Below are positions 1-64,000 of a stretch of 64,000 nucleotides of DNA, one piece after another; within the stretch, counting starts at the first letter, position 1; each line of letters begins with the position of its first letter. Where the stretch lies: positions 6,801,501-6,865,500 of the forward strand of contig NZ_CP026121.1 in assembly GCF_003330845.1 (NCBI RefSeq), in the 5' to 3' direction. Source of the stretch: Streptomyces sp. Go-475. Lineage in GTDB: Bacteria > Actinomycetota > Actinomycetes > Streptomycetales > Streptomycetaceae. A program made the translations under genes and the position numbers. The notes under the pieces are model-generated. The model made no database searches and was not told where the DNA came from. It saw only the letters and a program-made list of their open reading frames with translations.

Positions 1-256
1 GCTGTTCTGCGACGAGGTCACCTCCGCGCTCGACGCGGAGACGGCCGTCGCCGTGATGGACCTGCTGACGGAGCTGCGGGACCGGCGCGGCCTGGCCCTG
101 GTGCTCGTCAGCCACGATCTGCGCCTGGTCGCCGACCGCACCGAGGAGCTGATCGTCATGTCCGAGGGCCGGGTGACCGAGGCCGGCCCCACGCGGCGGC
201 TGCTCGGTACGCCGGAGGAGGGACTCGCCAGCCCCTCGGCGGCGGGGATCGAGTAG
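1..256 (+). CDS. ABC transporter ATP-binding protein, C-terminal part (5' end outside window)
   Basis: The frame is open from base 2 and ends at TAG 254-256, so only the last 84 or so residues are visible. The fragment begins at the Walker B strand (LFCDE) followed directly by the D-loop (TSALD), then the switch histidine in LVSHD. This is the usual C-terminal part of a nucleotide-binding subunit. The wording DEVTSALD and the short tail after the H-loop are typical of the peptide/nickel (DppF/OppF/NikE) group, which powers import of small peptides or metals. Walker A and the signature motif lie outside the window, so the substrate cannot be judged. It ends 3 bases from the convergent stop of the next gene. 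Confidence 0.8.
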   Translation, partial: LFCDEVTSALDAETAVAVMDLLTELRDRRGLALVLVSHDLRLVADRTEELIVMSEGRVTEAGPTRRLLGTPEEGLASPSAAGIE

Positions 257-259
257 CCG

Positions 260-1270
260 TCAGAGCACCTTGCGGTGCAGGAGCGCCGACAGCACGAGGG
301 CGCCCGGCAGCAGCGGCAGCCACACCGTCAGGACGCGGTAGCCGATGACGGTGGCCGTGGCCGTGCCCACGGGCGCTCCGAACGCGGCCATGGTGAACAC
401 CAGCGCCGCGTCCACGGGGCCGATCCCGCCCGGCGCCGGCACGGCCCCGGCCGCGGCGCCCGCCACCAGCAGCGCGAGGACCACCTGCGCCCAGGACAGC
501 GGCAGCCCGAGCGAGAACCCGACCGTGGCGATCACGCTGCCCTGGAGCAGCGGGGTGGCCGCCGCACCGCCCCACAGGGCGAGCACACGGGCGGGGCGGG
601 TGTGCAGCTCGCGGGCGTCGGTCAGGGCGGTGCGCAGGAAGCCGAGGGCGGGACGGCGCAGAGCCGGTACGGTCACCAGCAGCCCGGCGCCCGCGGCGAG
701 CGCGAGCACGGCAGCGCCCGCCGCCAGGAGCAGCGTGCGGTCGTCGGGGAGGAGCGCGCCGAGCCGCAGGACGTCCGGGAACGCCACCAGGAACACCAGC
801 AGCACCAGCGTCTTGGCGACCGGCCTGACCAGCGAGTACAGGGCGAGCGACGCGGTGGCCCGGGGGAGGGCGATGCCGCGGCGCTGCAGGAAGCGCAGCG
901 TCACGGCGTGCGCGCCGAGGCCCGCCGGCAGCACCTGGTTCGCGGCACCGGCGGCGAACTGCGAGGCCACCAGCGGGCCGGGCGGCAGCCGCTCCGGCAG
1001 GGCGCCCTGCCGGACGCAGGCGGCGGCCACCCAGGTCAGGCAGGTGAAGCAGAACGCGGCGAGCAGCCACCAGGGGTCGGCGGCGGCCAGCCGCGCGGCA
1101 CCCGCGTAGGCGGCCCGCCGGTCGACCAGGGCCCACCCCCCGACCAGCAGCAGCGGGAGCAGGACCAGGGCCGGGCGGACGAGACGGGCGGCGGGGGAGC
1201 GGCGCGGGGCGGCGGGGCAGGGGGTGGCGGGGAGCGGTGCGGGGAGTGTTTCGAGCTGGAGCTGGGACAC
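260..1270 (-). CDS. YbhN/UPF0104-type integral membrane protein (lysyl-PG synthase TM-like)
   Basis: A 336-residue, strongly hydrophobic protein with about eight membrane segments. The order of hydrophobic blocks and the conserved PAPGGIGPVD near the C-terminus mark the flippase-like membrane domain shared by YbhN and the N-terminal half of lysylphosphatidylglycerol synthase (MprF). There is no soluble aminoacyl-transfer domain, so it is a membrane-only member. The start is GTG 1270-1268 with a GGAAGGA-like ribosome site 11 bases upstream. The residues before the first membrane span are proline/alanine rich. It stands alone: the convergent ABC gene lies downstream and a repeat-filled gap upstream. 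Lipid or glycolipid translocation is inferred from family only. Confidence 0.75.
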   Translation of the reverse strand: MSQLQLETLPAPLPATPCPAAPRRSPAARLVRPALVLLPLLLVGGWALVDRRAAYAGAARLAAADPWWLLAAFCFTCLTWVAAACVRQGALPERLPPGPLVASQFAAGAANQVLPAGLGAHAVTLRFLQRRGIALPRATASLALYSLVRPVAKTLVLLVFLVAFPDVLRLGALLPDDRTLLLAAGAAVLALAAGAGLLVTVPALRRPALGFLRTALTDARELHTRPARVLALWGGAAATPLLQGSVIATVGFSLGLPLSWAQVVLALLVAGAAAGAVPAPGGIGPVDAALVFTMAAFGAPVGTATATVIGYRVLTVWLPLLPGALVLSALLHRKVL

Positions 1271-1476
1271 GGCGTACGTCGTCCTTCCGCGTCACGCCCG
1301 GGGACGGGGCGGACGGATGCAGGGCGAGGCAGGGGGACGGCGGAAACGTGCCCGTCCGGTGTGACGACTCGGTGTCCGGCAGAAAAAGCGAGGCGGGCGG
1401 GAGAACGACACGGCGCGATCCGGGGCGGGCCCGGGCTCGAGGAAACGCGGTCCGGCCGGCCGCGACACACCACCGG

Positions 1477-1655
1477 CGCCCTGCTGCGCCCTCCGCCCGG
1501 CGCGTGCCACCGCCCGGACCGATGCGCACCCCGGCGCCCTGCTGCGCCCTCCGCCCGGCGCCTGCCACCGCCCGGACCGATGCGCACCCCGGCGCCCTGC
1601 TGCGCCCTCCGCCCGGCGCCTGCCACCGCCCGGACCGATGCGCACCCCGGCGCCC
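1477..1655. repeat. Three tandem copies of a 58-bp GC-rich repeat
   Basis: The motif CTGCTGCGCC recurs at 1481, 1539 and 1597, exactly 58 bp apart, and the intervening sequence is almost identical: one G/C change near 1512 in the first copy. The array decays after 1655. The period is not a multiple of three and no credible gene runs through it. It lies between the YbhN-type gene and the larger 49-bp array, within the gene-free block 1271-2293. Confidence 0.9.
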
Positions 1656-1730
1656 CGCACCGCCACGCACGGCCTCCGCCGCCTCCGCCGGGGAGCCCGG
1701 GCTCCGTTGGGCCTCGCCGCCTCCGCCGGG

Positions 1731-2330
1731 AACCCGGGGCTCTCGCAGGCCGTACGCCGTGTCCATCCTCACTGTCGGGGACCCGGGGCTTTCGCAGGCC
1801 GTACGCCGTGTCCATCCTCACTGTCGGGGACCCGGGGCTTTCGCAGGCCGTACGCCGTGTCCATCCTCACTGTCGGGGACCCGGGGCTTTCGCAGGCCGT
1901 ACGCCGTGTCCATCCTCACTGTCGGGGACCCGGGGCTTTCGCAGGCCGTACGCCGTGTCCATCCTCACTGTCGGGGACCCGGGGCTTTCGCAGGCCGTAC
2001 GCCGTGTCCATCCTCACTGTCGGGGACCCGGGGCTTTCGCAGGCCGTACGCCGTGTCCATCCTCACTGTCGGGGACCCGGGGCTTTCGCAGGCCGTACGC
2101 CGTGTCCATCCTCACTGTCGGGGACCCGGGGCCCCCGCAGGCCGTACGCCGTCTTCATCCCCACTGTCGGGAACCCCGGGGCCCCCGCAGGCCGTACGCC
2201 GCCTCCACCCCCACCGCCGGGAACCCCGGGGCCCCCGCAGGCCGTACGCCGCCTCCACCCCCACCGCCGGGAACCCCGGGGCCCCCGCAGGCCCTACGCC
2301 GCTTCCACCCCCACCGTCGGGAACCCCGGA
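1731..2330. repeat. Twelve-copy tandem array, 49-50-bp unit
   Basis: The anchor CGTACGCCG recurs at 1751, 1800, 1849, 1898, 1947, 1996, 2045, 2094 and 2143 (49-bp steps), then 2193, 2243 and 2293 (50-bp steps; the last reads CCTACG). The copies from about 1790 to 2120 are identical as far as I can read; the copies nearest apbE are diverged and one base longer. Neither period is a multiple of three, so the frame changes at each unit and the array is not a coding repeat. The last copy forms the 3' end of apbE, including its TAG stop. Together with the 58-bp array it fills most of the gene-free stretch 1271-2293, in which I see no gene. Confidence 0.95.
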
Positions 2331-3022
2331 CTCCGCAGCACCCGTCGCTCCGCGTCCACCGCGAACACCTCGCAGTGCTCCCGGGCCGCCGCCCATCGCA
2401 CGCCCTCCGGGCCGAGGGCGAACGCCGCCGTGGCGGCCGAGTCGGCCTCGGTCAGGGTGGGGGCCACGACGGTCAGGCTGAGCAGGCCGGTCGCCGGGCG
2501 GCCCGTGCGGGCGTCGAGGATGTGGTCGCCGCGCTCGTAGCGGGCGGACGTGGCGACGGCCCGGTCCGTGAGGTCCAGGACCGCGCACAGCCGGTCGGCG
2601 TGTTCCGGGTGGCGGACGCCCACCCGCCAGGGGCCGCCGGCGGCGATCACGTCGCCGCCCGCGTTGAGGCAGAAGCGCCGCGCCCCGGCCGCCGACAGCA
2701 GCTCCGCCCCCTTCTGCACCGACCAGCCCTTCACCACGGCGCAGGGGTCCAGGCCCCGGCCGGGCAGCCGGACGTCGAAGGCGCCTCCGGTCGCGGTCCG
2801 GTACTCCTCGCACAGCTCCAGGACCTCGCGGAGGTCCGGGCTCGGTGCCGTCACCTCCCCGCGGTCCAGCCGCGACACCTCGCTGTCCGGCCGGAACGGG
2901 CTGAACCGCGCGTCGACCTCCCGCAGCCACGCGAACAGGTCGTCCACCGGCGCCCCGGGGAAGCCCTCGTCGTCGATCCGGACCGACACCGGGAACCCCA
3001 TGACGTGTTCGACGCGCCGCAT
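2294..3022 (-). CDS. apbE: ApbE-type FAD:protein FMN transferase
   Basis: A 242-residue protein that transfers FMN from FAD to a threonine of an exported flavoprotein. Recognisable ApbE features are the N-terminal MGFPVSVRI, the FSPFRPDSEVSRL segment, the GGAFDVR block, the VVKGWSVQKGAELL helix, the NAGGDVIAAGG strand and the VATSARYERGDHILDARTG segment near residue 175-195. It is shorter than E. coli ApbE and has no lipoprotein signal, so it probably acts inside the cell or lacks its own export signal. It lies 3 bases downstream of the FMN-binding protein gene, its likely substrate. The last dozen codons (ending GVEAA) are derived from the 49/50-bp repeat, and the stop TAG at 2296-2294 exists only because this copy has C instead of G. 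Confidence 0.9.
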   Translation of the reverse strand: MRRVEHVMGFPVSVRIDDEGFPGAPVDDLFAWLREVDARFSPFRPDSEVSRLDRGEVTAPSPDLREVLELCEEYRTATGGAFDVRLPGRGLDPCAVVKGWSVQKGAELLSAAGARRFCLNAGGDVIAAGGPWRVGVRHPEHADRLCAVLDLTDRAVATSARYERGDHILDARTGRPATGLLSLTVVAPTLTEADSAATAAFALGPEGVRWAAAREHCEVFAVDAERRVLRSPGFPTVGVEAA

Positions 3023-3025
3023 CCG

Positions 3026-3448
3026 TCAGCCCTTCGCGTCGATCGCGGCCTGGAGCGACTCCTTGTAGCCGTCGCTGGTGATCGTGGCGCCGGACACCGT
3101 GTCGATGTCGGCGCTCTGCGCCCGCAGCGTCTCCTCGATCAGCTTCGGCACGGCGGCCGTGGTCTGCGGATGGTTCGGCTGCCGGAGCATCCGCACCGAG
3201 GCGATTCGGTCGCCGGAGAAGGTGACCTCGACCTGCACCGGCCCCTTCTCCGTGTCGATCGTCGACCCCGACACGACCGTGGACGTCGTGCCGCCGGGCC
3301 CTGGGGACGAGGAGACCGAGGGCGTCGAGGCCGGCGCGGCGGCCTCCGTGGCGGTCGACGACGACCCGGTGTCGTGCGACGGCGCGTACCGCCAGACCGG
3401 GATCAGGCCCGCGACGCTGAGGACGAGGACGGGCAGGGCTCGCTTCAC
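3026..3448 (-). CDS. Exported FMN-binding domain protein (ApbE substrate)
   Basis: A 140-residue protein with an N-terminal membrane/signal segment (residues 4-19), a serine/threonine/proline-rich linker (about 25-60) and one FMN_bind domain. The motif DTVSGAT at 116-122 fits the ApbE flavinylation consensus Dxx(S/T)GA(T/S), so Thr122 is the expected covalent FMN site. The start is GTG 3448-3446 behind GAGGAG. There is no lipobox cysteine, so the protein is either signal-anchored or released. It sits between the ferric-reductase-like flavoprotein gene (13 bases upstream) and apbE (3 bases downstream), giving a complete electron-transfer operon: NAD(P)H oxidation at the membrane, FMN carrier outside, and the enzyme that loads it. 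Confidence 0.88.
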   Translation of the reverse strand: MKRALPVLVLSVAGLIPVWRYAPSHDTGSSSTATEAAAPASTPSVSSSPGPGGTTSTVVSGSTIDTEKGPVQVEVTFSGDRIASVRMLRQPNHPQTTAAVPKLIEETLRAQSADIDTVSGATITSDGYKESLQAAIDAKG

Positions 3449-3461
3449 GACAGTCTCCTCG

Positions 3462-4802
3462 TCATCCGGCCAGGCTGAAGCGTTCGAAGTGGAGCTGCGG
3501 CTTGGGCACGCCCAGCTCGCGCAGGCTGCCGAGCACCGCGTTCATCATCGGCGGCGGACCGCACAGGTAGACGTCCCGCCCGGCGATGTCCGGCACCAGC
3601 CGCGCCAGCTCCCCCGGCGCCAGCCGGTCGGGTACCGGCGGGCCCGTGACCAGGTGCAGTTCGGCGCCCTTGGCGACGGCGAGATCGCGCAGCTCGTCGT
3701 AGAGGACCGCGTCCTGGTCCGTGGCGACCCGGTAGATCACGACCGCGTGGCCGTGCAGTTCCTCCAGCAGGGCCCGGATCGGGGTGACACCGACGCCGCC
3801 GGCGATGAGGAGGGCGTCCGGACGGGTGCGGTGCAGGGTGGTGAAGGCGCCGTAGGGGCCCTCGGCGAAGACGCGGGTGCCGACCTTGAGGTGCCGCAGG
3901 GCGGCGCTGCCGTCGCCCGCCCGCTTGGCGGTGAGCCGGAGCGTGCGGCCGTCGGGGGCGGCGGACAGCGAGAACGGGTTCGCCTGCCACCAGCGGTCCT
4001 TCGTCAGGAACCGCCACAGGAAGAACTGCCCGGCCCGGGCGGGCAGCCGGTCCAGGTCGCGGCCGGTGACGTAGATCGAGACGACGTCGTCGTTCTCCGG
4101 GACGACGGCCGTCACACGGAACCGGTGGCGCCAGTTCCGCCACAGCGGCAGCACCAGCCGGCCCGTGAACACCGAGGCGAGGGCCACGCCCCACACGGCG
4201 TACCAGTACGTCTTCGCCGCCGCCGAGGAGGTGAACGTCGTGCCCGCCGCGACCTGGTGCGTGAACGCCAGCACCACCGCCCCATAGGTGTACAGGTGGA
4301 TGAAGTGCCAGGTCTCGTAGGCCAGCCGGCGCCGGGCGGAGCGGGCCGAGACCACCCCGACCACGATGATGATCGCCAGCGCGACGATCGCCCGCAGCAC
4401 GCCCTCGACCGTCTCGGCGAGGTCCACCAGCTGGTTCACCGGGTCCAGGGACGAGGCCTGCGCGTAGCCGAAGACGATGAACACGACGTGCGCCAGCAGC
4501 AGCCACAGCACCGAGAAGCCCGTCCAGCGGTGCCAGGACGTCAGCCGGTCCATGCCGATCCGCCGGTCGAACCACGGCAGCCGTGCCACCAGCAGCAGCT
4601 GGAACGCCATGAGCAACGCCCCGAACAGGCCCGTCAGCCGGCCCAGCACGATCAGCGCGTTCGACGCGAAACCGGCCTGGACGAAGAAGACGGTCACCAC
4701 GACCGCGTTGGCGAGCAGCACCGCGTACAGGCCGGTGCGGCCCACCACTCTGGGCCGCACCGCCGGGCGGGTCGCCGCGGGAGGTTGATGGAGGGTCGTC
4801 AC
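3462..4802 (-). CDS. Ferric-reductase-like membrane flavoprotein (FAD/NAD(P)H oxidoreductase)
   Basis: About 446 residues. The N-terminal half has six or so membrane spans with histidines suited to b-type haem (for example WHRWTGF and ETWHFIHLYTYG). The C-terminal half is a ferredoxin-NADP reductase module: FAD-binding NPFSLSAAP, nucleotide-binding GGVGVTPIRALL, LCGPPPMM, and the terminal FERF. This is the layout of Nox/Fre-type transmembrane reductases, moving electrons from cytosolic NAD(P)H across the membrane. I start it at GTG 4802-4800 because AAGGAG lies 9 bases upstream; an in-frame ATG at 4883 would add 27 unconserved-looking residues and reach into the divergent promoter. It is the first gene of the operon with the FMN-binding protein and apbE, so the exported FMN protein is its likely acceptor. 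Confidence 0.88.
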   Translation of the reverse strand: MTTLHQPPAATRPAVRPRVVGRTGLYAVLLANAVVVTVFFVQAGFASNALIVLGRLTGLFGALLMAFQLLLVARLPWFDRRIGMDRLTSWHRWTGFSVLWLLLAHVVFIVFGYAQASSLDPVNQLVDLAETVEGVLRAIVALAIIIVVGVVSARSARRRLAYETWHFIHLYTYGAVVLAFTHQVAAGTTFTSSAAAKTYWYAVWGVALASVFTGRLVLPLWRNWRHRFRVTAVVPENDDVVSIYVTGRDLDRLPARAGQFFLWRFLTKDRWWQANPFSLSAAPDGRTLRLTAKRAGDGSAALRHLKVGTRVFAEGPYGAFTTLHRTRPDALLIAGGVGVTPIRALLEELHGHAVVIYRVATDQDAVLYDELRDLAVAKGAELHLVTGPPVPDRLAPGELARLVPDIAGRDVYLCGPPPMMNAVLGSLRELGVPKPQLHFERFSLAG

Positions 4803-4840
4803 GGTCGGCAGCTCCTTGATCGGATCCTGGGATACCGAGC

Positions 4841-4869
4841 TTGGCCTCGGGGAGCTGTCGGAATACTGT
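4841..4869 (+). promoter_or_regulatory. Probable promoter of the two-component operon
   Basis: TTGGCC at 4841-4846 and TACTGT at 4864-4869 are separated by 17 bases, a good match to a housekeeping promoter. Transcription would begin near 4876, leaving a leader of about 60 bases before the regulator start. It lies in the 133-bp gap between the divergent flavin operon and the regulator gene, so the regulator may control both. This was judged by eye only. Confidence 0.4.
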
Positions 4870-4935
4870 CGCTCAACTTTCAAGTGTTTATCGATCCCGC
4901 GGCGGAGGGCCGGACGGCTAGGGGAGGCAGCACAG

Positions 4936-5652
4936 GTGAAGCACTATGAGCGGGTGGAAAAAGTACGACTGCTCGTCGTCGACGACGACCCGCCGATCGC
5001 CGACCTCGTCGCGACCGTCGCCCGCTACGAGGGCTGGGAGGCGGTCACCGCGTACACCGGCGAGGACGCGCTGCGGCGGGCCGCCGAGTTCCACCCGGAC
5101 ATCGTGGTGCTCGACCTGATGCTGCCCGGCGTGGACGGCTTCGGCGTCCTGGACCGGCTGCGCGCCTCCGGCACGATGGTGCCGGTGGTGTTCCTGACCG
5201 CGCGGGACGGTGTCGCCGACCGGGTCGCCGGCCTCACCCGGGGCGGCGACGACTACCTGGTCAAGCCGTTCGCCGTGGAGGAGCTGATGGCCCGGTTGCG
5301 GACGGTGCTGCGGCGCAGCGCCGGACCCGCCTTCCAGCGGTCCGTGCTCCAGGTCGGCGACCTCACCATGGACGAGGACACCCGCGAGGTGCGGCGCGGC
5401 GAGCGGCTGCTGTCGCTGACCCCGACCGAGTACGAGGTGCTGCGCTACCTGATGCGCAAGTCGCCCACCGTGCTCACCAAGGCGCAGATCCTCGACCACG
5501 TGTGGGAGTACGGCTTCGGCGGCCGCTCCAACGTCGTCGAGCTGGTCGTGAGCCGGCTGCGCCGCAAGCTCGACGAGACCGACGACGGCGCCGCCCCGCT
5601 GATCCACACCGTGCGCGGCTTCGGGTACGTGCTGCGGCAGGCCTCCGAGTGA
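4936..5652 (+). CDS. OmpR-family response regulator
   Basis: 238 residues. The receiver domain has the acidic pair in VVDDDP, the phosphoacceptor Asp60 in VVLDLMLPG, the conserved threonine in FLTAR and the lysine in YLVKPF. A winged-helix DNA-binding domain follows (LTPTEYEVLRYL through VRGFGYVL). The start GTG 4936 has GGGGAG nine bases upstream; GTG 4954 is a weaker alternative. The stop overlaps the kinase start (GTGA), so the two are translationally coupled. Divergent from the flavin electron-transfer operon, which is a plausible target, but the signal is unknown. Confidence 0.95.
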   Translation: MKHYERVEKVRLLVVDDDPPIADLVATVARYEGWEAVTAYTGEDALRRAAEFHPDIVVLDLMLPGVDGFGVLDRLRASGTMVPVVFLTARDGVADRVAGLTRGGDDYLVKPFAVEELMARLRTVLRRSAGPAFQRSVLQVGDLTMDEDTREVRRGERLLSLTPTEYEVLRYLMRKSPTVLTKAQILDHVWEYGFGGRSNVVELVVSRLRRKLDETDDGAAPLIHTVRGFGYVLRQASE

Positions 5653-7106
5653 TCGCCCGGCTGAGGCGGACCTACCGCAGGATGCGCCTGGGCACCCGGC
5701 TGGCCCTGGGCCTCGGCGCCCTGGCGCTGGTCGTGTTCGCCGTGGTCGGCACCGCCCTGACCACGTACATGCGGGACTACCTGTCGGCCCAGCTCGACAC
5801 CCAGCTCGCCCAGGCCCAGCTCGCCCAGTCCAAGAGCATCGCGGACTACGGCACCCTCTCGGGCAAGAAGTACTACAGCTGGTTCTACGCCGTGTACGAC
5901 GTCAAGGACGGCCCGCCCGAGCTGCGCCGGCCCGAGGACCCGGCCGACCTGCCGAAGGACGTCGACGACTTCACGGCCCTGGCCTCCGCGCAGACCGCCG
6001 CGCACACCGAGCTGCTGCGCACCGAGCACCTCCGGGGCGCCGGCACGTACCGGCTGCGCGCCTGCGAGGTCGAGCCCGGGGTGGTCCTGGTCAGCGCCGC
6101 GCCCATGGCGGACATCGAGGACACGGTCGGGCAGCTGATCACCATCCAGGTCGTCACCTTCGCGCTCGCGCTGCTCGCCCTGGTCGTCTTCGGCCGCCGG
6201 ATGCTGCGTCGCGGCCTGAAACCGCTCAGCGACATGGCGACCACCGCGCACGGCATCGCCTCGCACGACCTGACCGAGTCGGCCGCCCGGCTCCCGCTGC
6301 GCGCCGACGGCCGGGACGGCGGGCCCGAGGTGGACGAGCTGCGGACCGCCTTCAACACCATGCTGGAGCACATCGACGACTCCCTCGCCGTGCGCGCCGA
6401 GGCCGAGCAGCGGCTGCGCCGGTTCGTCGCCGACGCCTCCCACGAACTGCGCACCCCGCTGATGTCGGTGCGCGGCTACGCCGACCTCTTCCAGTACGCC
6501 GCCGCCAACGCCCCCGAGGAACGCGAACGGCACCTGGCCCGGCTGCGCGCCGAGGCCGCCCGGATGGGTGTCCTCCTCGACGACCTGCTGCTGCTCGCCC
6601 GGCTCGACGCGGCCGAGGTGGAGACCCCGCTGCGGCTGGAGGACGCCGACCTGACGGACCTGGTGGGCCAGGCCGCCGACGCCTTCCGCGCCGGACGCCC
6701 CGACCATCCGCTGACCGTGCGGACGGGTCCGCGTCCCGTGCGGCTGCGGATGGACCCGCTGCGCATCCGCCAGGTCGTCGACAACCTCCTGGCCAACGCC
6801 GCCGTGCACACCCCCGCCGGTACGAAGGTGTCCGTCGAGGTGCGTGTCACGCCCGGCACGGCCGAGGTCCGGGTCACCGACACCGGCCCGGGCATCCCGC
6901 CCGACGACCGGGACCGCGTCTTCGACCGCTTCTACCGCGTCGACAAGGCCCGCAGCCGCGACCGCGGCGGCAGCGGACTGGGCCTGGCGGTCGCCCAGTC
7001 CCTGGTCCGGGCCCACGACGGCCACATCGAGCTGCACAGCGAGCCGGGCTCGACCGTGTTCACCGTGTGCCTGCCCCGGAACGGCGTGGGCCCTGCGGAC
7101 GGGTGA
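5649..7106 (+). CDS. Membrane sensor histidine kinase
   Basis: 485 residues starting at a GTG that shares bases with the regulator stop. Membrane spans are at about 21-41 and 163-182, bracketing an extracytoplasmic sensor region of about 120 residues with no family I recognise. HAMP follows at about 183-250, then the phosphoacceptor His265 in ASHELRTPL, the N box (VVDNLLANAAVH), and the G boxes DTGPGIPP and GGSGLGLAV. This is an ordinary EnvZ/PhoR-type kinase cognate to the upstream regulator. The sensor region contains a tandem glutamine/alanine stretch (TQLAQAQLAQ) just after the first span. Confidence 0.93.
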   Translation: MIARLRRTYRRMRLGTRLALGLGALALVVFAVVGTALTTYMRDYLSAQLDTQLAQAQLAQSKSIADYGTLSGKKYYSWFYAVYDVKDGPPELRRPEDPADLPKDVDDFTALASAQTAAHTELLRTEHLRGAGTYRLRACEVEPGVVLVSAAPMADIEDTVGQLITIQVVTFALALLALVVFGRRMLRRGLKPLSDMATTAHGIASHDLTESAARLPLRADGRDGGPEVDELRTAFNTMLEHIDDSLAVRAEAEQRLRRFVADASHELRTPLMSVRGYADLFQYAAANAPEERERHLARLRAEAARMGVLLDDLLLLARLDAAEVETPLRLEDADLTDLVGQAADAFRAGRPDHPLTVRTGPRPVRLRMDPLRIRQVVDNLLANAAVHTPAGTKVSVEVRVTPGTAEVRVTDTGPGIPPDDRDRVFDRFYRVDKARSRDRGGSGLGLAVAQSLVRAHDGHIELHSEPGSTVFTVCLPRNGVGPADG

Positions 7107-7187
7107 CGACGGCCCTCTAGACTCGACCGGCGACAGCCCGTACGACCATGGCCAAAAGTCTCCGCCACACCGAAGGGCTCCGGCGTC

Positions 7188-8318
7188 TTGATACGGATGG
7201 AATCAGTCACCAAGCGGTACCCGGACGGCACGGTGGCGGTCGACCGGCTCTCGCTGGAGATACCCGACCGCTCGATCACCGTCCTCGTCGGACCGTCGGG
7301 CTGCGGCAAGACGACCACCCTGCGCATGATCAACCGGATGGTCGAACCCACCGAGGGAACGATCCTCCTCGACGGTGAGGACATCCAGCGACAGCCCGTC
7401 ACCACCCTGCGCCGCTCCATGGGTTACGTCATCCAGAACGCCGGCCTCTTCCAGCACCGCACGATCGTCGACAACATCGCCACCGTGCCCCGCATGCTCG
7501 GCTGGGGCAAGCAGAAGGCCCGCGCCCGGGCCGCCGAGCTGATGGAGCGGGTGGGTCTGGACGCCGCGCTCGCCAAGCGGTACCCGTACCAGCTCTCCGG
7601 CGGCCAGCAGCAGCGCGTCGGCGTGGCCCGGGCGCTCGCCGCCGACCCGCCGGTGCTGCTCATGGACGAGCCGTTCTCCGCCGTCGACCCGGTGGTGCGC
7701 AAGGGACTCCAGGACGAACTGCTGCGCATCCAGGACGAGTTGGGCAAGACCATCGTCTTCGTCACGCACGACATCGACGAGGCGGTCAAACTCGGCACGA
7801 TGGTCGCCGTGCTGCGCACCGGCGGGCACCTCGCCCAGTACGCGCCGCCCGCCGAGCTGCTGGCCGCCCCCGCCGACGCCTTCGTCGAGGACTTCCTCGG
7901 CGCCGACCGCGGCATCCGGCGGCTGTCGTTCTTCCCGTCCGCGCGGCTGGAGTTGACGACCGCCCCGGTGATCCCGCTCGACGCCACCGCCGAGCAGATC
8001 GCCGCCCCCGGCGCCGACCACCTCCTGGTGACCGACGCGGACGGCCGCCCGCTCGGCTGGGGCGCGCCCCGCGCCCTGACGGCCGGCGCCATCCGGCCCG
8101 CCGGACTCCTGCCCCACGGGCGGCCGTTCGTGCCGGGCACCGACTCGCTGCGGGCCGCCCTCGACTGCGCCGTGCTCTCCCCGACCGGCTGGGCCGTCGC
8201 CGTGGACGCCGACGGACGGGTGACCGGAGTGGTCTCGCAGCAGACCATCGGGGAGGCGATCCGCAGCGCCCACGCCGCCGCCGGGGCCGACGCCGACGCG
8301 GCCAGGGTCTCGTCGTGA
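7188..8318 (+). CDS. Osmoprotectant ABC transporter ATP-binding protein (OpuCA/ProV type)
   Basis: 376 residues. It energises glycine betaine/choline-type uptake. Walker A is GPSGCGKTT, the Q-loop is in YVIQNAGLF, the signature is LSGGQQQR, Walker B is [12 protein letters not shown] and the H-loop [19 protein letters not shown] and the C-terminal extension with CBS-like repeats (about 250-365) are typical of OpuCA-type subunits that sense ionic strength. The best start is TTG 7188 with GAAGGG about 10 bases upstream, giving [17 protein letters not shown] 7197 is the alternative. A TAGACT hexamer at 7118-7123 may be its -10. First gene of a four-gene operon; its stop overlaps the next start. 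Confidence 0.93.
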
Positions 8319-9028
8319 ACGGCTTCCTCGACGGCTTCTTCGACATCCCGAGCGACCTCCAGCACAGCTGGCTCGGCCTGATCGGGCTGCACCTGCGCGA
8401 GGCGCTGCTGCCGGTCCTGGCCGGGCTGCTGCTCGCGCTGCCGCTCGCCCAGCTGTGCGTCCGCTTCCGCTGGCTGTACCCGCCCGTGCTCGGCGCCACC
8501 ACCATCCTCTACGCCGTGCCCTCGCTGGCGTTCTTCGTCGTCCTCATCGACTACACCGGCCAGACCGAGCTGACCGTGATGATCCCGCTGGCCGTGTACA
8601 GCCTCGTGGTGCTCGTCCCGGCCATCGTCGACGGGGTGCGGTCCGTGCCGCAGGAGACCCTGGCCGCCGCCACCGCCATGGGCTTCGGACCCGTACGCCG
8701 CTACCTCCAGGTGCAGTTGCCCATCGCCGTGCCCGCCATCATCGCCGGGCTCAGGGTCGCCACCGTCTCCAGCATCTCCCTCGTCAGCGTCGGCACCCTG
8801 ATCGGCAACCAGGGCGCCCTCGGCAACCTGCTCGCCGACGCCCAGAAGTACGACCGGCCCGAACTGGCCGTGAACTCCGTGCTCACCACGGCCGCCCTGG
8901 CGATCCTCTGCGACGCCCTGCTGGTCCTGCTCCGCGTCGCGCTGACCCCCTGGATGCCGAACGGCACCCGCAGGCGCCCGAGGACGGCCGCGCGGCAACG
9001 GCCCGTGCCCGAGGACGTGATCCGGTGA
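8315..9028 (+). CDS. Osmoprotectant ABC transporter permease 1
   Basis: 237 residues with five to six membrane spans and the EAA-loop sequence [21 protein letters not shown]. It belongs to the OpuCB/ProW group of betaine/choline permeases. Starts at GTG 8315, overlapping the ATPase stop by four bases (GTGA). It is followed by a second permease, the common arrangement where two half-size permeases form a heterodimer. Confidence 0.92.
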
Positions 9029-9690
9029 ACGTACTGAACTTCGTCCACGCCTTCTTCAGCGACAGCGCCCACTGGCACGGCTACGACGGCATCCCCCAAC
9101 GCCTCCTCGAACACGTCCAGTACTCCGCTCTGGCGCTGGCCCTCGCCGCCGCGATCGGCCTGCCCGTCGGGCTGCTGACCGGGCACACCGGGCGGGGCGG
9201 CAACGCCCTCGCCTTCATCGCCACCGCCGCCCGCGCGCTGCCCAGCTTCGGCCTGCTGGTGCTGATCGTCATCATGATGGGCTTCGGCCTGCTGCCGGTC
9301 ATGATCCCGCTGGTCATCCTCGCCGTCCCGCCGATCCTGGTGACCACCTACGAGGCGGTCCGCTCCGTCGACCCGTCCCCGGTGGACGCCGCCCGCGGCA
9401 TGGGCATGCGCGAATCGCGGATCCTGTTCCAGGTCGAACTGCCCGTCGCCCTGCCGCTGATCCTGAGCGGCCTGCGCTCCGCGGCCATCCAGATCGTGTC
9501 GACGGCCACCATCGCCGCGTACGTCAGCCTCGGCGGCCTCGGCCGGTACATCGTCGACGGGCTCTACCAGCGCGACTACGAGAAGGTCGTCGGCGGCGCC
9601 ACCCTGGTCGCCGTCCTGGCGCTCGTCACCCTCGCGGTGTTCTGGGCGGCGGGCCGCCTGGCCGTGTCACCGGGCGTGCGCCGACGCTGA
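9025..9690 (+). CDS. Osmoprotectant ABC transporter permease 2
   Basis: 221 residues, again OpuCB/ProW-like, with the cytoplasmic loop [20 protein letters not shown] and a final membrane span near the C-terminus. The start is GTG 9025, overlapping the previous stop (TGA 9026-9028). Although the same frame stays open far upstream, that part is only a shadow of the first permease. Partner of permease 1 in the membrane channel. Confidence 0.92.
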
Positions 9691-9769
9691 GACCACCCGG
9701 GCAGGTCTGTAAGAAACCGTGACCAGGCCGCCCTTGACTGACCGTAAAGCGGCTGGATTGGATCGGTGG

Positions 9770-10726
9770 ATGACTTCTACCGCGAAGAGCAGCTGGTCCA
9801 GGACGAGGCACACCGGCGCGGCGGCCGTCGCGCTCACCGCCGCGGCGGCGCTGCTCGCGGGCTGTTCGTCCGGCGACACCTCCGACAACCCCCTGGCGGG
9901 CGAGAAGGCGAAGGCCGGCACCGTCGTCGTCGGCTCCAACAACTTCGCCGAGAGCACCCTGCTCGCCGACATCTACGGGGAGGCCCTCAAGGCCAAGGGC
10001 ATCAAGGTCACCTACAAGCACAACATCGGCAGCCGCGAGACGACGTACGGCCTGATGAAGAACGGCTCCGTCACCGTGCTGCCGGAGTACAACGGCTCGC
10101 TGCTGGCCTACCTGGACCCCAAGGCCGAGCAGAAGTCCGCCGAGGCGGTCAACGAGGCCGTCAAGGCCAAGCTGGACAAGAACCTGACGCTGCTGCAGTC
10201 CTCGCCCGCCGAGGACAAGGACTCGGTCACCGTCAACGCCCAGACCGCGAAGAAGTACAAGCTGACGTCCTCCTCCACCCTCGCGGACCTCAAGGACGCC
10301 GCGCCGGACCTGGTGATCGGCGGTTCGCCCGAGTTCCAGACCCGGCACCAGGGCCTGGAGGGCCTGAAGTCCGTGTACGGCCTGGAGTTCAAGTCCTTTA
10401 AGGCGCTCGACGCGGGCGGCCCGCTGACCCAGGCGGCGCTGACCCGGAACACCGTGCAGGCCGCGGACATCTTCACCACGGACCCGACCATCGTGAAGGA
10501 GAAGTTCGTCGTCCTGAAGGACCCGGAGAACCTCTTCGGGTTCGCCAACGTGACCCCGCTGGTCCACAAGGACGGCCTGCCGAAGGAAGGCGCCGACGCG
10601 CTCGACGCCGTCTCCGCCAAGCTGGACACGAAGACGCTCCTGGAGCTGGACGCGCAGGTGCAGTTGGAGAAGAAGGACCCGCTGGACGTGGCCAAGGCGT
10701 GGCTGAAGCAGGCGGGTCTGGCCTGA
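9770..10726 (+). CDS. Osmoprotectant ABC transporter substrate-binding lipoprotein
   Basis: 318 residues. The signal peptide ends in the lipobox LLAGC (Cys at about residue 33), so the mature protein is anchored outside the membrane. The body is an OpuAC/ProX-type binding protein: VGSNNFAESTLLADIYGEALKAKG at the front, GSRETTYGLMKNGSV, and PEYNGSLL, a segment found in the quaternary-ammonium-binding group. I start at ATG 9770 because it gives a clean lipoprotein signal; GTG 9719 would add 17 polar residues. It closes the operon, 79 bases after permease 2. A short inverted repeat (CCCGGCC 10757-10763 with GGCCGGG 10787-10793) may act as a weak terminator. Confidence 0.92.
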   Translation: MTSTAKSSWSRTRHTGAAAVALTAAAALLAGCSSGDTSDNPLAGEKAKAGTVVVGSNNFAESTLLADIYGEALKAKGIKVTYKHNIGSRETTYGLMKNGSVTVLPEYNGSLLAYLDPKAEQKSAEAVNEAVKAKLDKNLTLLQSSPAEDKDSVTVNAQTAKKYKLTSSSTLADLKDAAPDLVIGGSPEFQTRHQGLEGLKSVYGLEFKSFKALDAGGPLTQAALTRNTVQAADIFTTDPTIVKEKFVVLKDPENLFGFANVTPLVHKDGLPKEGADALDAVSAKLDTKTLLELDAQVQLEKKDPLDVAKAWLKQAGLA

Positions 10727-10850
10727 CCGCGCCGCCCGTCACGATGCGGTAACGGGCCCGGCCGGATCCCGAGGGGACCGAACGCGGGCCGGGGGTGGGG
10801 CGTCACAGGGACGGAACCATCCCCGGTCACCGCGAACCCCTGGGAGCGTC

Positions 10851-11777
10851 ATGCGCACCGACATGACCCGCACGGCCCGCCTCCTCCTCGTCCTCGCCCT
10901 GTCCGCCGCCGCGGCCGGTGCCGCCGCGGGGTGCGGCGCGGCGGAGACCGGCGGCACGCAACCGGACCCGCGCACGCCGCGCTCCGACGACCGCACCCCG
11001 CGCTCCGACGACCGTGCCCAGCAGGTCGCCGAGGCCTGGGACGGCTCCCCGGCGGCCGCGCGGTGGCGCGCGGGCTACCACCCCATGGGGCCGGTCGTCC
11101 ACTTGCCCGGGAACGGCGTCCCGCGCGACGACGCCGACCGGCGCGCCTACGACATCGGCAACTTCGACCTGCGGGGGAAGCTCCCCGCCGCGCCGGGCGG
11201 GAGCGGACGAGTGACCTGGCGGAGCGGAGGCTCCCTCACGATGCCGCTCATGGACGCCGAGCAGGTCTACGAGACCCTGGACACCGCCGACAGCCCCGGA
11301 CCGCGCCTGACCGTGACAGGGGCGAAGCTGGGCGAGATGACCGTGGCCACCAGCCGCGGCCCGGCGACCGTCCCCGCCTGGCTGTTCACCCTGGAGGGCT
11401 ACGACAGTCCCCTCGCACGCGCCGCGGTGAGCCCGTCCGAGCTCCCGAAGCCGCCGATCCGGCCGCTCGGGCAGAACGTGCCCACCGACGTGCTGGCGCC
11501 GCTCGGCGGCCTGACCGAGGTCGCCGCCGACGGCCGGTCCGTCACCGTGCTGGCCCACCACGGCTCCTGCGACGACGGCCCCGTCGTGGACGTGCTGGAG
11601 ACGGACGGCAGCGTCGTGCTGTCCGCCGCCGTGACGGGCGTCGAGGACGGTCCCTGCACGAGTGAACTGCGCGGCGAGGAGATGACGGTGAAGCTGGCCG
11701 GGCCGGTCGGCGACCGCGTCGTCCTGGACGCGTTCACCGGCCGCCCCGTGCCGTACACCGACCGGCCCGGGAGCTGA
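10851..11777 (+). CDS. Putative secreted lipoprotein, function unknown
   Basis: 308 residues with a signal peptide ending at AAAGC (Cys about residue 28), so predicted to be a membrane-anchored lipoprotein. After the signal there is a charged duplicated stretch: an RTPRSDD sequence occurs twice in tandem. I do not recognise the fold; the segment VPAWLFTLEGYDSPLARAAV and the later beta-rich part with two cysteines (GSCDDGPV, GPCTSEL) suggest a small extracytoplasmic beta domain with one disulfide. ATG 10851 follows GGGAGCGTC. The gene runs convergent to the conservon, ending 10 bases from cvnD, and is not obviously part of an operon. Confidence 0.8.
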   Translation: MRTDMTRTARLLLVLALSAAAAGAAAGCGAAETGGTQPDPRTPRSDDRTPRSDDRAQQVAEAWDGSPAAARWRAGYHPMGPVVHLPGNGVPRDDADRRAYDIGNFDLRGKLPAAPGGSGRVTWRSGGSLTMPLMDAEQVYETLDTADSPGPRLTVTGAKLGEMTVATSRGPATVPAWLFTLEGYDSPLARAAVSPSELPKPPIRPLGQNVPTDVLAPLGGLTEVAADGRSVTVLAHHGSCDDGPVVDVLETDGSVVLSAAVTGVEDGPCTSELRGEEMTVKLAGPVGDRVVLDAFTGRPVPYTDRPGS

Positions 11778-11787
11778 CGCCCTCGGC

Positions 11788-12372
11788 TCAGGCCTGCACC
11801 GCCGACGCGATCAACTGGTCGATCAGGGCGATCAGCACGTCCCGGCACGACTCCCGGTCCCGCGCGTCGCACAGCAGCACCTGTACGTGCTCCGGCACGG
11901 CGAGCGCCTCACGGATGTCCTCGGGCGGGTAGGGGTGTTCGCCGTGGAAGCCGTTGACGCCCACGACGAACGGGATGCCCCGGCGCTCGAAGAAGTCGAT
12001 CGCGGCGAAGCTGGACTCGGGTCTGCGCACGTCGACCAGGACCACCGCGCCGAGCGCGCCGAGGGCCAGGTCGTTCCACATGAACCAGAACCGCTGCTGC
12101 CCCGGCGTACCGAACAGGTAGAGCACCAGGTCCTGGCTGATGGTGATGCGGCCGAAGTCCAGGGCCACGGTGGTGGCCCGCTTCTCCTCGATGCCGTCGA
12201 GGTCGTCGACGCCCAGACCGGCCATGGTCAGGGGTTCCTCGGTGCGCAGCGGGACGATCTCGCTGACCGACCCGACCAGGGTGGTCTTGCCGACGCCGAA
12301 GCCCCCGGCGATGAGGATCTTGACCGTGTCGGGTGCCGTGTGCGCGTCAGTGGCGGGGTCAGAGCCGGCCAA
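11788..12372 (-). CDS. cvnD: Conservon GTP-binding protein CvnD
   Basis: 194 residues, a small Ras-like GTPase. The P-loop is GGFGVGKTT, the G3-like motif is FGTPGQQRF, and the VVGVNGFHG segment stands where G4 (NKxD) would be. This is the CvnD member of the Streptomyces conservons, thought to work with a membrane histidine-kinase-like protein in a G-protein-like complex. It is the last gene of the operon and overlaps the 3' end of cvnC by 14 bases. Confidence 0.93.
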   Translation of the reverse strand: MAGSDPATDAHTAPDTVKILIAGGFGVGKTTLVGSVSEIVPLRTEEPLTMAGLGVDDLDGIEEKRATTVALDFGRITISQDLVLYLFGTPGQQRFWFMWNDLALGALGAVVLVDVRRPESSFAAIDFFERRGIPFVVGVNGFHGEHPYPPEDIREALAVPEHVQVLLCDARDRESCRDVLIALIDQLIASAVQA

Positions 12373-12718
12373 GGCCGTCCCTCACTTTCTGCAGCAGGTC
12401 CAGGTCCGGAGCGGTACGGGAGACGGGGCGCGGCGGGCGGACGGTGATCCGGCCCGCCTCCAGCAGGTCGCAGAGCAGGATGACGACCACGCTGACCGGA
12501 AGGTCGAGCCGGGCGGCCAGCTCCGCCACCGCGACCGGCTCGGCGCACAGCCGGAGGATCCGGTTGTGCTCGGGCTGCGGCCGGGCCGCCGTGTCGGGCG
12601 GCGGATCGACCGCGGTCACCGTCGCGATGAGCGTGAAGTCCGCACGGCTGGGCCGGGTCCGGCCACCGGTCAGCGCGAACGGCCGTACGAGCCGACCCGC
12701 CGAATCGCCTCCGCCCAC
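12359..12718 (-). CDS. cvnC: Conservon protein CvnC (DUF742)
   Basis: 119 residues. The N-terminal GRLVRPFALTGGRTRPS and the helix-turn-helix-like AELAARLDLPVSVVVILLCDLLEAG are characteristic of DUF742. I place the start at GTG 12718-12716, one base after the cvnB stop, because it leads straight into the conserved segment. A longer version from ATG 12754 would overlap cvnB by 35 bases and add an unconserved proline-rich head. A role as adaptor between CvnB and CvnD is family knowledge, not visible here. Confidence 0.88.
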   Translation of the reverse strand: MGGGDSAGRLVRPFALTGGRTRPSRADFTLIATVTAVDPPPDTAARPQPEHNRILRLCAEPVAVAELAARLDLPVSVVVILLCDLLEAGRITVRPPRPVSRTAPDLDLLQKVRDGLGRL

Positions 12719-12719
12719 C

Positions 12720-13151
12720 TCACACGCCGGGGTCGACGGCGGGTCCGGCCACACCCCGCGGTGCCGCGCTGAGGTGCTCGCCGATCTTCTTCACCAGCAT
12801 GTTCATCTGGTACGCGACCACGCCCACGTCCGCGCCCGGCCCGGTCAGCACGACCAGATGGGCGCCCGGACCGGCGGAGGTCAGGATCAGGTAGCTGTTG
12901 GCCATCTCGATGAGCGCCTGGCGCACCGGACCGCCCCGGAAGTCCATGCTGACGCCCTTGCTGAGGCTCATCAGCCCGGACGCGGTCGCCGCGAGCCGCT
13001 CGGCGTCGTCGCGCAGGAACCCGGTGGACTTGCTGACCACCAGGCCGTCCTCGGAGAGCACCACGGCCTGGTTCACGTCGGCGACCCGCTCCACGAGTCC
13101 GGTCAGCAGCTGGTCGAGCTGGGTGTGCGTGGCGGGGATGGGGCGTGTCAT
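12720..13151 (-). CDS. cvnB: Conservon roadblock/LC7 protein CvnB
   Basis: 143 residues with a roadblock/LC7 fold: LLTGLVERVADVNQAVVLSEDGLVV at the start, GFLRDDAERLAATASGL, then YLILTSAGPGAHLVVL. Roadblock proteins of this type bind small GTPases, here expected to be CvnD. The gene starts 14 bases after cvnA and is followed almost immediately by cvnC. Confidence 0.93.
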   Translation of the reverse strand: MTRPIPATHTQLDQLLTGLVERVADVNQAVVLSEDGLVVSKSTGFLRDDAERLAATASGLMSLSKGVSMDFRGGPVRQALIEMANSYLILTSAGPGAHLVVLTGPGADVGVVAYQMNMLVKKIGEHLSAAPRGVAGPAVDPGV

Positions 13152-13165
13152 TGCGGTGTCCTTCG

Positions 13166-15553
13166 TCAGCGGTCGGCGGGCGGAGTCGAGGGGACCGGAT
13201 CGGCGGCGGCCTGCCGGGGTGGTGCGGGCGTCTCCTGACCGGACGGCGGTTCGGCGTCGTCGTCACGGGCCCGGAGCGTGCCCCGCTGGAAGCCGGCCAG
13301 GGAGGAGGCGGCGGCTTCCGCGGTGAAGTCGTCGAGGGAGCCGTCGTCGCCCGCGGGCGCGGCCTCCTCGCGCAGCTCCTCCACCAGGCTGGTCTGCGGC
13401 ACCCGGCGGGGGAGCGGGGCGAGGCCGTCGCGGCGGGGGATGACCGTGCGGGCGGCGGGCGCGGCGGCGGGGGCCGTGCGGGCCGTGACGAGCGGCCGGG
13501 GCTCGCGGGCGGACGCCGGGCCGCCCTCCGCGGCTTCGGCGTTCCCTGCGACGGCCGTGCCCCGCGGGGCGTCGGTGTCTGTCATGGGTTCCGTGTTCCG
13601 CGCCTCGGGCGCACTGGTGTCCGGGACCTCCCGGACCACGATCTCGTGCGGGATCAGCACGATCGCCGTGGTCCCGCCGTACGGCGACGCGCGCAGGGTG
13701 ACGGTGATGCCGTGCCGGTGGGCCAGCTGGGCGATCACGAACATGCCGAGGCGCAGGTCGTCGGCGAGCGCCACCACGTCGAACTGCGGGGGCACCGCCA
13801 GCTGTTCGTTGAAGGACGCGTAGTCCTCCTCCGACATCCCCAGGCCCCGGTCCTCGACCTCGACGGCCAGGCCCTTGGCCACCATCCCGGCCCGCACGGT
13901 GACGGGGCTCGGGGCGGGCGAGTAGGCGGTCGCGTTGTCGATGAGTTCGGCCAGCAGGTGGATGACGTCGGCCACCGCGGGCGGGGCGACGTACACCTCC
14001 TCCTCGGTGTGCACCTCCACCCGCTGGTACTCGGCGACCTCGCCGACCGCGCCGCGCAGGATGTCGATCAGCGCGACCGGCTCGGTCCAGCTGCGGCCGG
14101 GCCGTTCGCCGCTGACGATGACGAGGTTCTCCTCGTAGCGGCGCAACTGGCTGGCCGTGGAGTCCAGTTCGTACAGGCCCTTGAGGATGTCCGGGTCGGT
14201 GTGCTCGCGCTCCAGCGTGTCGAGCTTGCTCAGCTGGAGGTTGACCAGGTTCTGGCTCTGCCGCGCTATGCCCAGGATGATCTTCTGGAAGCCGCGCCGG
14301 GTGTCGGCGAGTTCGACCGCGGTGTGCACGGCCGTGCGCTGGGCGGTGTTGAACGCCTGGGCCACCTGCCCGAGTTCGTCGTGCCCGTAGTCCAGCGGGG
14401 TCGTCGCCGACTCCGGGTCGACCGTCTCGCCGCGCTCCAGCCGCGCCACCACGTCGGGCAGCCGCTCCTGCGCGAGGCTGACGGCGGCCCGGCGCAGGCC
14501 GCGCAGCCGCCGGGACAGCGAGCGGGTGATCCGCCAGGACATGCCGACGCACAGCAGCAGCGCGAGCAGCCCGCCGGCGCTCAGCAGTGCCGCCTTGAGC
14601 AGCAGGGCGTCGGCCTTGTCGGCGCTGCGTTCGAGCAGTGCCGTCGTCTGCTGCTGAATGAGGCCCGCGTACTGCTCGGACAGCTGGTCCATGGCGGCGT
14701 TCCACCGCTTCTGCGCGTCCGGCAGGGCGATCTTGTCCGGGTCGGCACTGGAGTTGCGGGCCGCCAGCACCTTGTCCTCGACGGACTGCAGCGTCTGCCA
14801 CTCCCGGCTCGCCAGGATGCGCTCGGTCTGCGTCTTGGCGCTGCCCGTCAGCTGCGGCACGACCTGGTCCTGGACCAGCCAGCGCCGCGTGTTCACCAGT
14901 TCCGCGAACTGCACCCAGGCCGCGTCGTCCAGATGCCCCGACGGCCAGGCCAGGGTGAGTTGGGCGTCCTCCCGGGAGACCAGCTCCGCCGCGTGCTCCA
15001 GCGCGACGAGCGGGCCGGCCTGCGAGGTGAGGTCGCCGTCGTCGACCTGGGAGAGCTCCTGGAAGGCGTGGATCTGGTCGTCGACGATCGAGGAGTACTG
15101 GTCCAGCGCCTGCTGCGGGGTGATGTCGGTGGGGTCGTCGACCTGGTCCCGGTAGTACTCCAGGCTGCCCACCGAGCCCAGCACCGAGTACAGCCGGTCG
15201 GAGATGCGCGAGGGCGCCTTCTCGATCGCGTCCGCCTGTCCGACCAGCTTCGCGACGGCCTTGTCGGTCTCCTCGCGCTGCGCGTCGAGCGCGGCCCGGG
15301 AGCCGTGCGGCGAGGCCAGCCAGGCCGCCGACAGGCTGCGCTCCCGCTGCAGCGCGAGCGTGGCGTCGGTGCCCATGGCACCGGTCGACCGGCTGAGCTC
15401 CGTCTGGTCACGCAGCCTGAGGCCCTCCGAGAACATCTGGATCGTCGTCACGCCCCACATCGCGGCGAGGGTGACGCTGGGCACCAGGGCCAGGAGGACC
15501 AGGGAGAGCCGTATGGAACCGAGACGGCGCCGGGCACCTGTCCGTCGAGACAT
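13166..15553 (-). CDS. cvnA: Conservon sensor histidine-kinase-like protein CvnA
   Basis: 795 residues. A first membrane span (about 15-37) is followed by an extracytoplasmic all-helical region of about 270 residues resembling NIT-type nitrate/nitrite sensor domains, a second span near 310-330, a HAMP segment, and a GHKL ATPase domain with the N box LIDNATAYSP and GLGM. The dimerisation region has no standard H-E-x-x-T-P phosphoacceptor motif. The tail of about 160 residues is low in complexity, rich in proline, alanine and glutamate. I start at ATG 15553-15551, preceded by AGGA; an upstream in-frame ATG at 15655 would add 34 residues ahead of the basic start. Head of cvnABCD; no cytochrome P450 (CvnE) gene is attached. 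Confidence 0.92.
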   Translation of the reverse strand: MSRRTGARRRLGSIRLSLVLLALVPSVTLAAMWGVTTIQMFSEGLRLRDQTELSRSTGAMGTDATLALQRERSLSAAWLASPHGSRAALDAQREETDKAVAKLVGQADAIEKAPSRISDRLYSVLGSVGSLEYYRDQVDDPTDITPQQALDQYSSIVDDQIHAFQELSQVDDGDLTSQAGPLVALEHAAELVSREDAQLTLAWPSGHLDDAAWVQFAELVNTRRWLVQDQVVPQLTGSAKTQTERILASREWQTLQSVEDKVLAARNSSADPDKIALPDAQKRWNAAMDQLSEQYAGLIQQQTTALLERSADKADALLLKAALLSAGGLLALLLCVGMSWRITRSLSRRLRGLRRAAVSLAQERLPDVVARLERGETVDPESATTPLDYGHDELGQVAQAFNTAQRTAVHTAVELADTRRGFQKIILGIARQSQNLVNLQLSKLDTLEREHTDPDILKGLYELDSTASQLRRYEENLVIVSGERPGRSWTEPVALIDILRGAVGEVAEYQRVEVHTEEEVYVAPPAVADVIHLLAELIDNATAYSPAPSPVTVRAGMVAKGLAVEVEDRGLGMSEEDYASFNEQLAVPPQFDVVALADDLRLGMFVIAQLAHRHGITVTLRASPYGGTTAIVLIPHEIVVREVPDTSAPEARNTEPMTDTDAPRGTAVAGNAEAAEGGPASAREPRPLVTARTAPAAAPAARTVIPRRDGLAPLPRRVPQTSLVEELREEAAPAGDDGSLDDFTAEAAASSLAGFQRGTLRARDDDAEPPSGQETPAPPRQAAADPVPSTPPADR

Positions 15554-15744
15554 CGTCGTCCTAGGGCGATCAGCGGGGAGCGAGGAACGGGAAAGCGGAA
15601 CGGTCGTGAGGGCTGGGGGACGGGTGCGGGGGTGGTGGCGTGCCGGGCACGGCACATGGGATGCGCAGGATGTTATCCGTACAAGTGGACGTACGGGCCG
15701 GGCCTGACCGAATCTTTGGCGACACCATCACAGGAAAGGCCCGG

Positions 15745-16749
15745 TCACCGGGTCCCCGCGGCGGCGAACCGCGCCACCGCGGACACGTTCGACCGGGTCA
15801 CGAACGCCGGACCGGTGAGCACCGGCGACACCCCGCCGCCGCTGATGTTGCCGTTGGTCCGGTACAGCCACAGGGCGTCCACCGCGAGATAGCCCTGCAG
15901 ATACGGCTGCTGGTCCACGGCGAACTGCACCTCGCCGCGCCGGACCGCCTCGACCACGCCCTTGTCGAGGTCGAAGGTGGCGACCTTCGCCCTGCTGCCC
16001 GCCTGCCGGACCGCCTCGACGGCGCTGAGCCCGTACTGGGCGCCCAGGGTGACGACCTCGTCGATGCTCGAGTCCTGCCGCAGCCGGGACGCGATCGTGG
16101 CGGTCACCGCGTTCATGTCGCTGCCGTCCACGTACAGGTTGTCGGTGTCGCCGCGGAACGTCTTGCGCACTCCGGCGCAGCGGGCCTCCAGCGCCACGTT
16201 GCCCCGCTCGTGCACCACGCACAGGGCGTGCTGGGCCCTCAGGCCGTCCAGCTTGTCGCCGACGGCCCGGCCCGCGACGGACTCGTCCTGCCCGAAGTAC
16301 TCCAGGAGCCCGGTCGGCCGCCAGGCGTCGATACCGGAGTTGAGCCCGACGACGGGTATGCCGGCCGCCTTGGCCTGGGCGACCGGGCCGCGCATCGCCG
16401 CCGGCTTGGCCAGCGTCACCGCGATGCCGTCGACCTTGTCGCGGACGGCGTCCCGCACCAGATCGGCCTGCGCGAGCGGGTCGGCGTCGCCGGCGTACGT
16501 CAGGTCGATGCCGTCCTTCGCGGCCGCCGCCTCGGCGCCCCGGCGCACCAGGTCCCAGAACGCGTCGCCCTTGCCGCCGTGCGTGATCAGGGCGACCTTC
16601 ATCCCGGCGCCGGACGCGCCGGCCGGGTCCGCGTCGTCCCCGGCCGTGCCGAGGAAGGAGCAGCCGGACACGAGCAGGCACACGGCGGACGCCAGGGCCG
16701 CGAGACGGGCGAGTCTCCCGGAGGCGTGCGGCGGGGGAGGAGTGTTCAT
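15745..16749 (-). CDS. Periplasmic-type sugar-binding lipoprotein (RbsB/LacI fold)
   Basis: 334 residues. The signal peptide ends in the lipobox VSGC, giving a surface-anchored lipoprotein. The mature part has the type I binding-protein pattern: KVALITHGGKGDAFW, GIAVTLAKPAAM, GIPVVGLNSG, then VATFDLDKGVVEAV and QFAVDQQPYLQGYLAVDALWLY, as in ribose- and other sugar-binding proteins. The start ATG 16749-16747 is chosen for the signal peptide; the frame is open upstream but the extension is not signal-like. There are no permease or ATPase genes beside it, so it is an orphan binding protein, either serving a transporter elsewhere or acting as a sensor. Its 393-bp upstream gap holds three palindromes. 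Confidence 0.88.
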   Translation of the reverse strand: MNTPPPPHASGRLARLAALASAVCLLVSGCSFLGTAGDDADPAGASGAGMKVALITHGGKGDAFWDLVRRGAEAAAAKDGIDLTYAGDADPLAQADLVRDAVRDKVDGIAVTLAKPAAMRGPVAQAKAAGIPVVGLNSGIDAWRPTGLLEYFGQDESVAGRAVGDKLDGLRAQHALCVVHERGNVALEARCAGVRKTFRGDTDNLYVDGSDMNAVTATIASRLRQDSSIDEVVTLGAQYGLSAVEAVRQAGSRAKVATFDLDKGVVEAVRRGEVQFAVDQQPYLQGYLAVDALWLYRTNGNISGGGVSPVLTGPAFVTRSNVSAVARFAAAGTR

Positions 16750-16859
16750 GAGGGGCGGACCTCGCTGTGCGGCCGAGCAAGAGCAGGAGGAGAGTGCGGG
16801 CGGGTCGCGGGGTGGGCGCCGGCCGGATGACTCTCGCTGGCCCGGAGCCAACCGTGTGT

Positions 16860-16941
16860 GACCACTGGTCGTCAAGTGAGCGGCCACTTGCCGTGAGTTG
16901 ATGCTGCCGCATCGTGATGATCTGTCCGACCGGTCGAACAG
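16860..16941. promoter_or_regulatory. Cluster of three palindromes in a divergent intergenic region
   Basis: Within 82 bases there are GACCA-C-TGGTC (16860-16870), CAAGTG-6-CACTTG (16873-16890, perfect), and a 20-bp near-perfect palindrome CTGTCCGACCGGTCGAACAG (16922-16941, one mismatched pair). The gap 16750-17142 separates the divergent sugar-binding lipoprotein and the ArsR gene. Palindromes of this size are usual for repressor dimers. A TAGACT at 17089-17094 may be the -10 of the ArsR promoter. Nothing else is visible in the gap. Confidence 0.5.
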
Positions 16942-17142
16942 CGGGGTTCCGCTTACGGCTTGCGCGGCACCGCCCCGTACCTCGCGACGTCCTCGTCACG
17001 GACGGTCTGGCCTGCGCTTTCCATACCGTCCGTGCGGTTCGGACGCCACCTGTGCGGCTGACCGAGGAGGGCTCCGCAAGGCCGCGTCTAGACTGGTGCG
17101 GCTCACGGGACGGCAGGGCGCGGTGACAGGAGGGCGGCGACG

Positions 17143-17490
17143 GTGACGGCAGCCGGCAGTGGCTTCGAGGACCCGTCCGCCGACGTGCTCGCCCAGGCGG
17201 CCGCGGCCTTCGGGCTGCTGGCCTCGCCCGCCCGGCTGCACATCGTCTGGGCGCTGGCCCAGGGCGAGAGCGACGTCACCGGGCTCGCGGAGCGCGTCGG
17301 CGGCGCGCTGCCCGCGGTCAGCCAGCACCTCACCAAGCTGAAGCTGGCCGGGCTCGTCCGCTCCCGCCGCGAAGGCCGCCGGCAGGTGTACTACGTCGAC
17401 GACCCGGACGTCGTCGACGTCGTACGGCTCCTGGTCGGCCGGCTCACCGACCGCGCCGCACCCGCGCCCCGCCGCCTCCATGGCCTCTGA
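17143..17490 (+). CDS. ArsR/SmtB-family metal-responsive regulator
   Basis: 115 residues with a winged helix: SPARLHIVWALA, VTGLAERVGGALPAVSQHLTKLKLAGLV, and the wing SRREGRRQVYYV. It lacks the classical ELCVC cysteine box. Possible metal ligands lie in helix 5 (acidic VDDPDVVDVV) and the lone C-terminal histidine (RLHGL). Start GTG 17143 with GGAGGG upstream. Its last eleven bases overlap the P-type ATPase start, so the two are coupled and the ATPase is the obvious target of regulation. Similar ArsR-ATPase pairs are known for Ni/Co and Cd/Zn. Confidence 0.9.
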   Translation: MTAAGSGFEDPSADVLAQAAAAFGLLASPARLHIVWALAQGESDVTGLAERVGGALPAVSQHLTKLKLAGLVRSRREGRRQVYYVDDPDVVDVVRLLVGRLTDRAAPAPRRLHGL

Positions 17491-19960
17491 GACCACCCTG
17501 GGGGTGCTGCGGCGGCTGGAGTCGGGCCCGCGCGGGCTGACCGACACGGACGCCGCGTCCCGGCTGGCCGCCTGCGGCGAGAACACCCTGCCCCAGGAGC
17601 GGACGCCGAGCTGGCCCCGCCGGTGCGTCCGGGCCCTGCGCGACCCCTTCACCGCCGTCCTGCTCTGCCTGGGCCTGGTCTCCGCCGCCGTCGCCTCCTG
17701 GGGCACCGCCGTCGTGATCCTCGCCCTGGTCGCGGTCAGCTGCGTGCTGCGCGCGAGCGGGGAGCACGCCGCCGACCGGTCCCTGGCCGGGCTGCGGGAA
17801 CTGGTCGCCGGCACCGCCACGGTGCTGCGCCGCGCCGACGCGGCGGATCCGCCGGAACCCCGGGAGGTGCCGGTCGCGGAACTGGTCCCCGGCGACGTCC
17901 TCCGCCTCGGCCCCGGCGACCTCGTCCCGGCCGACGTCCGCCTGCTCCGGTCGCGCGGGCTCACCGTGCACCAGGGCGCCCTGACGGGGGAGTCGGCGCC
18001 GGTGGGGAAGACCGCGGCCGACTCCGGTGCCGCCGACGAGTCGCACCTCTGCTTCCAGGGCAGCACCGTCGCCTCCGGCAGCGCCACCGCCGTCGTCGTC
18101 GCGACCGGCGCCGGGACCCGCTTCGCCGCCGCCCACCGGGTGCCGGACGCGCGCCGGGAGGGCGCGGCCTTCGACCGGTCCGTGCACGGGATCTCCTGGG
18201 TGCTGATCCGGTTCATGCTGCTGACGCCGCCACTGGTGCTCATGGCCAACGCCACGCTGCGCGACCGCGGCCTGGAGACACTGCCCTTCGCCGTCGCGGT
18301 CGCCGTCGGGCTGACGCCCGAGATGCTGCCCGTGATCGTCACGACGTGCCTGGCCCGGGGCGCCGCCCTCCTCGCCCGCACCCAGGGCGTGATCGTCAAG
18401 CGGCTGCCCGCGCTGCACGACCTGGGCGCCGTCGACGTGCTGTGCGTCGACAAGACCGGCACCCTCACCCAGGACCGGCCGGTCGTCGAACGGTCCCTGG
18501 ACCCGGCCGGCCGGGACGACCCGGAGGTGCTGCGCTGGGCCGCCGTCGGCTCCTGGTGGACCCTCCAGCTCGCCGAACTGCCCACGCCGGACGCCCTCGA
18601 CGAGGCCCTGCTGGAGGCGGCCGGGCCGGTGGGCGAGGAGTACGACGGGGTGGACGCCGTGCCGTTCGACCCCGTACGGCGGATCTCCACGGCGGTGGTC
18701 CGAGGCGGCCTGGGGCGGCACACCGTCGTCGTCACGGGTGCCGTCGAGGCCGTCCTGGAGCGCTGCGCGAGGCGGCCCGGCGAGCACGACCGGCTGCTGT
18801 CGCTCGCCGCCCGGGAGGCGGACGCCGGGCTGCGGGTGCTCGCCGTCGCCACGGCCGACCGCCCCGCCGGCCCGGGCGCTCCGGCCGACCCCCGCGGGCT
18901 CGCCTTCCGGGGCCTGGTGGCCTTCCGGGACGCCCTCGCCCCGACCGCCGCCGAGGCCCTGCGCGGCCTCGCCGACCGGGGCGTCACCGTGAAGGTCCTC
19001 ACCGGCGACCACCCGGCCACGGCGGCCCGGGCCTGCCGGGAACTGGGCCTGGACCCGGGCGAGGTACGCACCGCCGGACAGCTGGACGACGCCGGCGCGG
19101 CGACCGTCGTCGCCCGCTGCACCCCGGAGGACAAGGCCCGGGTGGTCGCCGCCCTGCGCGCCGCCGGGCACACCGTCGGCTTCCTCGGCGACGGCGTGAA
19201 CGACGTGGCCGCGCTGCGTACGGCCGACGTGGGCATCGCGCCCCGCTCCGCCGTCGGCGTGGCACGGGACAGCGCCGACGTCGTGCTCGCCGAGAAGGAC
19301 CTCACGGCGATCGGCCACGCGATCACCTCCGGCCGGCACGCGAGCGGCAACATCGCCTCCTACCTGCGCGTCACGCTCTCCTCGAACCTGGGCAACGTCG
19401 TCGCCATGCTCGCCGCGGGCCTGCTGCTGCCCTTCCTGCCGATGCTCCCGGCCCAGGTCCTCGCGCAGAACCTGTGCTTCGACGCGGCCCAGCTCGCCTT
19501 CGCCCACGACCGTCCCGGCACGGCGGCGCTGCGCGGCCCGGCCGGGCTGCGGCCGCGTTCCTTCCTGAAGTTCGTCACCGCCTTCGGCGTGCTCAACGCG
19601 GTCGCCGACCTCGCCACCTTCGCCGTCCTCGCCCTCGCGCTGCACGGCCCCGACGCCGTCGACGACGAGGCCGTGTTCCACTCCGCCTGGTTCACCGAGA
19701 ACCTGCTCACCCAGGCCGTGGTGATGCTGCTGCTGCGCACCGGCCCGCGCGCCGGGGGCAGCCGCGCGCCGGGCCCGGTCGCCCTGGCGGCGGCCGGGCT
19801 CGCCGTCGCCGGACTGCTGCTCCCGCCGAGCCCCCTCGGCGCGGCCCTCGGCATGACGGCCCTGCCCGCCGCGTACTACCTGCTGCTGGCGGTGGTCCCG
19901 GGGCTGTACGCCCTGGCCCTGGCCGGGGCCCGGGCCGCCTACCGGCGGCGTCAGCCGTAG
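17480..19960 (+). CDS. P-type cation ATPase, MgtA-like (P3B)
   Basis: 826 residues. The actuator motif TGES is at 169-172, the phosphorylated Asp324 is in DKTGTLT, with KVLTGDHPATA and GDGVNDVAALR in the P domain and VGLTPEMLPVIVTTCLARGA in membrane segment 4. The last of these is the signature of MgtA/MgtB magnesium transporters rather than of heavy-metal P1B pumps (no CPC motif). It is shorter than enterobacterial MgtA (about 900) because the N-terminal tail is reduced. Ten or so spans are visible. Pairing with an ArsR regulator instead of a Mg riboswitch is notable and leaves the true cation open. It ends convergent with the LCP gene, overlapping its stop by ten bases. Confidence 0.9.
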   Translation: MASETTLGVLRRLESGPRGLTDTDAASRLAACGENTLPQERTPSWPRRCVRALRDPFTAVLLCLGLVSAAVASWGTAVVILALVAVSCVLRASGEHAADRSLAGLRELVAGTATVLRRADAADPPEPREVPVAELVPGDVLRLGPGDLVPADVRLLRSRGLTVHQGALTGESAPVGKTAADSGAADESHLCFQGSTVASGSATAVVVATGAGTRFAAAHRVPDARREGAAFDRSVHGISWVLIRFMLLTPPLVLMANATLRDRGLETLPFAVAVAVGLTPEMLPVIVTTCLARGAALLARTQGVIVKRLPALHDLGAVDVLCVDKTGTLTQDRPVVERSLDPAGRDDPEVLRWAAVGSWWTLQLAELPTPDALDEALLEAAGPVGEEYDGVDAVPFDPVRRISTAVVRGGLGRHTVVVTGAVEAVLERCARRPGEHDRLLSLAAREADAGLRVLAVATADRPAGPGAPADPRGLAFRGLVAFRDALAPTAAEALRGLADRGVTVKVLTGDHPATAARACRELGLDPGEVRTAGQLDDAGAATVVARCTPEDKARVVAALRAAGHTVGFLGDGVNDVAALRTADVGIAPRSAVGVARDSADVVLAEKDLTAIGHAITSGRHASGNIASYLRVTLSSNLGNVVAMLAAGLLLPFLPMLPAQVLAQNLCFDAAQLAFAHDRPGTAALRGPAGLRPRSFLKFVTAFGVLNAVADLATFAVLALALHGPDAVDDEAVFHSAWFTENLLTQAVVMLLLRTGPRAGGSRAPGPVALAAAGLAVAGLLLPPSPLGAALGMTALPAAYYLLLAVVPGLYALALAGARAAYRRRQP

Positions 19961-21507
19961 GTGAGGTTCGAGCAGGGGTTGTCGGCCGCGGACCGGGCCC
20001 CGTCGGCGACCTCGGACGGTACGGCGGTCGGGGTGGGGGACGCCGGCGCGCCGGCCGCCGGGGTGTCGGCGTAGTTCTGGCCCAGGACGACGCTGACCCC
20101 GCTGCCGGTCACCGACTGGAGCTCGGCGCCGGGGAAGGCCCGTGCCACGGTCCGGGCCTCGTCCTCCAGGCCGGGGCCGTACTCGACCAGCGTGGTGGTG
20201 TGGTCCTGGGTGGACGCCGTCGCCGTCCCCGTGACGGTGAAGCCGTCCGCGGCGAGGGCGGCGGCGGCACGGGCGGCCAGGCCCGGGACCGACGTGCCGT
20301 TGTAGACGGCGACGTCGATGCCGTCGCCGGAGACCGGCCCGGGAGAGGCGGAAGGCGTGCTGGAACCGGCCGATCCGGTTTTCTTCCCGCCGGCGTTCTT
20401 GCCGTCGATGGTGCGGTCGGCCCGCAGCGCGGCCCACAGCGCGTCGGCGTCCGGCTGCACGAGCGCCACCCGGGACCCCTCGTAGCGCCAGGGGACGGTG
20501 ACGAACTTGGTGTTGTGCAGGTCGATGTCCTTCAGGGACATCGCGAAGGAGATCAGCTTGTCGGCGGAGCCGAGGCCGGGGTCGACGGTGAGCGACTGCG
20601 TGGCGGCCTCGGCCAGCGGCAGCAGGTTCGTCGGGGTGAGGCCCTTGCTCTTCATCTCCTTCAGCAGGCTCGCCACGAACGCCTGCTGGCGCTTGATCCG
20701 GCCGATGTCGGACCCGTCGCCGATGCCGTGCCGGATCCGCACGTAGTCCAGGGCCTTCTGGCCCGACACCGTCTGCTCGCCCTTGTGGAACAGCAGCTTG
20801 CCCGGAGCCGTGAGGTGCGGGTTGAGGTCGTTCTCGTAGACGTCCTGCGGCAGGCACACCTTCACTCCGCCCACCACGTCCGTCAGCCGGGCGAAGCCCT
20901 TGAAGTCGACGACGACGGTGTGGTCGACGCGCAGCCCGGTGAGCTGCTCGACCGTGTTCTGGGTGCAGGCGGGGTTGCCCTTGGCGGTCTGGCCGACCGA
21001 GTACGCCGCGTTGAACATGGTGTCCGGCTGGGCCTTGGTCCAACTGCCGTCGGGCAGCCGGCAGGGCGGGATGGTGACCAGGGTGTCGCGGGGGATGGAG
21101 ACGGCGATCGCGTGCCGGTGGTCCGCGTAGACGTGGAGCAGGAACGCCGTGTCGGAGCGGCCGACGTCGTCCTTGTCGCCGCCGCCGAGGGCCTCGTTGC
21201 CGCCGGTGCGGGTGTCGGAGCCGATCACCAGGACGTTCTCGCCGGTCGACGAGCCGGCCTCGGGGCGGTTGTCGGACAGGCCGCCGGAGTCGAACGTGCT
21301 GATGTCGCCGTCCAGCTTCAGGTACAGCCAGCCGGCGCCGCCCGCGACGAGCACCAGCAGCGCCAGGCAGACCAGCAGCGCGGTGCGCACGCCGCTGCGG
21401 CGACCGCGGCGGCGCCTCCGGTCGCGGGGTGCGGCCCGGCTGCCCCGGCCCGCACCCCCGTTCCGGTGCCGCGGCGGTTGTGTCCTGCGGTTGCTGGTCA
21501 CCGTCAT
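19951..21507 (-). CDS. LytR-CpsA-Psr (LCP) family protein with LytR_C domain
   Basis: 518 residues. A basic N-terminus precedes one membrane span (about 42-65). The LCP catalytic domain runs from about 90 to 270, with [12 protein letters not shown], the arginine-rich [10 protein letters not shown] and SIPRDTLV, motifs that bind the polyprenyl-pyrophosphate substrate. A LytR_C domain follows (about 385-485, [18 protein letters not shown]). LCP enzymes attach teichoic-acid-like or arabinan-like glycopolymers to peptidoglycan. Start ATG 21507-21505 has GAGGCGAG upstream; a longer frame to 21678 would run through the divergent tatA-like gene. The promoter region shared with that gene holds an 8-bp inverted repeat. 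Confidence 0.9.
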
Positions 21508-21539
21508 CGGCGTCTGCTCGCCTCTCGCCCGGGGGTTGT

Positions 21540-21563
21540 ACAGTTGCGCAATGTAGCAACTGT
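21540..21563. promoter_or_regulatory. Inverted repeat between the divergent LCP and TatA-like genes
   Basis: ACAGTTGC (21540-21547) and GCAACTGT (21556-21563) are perfect inverted arms around an 8-base spacer; the left arm also belongs to the 8-bp palindrome TTGCGCAA (21544-21551). It lies 33 bases upstream of the LCP start and 22 bases upstream of the TatA-like start, a position suited to one repressor controlling both. The regulator is unknown. Confidence 0.5.
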
Positions 21564-21584
21564 CGAGACGAGGGAGAGCATCAC

Positions 21585-21806
21585 GTGCTGCGCAACGGAC
21601 TGGAGCCCTGGCACCTGCTGATCCTGGCGATCGTCGTGATCGTCCTGTTCGGCTCGAAGAAACTGCCGGACACGGCACGTTCGCTGGGCCGCTCGATGCG
21701 GATCCTCAAGAGCGAGGCCAGGGCGCTGAAGGAGGAGAGCGCCGCGGACACGGCACCCGGGGGGCAGGCCCGGTCCGCGGCGCCCGTCGATGCGGACACG
21801 GCCTAG
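21585..21806 (+). CDS. TatA/TatE-like small membrane protein
   Basis: 73 residues: a short N-terminus, one membrane span ([13 protein letters not shown]), the hinge FGSKKLP, an amphipathic helix ([23 protein letters not shown]) and an acidic/alanine tail. This is the full TatA pattern for the twin-arginine translocation pore. Start GTG 21585 is preceded by GGGAGAGC. The main tatAC operon is not here, so this is probably a secondary copy. The stop TAG interlocks with the stop of the convergent DUF6114 gene at the CTAG 21803-21806. Confidence 0.88.
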
Positions 21807-22264
21807 GGCTGTGGCGCGGGGGTCGCGGCCTGCGGCGCCAGGGGCGCGGCCTTCGCCGCCCGGGCCGCCTTCCGGCGCTGTCGGCGGCTGACGCGCGGCT
21901 CCTGGTCCGGGAGCCAGCCGAAGGTCAGGCAGCTGCCGACCACGCCCAGGAGCAGGCCGACGAAGAAGCCGCCCAGGTTGGAGGTCAGCCAGGTGCCCAG
22001 GGAGACCAGCACCCCGATGACCGAGTAGAACAGGCGCTGGGCGGGGTTGAAGAGGACCAGCAGCCCGCACAGCAGCATCACGGCGGGGAGCAGATAGCCG
22101 GCCAGGCCCTGCATGCCGACGTGCAGGATGACGTCCAGGGACGCCTTCAGGGTGAGCAGGATCTCGGCCCCGCCCAGGGCGAGCAGCAGCCCGCCCCAGA
22201 ACGGCCGGCCGGCCCGCCACTGCCGGAACGCGGGCCGGACTCCCTCGCGCGGACCGCGCGGCAT
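21803..22264 (-). CDS. DUF6114 membrane protein
   Basis: 153 residues with four hydrophobic segments ([65 protein letters not shown]) and a basic, alanine-rich cytoplasmic tail. It matches the DUF6114 family common in actinobacteria. The start ATG 22264-22262 shares its A with the stop of the upstream DUF6230 gene, so the pair is translationally coupled. Function is unknown; the coupling suggests that it helps export or anchor its partner. Confidence 0.85.
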
Positions 22265-22935
22265 CAGCAACCCGACCCGCTGAAGCCCAGTTTCAGCCCG
22301 GGCAGCTTGAACACACCGGCGGTCGTGGCGTAGTTGGTCTGCCGCAGATTGGCGATGTGCACGGTGTCGGACTGCTGGCTGAAGACGCCCTTGGGGCCGC
22401 GGCCCAGCGGCCCGGCCTTGTCGAGGGTGCTGGCGTCGTTGCCGATCTCGATGTTGTTGAACGCCGCGTCGCCGGACAGCTGGGTCGAGTCGGTCGTCAG
22501 ATCGCTGGCCGTGACCTTCTGCGCGCCCTCTCCCGCCCGGATGACCAGGTTCGTACCGCCCAGGTCCACGCTCTGGCACAGCTTGGTGAGCGTCGCGTTC
22601 TTGATCACGGACGTGACGACCAGCACCTGACCGCCGGTGTCACCCGCGTTCGGGCTGCCCTCGGCCATCTCGTCCAGACCGCCGAACTGGGCGAAGCCGG
22701 TGCCGTTCAGCTCGGTCGCGGTGACCGTGAACGGCATGCCGGAGATGGCGAACTGCACCCCCAGCGCCCCCTCGGCGGTGAGGACCGCGAGGCCCGCGGC
22801 GACCGCGGCGGCCGGCACCGCCATCACCGCGGCGCGGCGCGCCCGGACCCGCCCGCGCCGCGCGGGGACGCCACCGGCGTCCGTGGCGTTGGGGCCTTCC
22901 GGTCTTTCGGGGGTGTGCTCGGCGGAGGAGGTCAT
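22264..22935 (-). CDS. DUF6230 exported protein
   Basis: 223 residues. A basic N-terminus (RRGRVRARR) and a hydrophobic segment (about 36-60) form a signal or anchor; the rest is a beta-rich domain (FAISGMPFTVTATELNGTGF and VLVVTSVIKNATLTKLCQSV) with two cysteines plus a terminal one in SGSGC. It matches DUF6230, sometimes labelled cholesterol esterase without good reason. Start ATG 22935 has GGAG 5 bases upstream. A consensus promoter is visible at 23072-23100. Likely a surface-exposed partner of the DUF6114 membrane protein; no enzymatic motif is visible. Confidence 0.85.
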   Translation of the reverse strand: MTSSAEHTPERPEGPNATDAGGVPARRGRVRARRAAVMAVPAAAVAAGLAVLTAEGALGVQFAISGMPFTVTATELNGTGFAQFGGLDEMAEGSPNAGDTGGQVLVVTSVIKNATLTKLCQSVDLGGTNLVIRAGEGAQKVTASDLTTDSTQLSGDAAFNNIEIGNDASTLDKAGPLGRGPKGVFSQQSDTVHIANLRQTNYATTAGVFKLPGLKLGFSGSGC

Positions 22936-23071
22936 GTCTGCTCCAGGTGCATATGAGTGCGGATCGGGGTGGCACGTTGCCCTGGCGCGGACACCGACCG
23001 CGGGCGTGCGTCTCCTCACAACTCCCGGTGGTCGCAAGGGCTTTCTCGCTACGCCGCAGTAGCCGTCCAGG

Positions 23072-23100
23072 AAGTTACCGGGGGTTACATGAAGGGTCAA
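23072..23100 (-). promoter_or_regulatory. Probable promoter of the DUF6230-DUF6114 operon
   Basis: On the minus strand, TTGACC (23100-23095) and TAACTT (23077-23072) are separated by 17 bases, an excellent housekeeping-type match. Transcription would start near 23065, leaving a leader of about 130 bases. Confidence 0.55.
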
Positions 23101-23111
23101 GAGAAGTGTGA

Positions 23112-24197
<1,086 letters not shown>

Positions 24198-24215
24198 CCG
24201 CCCCGGAGGGGTAGA

Positions 24216-25109
24216 TCAACGCCGTCGCAGACGGACGGCCAGGGCGGCGCCGCCGGTGAGCACCAGCACCGTCGCGGCGCCGCCCGCCAGCATGGGCGTG
24301 GACGGACCGGAGGCCGGACGGCCGGGCGCGGAGGCCAGCGGCGACGGAGGGACAGCCACCCCCTCCGCCTCCTCCTTCTCCTCCTTTTCCTTCTCCTCCT
24401 TCTGCGACGGCTCCTCCTTCTGCGCCGCCGCCTCCTTCTCCCCCTTCTCCCTCTTCTCCTCGTCCTCCGTGTCCGGGAACACCACGTCCGAACACGAGTA
24501 ATAGGTGTCCGGCGTGCTGCTGTTCCGCCAGACCGTGTACAGCACGTGCCGCCCGGCGCGGTCGGACGGCAGGGTCGCCTCCATGCGGTACGCGCCGTCC
24601 GTCAACACCGGGTCCGTCACCTCCGCGAACGGCTTCTCGGGCAGGTCGGCCCAGGACAGCGGTCCGGCCGGGTCGTATCCCGGCTTCGTCAGGTACATCC
24701 GGAACGTGCCCTTGTGCGGGATCGTCGAGACGTACCGCAGGGTCAGCGTCGCGCCGGGCGTCACCGCGGTCGCCGGCCAGTCGGCGCGGGCGAGGTCGAG
24801 GCCCCGGTAGGCGGGCAGGCCGCCGCTGCACAGCTTGCCGTCGGGGATCGTCTGCCGGTCCCGGCCGGCCACGTTCGCCACCCGCAGGTTGTCCCACGCC
24901 GTGAAGGGCGCGCCGTTCGCGGCGACGGCCGCGCGGCACGCCGCCGAGCCGGCGCGGTCACCGCCCTCCGGGGAGCAGGCCACCACCCGGCTCACCGGAT
25001 CCGTCGGCGCGCCGTGCGCCCCCGCCGGGGCCGCCGCCCACAGCGGCAGCAGCAGCGGAGTCACGAGGGCGGCCGCGAACGCGGTGCGGTGTGCGGTCGT
25101 ACGGGGCAT
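24216..25109 (-). CDS. Membrane-anchored AA10 lytic polysaccharide monooxygenase
   Basis: 297 residues. Signal peptide 1-31 is cut before His32 (AGA/HGAPTDP), which would be the N-terminal copper ligand; His132 (STIPHKGTF) is the expected second histidine of the brace. The AA10 core ends near residue 205 (YYSCSDVVF). It is followed by a lysine/glutamate repeat linker of about 35 residues, a proline/serine stretch, and a C-terminal membrane span ending in RLRRR. So the oxidative domain is tethered to the membrane through a charged spacer rather than carried on a chitin- or cellulose-binding module. Start ATG 25109 has GAGGAG upstream. Oxidative cleavage of chitin or cellulose is family knowledge; a role on the organism's own cell-surface glycans is inference. 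Confidence 0.9.
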   Translation of the reverse strand: MPRTTAHRTAFAAALVTPLLLPLWAAAPAGAHGAPTDPVSRVVACSPEGGDRAGSAACRAAVAANGAPFTAWDNLRVANVAGRDRQTIPDGKLCSGGLPAYRGLDLARADWPATAVTPGATLTLRYVSTIPHKGTFRMYLTKPGYDPAGPLSWADLPEKPFAEVTDPVLTDGAYRMEATLPSDRAGRHVLYTVWRNSSTPDTYYSCSDVVFPDTEDEEKREKGEKEAAAQKEEPSQKEEKEKEEKEEAEGVAVPPSPLASAPGRPASGPSTPMLAGGAATVLVLTGGAALAVRLRRR

Positions 25110-25470
25110 GCCTCTGCGTCTCCTCGGCCGGGATGGGGGCAGTCGGTCATGCAGTACGGGAAACCGGCCCGGCGCGTTCACCTCGCCGCGACCCGTTCGA
25201 AAAGGGGCCATTCACGCCCGGCGCCCCCGCCATAGAGGGTGGGACACCGGCCGGATCGAGGGTTTCCCCCGTATCCCGATGACCTTCCCTTTGCCTATCG
25301 TTCGACCACAGCTGACCCACAGGTAACCCCGAACGGTCCGCTCCCCACTCGCGCCTGGCCGGCCATCGCGTCGCTCTTCGCTTTTCGAACCACCCCCCTC
25401 CGCTTCGACGACGAAGCGACTCCACCGCCGCTCCGCCCAGCCCGGAGTCCGGCCACGAAAGGCAACGACC
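25110..25470. other. Divergent intergenic region, LPMO / subtilisin
   Basis: The 361-bp gap carries no gene. A possible promoter for the protease is TTCGAC (25301-25306) and TAACCC (25324-25329) with 17 bases between. A perfect 7-bp inverted repeat with a 4-base loop (CGCTTCG 25401-25407, CGAAGCG 25412-25418) would lie in the leader, about 53 bases before the start. I see no clear promoter for the LPMO gene. Confidence 0.35.
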
Positions 25471-27270
25471 GTGCGTACCTCCCCAGAGCTCAGACGGAAG
25501 CTGATATCCGTCGCCGCCGTCTCCGTCGCCCTGCTGACCGCCGCACCCGCCTCGGTCGCCGTCGCCCAGGAGTCCGCGCCCAGTCCCGCCGCCGTCCCGG
25601 CCGCGCAGACCGAGGCCGCCCCCGGCACCACGGCCGAGCGGCTCATCGTCGGCTACAAGTCGGGCGCCACCGAGGCCAAGTCCAACAAGGCCGCCGCCGC
25701 CGACGCCGCGGCCAAGGCCGAGAAGACCGGCGAGGACGTCGACTTCCAGCGCCGCCTCGGCACCGGTGCCGCCCTCGTCGAACTGGGCGCCGACCCCAGC
25801 CGGGCGTCCGTCGCCGACGTGGTGGCCGCGTACCAGGCCGACCCGCAGGTCGCCTACGTCGTTCCGGACCGTCTGAACAAGCCGACGGCCGTCACCCCGA
25901 ACGACACCGAGTACAGCAAGCAGTGGGACCTGTTCGAGTCCACCGCCGGCATGAACGTCCCGGCCGCCTGGGACACCACCACCGGCACCGGCGTCACCGT
26001 CGCCGTCATCGACACCGGCTACGTCGCCCACTCCGACCTGGCGGCGAACATCGTCGGCGGCTACGACTTCATCTCCGACACGGCCGTCTCCGTCGACGGC
26101 AACGGCCGCGACAGCAACCCGGCCGACCCGGGCGACTGGTACAACGCGGGCGAGTGCGGCGCGGGCATCCCGGCGTCCAACTCCTCCTGGCACGGCACCC
26201 ACGTGGCCGGCACGATCGCCGCCGCCACCAACAACGGCAAGGGCGTCGCAGGCATCGCCTACGGCGCGAAGATCTCCCCGGTCCGCGTCCTCGGCAAGTG
26301 CGGCGGCTACGACTCGGACATCATCGACGCCATCACCTGGGCGTCCGGCGGCACCGTCTCCGGCGTGCCCGCCAACACCAACGTCGCCAAGGTCATCAAC
26401 ATGAGCCTCGGCGGGGGCGGCGCCTGCTCCACCGCCACCCAGAGCGCCATCAACGGCGCCGTGAACCGCGGCACCTCGGTCGTCGTCGCGGCCGGCAACG
26501 AGAACACCAACGCCTCCAGCTCGTCCCCGGCGAACTGCAACAACGTCATCACCGTCGCCGCCACCAACCGCGCCGGCAGCCGCGCCTCGTACTCCAACTA
26601 CGGCTCGGTCGTCGACATCGCGGCCCCCGGCGGCGAGACCCGCACCACCACGGCCAACGGCATCCTCTCCACGCTGAACTCCGGCACGAAGACGCCGTCG
26701 ACCGAGAACTACGCCTACTACCAGGGCACCAGCATGGCCACCCCGCACGTCGCGGGCCTCGCCGCCCTGATGAAGTCGGCCAACTCGGCCCTCACCCCGG
26801 CGCAGATCGAGTCGGCCATCAAGGCCAACGCCCGTCCGCTGCCCGGCACCTGCTCCGGCGGCTGCGGCGCCGGCCTCGCGGACGCCGCCAAGACGGTCCA
26901 GGCCGTCAAGGGCGGTTCGTCCACCGGCACGACCTTCACCAGCACCACCGCCGTGGCCATCCCGGACAACGGCGCCGCGATCGAGTCGCCGATCAGCGTC
27001 ACCGGCCGCACGGGCAACGCCCCCTCGGCCCTCCAGGTCGGCGTGGACATCACCCACACCTACCGCGGTGACCTCGTCATCGACCTGGTCGCGCCGGACG
27101 GTTCGGCGTACCGTCTGAAGTCGGCCGCGTCGGACTCCGCCGACAACGTGAACACCACCTACACCGTGAACGCCTCGAGCGAGGTCGCCAACGGCACCTG
27201 GAAGCTGCGCGTCCAGGACACCGCGGCGCAGGACACGGGAACGCTCAACAGCTGGAAGCTGACCTTCTGA
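25471..27270 (+). CDS. Secreted subtilisin-family (S8) serine protease with P-domain
   Basis: 599 residues starting at GTG 25471 (GAAAGG upstream). Signal peptide about 1-32, then an inhibitor-like propeptide to about 140 (ERLIVGYKSG, VAYVVPDRL). The catalytic triad is Asp181 (VAVIDTGY), His241 (HGTHVAG) and Ser421 (GTSMATPHVAG), with the oxyanion Asn343 (AAGNE). A C-terminal P/proprotein-convertase-like domain occupies about 485-599 (VDITHTYRGDLVIDLVAPDG and GTWKLRVQD). This is a typical actinobacterial extracellular protease, activated by propeptide removal. A strong terminator follows at 27330. Confidence 0.95.
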   Translation: MRTSPELRRKLISVAAVSVALLTAAPASVAVAQESAPSPAAVPAAQTEAAPGTTAERLIVGYKSGATEAKSNKAAAADAAAKAEKTGEDVDFQRRLGTGAALVELGADPSRASVADVVAAYQADPQVAYVVPDRLNKPTAVTPNDTEYSKQWDLFESTAGMNVPAAWDTTTGTGVTVAVIDTGYVAHSDLAANIVGGYDFISDTAVSVDGNGRDSNPADPGDWYNAGECGAGIPASNSSWHGTHVAGTIAAATNNGKGVAGIAYGAKISPVRVLGKCGGYDSDIIDAITWASGGTVSGVPANTNVAKVINMSLGGGGACSTATQSAINGAVNRGTSVVVAAGNENTNASSSSPANCNNVITVAATNRAGSRASYSNYGSVVDIAAPGGETRTTTANGILSTLNSGTKTPSTENYAYYQGTSMATPHVAGLAALMKSANSALTPAQIESAIKANARPLPGTCSGGCGAGLADAAKTVQAVKGGSSTGTTFTSTTAVAIPDNGAAIESPISVTGRTGNAPSALQVGVDITHTYRGDLVIDLVAPDGSAYRLKSAASDSADNVNTTYTVNASSEVANGTWKLRVQDTAAQDTGTLNSWKLTF

Positions 27271-27329
27271 CGACTTTCCGAGTCGTCTGATCCTCCCTCG
27301 GGAACGCTGAACGGGGCAGGCCGCGAACG

Positions 27330-27370
27330 GGCGGGCCGGCCGGTGCGGATGGGGCACCGGCCGGCCCGCC
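27330..27370 (+). terminator. Strong hairpin terminator after the subtilisin gene
   Basis: A perfect 17-bp stem (arms 27330-27346 and 27354-27370) with a 7-base loop lies 60 bases after the protease stop. There is no long T run, as is common for streptomycete terminators. Confidence 0.75.
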
Positions 27371-27522
27371 TTCACGTCTGCCCCTACAACCCCCAAGTTA
27401 GATACCGAACGCGCTGTTTTCTTTCACCAGTTGCGCTTGTTTTGCCGGATGTGCACCCGCACTCCGGCACACTGGTGTGGTGAGCGCCGTCTGAGGGTGA
27501 GTTATCGTGTACGGGGGGTAAA

Positions 27523-27545
27523 AACAAACGGCATGACCCGTTCAT
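27523..27545. promoter_or_regulatory. Probable CprB/ARE-type autoregulatory operator
   Basis: The 23-bp segment consists of AACAAACGG, a 5-base centre and CCCGTTCAT. It closely matches, from memory, the in vitro CprB consensus (ACATACGGG around a short centre, then CCCGTTTAT). It ends 24 bases before the cprB start and overlaps the expected promoter, so CprB should repress its own gene. Confidence 0.65.
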
Positions 27546-27569
27546 TTCTGTCCCGGGAGAGTTCAGTCG

Positions 27570-28217
27570 ATGGCGAGGCAGTTGCGAGCCGAGCAGACCC
27601 GCTCGACGATCATCACGGCCGCCGCTGACCTGTTCGACCGTCGCGGCTACGAATCGACCAGTCTCAGCGACATCGTGGAGCACGCCCAGGTCACCAAGGG
27701 CGCCCTCTACTTCCACTTCGCGGCGAAGGAGGATCTCGCCCACGCGATCCTCGAACTCCAGTCGCATACGGCCCGTCGGCTGGCGACGGAGACGGACAAC
27801 CGCGGCCACACGTCCCTGGAGGCGCTGATGCGCCTCACCTTCGGCATCACCCGCATGTCCGTCGAGGACCCGGTGCTGCGGGCCGGCCTGCGGCTCGCCA
27901 CCGGCGGCATCCGGCCCCGGCCGCCGCTGAGCCATCCGTTCACGGAGTGGCTGGACATCGTCACGGCCCGGCTCGTCGGCGCGGTCAAGGAGTCCGACGT
28001 CCACCCGGACATCGACATCGACGTCGTGGCCCACTCGCTGGTCTGCTTCTTCGTCGGCACCCGGGTCGTGGGCCGCTCCCGCGAGCCCGTCGCCCGCCAG
28101 CCCCGCCGGACGGCCGAGATGTGGAACATACTCATCCGCGGGCTGGTCCCGGTGACCCGCCGCGCCCGCTACCTCAGCCTGGCGGCCCGCCTGGAGCGGG
28201 AGATCGCGCCGGTGTGA
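27570..28217 (+). CDS. cprB: Gamma-butyrolactone-receptor-type TetR regulator, CprB homologue
   Basis: 215 residues. The N-terminal helix-turn-helix (RSTIITAAADLFDRRGYEST, then ITKG-like VTKGALYFHFAAKEDLA) is the TetR/ArpA type, and the whole protein reads as a close relative of S. coelicolor CprB (RLTFG, VLRAGLRLATGG, PFTEW, WNILIRGLVPVTRRARYLSLAARLE). ArpA-family proteins bind ARE-like operators and release them on binding a butyrolactone or related ligand; CprB itself is regarded as a pseudo-receptor influencing antibiotics and sporulation. ATG 27570 follows GGGAGA. Its position two genes ahead of geosmin synthase also matches the S. coelicolor cprB locus. Confidence 0.9.
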   Translation: MARQLRAEQTRSTIITAAADLFDRRGYESTSLSDIVEHAQVTKGALYFHFAAKEDLAHAILELQSHTARRLATETDNRGHTSLEALMRLTFGITRMSVEDPVLRAGLRLATGGIRPRPPLSHPFTEWLDIVTARLVGAVKESDVHPDIDIDVVAHSLVCFFVGTRVVGRSREPVARQPRRTAEMWNILIRGLVPVTRRARYLSLAARLEREIAPV

Positions 28218-28267
28218 CCGGGGGCGCTCCCGTTGGGGTGAGGGGCGCGCCCGTTACGGTGAGGCAC

Positions 28268-31730
<3,463 letters not shown>

Positions 31731-31966
31731 GACCGCGCTTTCCATTCGGATCGCCCTGGAACGGGACAGGACGGAACCCCCGGCGGCGAGCCGGTCGTGA
31801 TGCCGGCCCAGGTGCTGGCCTGGGGCGATCGGCCCGGGGTCACTCGTCCGGGGCCGCGCAGTCTCACTCGTTCGTGGCTCGTGGGCCGCCGACGGGCCGG
31901 GTAGAGCACCTGCCGAGATCGTTCCGGCATCCGCCGGAGGCGATCGGCACCACCCGGAGGCGAGCC

Positions 31967-32530
31967 ATGGAACAGACCGCGCTGCGACCCAAGCCGATGC
32001 CGGGCCAGGAGCCCGAGTCGTCGTCGGCGGCCGGGTCCGGACCGCCTCGCCGCCGCCCGGACGCCGCCCGGCGGCGCGGGCGGCGGCTGCTCAACGTGCT
32101 GCTCGCCGGGTTCGCCGGCGCCGTCCTGGTGCTCTCCGGCATCGGCCTGGGAGCGATGGGCGCCACGGTGGCCGGCCACGGGGCGGTCCTCGATCCGCGC
32201 GGGTGGCACAGGCCCCCGCTCACCCGTCCCTCGCCGTCCGCCGCCGCGCCCGGGCACGGGCCCGTCGCCGTGACCCTCGGCGTGCAGGTCATGGACGCCC
32301 GCAAGCCCGGGGCCGTGGTGGTCGGGCTGCACGTCCCCGGGCCGGCGCAGCAGGCGGGCCTGGTGCGCGGCGACGTCCTGCTGAACTTCGGCACGACCCG
32401 CATCGACACGGCCGCCGACCTGGCGCGAGCCGTCGCCCGGGCCCGTCCGGGCCGGGAGGTGAAGCTGACGGTGCGGCACCGCAGCGGCGGCTACCGGCAG
32501 CTGACGGTCGTCCCCGCCGTCGTCACGTGA
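31967..32530 (+). CDS. Membrane-anchored PDZ-domain protein
   Basis: 187 residues. A cytoplasmic basic head (PPRRRPDAARRRGRR) leads to one membrane span (about 42-65), a proline-rich linker, and a single PDZ domain (about 95-185: GVQVMDARKPGAVVVGLHVPGPAQQAGLVRGDVLLNFGTTRI). There is no protease domain, so this is a stand-alone PDZ exposed outside the membrane, perhaps presenting C-termini to another enzyme. ATG 31967 has GGAGG upstream. It ends overlapping the stop of the convergent phosphoesterase gene by eight bases. Confidence 0.82.
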   Translation: MEQTALRPKPMPGQEPESSSAAGSGPPRRRPDAARRRGRRLLNVLLAGFAGAVLVLSGIGLGAMGATVAGHGAVLDPRGWHRPPLTRPSPSAAAPGHGPVAVTLGVQVMDARKPGAVVVGLHVPGPAQQAGLVRGDVLLNFGTTRIDTAADLARAVARARPGREVKLTVRHRSGGYRQLTVVPAVVT

Positions 32531-33278
32531 CCACGCGGAAGTGGCTCGTGAGCCGCCCCGCGTCGTCCAGGACGTGGAAGGCCAGCCCGGGCGGCGCCTC
32601 CCGGTCCGCGGCCTGCTCGCCCTCCCAGGGCAGCCGCAGCGTCCAGGTCACACCGGGTCCGACGACCAGCGGCCGGCCCGCGAACGAGCCGGCGGCGGGG
32701 GTGTGCCCGTGGCCGGTGACCAGCCCGGCGATCTCGGGCCGGCGCTCCAGCAGCCCGGCCAGCCGGCCGGGGTCCCGCAGCGGGTAGGCGTCGGGCAGGG
32801 GGTGGTGCAGCGCGACCGGCGGGTGGTGGAAGGCGAGCAGGGCCGGAAGGCTGCCGTCGAGTTCGTCGAGGGTCGTCTCGATCCAGTCGTACGTCGCCGC
32901 GTCCAGCTCCCCGTCGTCGCGGCCGGGGACGCTGGAGTCGCACATCAGCACGGCACCGTCGTCGAAGACCTGCACACTGTTGACCGGCTCCTCGGTCCCC
33001 GGCAGCCCCAGCAGCCCCTTGCGGTAGGGCGCGCGGCTGTCGTGGTTGCCCGGGCAGGTGAGCACCGGGAACGGCGCGTCGCCCTCGCGCAGCCCCAGGA
33101 CGCGGGCGGCCTCCTCGTACTCCGGTTCCGTGCCGTGGTCCGCGATGTCGCCCGTCACCAGCAGCGCGTCCACCTGTCCCGGCAGCTCCCACAGCCGGTC
33201 GCGCACCCGCTCGGCGCGTTCCGTCGCCCGCGCGCTCCCGTCGAGGTGCAGATCGCTGATGTGTGCGAGTACGAGCAC
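32523..33278 (-). CDS. Calcineurin-like metallophosphoesterase (CpdA-like)
   Basis: 251 residues with all five metal-site motifs: DLHLD (Asp9 and His11), TGDIADHG, CPGNHDS, a histidine in AFHHPPV, and GHGHT. The order and length suit the class III cyclic nucleotide phosphodiesterase group (CpdA/Rv0805-like). The substrate cannot be told from sequence. The divergent gap to the M24 peptidase (33279-33463) holds an AT-rich inverted repeat, CTAATG (33306-33311) and CATTAG (33329-33334), which may be a promoter or operator. Confidence 0.88.
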   Translation of the reverse strand: MLVLAHISDLHLDGSARATERAERVRDRLWELPGQVDALLVTGDIADHGTEPEYEEAARVLGLREGDAPFPVLTCPGNHDSRAPYRKGLLGLPGTEEPVNSVQVFDDGAVLMCDSSVPGRDDGELDAATYDWIETTLDELDGSLPALLAFHHPPVALHHPLPDAYPLRDPGRLAGLLERRPEIAGLVTGHGHTPAAGSFAGRPLVVGPGVTWTLRLPWEGEQAADREAPPGLAFHVLDDAGRLTSHFRVVT

Positions 33279-33463
33279 GGTCGTACGCCCTCTCGATGCG
33301 AGGATCTAATGGATGAAGGGAATCTAAGCATTAGTCTTGCTGTCCGGGCAATCCTCTTCCGTCCGTGGAGAGGCGGGGGTGATCCCCGCAGACGGCTCGC
33401 GCCGCCCCCTCCGGCCGGGCAGGATGCTGCCCGTAGCCCCTTCGTCCGTCCTGGGAGGCCCGG

Positions 33464-34591
33464 ATGACCGGAAGCACGGCCGCGTCCTTCACCGCCGACG
33501 ACTACCGGGCCCGCCTGGAGCGCGCCGCGCGGGCGGCCGCCGAGGCCGGTCTCGCGGGCCTGCTGGTGGCCCCCGGGCCCGACCTGGTGTGGCTCACCGG
33601 CTACACGCCCCCGGCGGTCACCGAGCGGCTCACCCTGCTGGTCCTCGCCGCCGGGCAGGACCCCGTCCTCGTCGTCCCCGCCCTTGAGGCGCCGGACGCG
33701 CAGCAGGCGGCCGGGGCGCCCGCACTGACCCTGCGCGACTGGACCGACGGCAAGGACCCCTACGCCGCGACCGCCGCGCTCCTCGACCCCCGCGGCCGGT
33801 TCGGCATCAGCGACAACGCCTGGGCCCTGCACCTGCTGGCCCTCCAGCAGGCCCTGCCCGGCAGTTCGTACGCCTCGCTCACCGAGGCCCTGCCCATGCT
33901 GCGCGCCGTCAAGGACGCGGCCGAGCTGGAGCTCATGACGGCCGCGGGAGCCGCCGCCGACGCGGCCTTCGAGGAGATCCAGAACGTCCCCTTCGCCGGC
34001 CGCCGGGAGTCCGAGGTGGCCGCGGACCTCGACCGGCTGCTGCGCCGGCACGGCCACGAGCAGGTCGACTTCACCATCGTCGCCTCGGGCCCGAACGGCG
34101 CCAACCCGCACCACGAGGCCGGCGACCGCGTCATCGAGCGCGGCGACATGGTCGTCCTCGACTTCGGCGGCCTGAAGGACGGCTACGGCTCCGACACCTC
34201 CCGCACGGTCCACGTCGGCGAACCCACCGACGAGGAACGCCGCGTCCACGACATCGTGCGCGCCGCCCAGGAGGCCGGTTTCCGCGCCGTGCGGCCGGGC
34301 GCCGCCTGCCAGGACGTCGACCGGGCCGCCCGCGCTGTCATCGCGGACGCCGGGTACGGCGCGTACTTCATCCACCGCACCGGGCACGGCATCGGCGTCA
34401 CCACCCACGAGCCGCCGTACATGATCGAGGGCGAGGAACGGCCCCTCGTGCCCGGCATGTGCTTCTCCGTGGAACCCGGCGTCTACCTGCCCGGCCGGTT
34501 CGGCGTACGCATCGAGGACATCGTGACCGTCACCGGGGACGGCGGGCGGCGCCTGAACACCACCACCCGCGAGCTGGTCATAGTGGAGTGA
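33464..34591 (+). CDS. M24-family Xaa-Pro aminopeptidase/prolidase
   Basis: 375 residues. A creatinase-like N-terminal domain (about 1-135) precedes the pita-bread domain with the five metal ligands: the two aspartates in VLDFGGLKDGYGSDTSRT, the histidine in HRTGHGIG, the glutamate in FSVEPGVYL, and the glutamate in GVRIEDIV. It cleaves N-terminal residues next to proline or Xaa-Pro dipeptides. No signal peptide, so cytoplasmic. ATG 33464 follows GGGAGG. The next gene starts eight bases after its stop, suggesting an operon. Confidence 0.92.
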   Translation: MTGSTAASFTADDYRARLERAARAAAEAGLAGLLVAPGPDLVWLTGYTPPAVTERLTLLVLAAGQDPVLVVPALEAPDAQQAAGAPALTLRDWTDGKDPYAATAALLDPRGRFGISDNAWALHLLALQQALPGSSYASLTEALPMLRAVKDAAELELMTAAGAAADAAFEEIQNVPFAGRRESEVAADLDRLLRRHGHEQVDFTIVASGPNGANPHHEAGDRVIERGDMVVLDFGGLKDGYGSDTSRTVHVGEPTDEERRVHDIVRAAQEAGFRAVRPGAACQDVDRAARAVIADAGYGAYFIHRTGHGIGVTTHEPPYMIEGEERPLVPGMCFSVEPGVYLPGRFGVRIEDIVTVTGDGGRRLNTTTRELVIVE

Positions 34592-34599
34592 CGCCACCG

Positions 34600-35649
34600 A
34601 TGTCCCCACCACGCCTCCCGAACGGCAACGGCGCGACCATGACCCAGGCACCCACACCCACCGAGGACACCGTCCGCCGACTGGTCCGCTCCCTGCTCAA
34701 AGACAGCAAGGACGGCAAGGACGGCAGGAACGGCGAAGACAGCAAGGACGGCAGGAACGGCAAGCGCGGCGCCGGCGGCGGGGAGACCGCGACGAGCGGC
34801 GGCCCCGACGTCCGGCCCGCCACCGAGGGCGCCGAACCCGCCACCTGGTGGGTCGGCACCCGCCACGTGCTGCGCCTCGCCCCCGACCGCGAGGCCACCG
34901 CACGCCAGCGCCGCGAACTGCGCCTGCGCGACCTCGTCCGCCCGCACGTCCCGGTGGCCGTGCCGGCCAGCGTGGCGCACGGCGAGTGGGCCACCGGGCT
35001 GAGCTACACCCTGGACACCAAGGTGCCGGGCGGCTCGGGCGAGGAGCACGACGTGTCCGCCCTCGGCGAGGCCGACCTCGCCGGACTGCTCACCGGCCTG
35101 CGCGAGGTGCCGGTACGGCAGGCCGAGACCCTCGGCGTGCCGCGCGTCGCGCCGCGGTCCCTGGAGGCGCTGCGCCGGGCCGCCGCACGCGCCGCCGAAC
35201 ACCTCGCCGAGGCCGACGAGTTCGACGCCGCCCGACTGCACCAGCTCACCCCGCCCGGCGCGGCGCAGCTCGCCGCCCAGCCCGGCTCGGCCGTCCTCAC
35301 CCACCACGCCCTGACGGGCGGCCACCTCGTGGTCAGCGCCGACGGGCGGGTGCGCGGCGTCCTCGGCTGGGCCCGTGCGGTCGTCGGCGACCCGGCCGAG
35401 GACATCGCGGGCCTCGCCCTCGCCGTCGGCTCACCCGCCGCCGTACGCGCCGCCACCCTCGCCGGCTACGGCGCCCGCCCCTGCCTGCGCGGCCTGTGGC
35501 TCGCCCGCTGCGACAGCGTCGTCCACCTCGCCGAGGCCCTCACCACCGGCAAGGACGCCACCCTGCAGCGGACCCGGCTGCGCCGCGCCTGGGAGCCGAT
35601 CCTGCTGGAACGGGTGACGGACCTGAGGGACACCGACGACGCCCTGTAG
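34600..35649 (+). CDS. Kinase-fold (aminoglycoside-phosphotransferase-like) protein with charged repeat insert
   Basis: 349 residues. The fold can be followed through a degenerate N-lobe (WWVGTRHVLRLAPD), RRELRLRDLVRPHVPVAVP, and a C-lobe in which VLTHHALTGGHLVVSADGRVRGVLGWARAVVGDPAEDIAGLAL replaces the usual HGD...N...D motifs: a histidine and an aspartate remain, but the catalytic HxD pattern is altered, so activity is doubtful. Near residues 28-50 there is a tandem of KDG and RNG units (DSKDGKDGRNGEDSKDGRNG) encoded by short DNA repeats, which looks like recent expansion. Start ATG 34600 has GGAG 11 bases upstream; ATG 34639 is an alternative. It follows the M24 peptidase by eight bases. 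Confidence 0.75.
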   Translation: MSPPRLPNGNGATMTQAPTPTEDTVRRLVRSLLKDSKDGKDGRNGEDSKDGRNGKRGAGGGETATSGGPDVRPATEGAEPATWWVGTRHVLRLAPDREATARQRRELRLRDLVRPHVPVAVPASVAHGEWATGLSYTLDTKVPGGSGEEHDVSALGEADLAGLLTGLREVPVRQAETLGVPRVAPRSLEALRRAAARAAEHLAEADEFDAARLHQLTPPGAAQLAAQPGSAVLTHHALTGGHLVVSADGRVRGVLGWARAVVGDPAEDIAGLALAVGSPAAVRAATLAGYGARPCLRGLWLARCDSVVHLAEALTTGKDATLQRTRLRRAWEPILLERVTDLRDTDDAL

Positions 35650-35680
35650 CGGTGCGGGCGGCGGAACACCGTGACACGCC

Positions 35681-37426
35681 TCAGTCCTGGACGAGCACCA
35701 CGCCCGACTCCCCGGGCAGGTGCAGCACCCCGTCGTCCCCGGGCGTCTCGACGGGCTCCCACGCGGCCAGCACGCGCGCCCGGGGCACGCCGAGCGACAG
35801 CGCGGCCGGCTCCGGCGCCAGGTTCACCGCCACGAGGACGTCCCCGCGCCGGAAGGCGAGCCAGCGGCGCTCCTCGTCGTACGCCACCTTGGTGTCGGCG
35901 AGGTCGGGATCGGTCAGGTCGGCCTGCTCGTGGCGCAGGGCGAGGAGCCGCCGGTACCAGGCCAGCACGCGCGCGTGGGGCTCGCGTTCCGGCTCGGACC
36001 AGTCCAGGCAGGAGCGGTCGCGGGTCGCCGGGTCCTGCGGGTCGGGCACGTCCTCCTCCTTCCAGCCGTGCGCGGCGAACTCCCGCCGCCTGCCCCGCCG
36101 TACGGCGTCCGCCAGCTCAGGGTCGGTGTGGTCGGTGAAGAACTGCCAGGGCGTGCCCGCCGCCCACTCCTCGCCCATGAACAGCATCGGCGTGAACGGC
36201 GCCGTCAGGACCAGCGTGGCCGCGCAGGCGAGCAGCCCCGGGGAGACCAGGGCCGAAAGCCGGTCCCCCTGGGCGCGGTTGCCGACCTGGTCGTGGGTCT
36301 GGCTGTAGCCGAGCAGCCGGTGCCCGGCCACGCGCGTGCGGTCCAGGGGGCGTCCGTGGTGCCGCTGACGGAAGCTCGAGTACGAGCCGTCGTGGAAGTA
36401 GCCGCCGGTGAGGGTCTTGGCGAGCCCCGCGAGGGGAGCGCGCGCGAAGTCGGCGTAGTAGCCCTGCGACTCGCCCGTCAGCGTGGTGTGCAGGGCGTGG
36501 TGGAAGTCGTCGTTCCACTGCGCGTGCAGCCCGAGGCCCCCCTCCGCGCGGGAGGTGATGAGCCGCGGGTCGTTCAGATCCGACTCGGCGACCAGGAACA
36601 GCGGCCGGTCCACCTCCCCGGCCAGGGCGTCCACGGCCGCCGACAGCTCCTCCAGGAAGTGGCGCGCGCGCGTGTCCACCAGGGCGTGCACGGCGTCCAG
36701 GCGCAGCCCGTCGAGCCGGTAGTCCCGCAGCCACGCCAGCGCGCTGCCGATCAGATACGCGCGCACCTCGTCCGAGCCGGGCGCGTCCAGGTTGACCGCG
36801 GCGCCCCAGGGCGTGTGGTGCGTGTCCGTGAGGTAGGGGCCGAAGACCGGCAGGTAGTTGCCGGACGGGCCGAAGTGGTTGTGCACCACGTCGAGCACCA
36901 CGCCCAGGCCGAGTTCGTGGGCCCGGTCGACGAAGCGTTTCAGCGCCTCGGGCCCGCCGTACGGCTCGTGCACCGCCCACAGCGAGACGCCCTCGTAGCC
37001 CCAGCCGTGCGTGCCCGGGAAGGGGCACAGCGGCATCAGCTGCACGTGCGTGACTCCCAGTTCGGCGAGATGGCCGAGCCGCTCGGCCGCCGCATCCAGG
37101 GTGCCCTCGGACGTGTACGTGCCCACGTGCAGCTCGTACAGCACCGCCCCGGCCAGCGGCCGCCCCTGCCACGCCGCGCGCCAGGCGTACCGCTCGTGGT
37201 CGACGACCGCGCTCAGCCCGTCCGGGCCGTCCGGCTGCCGGCGCGAACGCGGATCGGGCAGCACGGGACCGTCGTCGAGCGCGAAACCGTACCGGGACCC
37301 GTCGCGCGCCTCGGCCTCGCCCCGCCACCACCCCACCCGTTCCGGATCGCGCTCCAACGCGCGCGTGACGCCGTCGCACTCGAGCGTCACTCGGCCGGCC
37401 TGCGGTGCCCACACCTCGAACTGCAC
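35681..37426 (-). CDS. treZ: Malto-oligosyltrehalose trehalohydrolase TreZ
   Basis: 581 residues, GH13. It releases free trehalose from malto-oligosyltrehalose made by TreY. An N-terminal immunoglobulin-like domain (to about 90) precedes the barrel: region I DVVHNH, region II DGLRLDAVH (nucleophile Asp), region III LVAESDLND (acid/base Glu), region IV YSQTHDQVGNR. GYEGVSLWAVHEPYGGP and HGWGYEG are TreZ-type. Start GTG 37426 with AAGGGG eight bases upstream. It is about 6 kb away from treY and treX in this window, so regulation may be separate. Confidence 0.95.
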   Translation of the reverse strand: MQFEVWAPQAGRVTLECDGVTRALERDPERVGWWRGEAEARDGSRYGFALDDGPVLPDPRSRRQPDGPDGLSAVVDHERYAWRAAWQGRPLAGAVLYELHVGTYTSEGTLDAAAERLGHLAELGVTHVQLMPLCPFPGTHGWGYEGVSLWAVHEPYGGPEALKRFVDRAHELGLGVVLDVVHNHFGPSGNYLPVFGPYLTDTHHTPWGAAVNLDAPGSDEVRAYLIGSALAWLRDYRLDGLRLDAVHALVDTRARHFLEELSAAVDALAGEVDRPLFLVAESDLNDPRLITSRAEGGLGLHAQWNDDFHHALHTTLTGESQGYYADFARAPLAGLAKTLTGGYFHDGSYSSFRQRHHGRPLDRTRVAGHRLLGYSQTHDQVGNRAQGDRLSALVSPGLLACAATLVLTAPFTPMLFMGEEWAAGTPWQFFTDHTDPELADAVRRGRRREFAAHGWKEEDVPDPQDPATRDRSCLDWSEPEREPHARVLAWYRRLLALRHEQADLTDPDLADTKVAYDEERRWLAFRRGDVLVAVNLAPEPAALSLGVPRARVLAAWEPVETPGDDGVLHLPGESGVVLVQD

Positions 37427-37599
37427 GGACGGTTCCCCTTCGTCTGCTCACCGTGATGTAGCCCGTCCATGGTGCGTCAAACGCGATCAATCCGCTGGCG
37501 CATCCACCCATTTGCGGCGGGTCTCGCCGGGTACGCGCGCGTGGCGGGCGTTTTCCCGTTTCCTGGACAGCCCGGCCGCGCTGTCCGACAATCACGAGC

Positions 37600-38151
37600 G
37601 TGACGTCGTCCTTCGAGTTCAACACGTACCCCGCGCGGCTCTCCGACGCGGAGCGCGACAGGGCGCTGCAGGTGCTCCGCGACGGCGTCGCCCTGGGCCG
37701 CCTGTCCCACGACACGTTCATCCGCCGCATGGAACTGGCGCTCGCCGCCCGCCGCGCGGACGAGCTGGCGGTGCTCACCGCCGACCTGCCCACGGAGAGC
37801 CGGTTCTCCCGCGTGGTGTTCGGCACCGTCGAGGCGGTCTCCGGGTTCACCGTACGGCTGCGCAGGGCGTGGCAGGCCGAGAAGCTGCCCAAACTGCTGC
37901 TGCCCCACCCCGCCCACGGCCACCCGCTGCGCATAGGCCGCGACCCCGCCAGCGGACTGCGCCTCAACCACGAGACGGTCTCCCGCGTGCACGCCGAACT
38001 GCGCCACCAGGGCGGCATGTGGGTCCTGCGGGACCTCGGCTCCACCAACGGCACGACGGTCAACGGACGGCGGGTCGTCGGCGCCGCCGTCGTCCGCGAG
38101 GGCGACCAGGTGGGCTTCGGGCGGATGGTGTTCCGGCTGTCGGCCGACTGA
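37600..38151 (+). CDS. DUF1707-FHA signalling protein
   Basis: 183 residues. The N-terminus (RLSDAERDRALQVLRDGVALGRLSHDTFIRRMELALAARRADELAVLTADL) is a DUF1707 domain, common in actinobacterial membrane or signalling proteins. Residues 105-180 form an FHA domain with the phosphothreonine pocket motifs GRDP, SRVHAEL and GSTNGT. FHA domains read Ser/Thr phosphorylation by PknB-type kinases. There is no membrane span. Start GTG 37600; GACAAT (37587-37592) with CTGGAC (37563-37568) at 18-base spacing would place the transcript start at or next to the start codon, so the mRNA may be leaderless. Confidence 0.88.
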   Translation: MTSSFEFNTYPARLSDAERDRALQVLRDGVALGRLSHDTFIRRMELALAARRADELAVLTADLPTESRFSRVVFGTVEAVSGFTVRLRRAWQAEKLPKLLLPHPAHGHPLRIGRDPASGLRLNHETVSRVHAELRHQGGMWVLRDLGSTNGTTVNGRRVVGAAVVREGDQVGFGRMVFRLSAD

Positions 38152-38327
38152 CCGGAAAGTGAACCCCACCTCAGCCCTGGCCTGGGGATTACCAGGTGTC
38201 GATGCCCGGGGCGTGGCTCAAATGCCTTTGCCCTCCATGGTGTTGACGTACCCCTGAAGTCGTGACTGACTGTGCGTACGCCAGCTACACCTGGTGAACC
38301 GACGGCATCGCATGGGGGAGGTGTGCC

Positions 38328-39689
38328 CTGCCGCCCCTCCCGCGCTACCCGACCGTCGACGAACTGGGCGCCCGGGCCGCCGCCCTCGTCGCCCGCCGTC
38401 CCCGTGACGCCCGGCTGCGCCGGGTCGGCACCTCCCGCGCGGGCACACCGCTGTGGCTGCTCTCCGTCGGCCACGGCAGCCGCCAGGCCCTCGTCGTCGC
38501 GGGCCCCCACGCCAACGAACCCGTGGGCGGTGCCACCGTGCTGCGCCTGGCCGAGCGGGCCCTGGCCGACCCGCGGCTCACCGAGGCCGCCGACGCCACC
38601 TGGAACCTGCTGCTGTGCCTCGACCCGGACGGCTCGCGCCGCAACGAGGGCTGGCTGAGCGGCCCCTACACGCTCGGCCGGTACTTCCGGAACTTCTTCC
38701 GGCCCGGCTTCCTGGAACAGCCCGAGTGGCTGCCCGACGGCGCGGCCGGCGCCGCCCTGCCGGAGACCCGTGCCCTCCTCGACGTCCAGGACGAACTGCG
38801 GCCGTTCCTCCAGTGCTCCCTGCACGGCGTCGACGTCGGCGGCGGCTTCGTCGAGCTCACCCACGACCTGCCCGGCCTCGACCGGCGCCTGGCCCGCATC
38901 GCCGCCCGGCTCGGCATCCCCCGCGAACTCGGCGCCTACGACGCCCTGTACTGGCCCGGCCTCGGACCCGCCGTCTACCTGATCCCGCCGCCGCGCCGGG
39001 CCGGCCTGGCCGCGGCCATCACGGAGGCCGCCGTGGAGTCGACGTGGTTCCACCCGCACCGGCACGGCACCGTCACCGCGGTCGTCGAGGCGCCCATGTG
39101 GGGCGTGGCGGCCGTCTCGGACGGCTCCCCGCCCGCGGACCGGGACGCGGTGCTGCGGTCCGTCAGCCGCGCCCTGCGCCGCGACACGGCCCTCCTGCGA
39201 CAGGTGCTGACCAGGATCCGGCCGCACCTCGCCGGCGTCCCCGACGCGGCGCGCCTGCTCGCCCCGGTCGACGACTATTTACTGGTCTGCCCCGGCCTCG
39301 CCGACGCCTGGGACCCGGACACCGGCGACGGCGCGGCCCACCCCCTGCCGCTCCTGAGCAGCGCCCACCTGGCCGCCCTGCGCATCTCCGGGCGACGGCT
39401 GGCGCTGCGCACCGCGGGACTGCTGCACCAACTCGTGCGGGCCGCCGGGCGCGACCCGGCCGGGGCCCTGCCGGAGCTGGACCTGCTGATCGACGAGTGG
39501 TGCGCCGACTACCGCGACGGCTGCGGGGCGCGCTGGATCCCGGTGGCCCGCCAGGCGGAGTACCAGGCGCGCGTGGTGCTCTCCGCGTTCGAGCTGGCCG
39601 GACGGCACCCGCGCGCGGGCTCCGGTCCGGCGGAGCCCGGGGTGGGGGTGCGGGGCGGCGGCGCCGACGCGGCGGGGATGACGCCCTGA
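38328..39689 (+). CDS. M14-type zinc carboxypeptidase, probable CTG start, contains a TTA codon
   Basis: 453 residues if started at CTG 38328. The Zn-binding HxxE is in GPHANEPVGG, the third ligand in SLHGVD, and the likely catalytic Glu in TAVVEAPMW, as in M14 peptidases (succinylglutamate desuccinylase/carboxypeptidase A type). No ATG, GTG or TTG exists in frame between the stop at 38295 and GTG 38523, yet HANE and about 45 conserved residues lie before 38523. CTG 38328 has GGAGG six bases upstream and gives PPLPRYPTVDEL, aligning with the start of the convergent paralogue (LPELRYPTVTEL). Leu codon TTA at 39279-39281 would need the bldA tRNA. No signal peptide is visible, and the C-terminal 30 residues are glycine/alanine-rich. 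Confidence 0.8.
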   Translation: MPPLPRYPTVDELGARAAALVARRPRDARLRRVGTSRAGTPLWLLSVGHGSRQALVVAGPHANEPVGGATVLRLAERALADPRLTEAADATWNLLLCLDPDGSRRNEGWLSGPYTLGRYFRNFFRPGFLEQPEWLPDGAAGAALPETRALLDVQDELRPFLQCSLHGVDVGGGFVELTHDLPGLDRRLARIAARLGIPRELGAYDALYWPGLGPAVYLIPPPRRAGLAAAITEAAVESTWFHPHRHGTVTAVVEAPMWGVAAVSDGSPPADRDAVLRSVSRALRRDTALLRQVLTRIRPHLAGVPDAARLLAPVDDYLLVCPGLADAWDPDTGDGAAHPLPLLSSAHLAALRISGRRLALRTAGLLHQLVRAAGRDPAGALPELDLLIDEWCADYRDGCGARWIPVARQAEYQARVVLSAFELAGRHPRAGSGPAEPGVGVRGGGADAAGMTP

Positions 39690-39755
39690 CGGGGCCCGTC
39701 TACTCGGCTTCCTACGGCAGGCCCTCGCTACTCGGCTTCCTCCGGCCGGCTCTCC

Positions 39756-41006
39756 CTACTCGGCCTCCTCGCGCGCGTGCAGCGCCGCCGCGACCACCGT
39801 GCGGGACTGGTGCTCGACCTGGTGCTGCAAGGGCACCCAGCGGGCGCGGAAACGTTCCGCGAAAGCATCGCTCCACATCGCGACGAGTTCCTCGAGCTGT
39901 TCCGCCGCCCGGTCGTCGGTCCCGCGCAGCGCCCGCCGCAGCATGGCCGCCGCCCGCAGCGGCACCCGCCGCGCGAACGCGTCCACGCTGCCCACGTACG
40001 CCCGGGTGCGGTCGGCGGGCGGGGTGTGGACCAGGTCGGCGGCCAGCCCCGGCACCAGCTCCAGCCCCCACCGGGCGGCCCGCAGCAACGGCCCGTCCAG
40101 GTCCGCCAGCCGGGGCAGCGCGCCGTCGAGCACGCGCGTCACCTCCAGCGCGTCGCGCTGCAGCCGGCGCGCGAGCCGGCCGATCGCCGCCGCCGGAGCC
40201 GGATGCGGGGCCGGATCGTCCACCAGGTCGCTCGCCCACATCGGCACCTCGACCACGGCGGTCAGCCCGCCGTACCGGTGGGCGTGGTACCAGGTGCTGT
40301 GCCGCGCGTCGTCGGGCAGGCTCGGGTACGCCGGCCCGGCGTCCGGCGCGGGCATCACGTGCACGCCCGGCCCGGACGCGGGCCAGCCCGCGGCGTCCGA
40401 CGCGCCGGTCTCCACCGGGATGTGCAGCTCGGCTGCGGACTTGGCGAACGGCTCGGCGAGCCCGGGCACGTCCTTCGTCAGCTGCACCCAGCTGCCGCCC
40501 AGGTCCGTGCCGTGCAGGGTCACCTGGAGGTAGGGGCGCAGCTCGTCGATGACGCCGGTCAGGGCCCGGGTCTCGGGCGGCAGCCGGTCCGGCGGCAGCA
40601 CGGAGGGGGCCCACTCCGGCTGCTCGGGGCCTGCGGGGCGGAAGAAGCCGAGGTGGTAGTCGAACAGGCTGCGCGGCGCCGGCGTCACATGCAGGCTCGC
40701 CCCGTCCGGGTCCGCGCACAGCAGGAAGTGCCAGGAGATGCCGTCGCGCAGCTCCCGCTGCTCCAGCACCCGCCGGGCGACCGCGAGCAGGGTGCAGGAT
40801 CCGGTCGGCTCGTTGGCGTGGGCGCCGGCGACCACCAGCACCGCGCGGCGGGCCCGGCCCACGGACAGCAGGTGCAGAGGTCTGCCCGCCCGCGAGGAAC
40901 CCACCTGCCGCAGGGTGCACACACCGGGGCGGTGGGCGGTCAACGCCCGGGCAGCAGAGACCAGTTCGGTCACCGTCGGGTAGCGCAGCTCCGGCAGGAC
41001 ACTCAC
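39756..41006 (-). CDS. M14-type zinc carboxypeptidase, paralogue of the preceding gene
   Basis: About 416 residues, similar along its length to the protein encoded convergently at 38328-39689. Zn-binding AGAHANEPTGS, third ligand TLHGTD, catalytic Glu in TAVVEVPMW, and the shared segment RFRARWVPLQHQVEHQSRTVV at the C-terminus. The start is uncertain: GTG 41006-41004 is used here, GTG 41015 is possible, and CTG at 41000 aligns with the CTG start of the paralogue. The frame remains open far upstream through the lpd gene but that is a shadow. Lacks TTA. The pair probably arose by inverted duplication; their substrate is unknown. The stretch 41007-41191 is repetitive (GGCACCGGAC-like runs) and holds no gene. 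Confidence 0.8.
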   Translation of the reverse strand: MSVLPELRYPTVTELVSAARALTAHRPGVCTLRQVGSSRAGRPLHLLSVGRARRAVLVVAGAHANEPTGSCTLLAVARRVLEQRELRDGISWHFLLCADPDGASLHVTPAPRSLFDYHLGFFRPAGPEQPEWAPSVLPPDRLPPETRALTGVIDELRPYLQVTLHGTDLGGSWVQLTKDVPGLAEPFAKSAAELHIPVETGASDAAGWPASGPGVHVMPAPDAGPAYPSLPDDARHSTWYHAHRYGGLTAVVEVPMWASDLVDDPAPHPAPAAAIGRLARRLQRDALEVTRVLDGALPRLADLDGPLLRAARWGLELVPGLAADLVHTPPADRTRAYVGSVDAFARRVPLRAAAMLRRALRGTDDRAAEQLEELVAMWSDAFAERFRARWVPLQHQVEHQSRTVVAAALHAREEAE

Positions 41007-41191
41007 CCCCGTCACATCCGCCCGAGTTCGCAATCGCAGTACCCCACGGCCATGGGGCGGTGTCAAGGGCGCGACGGGGGAGGCTCCAGGGGGCGCCCGG
41101 AAGCACTGGCCCGGGCGGCGCGACCGGCGTGACCGGCCCGGGCGGCGCGGGACGTGCCACCGGCACCGGACGCGCCACCGGCACGGGACGA

Positions 41192-42610
41192 CTACCGCTG
41201 GTGCAGCCCCCGTCCCGCCAGGGTCAGGAACGCCTCGCCGACCGCCTCGGACAGGGTGGGGTGCGGGTGGACGTGCCGGGCCACGTCGGACGGCTCCGCG
41301 TCCCAGCCGACGACCAGCTGGCTCTCGGCGATCATCTCCGACACGTGCGGGCCCACCAGGTGTACGCCCAGCACGCGTCCGCCGGCCTCGGCGACGACCT
41401 TCACCAGGCCGCCCCGCCCGTGCACCATGCCCTTCGCCACGGCGGTCAGCGGCATGCTGTTGGTCACCACCTCGTGCCCACGCGCGCGTGCCTCGGCCTC
41501 GGTCAGCCCCACGGCCGCGGTCTGCGGCGACGAGTACGTGACGCGGGGCACCGCCGCGTAGTCCACCGGAGCGGACGGCACACCGGCCAGCGTCTCGGCC
41601 ACCAGCAGCCCCTCCGCGAACGAGGCGTGGGCCAGTCCGGGCGACGGCGGCGGCAGCAGGTCGCCCACGACGTGGACGCCGGGCACGGCCGTCTCCAGCC
41701 GGTCCCAGTCGGCCGGCACGACGAAACCGCGCCCGTCCGTGGCGAGGCCCGCGGCGGCCACGTCCAGGCCGTCGGTGACCGGGGCCCGGCCGACCGCCAC
41801 CAGCAGCCGCTCGGCCGCGACCGTGAGCGTCTCGCCCCGGTCCGTGCGCACCCGCGCGCGCACCCCGTCGTCGAGGACCTCGGCGTCCAGCAGCCGCGCA
41901 CCGGCCCGGACGTCGATGCCGCGCTTCTTCAGACCCCGGGTGAGATGACGGCTCACCTCGGCGTCCTCCAGCGGCACGATCCGCTCCGCGGCCTCCACGA
42001 GGGTGACCTCGGCGCCCAGGGAGCGGTGGAAGGAGGCGTACTCCACGCCGATCGCGCCCCCGCCGAGCACCAGCACGGACGCCGGGAGCCCGGGCGCGAA
42101 GAGGGCGTCGTCGCTTGTCACCACGCGCCGGCCGTCCGGTTCGAGCCCCGGGAGCGTGCGCGGTCGTGAGCCGGTCGCGAGCACCAGCCCGCGGCGCGCG
42201 GAGAGGTCCTGCACGCCGGGTTCGCCGCGCGCGCCCGCCACGCGCACGGACCGCGGCCCCGTCAGCCGGGCGCTCCCCGCGATCACCCGCACGCCCGCGT
42301 GCCCGAGATGCGCCTCCACCCCCCGGTGGTTGCGGGCCACGATGTCGTCCCGGGTGGCCACCACCGCCGGCCAGTCCACGGCCTCCAGCGTCGCCTTCAC
42401 GCCCCAGCGTTCGCGCGCCTCGGCGATGCCGTCGACGAGTTCGGCCGCGTGCAGCATCGCCTTGCTCGGGATGCAGCCGCGGTGCAGACAGGTCCCGCCG
42501 ACCTTGTCCCGCTCGACGAGCACGACCTGCAGACCGAGGGCCGCGGCGCGCAGGGCGGTGCTGTAACCGCCGGTGCCGCCGCCGATGACGATGACGTCGG
42601 GTGAGTCCAT
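41192..42610 (-). CDS. lpd: Dihydrolipoamide dehydrogenase
   Basis: 472 residues. FAD site GGGTGGYSTALRAAALG, redox-active disulfide GGTCLHRGCIPSKAML, NAD site LGGGAIGVEYASFHRSLG, the second FAD segment VHVVGDLLP, and the C-terminal dimer histidine-glutamate motif HPHPTLSEAVGEA. It reoxidises dihydrolipoyl groups of 2-oxoacid dehydrogenase complexes. Start ATG 42610-42608 with GGAGG eight bases upstream. No E1 or E2 genes are nearby, and it is divergent from a LysR regulator with a LysR-type box between. Confidence 0.95.
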   Translation of the reverse strand: MDSPDVIVIGGGTGGYSTALRAAALGLQVVLVERDKVGGTCLHRGCIPSKAMLHAAELVDGIAEARERWGVKATLEAVDWPAVVATRDDIVARNHRGVEAHLGHAGVRVIAGSARLTGPRSVRVAGARGEPGVQDLSARRGLVLATGSRPRTLPGLEPDGRRVVTSDDALFAPGLPASVLVLGGGAIGVEYASFHRSLGAEVTLVEAAERIVPLEDAEVSRHLTRGLKKRGIDVRAGARLLDAEVLDDGVRARVRTDRGETLTVAAERLLVAVGRAPVTDGLDVAAAGLATDGRGFVVPADWDRLETAVPGVHVVGDLLPPPSPGLAHASFAEGLLVAETLAGVPSAPVDYAAVPRVTYSSPQTAAVGLTEAEARARGHEVVTNSMPLTAVAKGMVHGRGGLVKVVAEAGGRVLGVHLVGPHVSEMIAESQLVVGWDAEPSDVARHVHPHPTLSEAVGEAFLTLAGRGLHQR

Positions 42611-42632
42611 GCCCACAGCCTCCGCCCGGCCC

Positions 42633-42652
42633 TTGCCATGAGTCCAAGGCAA
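42633..42652. promoter_or_regulatory. Candidate LysR-type box between lpd and the LysR gene
   Basis: TTGCC (42633-42637) and GGCAA (42648-42652) are inverted arms ten bases apart, within the 112-bp divergent gap. This fits the T-N11-A style of LysR sites and a regulator acting on its own gene and on lpd. A second set of arms CCTTG/CAAGG overlaps it (42631-42635, 42645-42649). Confidence 0.45.
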
Positions 42653-42722
42653 TGTTCTTGTGGAACCGATGCAGGACGTTTATGGGGGGAGGGGCCTTGA
42701 GGGCGCTTTCGGGGGAGGGACC

Positions 42723-43661
42723 TTGAGCCTGCGGCAGATGGAGTACTTCCTGACGGTCCTTCAGGAGGAGTCCTTCACCCGCGCGGCGGAGGTCCTGCAC
42801 GTCTCGCAGCCCGCGCTGTCCCACCAGATCAAGGCCCTGGAGCGGTCGGTCGGCGGCGCGCTCCTGGAGCGCATGCCGCGCGGCGTGCGCCTGACCCCGA
42901 TGGGACGCGCCTTCCGGCCGCACGCCGAGCTGGCCGTGCGCAGCGCCGTCCAGGCCCGCCGCGCGGCCCGGGCCGCCGCCGGCGCGGAGGGCGGCGAACT
43001 CCATGTCGCCGCCGTGCACTCCGTGGCCGTCGGCGTCCTCCCGGATGTCTTCGCGCGCTGGCGCGCCGCCCACCCGCGCGTGCTGCTGCACCTCCACGAG
43101 TACGCCACCTCGCAGGCGCTGGAGGAGCAGGTCGAGCGCGGCACCGCCGACCTCGCCGTCGGCCCGGCGCCCGCGGACTGGCCGGGCACCGTCGTACCGG
43201 TCGGCGAGGAGGACATCGTCCTCGTGGTGCCCTTCGACGACCGCTTCGCGGGCCGTACGACGGTGACGCTGCCGGAGCTGGCCGACCGTCCCTGGGTGCG
43301 CTGCGCCATGGAACCGGTCGTCCACGGCGAGCGCTTCCTCGACTGGGCGTGCGGCCGCGCCGGTTTCACCCCGCGCACCACCGTGTTCACCGAGCACACC
43401 TCGACGGCGGTACGGATGGCCGCGGCGGGCGTCGGCGTCTGTGCCGCGCCCGCGCCCCTCGTCCGGGACGCGGTCGGCGAGGGCGGTGTCGTCCTCACCC
43501 CCGACCCGGCGTGGCGGCGCACGCTCACGGTCTTCTCGCGCGTCCCCCCGACGGGCGCGGCGGAGGCGTTCGTGGACCTGCTGCGCTCGGCGTGGCCGCG
43601 CCTTCCCGTCCCCCTGAGGGAGTACGAGGACTGCCCCCAGGACGGCCCGGCGGTCGCCTGA
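42723..43661 (+). CDS. LysR-family transcriptional regulator
   Basis: 312 residues from TTG 42723. The helix-turn-helix is LRQMEYFLTVLQEESFTRAAEVLHVSQPALSHQIKALERSVGGALLER, followed by a periplasmic-binding-like effector domain from about 95. The start is chosen because GGGGGAGGG sits four bases upstream and the conserved HTH starts four residues later. A near copy of this site (GGGGGGAGGGGCCTTGAGGG, 42684-42703) lies 26 bases upstream but out of frame. GTG 42660 or ATG 42669 would give glycine-rich extensions. Likely effector-dependent control of the divergent lpd gene. Ends 2 bases from treY's stop. Confidence 0.9.
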   Translation: MSLRQMEYFLTVLQEESFTRAAEVLHVSQPALSHQIKALERSVGGALLERMPRGVRLTPMGRAFRPHAELAVRSAVQARRAARAAAGAEGGELHVAAVHSVAVGVLPDVFARWRAAHPRVLLHLHEYATSQALEEQVERGTADLAVGPAPADWPGTVVPVGEEDIVLVVPFDDRFAGRTTVTLPELADRPWVRCAMEPVVHGERFLDWACGRAGFTPRTTVFTEHTSTAVRMAAAGVGVCAAPAPLVRDAVGEGGVVLTPDPAWRRTLTVFSRVPPTGAAEAFVDLLRSAWPRLPVPLREYEDCPQDGPAVA

Positions 43662-43663
43662 GC

Positions 43664-46033
43664 TCAGTCCCCCGCCCTCTCCAGCAGCGCCACGGGGAGA
43701 CCCGCGAACAGCTCCGCCACGCGCGCGTGCCCCGTGAACTCCCGCCCCGGCTCCAGCACGTCCGCCCAGCGCCCCGGCGGCAGCGGCAGCACGGTGTCCC
43801 GCCAGCCGCCCGCCTCGGCGAGCCGCAGCGACAGGCGGGTCACGGCCGTCACCACCTCCCCGGACCGGGCGAACGCCAGGCAGTGCCGAGCCGCCGCGCC
43901 CTCCGCCGGCAGCGCCATGTAGGTCGCCGTGTCGCCGAACGCGTCCGGCCGCCGGGCCCGCAGCCCGAGCGCCGCCCGCGTCACCGCCGCCTTCTCCGCG
44001 GAGCCGCCCCCGGACTCCTCGGGCGGGAAGTCCACCGCCCGCCGGTTGTCCGGGTCGACCAGCGCCCGGTACTCGGCCTCCGTCCCCTGGTAGACGTCCG
44101 GCACCCCCGGCATCGTCAGCTGCACCAGGGCCGTGCCCAGCACGTTGGCCCGGACGTGCGGCTCCAGGGAGTCCCGGAACGCGGCGATCCGCTCACCCGG
44201 CGCCCCGCACGGACCGGCCGCCACGAACCGCGCCACCGCCTCCTCGTACGACGGCTCCTGCTCGGTCCAGCTCGTGTACAGGCCCGCCTCGCGCACGTGC
44301 TTCAGCAGCGCGCCCTGTACCCGCTCGGCGGACCCGGACGCCGGGCCGAGCCCGAACACCGTCTGCCAGGCCGCCCACGCCAGTTGCGCGTCCGGCACGC
44401 CCTCGCCGGTGCGCGTCACCTCGGCGAGCACGTCCGCCCAGCGGTCCGGGCACTCGGTGAGCACGTGCAGCGCCGCCCGGACGTCCGCGCTGCGCTTGGT
44501 GTCGTGCGTCGAGGCCACCGTCCCGGTCACCGGCCAGTCCCGCTGCACGCGCGCGCAGTACGCGTGGAACTCCTCCGGCGACAGGGCGGGGCTCCCCGGG
44601 TTGCCGCCCACCTCGGTGGCCGACAGCAGCGGCACATAGCGGTAGAACGCCGTGTCCTCCACGGACTTCGCCCGCAGCGCCGACGACGTCTGCGCGAACC
44701 GCGTCCGGAACTCCACCCGCGCGGGCCCGTCGCCGTACCGCCCCAGCACCAGGTCCCGTACGACGTCCACCGCGCCGGCCTCCTCGGGCACGGCGAAGGC
44801 GAGCCGGGCCTCGGCAGCGGCCTCCTCGGTGACCACGGCCGCCGCGTCGACGGACTCGTAGGGCCGGTAGACCTCCATGCGCACCAGCAGCTCCTGGAGC
44901 GCGGTGCGCAGCGCCCAGGGCGCGCGGTCGCGCAGCGCCGGTTCCGGCGAGGTCGCGCACAGCCGGGCCGCCACCCGCACCAGCCGGTCGGTCTCGGTCG
45001 CCAGCTCGTGCGTGAGGACCTTGTACGCCGCCCGCCGCACCGTCGCCTCCCACTGCCCGCCCCGGTCCGTCTGGGGGGCCGCGAAGCGCCGGTACTGGCC
45101 CAGCAGCTCCCCGAACCCGGCCGGGTCGGTGAAGACCCCGTCCACGTGCCGCAGGGCGTCGTAGCCGGTGGTGCCCGCGACGGGCCAGGAGGCCGGCAGA
45201 TGCTCGCCGTCGGCCAGGATCTTCTCCACGACCGTCCAGCGGCCCCCCGTCGCCTCGTGCAGCCGCGTGAGGTAGCCGTCGGGGTCGGCCAGTCCGTCGG
45301 GGTGGTCGATGCGCAGCCCGTCGATCACGCCCTCGTGCAGCAGCTGGAGGATCTTGTCGTGGGTGGCCTCGAACACCTCGGGGTCCTCCACCCGCACCCC
45401 GATGAGCTCCGAGATGCTGAAGAACCGCCGGTAGTTCAGCTCGGTCCGGGCCAGCCGCCACCACACGGGCCGGTACCACTGCGCGTCCAGCAGATGCGGC
45501 AGCGGCAGGTCCTCGGTGCCCTCGCGCAGCGGGAACACGTGGTCGTGGTAGCGCAGGACGTCACCGTCGACGCGCAGGTCGCCGAGCACCTCGCCCAGCG
45601 GCCCGCCGAGGACCGGCACCAGCACCTGGCCGTCCTGGGCCTCCCAGTCGATGTCGAACCAGCGCGCGTACGGCGACTTCGGGCCCTCGCGCAGCACCTC
45701 CCACAGGGCCCGGTTGTGGCGCGGGGACATGGCCATGTGGTTCGGGACGATGTCCACCACCAGCCCGAGTCCGTGCCCGCGCGCGGCGCGCGCCAGCGCC
45801 CGCAGCCCCTCCTCGCCGCCCAGCTCCTCGCGCACGCGCGCGTGGTCGACGACGTCGTAGCCGTGCGTCGAGCCCGGCACCGCCTCCAGGACGGGGGACA
45901 GGTGCAGGTGCGAGACGCCGAGCGAGGCCAGGTACGGCACGACGGCCGCGGCTGCTCCGAACGGGAACTCGGGCTGCAGCTGCAGCCGGTACGTGGCCGT
46001 GGGCACCACCGGGTCAGGTCGCTCAGGTGTCAT
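43664..46033 (-). CDS. treY: Malto-oligosyltrehalose synthase TreY
   Basis: 789 residues, GH13. Converts the reducing-end alpha-1,4 bond of a maltodextrin into the alpha,alpha-1,1 bond of trehalose. N-terminal PTATYRLQLQPEFPFGAAAAVVPYLASLGVSHLHLSPV, GSTHGYDVVDH, region I DIVPNHMA, region II DGLRIDHPDGL, region III VVEKILADGEHLP and the late VPDVYQGTE are all TreY-specific. Start ATG 46033 gives the usual N-terminus; the open frame to 46138 adds an arginine-rich head. It lies 115 bases downstream of treX, in the same direction. Confidence 0.95.
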   Translation of the reverse strand: MTPERPDPVVPTATYRLQLQPEFPFGAAAAVVPYLASLGVSHLHLSPVLEAVPGSTHGYDVVDHARVREELGGEEGLRALARAARGHGLGLVVDIVPNHMAMSPRHNRALWEVLREGPKSPYARWFDIDWEAQDGQVLVPVLGGPLGEVLGDLRVDGDVLRYHDHVFPLREGTEDLPLPHLLDAQWYRPVWWRLARTELNYRRFFSISELIGVRVEDPEVFEATHDKILQLLHEGVIDGLRIDHPDGLADPDGYLTRLHEATGGRWTVVEKILADGEHLPASWPVAGTTGYDALRHVDGVFTDPAGFGELLGQYRRFAAPQTDRGGQWEATVRRAAYKVLTHELATETDRLVRVAARLCATSPEPALRDRAPWALRTALQELLVRMEVYRPYESVDAAAVVTEEAAAEARLAFAVPEEAGAVDVVRDLVLGRYGDGPARVEFRTRFAQTSSALRAKSVEDTAFYRYVPLLSATEVGGNPGSPALSPEEFHAYCARVQRDWPVTGTVASTHDTKRSADVRAALHVLTECPDRWADVLAEVTRTGEGVPDAQLAWAAWQTVFGLGPASGSAERVQGALLKHVREAGLYTSWTEQEPSYEEAVARFVAAGPCGAPGERIAAFRDSLEPHVRANVLGTALVQLTMPGVPDVYQGTEAEYRALVDPDNRRAVDFPPEESGGGSAEKAAVTRAALGLRARRPDAFGDTATYMALPAEGAAARHCLAFARSGEVVTAVTRLSLRLAEAGGWRDTVLPLPPGRWADVLEPGREFTGHARVAELFAGLPVALLERAGD

Positions 46034-46148
46034 GGAAACGTACGTACCCGCCCCGCCGCCGTTCGTGTCATCCCCCGTGCCAGGTGCGCCGCGCGTCGCC
46101 CGGACGAGTGGCTCTTTCCGGACGACGCGGCGGCTCACGAGGAGGTGG

Positions 46149-48290
<2,142 letters not shown>

Positions 48291-48400
48291 GGATACGACT
48301 CTTTCAGGTGTGCGGCGCCGGTGGGGACGCCTGGGCCCCGAGTCTCCCCGAAAGTGAGGGAACCTCCTATGACTTATCTCCCTCTTACCGAGTGACCAGT

Positions 48401-48415
48401 GCATACGCGGTATGC
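48401..48415. promoter_or_regulatory. Perfect inverted repeat GCATAC-GCG-GTATGC
   Basis: Six-base arms with a 3-base spacer lie 57 bases upstream of the amine-oxidase-like gene and 110 bases upstream of treX. Compact palindromes of this type are typical of TetR- or GntR-like dimers. No regulator gene is adjacent. Confidence 0.45.
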
Positions 48416-48471
48416 CGAACCAGTGGGGCAAACACGTACTCCCGGGGCTGTTGGGGGAGCAGGGGGAATTT

Positions 48472-49272
48472 GTGCGCAACATAGTGCACCGCCACCTGGG
48501 CAAGGTGGTGGCCGGTACGGCCATCGCGGTGGCCGGGACCGCCGTGATGGTCGGGATCACCCTGCCGGGCACGGCGGGGGCGGACGACACGGGGACCGGG
48601 GCGGCGCGGTCCGTCCGGCAGCAGGACGCGCCTGGCCGGGCCGTGGCCCCGGGGGTCGTCGAGCGGGCTCCGGCCGAATCGGAGAAGGGCGAGGGCCGTG
48701 ATCCGCTCACCGACGACGAGCTGGAGCGGGCCGCGAAGATCGCCCTCAGCCGGCAGCTCTTCCAGGCCGGCGAGAGCGTCGACGGGGACCGCGGCCCGCA
48801 GCGCCTCGGCGTCGACCTCGCCGAACCGGAGGCCGACGAGGTCGGCGACCCGGACGCGCCCCGGCGCGCCGATGTGACGTTCTACGACTACCGGGACGAC
48901 ACCCTCGTCACCCGGACCGTCGACCTCGGCACCGGCAAGGTGGTGCGGACCGGCACCCAGCGCGGTGTCCAGCCGCCCCTCAGCCGTGCCGAGAAGGCCG
49001 AGGCGGCCGCCCTGCTGATCGCCGACCCGCTGGGCACGGATCTGAAGGCCGACTACCGGGACGCCACCGGCGAGGAGCTCACCTCCCCGGACCAGTTGCG
49101 GCTCAGCGGCGCCGTCTACCGGGCCGCGCCGGGCGCCCAGCCCGCCGTGCTCGACCGCTGCGGCGAGCACCGCTGCGTGCGGCTGTTCCCGAAGATCAAG
49201 AACGGGCCGTGGGTCGACGCCAGGTCGCTGGTGATCGACCTGAGCGCCCGCACGGTCGCCCGCCTCGGCTGA
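48472..49272 (+). CDS. Exported protein resembling the N2-N3 domains of copper amine oxidase
   Basis: 266 residues from GTG 48472 (AGGGGG five bases upstream). Residues 10-37 form a signal or membrane segment ending TAGADD. After a polar linker, DPLTDDELERAAKIA (about 77-91) resembles the HPLDPL(T/S)..EI..A opening of the amine oxidase N2 domain. DYRDDTLVTRTVDLGTGKVV followed by GVQPPLSRAE (about 139-174) resembles the N3 domain, where GVQPP is a hallmark. No catalytic residues are here. The next gene, 61 bases on, encodes an amine oxidase catalytic domain without N2/N3. The two together total about 710 residues, the usual length of a one-chain enzyme. Annotation as a signal-sequence protein of unknown function would be the alternative. 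Confidence 0.78.
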   Translation: MRNIVHRHLGKVVAGTAIAVAGTAVMVGITLPGTAGADDTGTGAARSVRQQDAPGRAVAPGVVERAPAESEKGEGRDPLTDDELERAAKIALSRQLFQAGESVDGDRGPQRLGVDLAEPEADEVGDPDAPRRADVTFYDYRDDTLVTRTVDLGTGKVVRTGTQRGVQPPLSRAEKAEAAALLIADPLGTDLKADYRDATGEELTSPDQLRLSGAVYRAAPGAQPAVLDRCGEHRCVRLFPKIKNGPWVDARSLVIDLSARTVARLG

Positions 49273-49333
49273 CCGGCCCCCTGCGCTCACCCGTCCACCT
49301 CGCTCGCTCCTCCTGTCAGGGAGTCACCTCGCC

Positions 49334-50668
49334 ATGCGCGTGAACAGCACCAGCAAGACCCGCACCCGGGCGGCCGTGGCCCTGACCGTGGCCGCGCTCG
49401 CCGCCGGCGCCACGGCCGGCGCCGGACCGGCCACCGCCGGACCGGCCACCGCCCGGCCGCAGGCCGCCCCCGCGGCGGCCGCGGCCTACTGCGGGGCCGC
49501 CCACCGCATCGAACAGAAGCTCTCCACCGGCACCACCTGGCGGATGTGCTGGCGCTACGACAGCAAGGCCGGCCTCGTCCTGGAGGACATCTCCTACCAG
49601 CCCAAGGGCGAACCCAGGCCGATCAAGATCCTCAACAGCGCCCGGCTCGGCCAGATCCACGTCCCCTACGACGACGGCACCATCGAGTACGACGACCTCA
49701 CCGGCTTCGACTTCGCCCAGGGCCTGATGAACCTGGCCCCCGGCGAGTGCCCCGGCGGCACCATCAAGACGGTCAAGGTCCCCGACTCCGTCAACGGGAC
49801 CCCGACGATCAAGGGCCTGTGCACCACCACCCGCTCCCGCGGCCACGCCTACCGCATGCAGGGCGACACCGCGAACCAGGTCTACCAGGCCGCGGGCAAG
49901 GACCTCCTCGTCTACACCGTGAACCAGGTCGGCTGGTACGAGTACATGACCGAGTGGCGCTTCCAGGACGACGGCGCGATCACCATGAACGTCGGCGCCA
50001 CCGGCAGCCTGTCCTGGGACGACTACGACGCCGGCGACGGCCGCGGCTGGCCGATCGGCAAGGGCGCGACGGCCAAGGCCACCAGCCACAGCCACAACGC
50101 CTTCTGGCGGCTGGACTTCGCACTGGACGGCTCCACGAAGAACACCGTCGAGCAGTACGACTCCACCGTCACCGCGCCCACCCGGGGGCAGCGGGCCCCC
50201 ACCACGAAGACCACCCGCACCAGGATCACCAGGGAACTCGCCGGGGACAGCAGGAACTACCGCTGGTGGCGCGTGGTCAGCGCGGCCGGCAAGAACAAGG
50301 ACGGGCACGCCCGCTCCTACGAGATCGTCCCCGGACCGACCACCAAGTACCCGGGCCGCGGCTACACCAAGCACGACCTGTACGTCACGCAGTACGACAA
50401 GTGCGAGCTGTTCGCCAGCCACAACCCCGGCGACTGCGGGCGCGGAGCCGGCACCTCCGTCGACAAGTGGGTGAACGGACAGGCCCTCAAGCACCCCGTG
50501 GTCTGGATGAACATCGGCTTCCACCACATAGCCAGGGACGAGGACCAGCAGCCCATGCCCGTGCACTGGCAGGGATTCTCCATCGCCCCGCGCGACGTCA
50601 CCGCTATGAATCCGCTCACTCCGGCCGAGCTCGGCTGGCAGAACGGCCACTGGGAGCCGCGCCGTTGA
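49334..50668 (+). CDS. Copper amine oxidase-like catalytic domain, exported
   Basis: 444 residues with its own signal peptide (about 1-45). Amine oxidase landmarks in order: VPYDDG with FDFAQGLMN (Asp126 at the place of the catalytic base), WYEY at 201-204 where Tyr202 would become topaquinone, HSH at 252-254 (two copper ligands), and HHIARDEDQQPMP at 397-409 (His398 the third ligand), then GFSIAP and AMNP. The Asn normally before the cofactor tyrosine (NY(D/E)Y) is Trp here. The N2 and N3 domains are missing but appear in the gene just upstream. Predicted to oxidise primary amines outside the cell, if the Trp is tolerated. Followed after 102 bases by the HEPN gene. Confidence 0.85.
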   Translation: MRVNSTSKTRTRAAVALTVAALAAGATAGAGPATAGPATARPQAAPAAAAAYCGAAHRIEQKLSTGTTWRMCWRYDSKAGLVLEDISYQPKGEPRPIKILNSARLGQIHVPYDDGTIEYDDLTGFDFAQGLMNLAPGECPGGTIKTVKVPDSVNGTPTIKGLCTTTRSRGHAYRMQGDTANQVYQAAGKDLLVYTVNQVGWYEYMTEWRFQDDGAITMNVGATGSLSWDDYDAGDGRGWPIGKGATAKATSHSHNAFWRLDFALDGSTKNTVEQYDSTVTAPTRGQRAPTTKTTRTRITRELAGDSRNYRWWRVVSAAGKNKDGHARSYEIVPGPTTKYPGRGYTKHDLYVTQYDKCELFASHNPGDCGRGAGTSVDKWVNGQALKHPVVWMNIGFHHIARDEDQQPMPVHWQGFSIAPRDVTAMNPLTPAELGWQNGHWEPRR

Positions 50669-50770
50669 GATCGACCCTGCCCATCCGGCTGCACCGCCGA
50701 CCGCTCCCGGAGTACCCTTCCTTGATCGTTGACAAGGGGAGTGCTCAGGGGAGCGGAAGGCGGTGCGCGG

Positions 50771-52012
50771 GTGGGCTCGGGAGGGCTGGAGCTGCCCCCT
50801 GGTGACGAGGGTCACGAGGGGAACTCCACAGACGTCCCGACCGGTGCCGTGTCCCTGGCACGGCCGATGGACGCGTCGGGCTCGATCGGTCCGGAACTGG
50901 ACTGGGGCGCCGACGCCTGGCGCGAGGTGCGCACCCGCGCGCAGCGGGCCGGCCGGGCCTACATCTGGCTGAACCTCGTCGAGCAGCGGCTGCGCGCGGT
51001 CGTGGCGGCCGTACTGCGCCCCGTCTACGAACCCGTCCACGGCGACGACTGGGTGGTGGCCGCCGCCGGACCCGCCGGGCAGGAGTGGGTGCAGCGCGCG
51101 GTCGCGGTGCGCGAGGTCAGCCGCCGCAAGGGCTATCTGCTCGACCCGGCCGACGACAACGTCCTGTCGTTCCTCACGCTGCCGCAGCTGCGCGAGCTGA
51201 TGGTGCAGCACTGGCCCTGCTTCGAGCCCTACTTCGACGACCGCCGAGACGTCGAACTCGCCCTGGACGAGCTGGAGGTCACCCGGAACGTGGTCTCCCG
51301 CAACCGGGCCCTGTCCGAGGCCGTGCTGAATCAGGCCGAGCGGGCCTCCGCCCGGCTGCTGGAGATGCTCGGCGCGGGCGGTGACGTGCCGTCCGCGCGG
51401 CGGCTGCCGGTCGACGCGGTCGAGGACCTGGTGGGCGACCGGTACGCCGACGTGGTCGCCGTCCACCCGGACCGGGTGCGGCTGATGCGGCAGTTCCCGG
51501 CCGAGGACATCTTCGGCGGCGCGCGCCGCCTCGACGCCATCGGCATCGGCCTCAACCTGCTCGTGCAGAACTTCTCCGGCCGCCGCCTGGTGCGGCTGGC
51601 CGAGTCGGGCTGCCGGGTGCGGCTGCTGTTCCTCAACCCGGCCTCCAGCGCGGTCAAGCGGCGCGAGCGCGAACTCGGCATCAAACGCGGCGAGCTGAGC
51701 CGTGCCGTCGAGATGAACATCCTGCACATGCGCCGGGTGCGGGCCCGGCTGCGCGACCCGGGCGCCTTCGAGATCCAGGTCTTCGACGAGACCCCCCGCT
51801 TCACGGCCTACCTGGTCGACGGCGACGGGGCGGACGGCATCGCGGTCGTGCAGAACTACCTGCGCCGGACGCGCGGGATGGAGGCGCCGGTGTTCGTCCT
51901 GCGCAACGGCGGCAAGGTGGTCAAGTCGGGCGAGGTGGACGAAAGTGGACTCTTTCCCACCTATCGCGAGGAGTTCGAGGTGATGTGGGCGGATTCGCGG
52001 CCGGTGTCGTGA
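50771..52012 (+). CDS. SAV2148-type HEPN-domain protein
   Basis: 413 residues, a protein I recognise as highly conserved in streptomycetes and called SAV2148 family. The first half is helical (WREVRTRAQRAGRAYIWLNLVEQRLRAVVAAVLRPVYEP), consistent with a HEPN-like fold; the second half (about 220-400) has VRLLFLNPASSAVKRRERELGIK and FEIQVFDETPRFTAYLVDGD, reminiscent of a PLD-like or effector domain of toxin-type regulators. GTG 50771 is chosen, with GAAGG nine bases upstream, giving VGSGGLELPPGDEG; the frame is open to TTG 50729. No partner gene of toxin-antitoxin size is adjacent. Function unknown; RNA binding or cleavage would be inference. Confidence 0.75.
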   Translation: MGSGGLELPPGDEGHEGNSTDVPTGAVSLARPMDASGSIGPELDWGADAWREVRTRAQRAGRAYIWLNLVEQRLRAVVAAVLRPVYEPVHGDDWVVAAAGPAGQEWVQRAVAVREVSRRKGYLLDPADDNVLSFLTLPQLRELMVQHWPCFEPYFDDRRDVELALDELEVTRNVVSRNRALSEAVLNQAERASARLLEMLGAGGDVPSARRLPVDAVEDLVGDRYADVVAVHPDRVRLMRQFPAEDIFGGARRLDAIGIGLNLLVQNFSGRRLVRLAESGCRVRLLFLNPASSAVKRRERELGIKRGELSRAVEMNILHMRRVRARLRDPGAFEIQVFDETPRFTAYLVDGDGADGIAVVQNYLRRTRGMEAPVFVLRNGGKVVKSGEVDESGLFPTYREEFEVMWADSRPVS

Positions 52013-52143
52013 ACTGTGCCCGGACAGGCGGTGCTTCCAGGGCCGTCGTCGCGGTCAAGCGGAACGCGATCCTCTGATTGTCAGTGGTGCGTGGGAGGGT
52101 GGAGACCACTGGGGGAACGCACCACAAGAAGGGGGGCCCGCCC

Positions 52144-52869
52144 ATGGGCTGGCACCGGGAGCTGCTGATCGGCTTCGACCTGGAGACGACGGGCACCGAT
52201 CCGCGCGAGGCGCGCATCGTCACGGGCGCCGTGATCGAGGTCAGGGACGGAAAGCCGATAGGGCGCCGGGAGTGGCTGGCCGACCCGGGGGTGCCGATCC
52301 CCGAGGACGCGGTGGCGGTGCACGGCATCAGCAACGAGCGGGCGGCGGCCGAGGGCAGGCCCGCCGACCAGGTGGCGGACGCCCTCGCCGACGTCCTCAC
52401 CTCCTACTGGAAGACGGGCGTACCGGTCGTCGCCTACAACGCGGCCTTCGACCTGACCCTCCTCTCCGCCGAGCTGCGCAGGTACGACCTGCTGTCCCTG
52501 CGCGACCGCCTGGGCGGCATGGACCCCGCCCCGGTCATCGACCCGTACACGATCGACCGCTGGGTCGACCGCTACCGGCGCGGCAAACGCAACCTCGAAG
52601 CGGTCTGCGCCGAGTACGGCGTGGTCCTCGAAACCGCCCACGACGCCATGGCCGACGCCCTCGCGGCGGCCCGGCTGGCCTCCGCGATAGCCGACCGCCA
52701 CCCCAAGATCGCCTCCCTCGGCCCGGCGGCCCTGCATCGCCGCCAGATCGAGTGGTACGCGCAGTGGGCGGCGGACTTCCAGAGCTTCCTGCGCGGCAAG
52801 GGCGACGCGACGGCCCTGGTCGACGGAGCCTGGCCGCTGCGGGAGTGGGCGGACGAGCCGGTCCGCTAG
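52144..52869 (+). CDS. DEDDh 3'-5' exonuclease (DNA polymerase III epsilon-like)
   Basis: 241 residues. ExoI motif FDLETTGTD, ExoII motif NAAFDLTLL, ExoIII motif HDAMADALA: the complete DEDDh set. Also VHGISNE, typical of DnaQ-like stand-alone nucleases. No polymerase or GIY-YIG domain is attached. Start ATG 52144 with GAAGGGGGG upstream. Likely a cytoplasmic proofreading or RNA/DNA end-trimming nuclease. It is convergent with the phosphotransferase gene 18 bases away. Confidence 0.9.
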   Translation: MGWHRELLIGFDLETTGTDPREARIVTGAVIEVRDGKPIGRREWLADPGVPIPEDAVAVHGISNERAAAEGRPADQVADALADVLTSYWKTGVPVVAYNAAFDLTLLSAELRRYDLLSLRDRLGGMDPAPVIDPYTIDRWVDRYRRGKRNLEAVCAEYGVVLETAHDAMADALAAARLASAIADRHPKIASLGPAALHRRQIEWYAQWAADFQSFLRGKGDATALVDGAWPLREWADEPVR

Positions 52870-52887
52870 GGGCGGGCTTCCCGGCCC

Positions 52888-53751
52888 TCAGAACGGATAC
52901 CAGCGCACCGACTCGTCCCCGTCCCGCAAGGACTTCACCCGCCGCTCGAACTCGGCCAGCGCCTTCGGGTTCCCCGGCGCGTGCTGGGCCACCCACGCGC
53001 AACTGGCCGTCTCCCGCGCCCCGCGCAGCACCGAGCACCCCTCCCACACCCGTACGTCCCACCCGTAGGCCTCGGTGAAGGACGCGTACGCCTCGTCCGG
53101 CAGCCCGTACCGGTCGTGGGAGAGGGCCATCACCACCAGATCGTGCTCACGCAGGTCCGAGGAGACGGTCTCCAGGTCGACCAGCACCGGTCCGTCCGGC
53201 CCGACGTGCACATTGCGCGGCAGCGCGTCGCCGTGGATCGGCCCCGGCGGCAGGTGCGGCGTCAGCGCGGCGGCCTGCGCGGCGAACCCGTCCCGCCGCG
53301 CGCGCAGATACGCCGCGTCCGCGGGGTCGATCGCGTCGCCCGCGAGCCGCAGCCAGCGCTCCACACCGCCCAGCAGATCGCGGGGCGGCAGTGCGAAAGG
53401 GGGAAGAGGAGTGGCGTGCACAACCCGTAGCAGTTCGGCCACATCCCGCGGCTCCGCGGGCCGTACGGCCTCCGGCAGCCGGTGCCAGACCGTCACCGGG
53501 TGCCCGTCCACCAGCAGCGCCTTCGGCTCGGCCGCCCGCACCGCCGGCACCCCGGCCTCGGCGAGCCACTCCGCGATGTCCAGCTCGCGGCGCGCCCGGT
53601 CGAGGAGTTCGGCATCACGGCCCACCTTCACGACCAGGTCACCGGCGGCGAACACCGCGTTCTCGCCCAGGGCGAGCAGCCGCGCCTCCCGGGCGGCGCC
53701 GGGCAGCACCCCCGCCGCCGCCAGTACGTCCCTCGCCCGTGCCTCGTCCAT
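52888..53751 (-). CDS. Aminoglycoside phosphotransferase-family kinase
   Basis: 287 residues. N-lobe lysine in LVVKVGRD, then the catalytic loop HGDALPRNV (Asp and Asn) and the metal-binding Asp in VLVDLETVSSD. These are intact, so it should be an active small-molecule kinase, unlike the degenerate relative at 34600. ATG 53751 follows GGAGG. The substrate cannot be inferred; an antibiotic-resistance role is not supported by context. Divergent from the sugar ABC operon. Confidence 0.9.
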   Translation of the reverse strand: MDEARARDVLAAAGVLPGAAREARLLALGENAVFAAGDLVVKVGRDAELLDRARRELDIAEWLAEAGVPAVRAAEPKALLVDGHPVTVWHRLPEAVRPAEPRDVAELLRVVHATPLPPFALPPRDLLGGVERWLRLAGDAIDPADAAYLRARRDGFAAQAAALTPHLPPGPIHGDALPRNVHVGPDGPVLVDLETVSSDLREHDLVVMALSHDRYGLPDEAYASFTEAYGWDVRVWEGCSVLRGARETASCAWVAQHAPGNPKALAEFERRVKSLRDGDESVRWYPF

Positions 53752-53911
53752 CGTCCGCCTCCGTCCTCCGCGCCGGTGCCGTCGCGTTCCGGCCATCCGC
53801 CGGTCAGTGTCGCATCGGCACAGGTCGCGGTGCGTGCGCGGTCCCTTGACGAGGCACACGGCCTTCACGAACATGACGTGGCCACCCGAGCCGTGCAAAG
53901 GGGCTGATTCC

Positions 53912-54865
53912 GTGACATTGGTGACCGAGGCCTCGCCACCTTCGCCACCGAGGAGACCGGCCGGCCGGAAGCCCGGCGGGGACCGGCCGCGGCGGGCCGT
54001 CGACCACGGCGCCTGGTTCCTGGTGCTGCCCGCCCTGATCCCCATCCTCGTCCTCAGCGTCGGCCCGCTGCTCTACGGCATCCTGCTGGCCTTCACAGAC
54101 GCCCAGTCGGGCCGCACCGAGCCCACCCAGTGGATCGGCGGCCTCAACTTCCGGGACCTGCTGCACGACACGCTGTTCTGGGAGTCGTTCCGGATCGGCC
54201 TGGTCTGGGCGGTCGGCGTGACCGTGCCGCAGTTCCTGCTCGCCCTCGGCCTCGCCCTGCTGCTCAACCAGGACCTGCGGCTGCGCTGGCTGGCCCGGGC
54301 GCTGGCGATCATCCCGTGGGCCATGCCCGAGGTCGTCGTCGGCATCATGTGGCGGCTCGTCTACAACCCGGACGCGGGCATCCTCAACGAGACCCTGCGC
54401 GACCTGGGCCTGGGCAGCGGCCGGGACTGGCTCAGCGGACTGGCCACCGCGCTGCCCGCCGTGATCCTCGTCGGCGTCTGGGCGGGCATGCCCCAGACGA
54501 CGGTCGCGCTGCTCGCCGGGCTGCAGAACACCCCGCGCGAACTCCACGAGGCCGCGGCGGTCGACGGCGCGGGCGCCTGGCGCCGCTTCCGCACGGTCAC
54601 CTGGCCCGCCCTGCGGCCCATCGCCCTCGCCATCACGGCGCTCAACCTCATCTGGAACTTCAACTCCTTCGCCCTGGTCTACGTGCTCACCAACGGCGGC
54701 CCCGGCGGCCGGACCCGCCTGCCCATGCTCTTCGCCTACGAAGAGGCCTTCCGCTACGGGCAGTTCGGCTACGCGGCGGCGATGGGCTGCGTCATGGTCG
54801 CCGTGATCTCGATCGCCCTGACCGTGTTCCTCGCCGGCCGCCTGAAGGGAGGTGACGACGCGTGA
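53912..54865 (+). CDS. Sugar ABC transporter permease 1 (MalF-like)
   Basis: 317 residues. After a proline/arginine-rich cytoplasmic head there are six membrane spans and the EAA loop ELHEAAAVDGAGAWRRFRTVTWP. This is a carbohydrate uptake type 1 (CUT1) permease. Start GTG 53912 has AAGGGG eight bases upstream; the frame stays open much farther upstream as a shadow of the kinase gene. A possible promoter is TTGACG at 53846-53851 with GAACAT 17 bases on. First gene of a three-gene operon without an ATPase, so it probably uses a shared ATPase such as MsiK. Confidence 0.92.
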   Translation: MTLVTEASPPSPPRRPAGRKPGGDRPRRAVDHGAWFLVLPALIPILVLSVGPLLYGILLAFTDAQSGRTEPTQWIGGLNFRDLLHDTLFWESFRIGLVWAVGVTVPQFLLALGLALLLNQDLRLRWLARALAIIPWAMPEVVVGIMWRLVYNPDAGILNETLRDLGLGSGRDWLSGLATALPAVILVGVWAGMPQTTVALLAGLQNTPRELHEAAAVDGAGAWRRFRTVTWPALRPIALAITALNLIWNFNSFALVYVLTNGGPGGRTRLPMLFAYEEAFRYGQFGYAAAMGCVMVAVISIALTVFLAGRLKGGDDA

Positions 54866-55695
54866 GGACAAGCACCCCGGCCCGCGTCGGCCAGTACACC
54901 GCGCTGCTCGCCTACCTCGTCTTCCTCGCCTTCCCGTTCCTCTGGCTGCTCTCCACCGCGTTCAAGCCGCCGCGCGAGCTGGGCAGCCCGCATCCGACGT
55001 GGATCCCCGAGAATCCCACCCTCGCCAACTTCCGGCAGGCCTTCGACGAACAGCCGCTGCTGCACGCGGCCCTCAACTCCCTGCTGGCCGCGCTCGCAGC
55101 GGCCGTCATCGCCGTGCTCATCGCGACGCCGACGGCCTACGTCGTCGCCCGCCGCCGCACCCGGCTCGCCAAGGCGGTGACGGGCTGGGTGGTGGTCAGC
55201 CAGGCGTTCCCGTTCGTGCTGCTGATCATCCCGCTGTTCCTGGTGCTGAAGAACCTCCGGCTGATCAACTCCGTGCCCGGGCTGGTGCTGGTGTACGTGG
55301 TGTGGGCGCTGCCCTTCGCGCTGTGGATGCTCGCCGGATACGTGCGGGGCGTGCCGCGCGAGCTGGAGGAGGCCGCCGCGGTCGACGGGGCGGGCCGGGT
55401 GCGGACGCTGGTGTCGGTGACCGCGCCGCTGCTCGCGCCGGGCATCCTGGCGACCGGGCTGTTCGCCTTCATCACCGCGTGGAACGAGTTCTTCTTCGCG
55501 CTCGTGCTGCTCAAGACCCCGGAGAAACAGACCCTTCCCGTGGTGCTCACCCACTTCATCGGCGCCGAGGGCGTCGCCGACCTCGGCCCGCTCGCGGCGG
55601 CCGCGTTCCTCGCCACCCTGCCGTCGCTGGTCGTCTTCGCGCTCATCCAGCGGCGCATCACGGGCGGCATGCTCACCGGGGCGGTGAAGAGCTGA
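54862..55695 (+). CDS. Sugar ABC transporter permease 2 (MalG-like)
   Basis: 277 residues, six spans, EAA loop ELEEAAAVDGAGRVRTLVSVTAP. GTG 54862 overlaps the previous stop by four bases. Partner of the MalF-like subunit. Its TGA shares an A with the ATG of the binding-protein gene, so the three subunits are tightly coupled. Confidence 0.92.
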   Translation: MRTSTPARVGQYTALLAYLVFLAFPFLWLLSTAFKPPRELGSPHPTWIPENPTLANFRQAFDEQPLLHAALNSLLAALAAAVIAVLIATPTAYVVARRRTRLAKAVTGWVVVSQAFPFVLLIIPLFLVLKNLRLINSVPGLVLVYVVWALPFALWMLAGYVRGVPRELEEAAAVDGAGRVRTLVSVTAPLLAPGILATGLFAFITAWNEFFFALVLLKTPEKQTLPVVLTHFIGAEGVADLGPLAAAAFLATLPSLVVFALIQRRITGGMLTGAVKS

Positions 55696-56987
55696 TGCGC
55701 CGTGAAAAGCTGACGCGGGCCCGACCGCTCGCCCTGGTCCTCCTCCTGCTGCTCGCCGGCTGCTCCTCCGGCGGCACCCGCGACGACGGCCGCGTCACCC
55801 TGCGCTTCCAGTCCCTGGCCTGGCAGGAGGAGTCCGTCGAGGCCAACAAGGAACTGGTGGCGGAGTGGAACGCCACCCACCCGGACGTCCGGGTCGAGTA
55901 CGTCCAGGGCAGCTGGGACAGCGTCCACGACCAGCTCCTCACCGCCTTCGAGGGCGGCGAGGCACCCGACATCATCCACGACGCCTCCGACGACCTCGCG
56001 GACTTCGCCTACGGCGGCTACCTCGCCGATCTCACCGACCTGCTGCCCGCGCGCCTCAAGGCGGACATCCCGCCGCGCAGTTGGGAGACCACCACCTTCG
56101 GCGACGGTGTCTACGGCGTGCCGTTCCTCCAGGAGCCGCGCGTGCTGATCGCCAACGCGACCTGGCTGGAGCGGTCCGGCGTGCGGATCCCGACACCGGA
56201 GCGGCCCTGGAGCTGGAGCGAGTTCCGCCGGATCACCGAACGCCTCAGCGGCCGGGGGAAGTACGGCGTCGCCTGGCCCCTGAAGGAACCGGTCTCCGCC
56301 ACCCTCAACCTCTCCCTGTCGGCGGGCGGGCAGCTCTTCCACCGCGGGGCGGACGGCAAGGTGACGGTCCGGTTCGAAGCGGCCGACCAGGTGGTGCCGC
56401 GCACCATCCACGACCAGGTGGGCACCGACCGCAGCGCCTCGCCCACCACCCTGGGCAGCGGCGGCTCCGACACCCTGCCCGGGTTCTTCGGCGGCAGATA
56501 CGCGATGGTCCCGCTCGGCTTCTCCTACCGCCAGCAGATCGTGCAGCAGGCCCCGGAGGGGTTCGACTGGCAGGTGCTGCCCGCCCCGGCGGGCACCGGC
56601 GGCCTGTCCCAGGGCGTCAGCCCGCAGACGCTCTCCGTCGCCGAGGACAGCCCGCACAAGAAGGAGGCCGCGGCCTTCATCGACTTCCTCCTCAGACCGA
56701 AGAACATGGTCCGACTCGCCCTCGGCGACTGGATGCTCCCCACCGGCCGTCAGGCGCTGAAGGACCCCGCCCTGCACACCGCGCGCCACGGCTGGGCGAC
56801 CGGCACCGCCCTCGCACAGCACCTGCGCCCGGCACCGGCGCAGACGGTGCGGGGCTACCCCGAGTGGAAGGACAAGGTGGCGACGCCGGCCCTCCAGGAG
56901 TACTACAGCGGCGCCATCGGCCTCAAGGACCTGCGGGAACGGCTGGAGGAGGACGGCAACCTGGTGCTGGCCCGCTACCAGCGCTGA
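55695..56987 (+). CDS. Sugar ABC transporter substrate-binding lipoprotein
   Basis: 430 residues. Lipobox LLAGC at about residue 24, then a MalE-like type I binding protein (RFQSLAWQEESVEANKELVAEWNATHPDVRVEY, FEGGEAPDIIHDASDDLADFAYGGYLADLT, GVYGVPFLQEPRVLIAN, AAAFIDFLLRPKN). It presents an unknown saccharide to the two permeases. Gene order permease-permease-binding protein is inverted relative to the usual binding-protein-first order. No glycosidase or LacI regulator is adjacent to hint at the sugar. Confidence 0.92.
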   Translation: MRREKLTRARPLALVLLLLLAGCSSGGTRDDGRVTLRFQSLAWQEESVEANKELVAEWNATHPDVRVEYVQGSWDSVHDQLLTAFEGGEAPDIIHDASDDLADFAYGGYLADLTDLLPARLKADIPPRSWETTTFGDGVYGVPFLQEPRVLIANATWLERSGVRIPTPERPWSWSEFRRITERLSGRGKYGVAWPLKEPVSATLNLSLSAGGQLFHRGADGKVTVRFEAADQVVPRTIHDQVGTDRSASPTTLGSGGSDTLPGFFGGRYAMVPLGFSYRQQIVQQAPEGFDWQVLPAPAGTGGLSQGVSPQTLSVAEDSPHKKEAAAFIDFLLRPKNMVRLALGDWMLPTGRQALKDPALHTARHGWATGTALAQHLRPAPAQTVRGYPEWKDKVATPALQEYYSGAIGLKDLRERLEEDGNLVLARYQR

Positions 56988-57007
56988 CCTCGCAGCAACC
57001 GAACAAA

Positions 57008-57037
57008 TTGCACGAGACGTCTCGTCTCGCGTAGGGT
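57008..57037 (+). promoter_or_regulatory. Promoter with embedded 14-bp palindrome, leaderless transcript
   Basis: TTGCAC (57008-57013) and TAGGGT (57032-57037) are 18 bases apart. Inside lies the perfect palindrome ACGAGACGTCTCGT (57012-57025), followed by another CTCG. The start codon at 57045 is seven bases after the -10, so transcription should begin at or next to it; there is no ribosome-binding site. A repressor bound here would block polymerase directly. Confidence 0.65.
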
Positions 57038-57044
57038 CGGTGGC

Positions 57045-58247
57045 ATGACCAGTCGCGCGCACATCGCCATGTTCTCCATCGCCGCCCACGGCCATGTGAA
57101 CCCGAGTCTCGAGGTGATCCGCGAGCTCGTCGCGCGCGGCCACCGGGTGACCTACGCGATCCCGCCGGTCTTCGCCGACAAGGTGGCGGAGACCGGGGCG
57201 GAGGTGAAGCCCTGGACCTCGACGCTGCCCTCGCCCGACGACGACCCGGAGGCGTGGGGGAGCACGCTGCTGGACAACGTGGAGCCGTTCCTCGACGACG
57301 CGATCCAGGCCCTCCCGCAGCTGATCGAGGCGTACGAGGGCGACGAGCCGGACCTCGTGCTGCACGACATCGCCTCCTACCCGGGCCGGGTCCTCGCCCA
57401 CCGCTGGGGCGTGCCCGCGATCTCCCTCTCACCGGCCATGGTCGCCTGGGAGGGGTTCGAGGAGGAGGTCGCCCGGCCCCTGTGGGAGGAGCCGAAGAAG
57501 ACCGAGCGCGGCCGCGCCTACTACGCCCGCTTCCACGCCTGGCTGGAGGAGAACGGCATCACCCTGCACCCCGACGCGTTCGGGGGCAGGCCCGACCGCT
57601 CGATCGTCCTGATCCCCAGGGCGCTCCAGCCGAACGCGGACCGGGTCGACGAGAGCGTGTACTCCTTCGTCGGCACCTGCCAGGGCGACCGCGCCGCCGA
57701 GGGCGACTGGCGGCGGCCGGCCGGTGCCGAGAAGGTCGCGCTGGTCTCGCTCGGGTCCGCCTTCACCAAGCAGCCCGGCTTCTACCGGGAGTGCGTGCGG
57801 GCCTTCGGCGACCTGCCCGGCTGGCACCTGGTGCTCTCGGTCGGCAAGCACGTCGACCCGGCCGAACTCGGGGACGTCCCGGCCAACGTCGAGGTGCGCT
57901 CCTGGGTGCCGCAGCAGGCCGTCCTGAGGCAGGCCGACCTGTTCGTCACGCACGCCGGCGCGGGCGGCAGCCAGGAGGGCCTGGCCACGGCCACGCCGAT
58001 GATCGCCGTACCGCAGGCCGCCGACCAGTTCGGCAACGCGGACACGCTCCAGGGCCTCGGTGTCGCCCGGCTGCTGCCCACGGAGGAGGCGACCGCCGGA
58101 GCCCTGCGCGAGGCGGCTCTCGCCCTCGTCGCCGACCCCGAGGTGGCGCGCCGCCTGAAGGAGATCCAGGCGGGGATGGCCCAGGAGGGCGGCACCCGGC
58201 GCGCCGCCGACCTCATCGAGGCCGAACTGCCCGCCCGTCGGGGCTAG
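57045..58247 (+). CDS. Macrolide glycosyltransferase-like (GT1, Mgt/OleD type)
   Basis: 400 residues. N-terminal [20 protein letters not shown], the acceptor-domain histidine in AAHGH (His19 region), and the nucleotide-sugar site [28 protein letters not shown] with the glutamine/aspartate pair in [11 protein letters not shown]. These match the Streptomyces resistance glycosyltransferases Mgt, OleI and OleD, which inactivate macrolides by adding glucose from UDP-glucose. There is no polyketide synthase in the window, so it is a self-standing resistance or xenobiotic-modifying gene. Start ATG 57045, apparently leaderless. Palindrome-controlled expression fits an inducible resistance gene. It ends 15 bases from the convergent M43 gene. 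Confidence 0.9.
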
Positions 58248-58262
58248 TTCGCCGAGTCGTCG

Positions 58263-59213
58263 TCACACCGCGACGGCCTGGCGGGTCAGGGTCAGCCGGG
58301 CGTTGTCGAGCGTGGCGTCCATGCGCGCCGACTGGCCCTTGGTGAACATGAACATCGCGGCGTCGTCGGTGTAGTCCATGTAGTTCATGAACATGTCGCC
58401 GTTCGGTCCGTTGCCGCACGTCACATGGGGGAAGTCGGGTGAACCGAGGTTCGCCCCGGCCTGGTTGGGGGTGTCCGCCACGAAGTCGCTGCCGCTGCAC
58501 CCCTCCTGGTCGTCGCCCCAGATGTGCCGCAGGTTCAGCCAGTGCCCGATCTCGTGCACGGTCGTGCGGCCGCCGTCGAACGGCGCGGTGGCGGTTCCGG
58601 TGGTGCCGAAGGCGGTGGGGGTGATGACCACCCCGTCCGTGGAGGCGGCGCCGCCCGGGAACTGGGCGTAGCCCAGCAGCCCCCGGCGCAGCCGGCAGAC
58701 CCAGATGTTCAGGTACGTGTCGGCGGGCCAGGCGTCCTGGCCGCCGCTCAGGGTGAACTTGACCAGGTCGTCCGTGTCCCACTCGGCGACCGAGGTCTCG
58801 GTGCGCGTGATGCCGTCCGTGGGGCGCCCCAGCGGGTCGGTGCGGGCGAGGTGGAACTGCAGGCGTGCGTCGGCCACCAGGTCCTGCCAGACCGCGGGCA
58901 CCTTGTTGACGTCCGGGTTGCTCGCCCGGAAGTCCTGGTTCAGCACGTCGATCTGACTGTGGATCTGCGCCTCGCTCACGTTCTGCTCGGGGGTGTTGTG
59001 CACGACGTGCACGACGACGGGGATGTCGACGAGACTCTGCCGGCCGGTGACGTGCTCCAGCTGCTCGTAGGTGAAGGCGGTGTTCTCGATCTGGGCCCGG
59101 TTCTCGGCGTACTCGGGGTTCAGGGTGAGGAGTCTGCGGTCGACCTCCATGGCACCGCACCAGCGGCTGTAGTCGGCGGAGGTGGCACGGAGATAGGACT
59201 GCGCATCGGACAT
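58263..59213 (-). CDS. M43-family (pappalysin-type) zinc metalloprotease
   Basis: 316 residues. The zinc site is [11 protein letters not shown] at 220-230 and the Met-turn MNYMDYTDD about 55 residues later. VVVHVVHNT and the QIDVLNQDF helix before it are typical of M43. The chosen start ATG 59213-59211 has GAGGGG upstream. Neither this N-terminus nor the open extension to 59345 contains a signal peptide, although most relatives are secreted. A promoter (TTGCCG and TATGAT, minus strand) is visible about 140 bases upstream and its -10 overlaps a Zur-like palindrome. Confidence 0.9.
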
Positions 59214-59345
59214 GACGGCCCCTCGGGGGAGCTGGGGGAGTGCCGCGCGACACGGCGGCGGAACTGCGCGCTCTGGGACGCGCCGCGAGGGCCGGGCGGC
59301 ACCGGGCGGATCGGCCGGTTGCCCGTTCCCTCCGAACCCATACAC

Positions 59346-59380
59346 TGATAATCATAGTCATGCTGGTACAAGACCGGCAA
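59346..59380 (-). promoter_or_regulatory. M43 promoter overlapping a Zur/Fur-like box
   Basis: On the minus strand, TTGCCG (59380-59375) and TATGAT (59356-59351) are 18 bases apart. The 15-mer TGATAATCATAGTCA (59346-59360) covers the -10; it agrees at 12 of 15 positions with the inverted form of the actinobacterial Zur consensus as I recall it. Zinc control of a zinc protease would be sensible, but the match is imperfect. The box also lies 45 bases upstream of the + strand gene at 59405. Confidence 0.35.
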
Positions 59381-59404
59381 TTTGGATGGCGCTGGGGGAG
59401 CGAG

Positions 59405-59737
59405 GTGGCCGGGTCGATGCGAGAGCCCCCGTCGGAGCTGTTCCGCGCATGGGTCCACTCCCACGAGGAGGACCACGAGGACGTACGGGTGTACCGGCCG
59501 GACGACTTCCCCTTCCCGCCGGCGCGCGGACGCCGCGGCATGGAGTTCCGGCCCGACGGCACCTTCGTCGACCAGCCCATCGGACGCGGTGACGCCCCGG
59601 ACTCCGTGCCCGGCCGCTGGCGGTTCGTGCCGGACCGTCACGTGGTGCTCACCTTCGAAGGCGCCCGCCCGGACCGGGAGCTGGAGATCCTGCGCTGCGA
59701 CGAGGACGTGCTGCACGTGCGCTCGCCCCACGCCTGA
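59405..59737 (+). CDS. Small conserved-type hypothetical protein
   Basis: 110 residues. Acidic N-terminus (WVHSHEEDHEDVRVYRPDDFPFPP), then a run of beta strands (GMEFRPDGTFVDQPIGRGDAPDSVPGRWRFVPDRHVVLTFEG) like a small lipocalin-type or one-domain beta barrel. No motif of function. Start GTG 59405 behind GGGGGAG; ATG 59360 is possible and would add 15 residues. A strong hairpin follows 80 bases after the stop. Confidence 0.7.
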   Translation: MAGSMREPPSELFRAWVHSHEEDHEDVRVYRPDDFPFPPARGRRGMEFRPDGTFVDQPIGRGDAPDSVPGRWRFVPDRHVVLTFEGARPDRELEILRCDEDVLHVRSPHA

Positions 59738-59817
59738 AGCCGGTGTGTGGATCCTGAGCAGACGCTTGTGCCCCGCGATGACCGATGAGTAATTTACGGG
59801 GCCGGGCAGCCGCCCAC

Positions 59818-59854
59818 CGGCCGTCGTGCCCACCCCCACGGGGCACGACGGCCG
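59818..59854 (+). terminator. Hairpin terminator between the 59405 gene and the DUF1697 gene
   Basis: A perfect 14-bp stem (arms 59818-59831 and 59841-59854) with a 9-base loop. It follows the small protein gene by 80 bases and precedes the DUF1697 start by 15 bases. TAGGGT at 59858-59863, six bases before ATG 59870, looks like a -10, so the next gene may be leaderless. Confidence 0.7.
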
Positions 59855-59869
59855 CCTTAGGGTGAGCGG

Positions 59870-60418
59870 ATGACGACCACATACGCGGCCCTGCTGCGCG
59901 GGATCAACGTGGGCGGCAGCAGAAAGGTCCCCATGGCCGACCTGCGCACGCTCCTGACGGACCTCCGCTACGGCGAGGTGCGCACCTACCTCCAGAGCGG
60001 CCAGGCCGTCTTCTCCTCGGACCACGGCGACGAGGAGTCCCTGGCCGCCGAGATCGCGCACGCCGTCGAGCAGCACTTCGGCTTCGGCGTCGACGTGATC
60101 GTGCGCGACCACGCCTACCTGGAGTCGATCGTCGACGCGTGCCCGTTCCCGGCCGCCGACCTGGAGCCCAAGCAGCTGCACGTCACCTACTTCTCCGCGC
60201 CCGTCACCCCCGACCGCTTCGCGGCCATCGACCAGGCGGCCTTCCTCCCCGAGGAGTTCCGCCTCGGCGACCGCGCCCTGTACCTCTACGCCCCCGACGG
60301 CCTCGGCCGCTCCAAGCTGGCCGAGCAGCTGTCGAAGCCGCGCGTCACCAAGGGCGTGATCGCCACCACCCGCAACTGGAACACCGTGGTCAAGCTGAAG
60401 GAGATGACCGGTGCCTGA
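59870..60418 (+). CDS. DUF1697 family protein
   Basis: 182 residues. TYAALLRGINVGGSRKVPMADLRTLL and VRTYLQSGQAVFSS at the start, with NWNTVVKLKEM near the end, are diagnostic of DUF1697. Function is unknown. ATG 59870 has no ribosome site; TAGGGT six bases upstream suggests a leaderless transcript. Its end overlaps the start of a decayed gene by eight bases. Confidence 0.9.
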   Translation: MTTTYAALLRGINVGGSRKVPMADLRTLLTDLRYGEVRTYLQSGQAVFSSDHGDEESLAAEIAHAVEQHFGFGVDVIVRDHAYLESIVDACPFPAADLEPKQLHVTYFSAPVTPDRFAAIDQAAFLPEEFRLGDRALYLYAPDGLGRSKLAEQLSKPRVTKGVIATTRNWNTVVKLKEMTGA

Positions 60419-60708
60419 GCCGGGCCGAGACGCCGAGTCCGCCGTCGACGGCGAACTGGCCCCGCCGGACCCGGAGATCCGCCGCTCGCCCGAACAGGTC
60501 GCGCCAGGGCCACCGACCCGGAGGGGACGCCCGCCGGGGCCTCCGGGACGCGCGGCGTGCAGCTCGCACCCGACCTGATCCACCTCACCCACGAAACGGA
60601 GCGCGACGGCGGCCGCGCCCACCGCAGTTCACTGTGGCGGCGGACGCACGGCGCCCGGCTGCTCCACTTCCACCGGGCGACGCCGTTCACCGAACCGGCA
60701 ACGTGACC
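60411..60708 (+). pseudogene. Decayed NTF2/DUF4440-like gene
   Basis: From GTG 60411 one frame reads VPEPGRDAESAVDGELAPPDPEIRRSPEQVA (given in two overlapping parts: ESAVDGELAPPDPEIRR and RRSPEQVA), like the start of DUF4440/SnoaL-like proteins. Another frame (+1) reads GVQLAPDLIHLTHETERDGG, then HRSSLWRRTHGARLLHFH, ending TGA 60706-60708, like the end of the same family. The central strand containing the HPDF-type segment is missing and the two parts are out of frame, so a deletion of roughly 100 bases with frameshift is likely. It overlaps the DUF1697 stop by eight bases and probably was co-translated once. Confidence 0.7.
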
Positions 60709-60833
60709 CGGCGGTCGCCCAGGAAGGGCGAGTACGAGGTGATCAGCAGGGCCGACCCCTCGCTGAACGTTCCCGCCGCCGCGCCCGTACCTACCGGAGG
60801 CACGAGAACGCAGTCTCGCGAGAGGAACGCACC

Positions 60834-61658
60834 GTGACGGTCGACCTCGTCTACGCCTACGCGGTCCTGCGCCGCACCCCCGAGGCCGGCGCGGCGGTGG
60901 GGCCCCTGCGCGGGGTCGCCGGCGAACCCGTCCACCTGGTGGGACCGGCGAACGCACCCTCGCACCTCGCCTTCGCCGTCGGCCGCGTCCCGGCCGCCGA
61001 CTACGACGAGGCGCCCCTCGAGGCCCACCTCGCCGACCTGGACTGGCTGGAGGCCACGGTCCGCTCCCACCACGCCGTGGTGGCCGCCCTGGTCGCCTCC
61101 GGCGCCGCCGTCCTGCCCCTGCGCCTCGCCACCGTCTACCCCGACGAGGACAGCGCCCGCCGGGCCCTCGACACCCGCCGCGGGTACTTCCTCTCCCTGC
61201 TGGACCGCCTCACCGGCCACGTGGAACTCGGCGTCAAGATCTACGCCACCCCGGACATCATCCCGCCCGAACCCGGCACACAGACCGCACCGGACCCGGC
61301 CACCGGCCTCGGTGCGGGCCGCGCCTACCTGTCGATCCGCCGCCGCAGACAACGCAGGAACGAGGAAGCCTGGCGTACGGTCGCCCAGGCCGCCGTCCGC
61401 GTCACCGAGACCGCCGGCGCCCTCTCCGTCGACCGTGTCGCCCACACCCCCGAACGCGGCAGCCTGGCCGGTTCGGCCCCCGGCACCAACGTGGGCAACG
61501 ACGCGTACCTCGTCCGCGCCGACCGCGTCGACGCCTTCCGCACGGGCCTGCTCGCGGCAGCCCAGGGCGTCCCCGGCCTCCGCGTGGAGGTCACCGGCCC
61601 CTGGGCCCCGTACTCCTTCGCCCTCCAACCACAACCGCACGAGGAGCCCGCCGCCTGA
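60834..61658 (+). CDS. GvpF/GvpL-family gas-vesicle protein (orphan)
   Basis: 274 residues. VYAYAVLRRTPE at the start, VRSHHAVVAALVASGAAVLPLRLATVYPDEDSARRAL and the C-terminal NDAYLVRADRVDAFR mark the GvpF/GvpL family, accessory proteins of gas-vesicle assembly. A basic insert (SIRRRRQRRNEEAWR) lies in the middle. No gvpA, gvpJ, gvpK or other gas-vesicle gene is in the window, so it stands alone. Start GTG 60834 with GAGAGGAACG upstream. It may have been recruited for a role unrelated to buoyancy. Confidence 0.85.
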   Translation: MTVDLVYAYAVLRRTPEAGAAVGPLRGVAGEPVHLVGPANAPSHLAFAVGRVPAADYDEAPLEAHLADLDWLEATVRSHHAVVAALVASGAAVLPLRLATVYPDEDSARRALDTRRGYFLSLLDRLTGHVELGVKIYATPDIIPPEPGTQTAPDPATGLGAGRAYLSIRRRRQRRNEEAWRTVAQAAVRVTETAGALSVDRVAHTPERGSLAGSAPGTNVGNDAYLVRADRVDAFRTGLLAAAQGVPGLRVEVTGPWAPYSFALQPQPHEEPAA

Positions 61659-61729
61659 CCGTCGCCGCGTCCCGGTGCCCTCCGCGTGACCGTCACCGCG
61701 TCCCCAAGCCCGCCGCGACGGCCGTGCGT

Positions 61730-62470
61730 TCAGGCGCTCACGGCCGCCAACGCCCGCGCCCCCGCCGCCTCGTACCGCTCCAGCACCACCCGCGCCACCT
61801 CCGGGGCCGCCCCCAGCACATCCGCCAGGACGTCCGCCTCCGCCGCGCCCCGGGCGATGCGGTCGGGCAGGAAGCCGGGGGCGAGGACGTAGGGGGCGAC
61901 GGCGACGCGGGAGCAGCCGAGGGCGCGGAGTTCGCGGACGGCGTCCTCCGTGCGGGGAAGGGATGCGGAGGCGAACGCAGGTCGCACGGCGCACCAACCG
62001 GTGTGCCGCCACTCCCGCGCGATTTCTGCGATCACTGCGATCGCCTCCGGGTCGGTGGACCCCGCCGAGGCCAGGACGACCCCGGTCGAGGACTTGTCGG
62101 CGGGCGTCAGACCCGCCTCGTACAGGCGCCGTTCCAGGGCCGCCAGCAGCAGGGGGGACGGTCCGAGGACCTCCGCCTGGCGGATGCGCAGCTGCGGGGG
62201 CGCGTCCGCGAGGACCGCCGGGATGTCCGCCTTCGCGTGGAACGCCCTGGTGAGGAGGAGGGGCAGGGCGACGACGTCGCGGACGCCCTGCACCGCCAGG
62301 GACTCCAGCACGCCGTGCACGGACGGCACGTTGAAGTCCAGGAAGCCCGTCTCCACCCGGACGTCGGGGCGCAGTGAGCGCACCCGGCGCACCAGGGCGT
62401 GCACCGTCGCGGCGTGCCGCGGGTCACGGCTGCCGTGGGCGATGACGAGGAGAACGGGCTTATGGATCAT
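61730..62470 (-). CDS. Sirohydrochlorin chelatase (CbiX type)
   Basis: 246 residues, two CbiX-like repeats. The first begins KPVLLVIAHGSRDPRHAAT with the metal-site His, followed by the second site in LPLLLTRAFHAKADIP; the second repeat runs from GVVLASAGSTDPEA to VAPYVLAPGFLPDRI. It inserts iron (or cobalt) into sirohydrochlorin, here most likely to make sirohaem for sulfite reductase. ATG 62470-62468 follows the permease stop by three bases. The genomic setting with a sulfonate-type ABC transporter supports a sulfur-assimilation operon whose upstream part lies outside the window. Confidence 0.92.
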   Translation of the reverse strand: MIHKPVLLVIAHGSRDPRHAATVHALVRRVRSLRPDVRVETGFLDFNVPSVHGVLESLAVQGVRDVVALPLLLTRAFHAKADIPAVLADAPPQLRIRQAEVLGPSPLLLAALERRLYEAGLTPADKSSTGVVLASAGSTDPEAIAVIAEIAREWRHTGWCAVRPAFASASLPRTEDAVRELRALGCSRVAVAPYVLAPGFLPDRIARGAAEADVLADVLGAAPEVARVVLERYEAAGARALAAVSA

Positions 62471-62473
62471 GGG

Positions 62474-63370
62474 TCACTTCACCAGCAGGCCGCGGCTGCG
62501 CAGCACCCACCGCTCCAGCGGGCTGAAGATCAGCAGGTCGATGGCGATGCCGACGATGAGGATCAGCAGGATCGCCTCGAAGACCATCGCCATGTCGCTG
62601 GCGTTGCGGCCGTTCTCCAGCAACTGGCCGAGGCCGACGCCGAGGTCGGGGAAGGACGCGATGATCTCGGCGGCCATCAGGGAGCGCCAGGAGAAGGCCC
62701 AGCCCTGCTTCAGGCCGGCCACGTAACCGGGCAGGGCGGCGGGGAGCACGATGTGCCAGGTGCCCTTCAGGCCCGTGGCGCCCAGCGTGCGGCCCGCGCG
62801 CAGGAACAGTGGCGGCACCTGGTCGACGCCCGACACCAGGCCGTTGGCGATCGAGGGGACCGCGCCGAGCAGGATGACCGCGTACATCATCGAGTTGTTC
62901 AGGCCCAGCCAGATCACCGCGGGCGGCACCCAGGCGACCGACGGCAGCGACTGCAGCCCCGACAGGATCGGGCCGAGCGCCGCCCGGACGAACTTCACCC
63001 GGGCCACGATCAGGCCCAGCGGCGTGCCGATCAGCAGCGCGAAGCAGAAGCCGAGCAGGCCGCGCGAGACGCTGGTCCAGATGTAGCCGAGCAGCTCGCC
63101 CTGGAGCCACGCGGTGTGGACGACGTCCCAGACGGCCGACGGCGCGGGCAGCTTCGTCGGGTCGGTGACGACCTTGAACGAGACCAGGGCCTGCCAGACC
63201 GCCAGCACCAGCGCGACGGCGAGGACGGGCGGCAGGATCTTCTCGGTGAGGGTCTGCCGGAACGGCTTGCGGCTCGTCTGCCGTGTCTCCAGCGCGTCGA
63301 GGCCCGCCTCCAGCCCGGCGAGATCGGTGCCGTCCTTGTCGACGGTCGTCGTCGAGTCAGTGCTGGCCAT
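62474..63370 (-). CDS. ABC transporter permease, SsuC/TauC type
   Basis: 298 residues with six spans and the EAA loop RTLGATGLKGTWHIVLPAALPG. LPSVAWVPPAVIWLGLN and FSWRSLMAAEIIAS are characteristic of the nitrate/sulfonate/taurine permeases. ATG 63370-63368 is used, GGGGAG upstream; GTG 63388 is possible. Overlaps the ATPase stop by 14 bases. Likely imports sulfate esters, sulfonates or sulfate for assimilation. Confidence 0.92.
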   Translation of the reverse strand: MASTDSTTTVDKDGTDLAGLEAGLDALETRQTSRKPFRQTLTEKILPPVLAVALVLAVWQALVSFKVVTDPTKLPAPSAVWDVVHTAWLQGELLGYIWTSVSRGLLGFCFALLIGTPLGLIVARVKFVRAALGPILSGLQSLPSVAWVPPAVIWLGLNNSMMYAVILLGAVPSIANGLVSGVDQVPPLFLRAGRTLGATGLKGTWHIVLPAALPGYVAGLKQGWAFSWRSLMAAEIIASFPDLGVGLGQLLENGRNASDMAMVFEAILLILIVGIAIDLLIFSPLERWVLRSRGLLVK

Positions 63371-64000
63371 GACGGCGGATCTCCCCACGCAGTTCTTCGG
63401 TGATCTCGACGGACAGTTCCGCGACGGCGGTGTCCTCGATGCGGCGCGGATGCGGGATGTCCACCGTCCACTCGCGCGCGACGCGCCCGGGGCGGGAGGA
63501 CAGCAGCACCACGCGCTGCGCGAGCCGGACCGCCTCGCGCACGTTGTGCGTGACGAACAGGACGGACAGCTGCGTCTCGCGCCAGATGCGGGTCAGCTCG
63601 TCGTGCAGCACGTCCCGCGTGATGGCGTCGAGCGCCGCGAACGGCTCGTCCATCAGCAGCAGCCGGCTCTCCTGGGCGAGGGCCCGGGCCAGCGCGACCC
63701 GCTGGCGCATACCGCCGGACAGCTCGTGCACCCGCTTGCCGTAGGCGCCCTTCAGCCGGACGAGTTCGAGCAGCTCCTCGGCCCGCTCCCGGCGCTCGGA
63801 CTTCGGCACGCCGCGCAGCTTCAGGGCGAGTTCGATGTTCTTGCCCGCGGTCAGCCACGGGAACAGCGCGTGCTCCTGGAACATCAGCGCCGGGCGGCCG
63901 TCCGTGGTGATCTCGCCGGCGCTGGGCCGGTCCAGGCCCGCGACCAGGTTGAGCAGCGTGGACTTGCCGCAGCCCGAGGCCCCCAGGAGGGTGACGAACT
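63357..64000 (-). CDS. ABC transporter ATP-binding protein, SsuB/TauB type (5' end outside window)
   Basis: The visible 214 residues contain Walker A GASGCGKST, the Q-loop LMFQEHALFPWLT, signature LSGGMRQR, Walker B LLMDEPFAALD and H-loop FVTHN. The FPWL sequence after the Q-loop is common in SsuB/TauB/NrtD proteins. The first 20 or so residues are beyond base 64000. Drives the adjoining SsuC-like permease; the binding protein should lie upstream, outside the window. Confidence 0.93.
   Translation of the reverse strand, partial: FVTLLGASGCGKSTLLNLVAGLDRPSAGEITTDGRPALMFQEHALFPWLTAGKNIELALKLRGVPKSERRERAEELLELVRLKGAYGKRVHELSGGMRQRVALARALAQESRLLLMDEPFAALDAITRDVLHDELTRIWRETQLSVLFVTHNVREAVRLAQRVVLLSSRPGRVAREWTVDIPHPRRIEDTAVAELSVEITEELRGEIRRHGQH

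Follow-up and report, generated by a model that had tools for sequence, protein, structure and literature searches.

Copper amine oxidases (CAOs) that had been structurally characterised until 2012 were, as a review of that year puts it, all homodimers of one 70-80 kDa chain; the same source describes the Asn that precedes the cofactor Tyr as strictly conserved and gives T-x-x-N-Y-D/E as the consensus of the TPQ copper amine oxidases (PMC3382800). Engineered enzymes point the same way: changing Asn381 of AGAO to Ala is reported to make TPQ formation 180-fold slower and to bring kcat down 160-fold (PMC9491219), and 5-10% TPQ formed is the value given for HPAO N404A (PMC3382800). Among the matches listed from the open-access literature, judged by abstract, we found neither a split CAO nor a Trp before the TPQ Tyr. 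Here, we describe both traits in a gene pair of Streptomyces sp. Go-475, located within a stretch of 64,000 nucleotides (hereafter the window) that carries genes A and B on the + strand (Table 1). The first-pass annotation had taken the pair for a copper amine oxidase divided between two exported proteins, and its spacing of 61 bases and summed length of about 710 residues (266 + 444) are borne out by the coordinates of the open reading frames. Leaders are visible by eye, our standard for export signals here, in both A and B, in line with the earlier claim that each protein has its own. The genome of this strain (8.57 Mb, one contig) returned no PF01179 match besides B.

Table 1. Features of the A-B gene pair in the window (positions count from the first base of the window).
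Feature	Position	Strand	Basis
Gene A, stand-alone D2+D3 (N2+N3-like) protein, putatively exported	48472..49272	+	266 aa ORF, GTG start; hhalign; fold match
A N-terminal export signal or membrane anchor, ~residues 1-36	48472..48579	+	by eye
D2-like domain of A, ~residues 74-168	48691..48975	+	PRK11504, hhalign, fold; D2/D3 border read from alignment
D3-like domain of A, ~residues 169-266	48976..49269	+	hhalign, fold match
A-B spacer, 61 bases, with GGAG ribosome-site-like sequence ahead of B start	49273..49333	+	sequence
Gene B, putatively exported catalytic D4 domain of copper amine oxidase, 444 aa	49334..50668	+	ORF
B signal peptide, ~residues 1-36	49334..49441	+	by eye
Tyr112, aligned with channel/TPQ-holding Tyr	49667..49669	+	alignment
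Asp121, aligned with catalytic-base Asp; loop 5 residues shorter	49694..49696	+	alignment
Trp201, replaces Asn preceding cofactor Tyr	49934..49936	+	alignment
Tyr202, precursor Tyr of TPQ-type cofactor	49937..49939	+	alignment
His252-x-His254, copper ligands	50087..50095	+	alignment
His398, third copper ligand	50525..50527	+	alignment

The downstream protein had been identified as the catalytic domain, and B indeed matches Pfam Cu_amine_oxid (PF01179) over nearly its full length (E 5.1e-43, model positions 8-405 of 407), as well as positions 233-627 of the NCBIfam primary-amine oxidase model PRK11504. The alignment of B begins at about residue 50, which pairs with AGAO residue 9-10, where D2 starts, in the AGAO matches listed, and split-type B proteins share about 23-32% identity with actinobacterial single-chain D4 domains. 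For the upstream protein, the claimed N2- and N3-like character emerged from profile-profile and predicted-structure comparison. Protein A of the window matches no Pfam N2 or N3 model, and 24 diverse relatives gave marginal values only (AGAO-like_N2 at 0.082 in one, Cu_amine_oxidN2 at 0.22 in one), so that neither the window protein nor these relatives pass the curated cut-offs, A being too diverged for these models. Residues 76-186 of A match positions 16-122 of PRK11504 (E 3.9e-4; the matches of A and B both lie far under the curated cut-off of this model), hhalign places A on CAO columns 14-196 of 667, and the predicted structure of A matches the CAO D2-D3 fold, the single-chain models being of middling confidence (mean pLDDT 74 and 72). 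By the hhalign and fold comparisons, D2 and D3 are thus present and carried on a separate chain, an assignment that we consider firm on the strength of profile-profile alignment and structure prediction. Cys230 and Cys235 are invariant across the 24 diverse A proteins.

Within Streptomyces, the two genes are inherited together. Strong B matches (E at most 1.5e-92) occur in 62 of 150 genomes and strong A matches (E at most 2.6e-49) in 61, all 61 of which have B; the sole genome with B and without A (G102) has a broken B copy. These counts exclude ten genomes with weak B alone (single-chain CAOs or remnants) and four with weak A alone (remnants). A weak B match resembling a single-chain CAO was detected in 17 of the 150 genomes, 10 of which also have the pair, so the two are not exclusive. 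The survey of neighbours envisaged at the outset found A upstream of B on the same strand at each of the 80 named Streptomyces loci (best 80 of 378); at L181 the A frame is interrupted. Ratios of dN/dS are 0.33-0.52 for A and 0.22-0.38 for B (eight pairs each, by simple counting with GC bias uncorrected), and A evolves faster than B. In genomes without an intact pair, the conserved glgX locus can bear scars of it: L099 and L100 have lost the middle but still hold the beginning of A and the end of B, the end of B stands alone in L101, B is broken in L102, and the start of A stands alone in L111. One genome (G104) has, besides an intact pair, a second, diverged and degenerate-looking B (L094) without a clear leader, with no A within 12 kb and an A-like fragment (L095) about 112 kb away.

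Single-sequence searches had suggested a distribution limited to Streptomyces, which a profile search of the class refuted. The A profile matched 34 of 345 genomes of the class, 15 from Streptomyces and 19 from ten other genera in five families besides the window's own (f7, f8, f91, f93 and f101), and the B profile matched three further genera among 121 own-family genomes; six families in the sample, the own one included, carry the pair. Eighteen of the 19 class loci and two own-family loci make up a set of 20 loci outside Streptomyces, in all of which A precedes B on the same strand; A and B are adjacent also at the nineteenth class locus (G822). When the Pfam catalytic domain was searched in the 345 class genomes, single-chain enzymes scored 470-561 bits (183 for one contig-edge fragment), and split-type B formed a separate group at 92-151 bits in 36 genomes. 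A lies on the same contig within 555 bases in 34 of these 36 and was found on closer look in another (G891), so A adjoins split-type B in 35. Catalytic proteins lacking the first gene are not routine in this sample, the lack being seen in a single genome. This is G852, the only apparently intact exception in the class sample, where a lone B (L236:4050-5513, - strand) has a lipoprotein-like leader by eye and Trp before Tyr, with no A in the 9 kb around it or in a genome-wide A profile search; B may therefore be able to work alone. When 32 split B proteins were placed in a tree with 24 single-chain D4 domains, a branch supported at 100/100 set the split ones apart, so that the split may have arisen once.

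Outside Streptomyces, a possible start of B lies at or near the A stop (some 160 bases on at L222), and B leaders are hydrophobic by eye in all 20 loci. A simple hydropathy window, used for the A proteins of these loci, finds a hydrophobic stretch ahead of the domain in 20 of 20 (best 15-residue mean hydropathy 1.99-3.01), often with no clear cleavage site, so that A may stay membrane-anchored rather than be freed. Many A relatives are named 'Tat pathway signal sequence domain protein' in NCBI, and S. venezuelae is among the organisms with a listed A relative (P0345); the leader motif reads H-R-H-L-G in the window and R-R-H-L-G in 109 of 241 relatives. The tails of some B proteins outside Streptomyces suggest that the cell wall can retain the enzyme: L226-L229 show, by eye, linkers rich in Pro/Thr together with LPxTG-like ends, and L224 has Ig-like repeats (Big_3_5, 4e-26), with the Pfam anchor model marginal at L228 (0.015) and without a match in the other five proteins scanned.

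The catalytic residues are retained throughout. The three copper-ligand His residues are present in 137 of 137 split B proteins, and 136 of 136 keep the precursor Tyr202, the base Asp121 (aligned across a 5-residue gap) and, where there is a letter at that position, the channel Tyr112; Asp121 and Tyr112 are also found in 24 of 24 single-chain CAOs, and all of these residues, together with Met408 near the third His, in 20 of 20 loci outside Streptomyces. Cys53 and Cys72 of B are invariant and extra relative to single-chain CAOs. A dead enzyme had seemed indicated by residue 126, a putative base that varies among 121 close relatives (Gly 80, Asp 24, Asn 13); we rejected this candidate, as alignment with 24 CAOs opens a five-residue gap and pairs their base with the invariant Asp121.

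The cofactor motif departs from the consensus. The Trp noticed earlier in place of Asn before the cofactor Tyr is near-invariant, being found in 134 of 136 Streptomyces split B proteins (Tyr in the other two) and in 20 of 20 loci outside the genus, against Asn in 24 of 24 single-chain CAOs. The window reads Q-V-G-W-Y-E; Asn occurs in none of the 136 and none of the 20. The Thr of the consensus is likewise absent from both sets, its place being taken by Gln (99), Lys (29), Glu (3), Ser (2) and Ala, Leu or Arg (one each) in Streptomyces and by Lys (7), Gln (6), Arg (5) and Glu (2) elsewhere, and the acidic position after the cofactor Tyr is Thr, Tyr or His in some members. Because the Asn matters in AGAO and HPAO, its near-invariant natural replacement by Trp implies a compensated or different cofactor environment.

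The two halves complement each other as domains of one enzyme; they are adjacent and co-inherited, and have separate frames and starts. That the split is an artefact, with one gene broken by a frameshift or a sequencing error, is already refuted and retains a vanishingly small probability: A and B occur in all three relative frames among the 80 Streptomyces loci (best of 378), B starts separately and carries a leader of its own, and roughly a hundred genomes contain the pair (those 80 named loci plus 22 outside Streptomyces), even though a canonical CAO read in two frames does exist in a complete genome (L192 of G222). The frame relation is the same in 16 of the 20 loci outside Streptomyces. 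Programmed frameshifting was rejected on account of the possible start and leader of B near the A stop and the three frames seen in Streptomyces. At L192 (2022-4480), an Asn-bearing canonical CAO lies in two overlapping frames, by frameshift, error or another split; as further split CAOs, L192 and L194 (G062) were rejected, both being canonical, Asn-bearing CAOs whose frames are broken.

Domain identity, co-inheritance, adjacency and residue conservation support the earlier reading of a two-chain amine oxidase. The pair probably encodes an exported amine oxidase composed of A and B, its substrate channel completed by A and its cofactor formed with Trp standing where Asn is usual; we infer the complex, its stoichiometry, TPQ, the activity and the substrate. 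On the stem of a lineage of actinomycetes, a single CAO gene would have been divided at the linker between D3 and D4, and A and B would each be exported by their own signal and assemble outside the cell without a covalent link, likely as A2B2 with a B-B dimer core and A on the flanks, given that D2-D3 sit on D4 in known CAOs. B would bind copper via His252, His254 and His398 and convert Tyr202 to a TPQ-type quinone, with Asp121 as the base and with the steric and hydrogen-bonding role of the Asn passing, in a different form, to Trp201. A would supply the D3 side of the amine entry channel, since HPAO residues 155 and 156, described as lining the channel (PMC3382800), fall in the part matched by A in the fold comparison. 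Primary amines would then be oxidised at the cell surface, yielding aldehyde, ammonia and H2O2. Several observations weigh against this reading: the lone B of G852, the second B of G104 with its A-like fragment far away, A leaders in which a cleavage site is often indistinct, the middling confidence of the models, and the impairment of AGAO N381A, which means that Trp at this position could allow poor or no TPQ.

Three other readings also take the pair to be genuine. The two chains could assemble around a non-TPQ cofactor, such as a cross-linked Trp-Tyr quinone or a Trp-stacked Tyr radical, with chemistry other than amine oxidation. The consensus motif is broken at two or three places; however, Tyr replaces Trp in two members, and the retention of the base Asp, channel Tyr, copper His and Met408 points to Schiff-base chemistry of the kind usual in amine oxidases, so that this reading is unlikely. 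Slightly more improbable again is a role of A as an assembly factor or inhibitor of B, for instance a chaperone keeping D4 soluble in export, with B acting as a D4-only dimer: the lone B of G852 and the faster evolution of A would fit, whereas A spans all of D2 and D3 as far as the linker, which befits a structural part, and residues of the D3 region are described as contributing to the channel of known CAOs (PMC3382800). It is harder still to credit that B has lost catalysis and survives as a copper-binding descendant whose role, alongside A, is structural or adhesive at the surface. The loss of an Asn known to matter for TPQ, and the Pro/Thr-rich, Ig-like or LPxTG-like tails of some B proteins, could be read in this way, yet the aligned sequences show no change in copper His, precursor Tyr, base Asp, channel Tyr or Met408, which would be unusual for a dead enzyme. 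Unlikely, though less so than these, is a bolder reading: a class-wide family of surface oxidases in which the Trp-Tyr pair builds the cofactor, by an Asn-independent TPQ route or as a Trp-modified quinone, and the detachable D2-D3 varies the channel independently of the core.

Gene context gave no clue to the function of the pair, either at the 80 Streptomyces loci or in four diverged copies, which sit in other gene settings. In Streptomyces, treY-like and glgX genes lie upstream on the opposite strand, and SAV2148-like HEPN and exonuclease genes downstream; glgX and the HEPN gene each flank the pair at 78 of the 80 loci (best 80 of 378), and all seven genes occur in order at 63, the remainder often being cut by contig or fetched-region ends. 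In the window, the SAV2148-like HEPN + DUF5919 gene is followed by the RNase T-type exonuclease gene (50783-52869); each adjoins the pair at 78 of these 80 loci, and together they are possibly an RNA-acting module. In one of the diverged copies, where A and B overlap, B is directly followed by a gene of the beta-lactamase family (PF00144; L098:7259-8671), and L097 has an open reading frame at the matching place.

A natural lineage over six actinomycete families of the sample thus lacks both the one-chain layout and the conserved Asn, making a textbook assumption on this enzyme class testable. The split family makes it possible to test directly what purpose this Asn serves, allows the catalytic domain to be studied with and without the channel domains, and puts a function on a family mostly called 'Tat pathway signal sequence domain protein' in databases, a name that here denotes A, is silent on D2-D3 and is matched by an RR pair in just 109 of 241 relatives.

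The A-B pair shares ancestry with the TPQ copper amine oxidases and probably works like them. With the bacterial single-chain enzymes AGAO of Arthrobacter globiformis and ECAO of E. coli (PF01179 + N2 + N3) it has in common the D2, D3 and D4 folds, the three copper His, the precursor Tyr, the catalytic Asp, the channel Tyr, the Met near the third His and Cys139 and Cys163. It differs from them in having two genes, in different frames and with two starts and two export signals, in place of D2, D3 and D4 on one chain, a loop ahead of the base that is shorter, a cofactor motif in which Trp replaces Asn and mostly Gln or Lys replaces Thr, and the extra invariant Cys53 and Cys72 (B) and Cys230 and Cys235 (A). 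Because both the motif and the one-chain layout are absent, we file the pair as a variant rather than as an ordinary TPQ copper amine oxidase. Its closest engineered counterpart is the AGAO N381A mutant (PDB 7wir and 7wis), which lost the equivalent Asn and is described as 160- to 180-fold impaired (PMC9491219), whereas in split B the replacement is natural, class-wide and by Trp.
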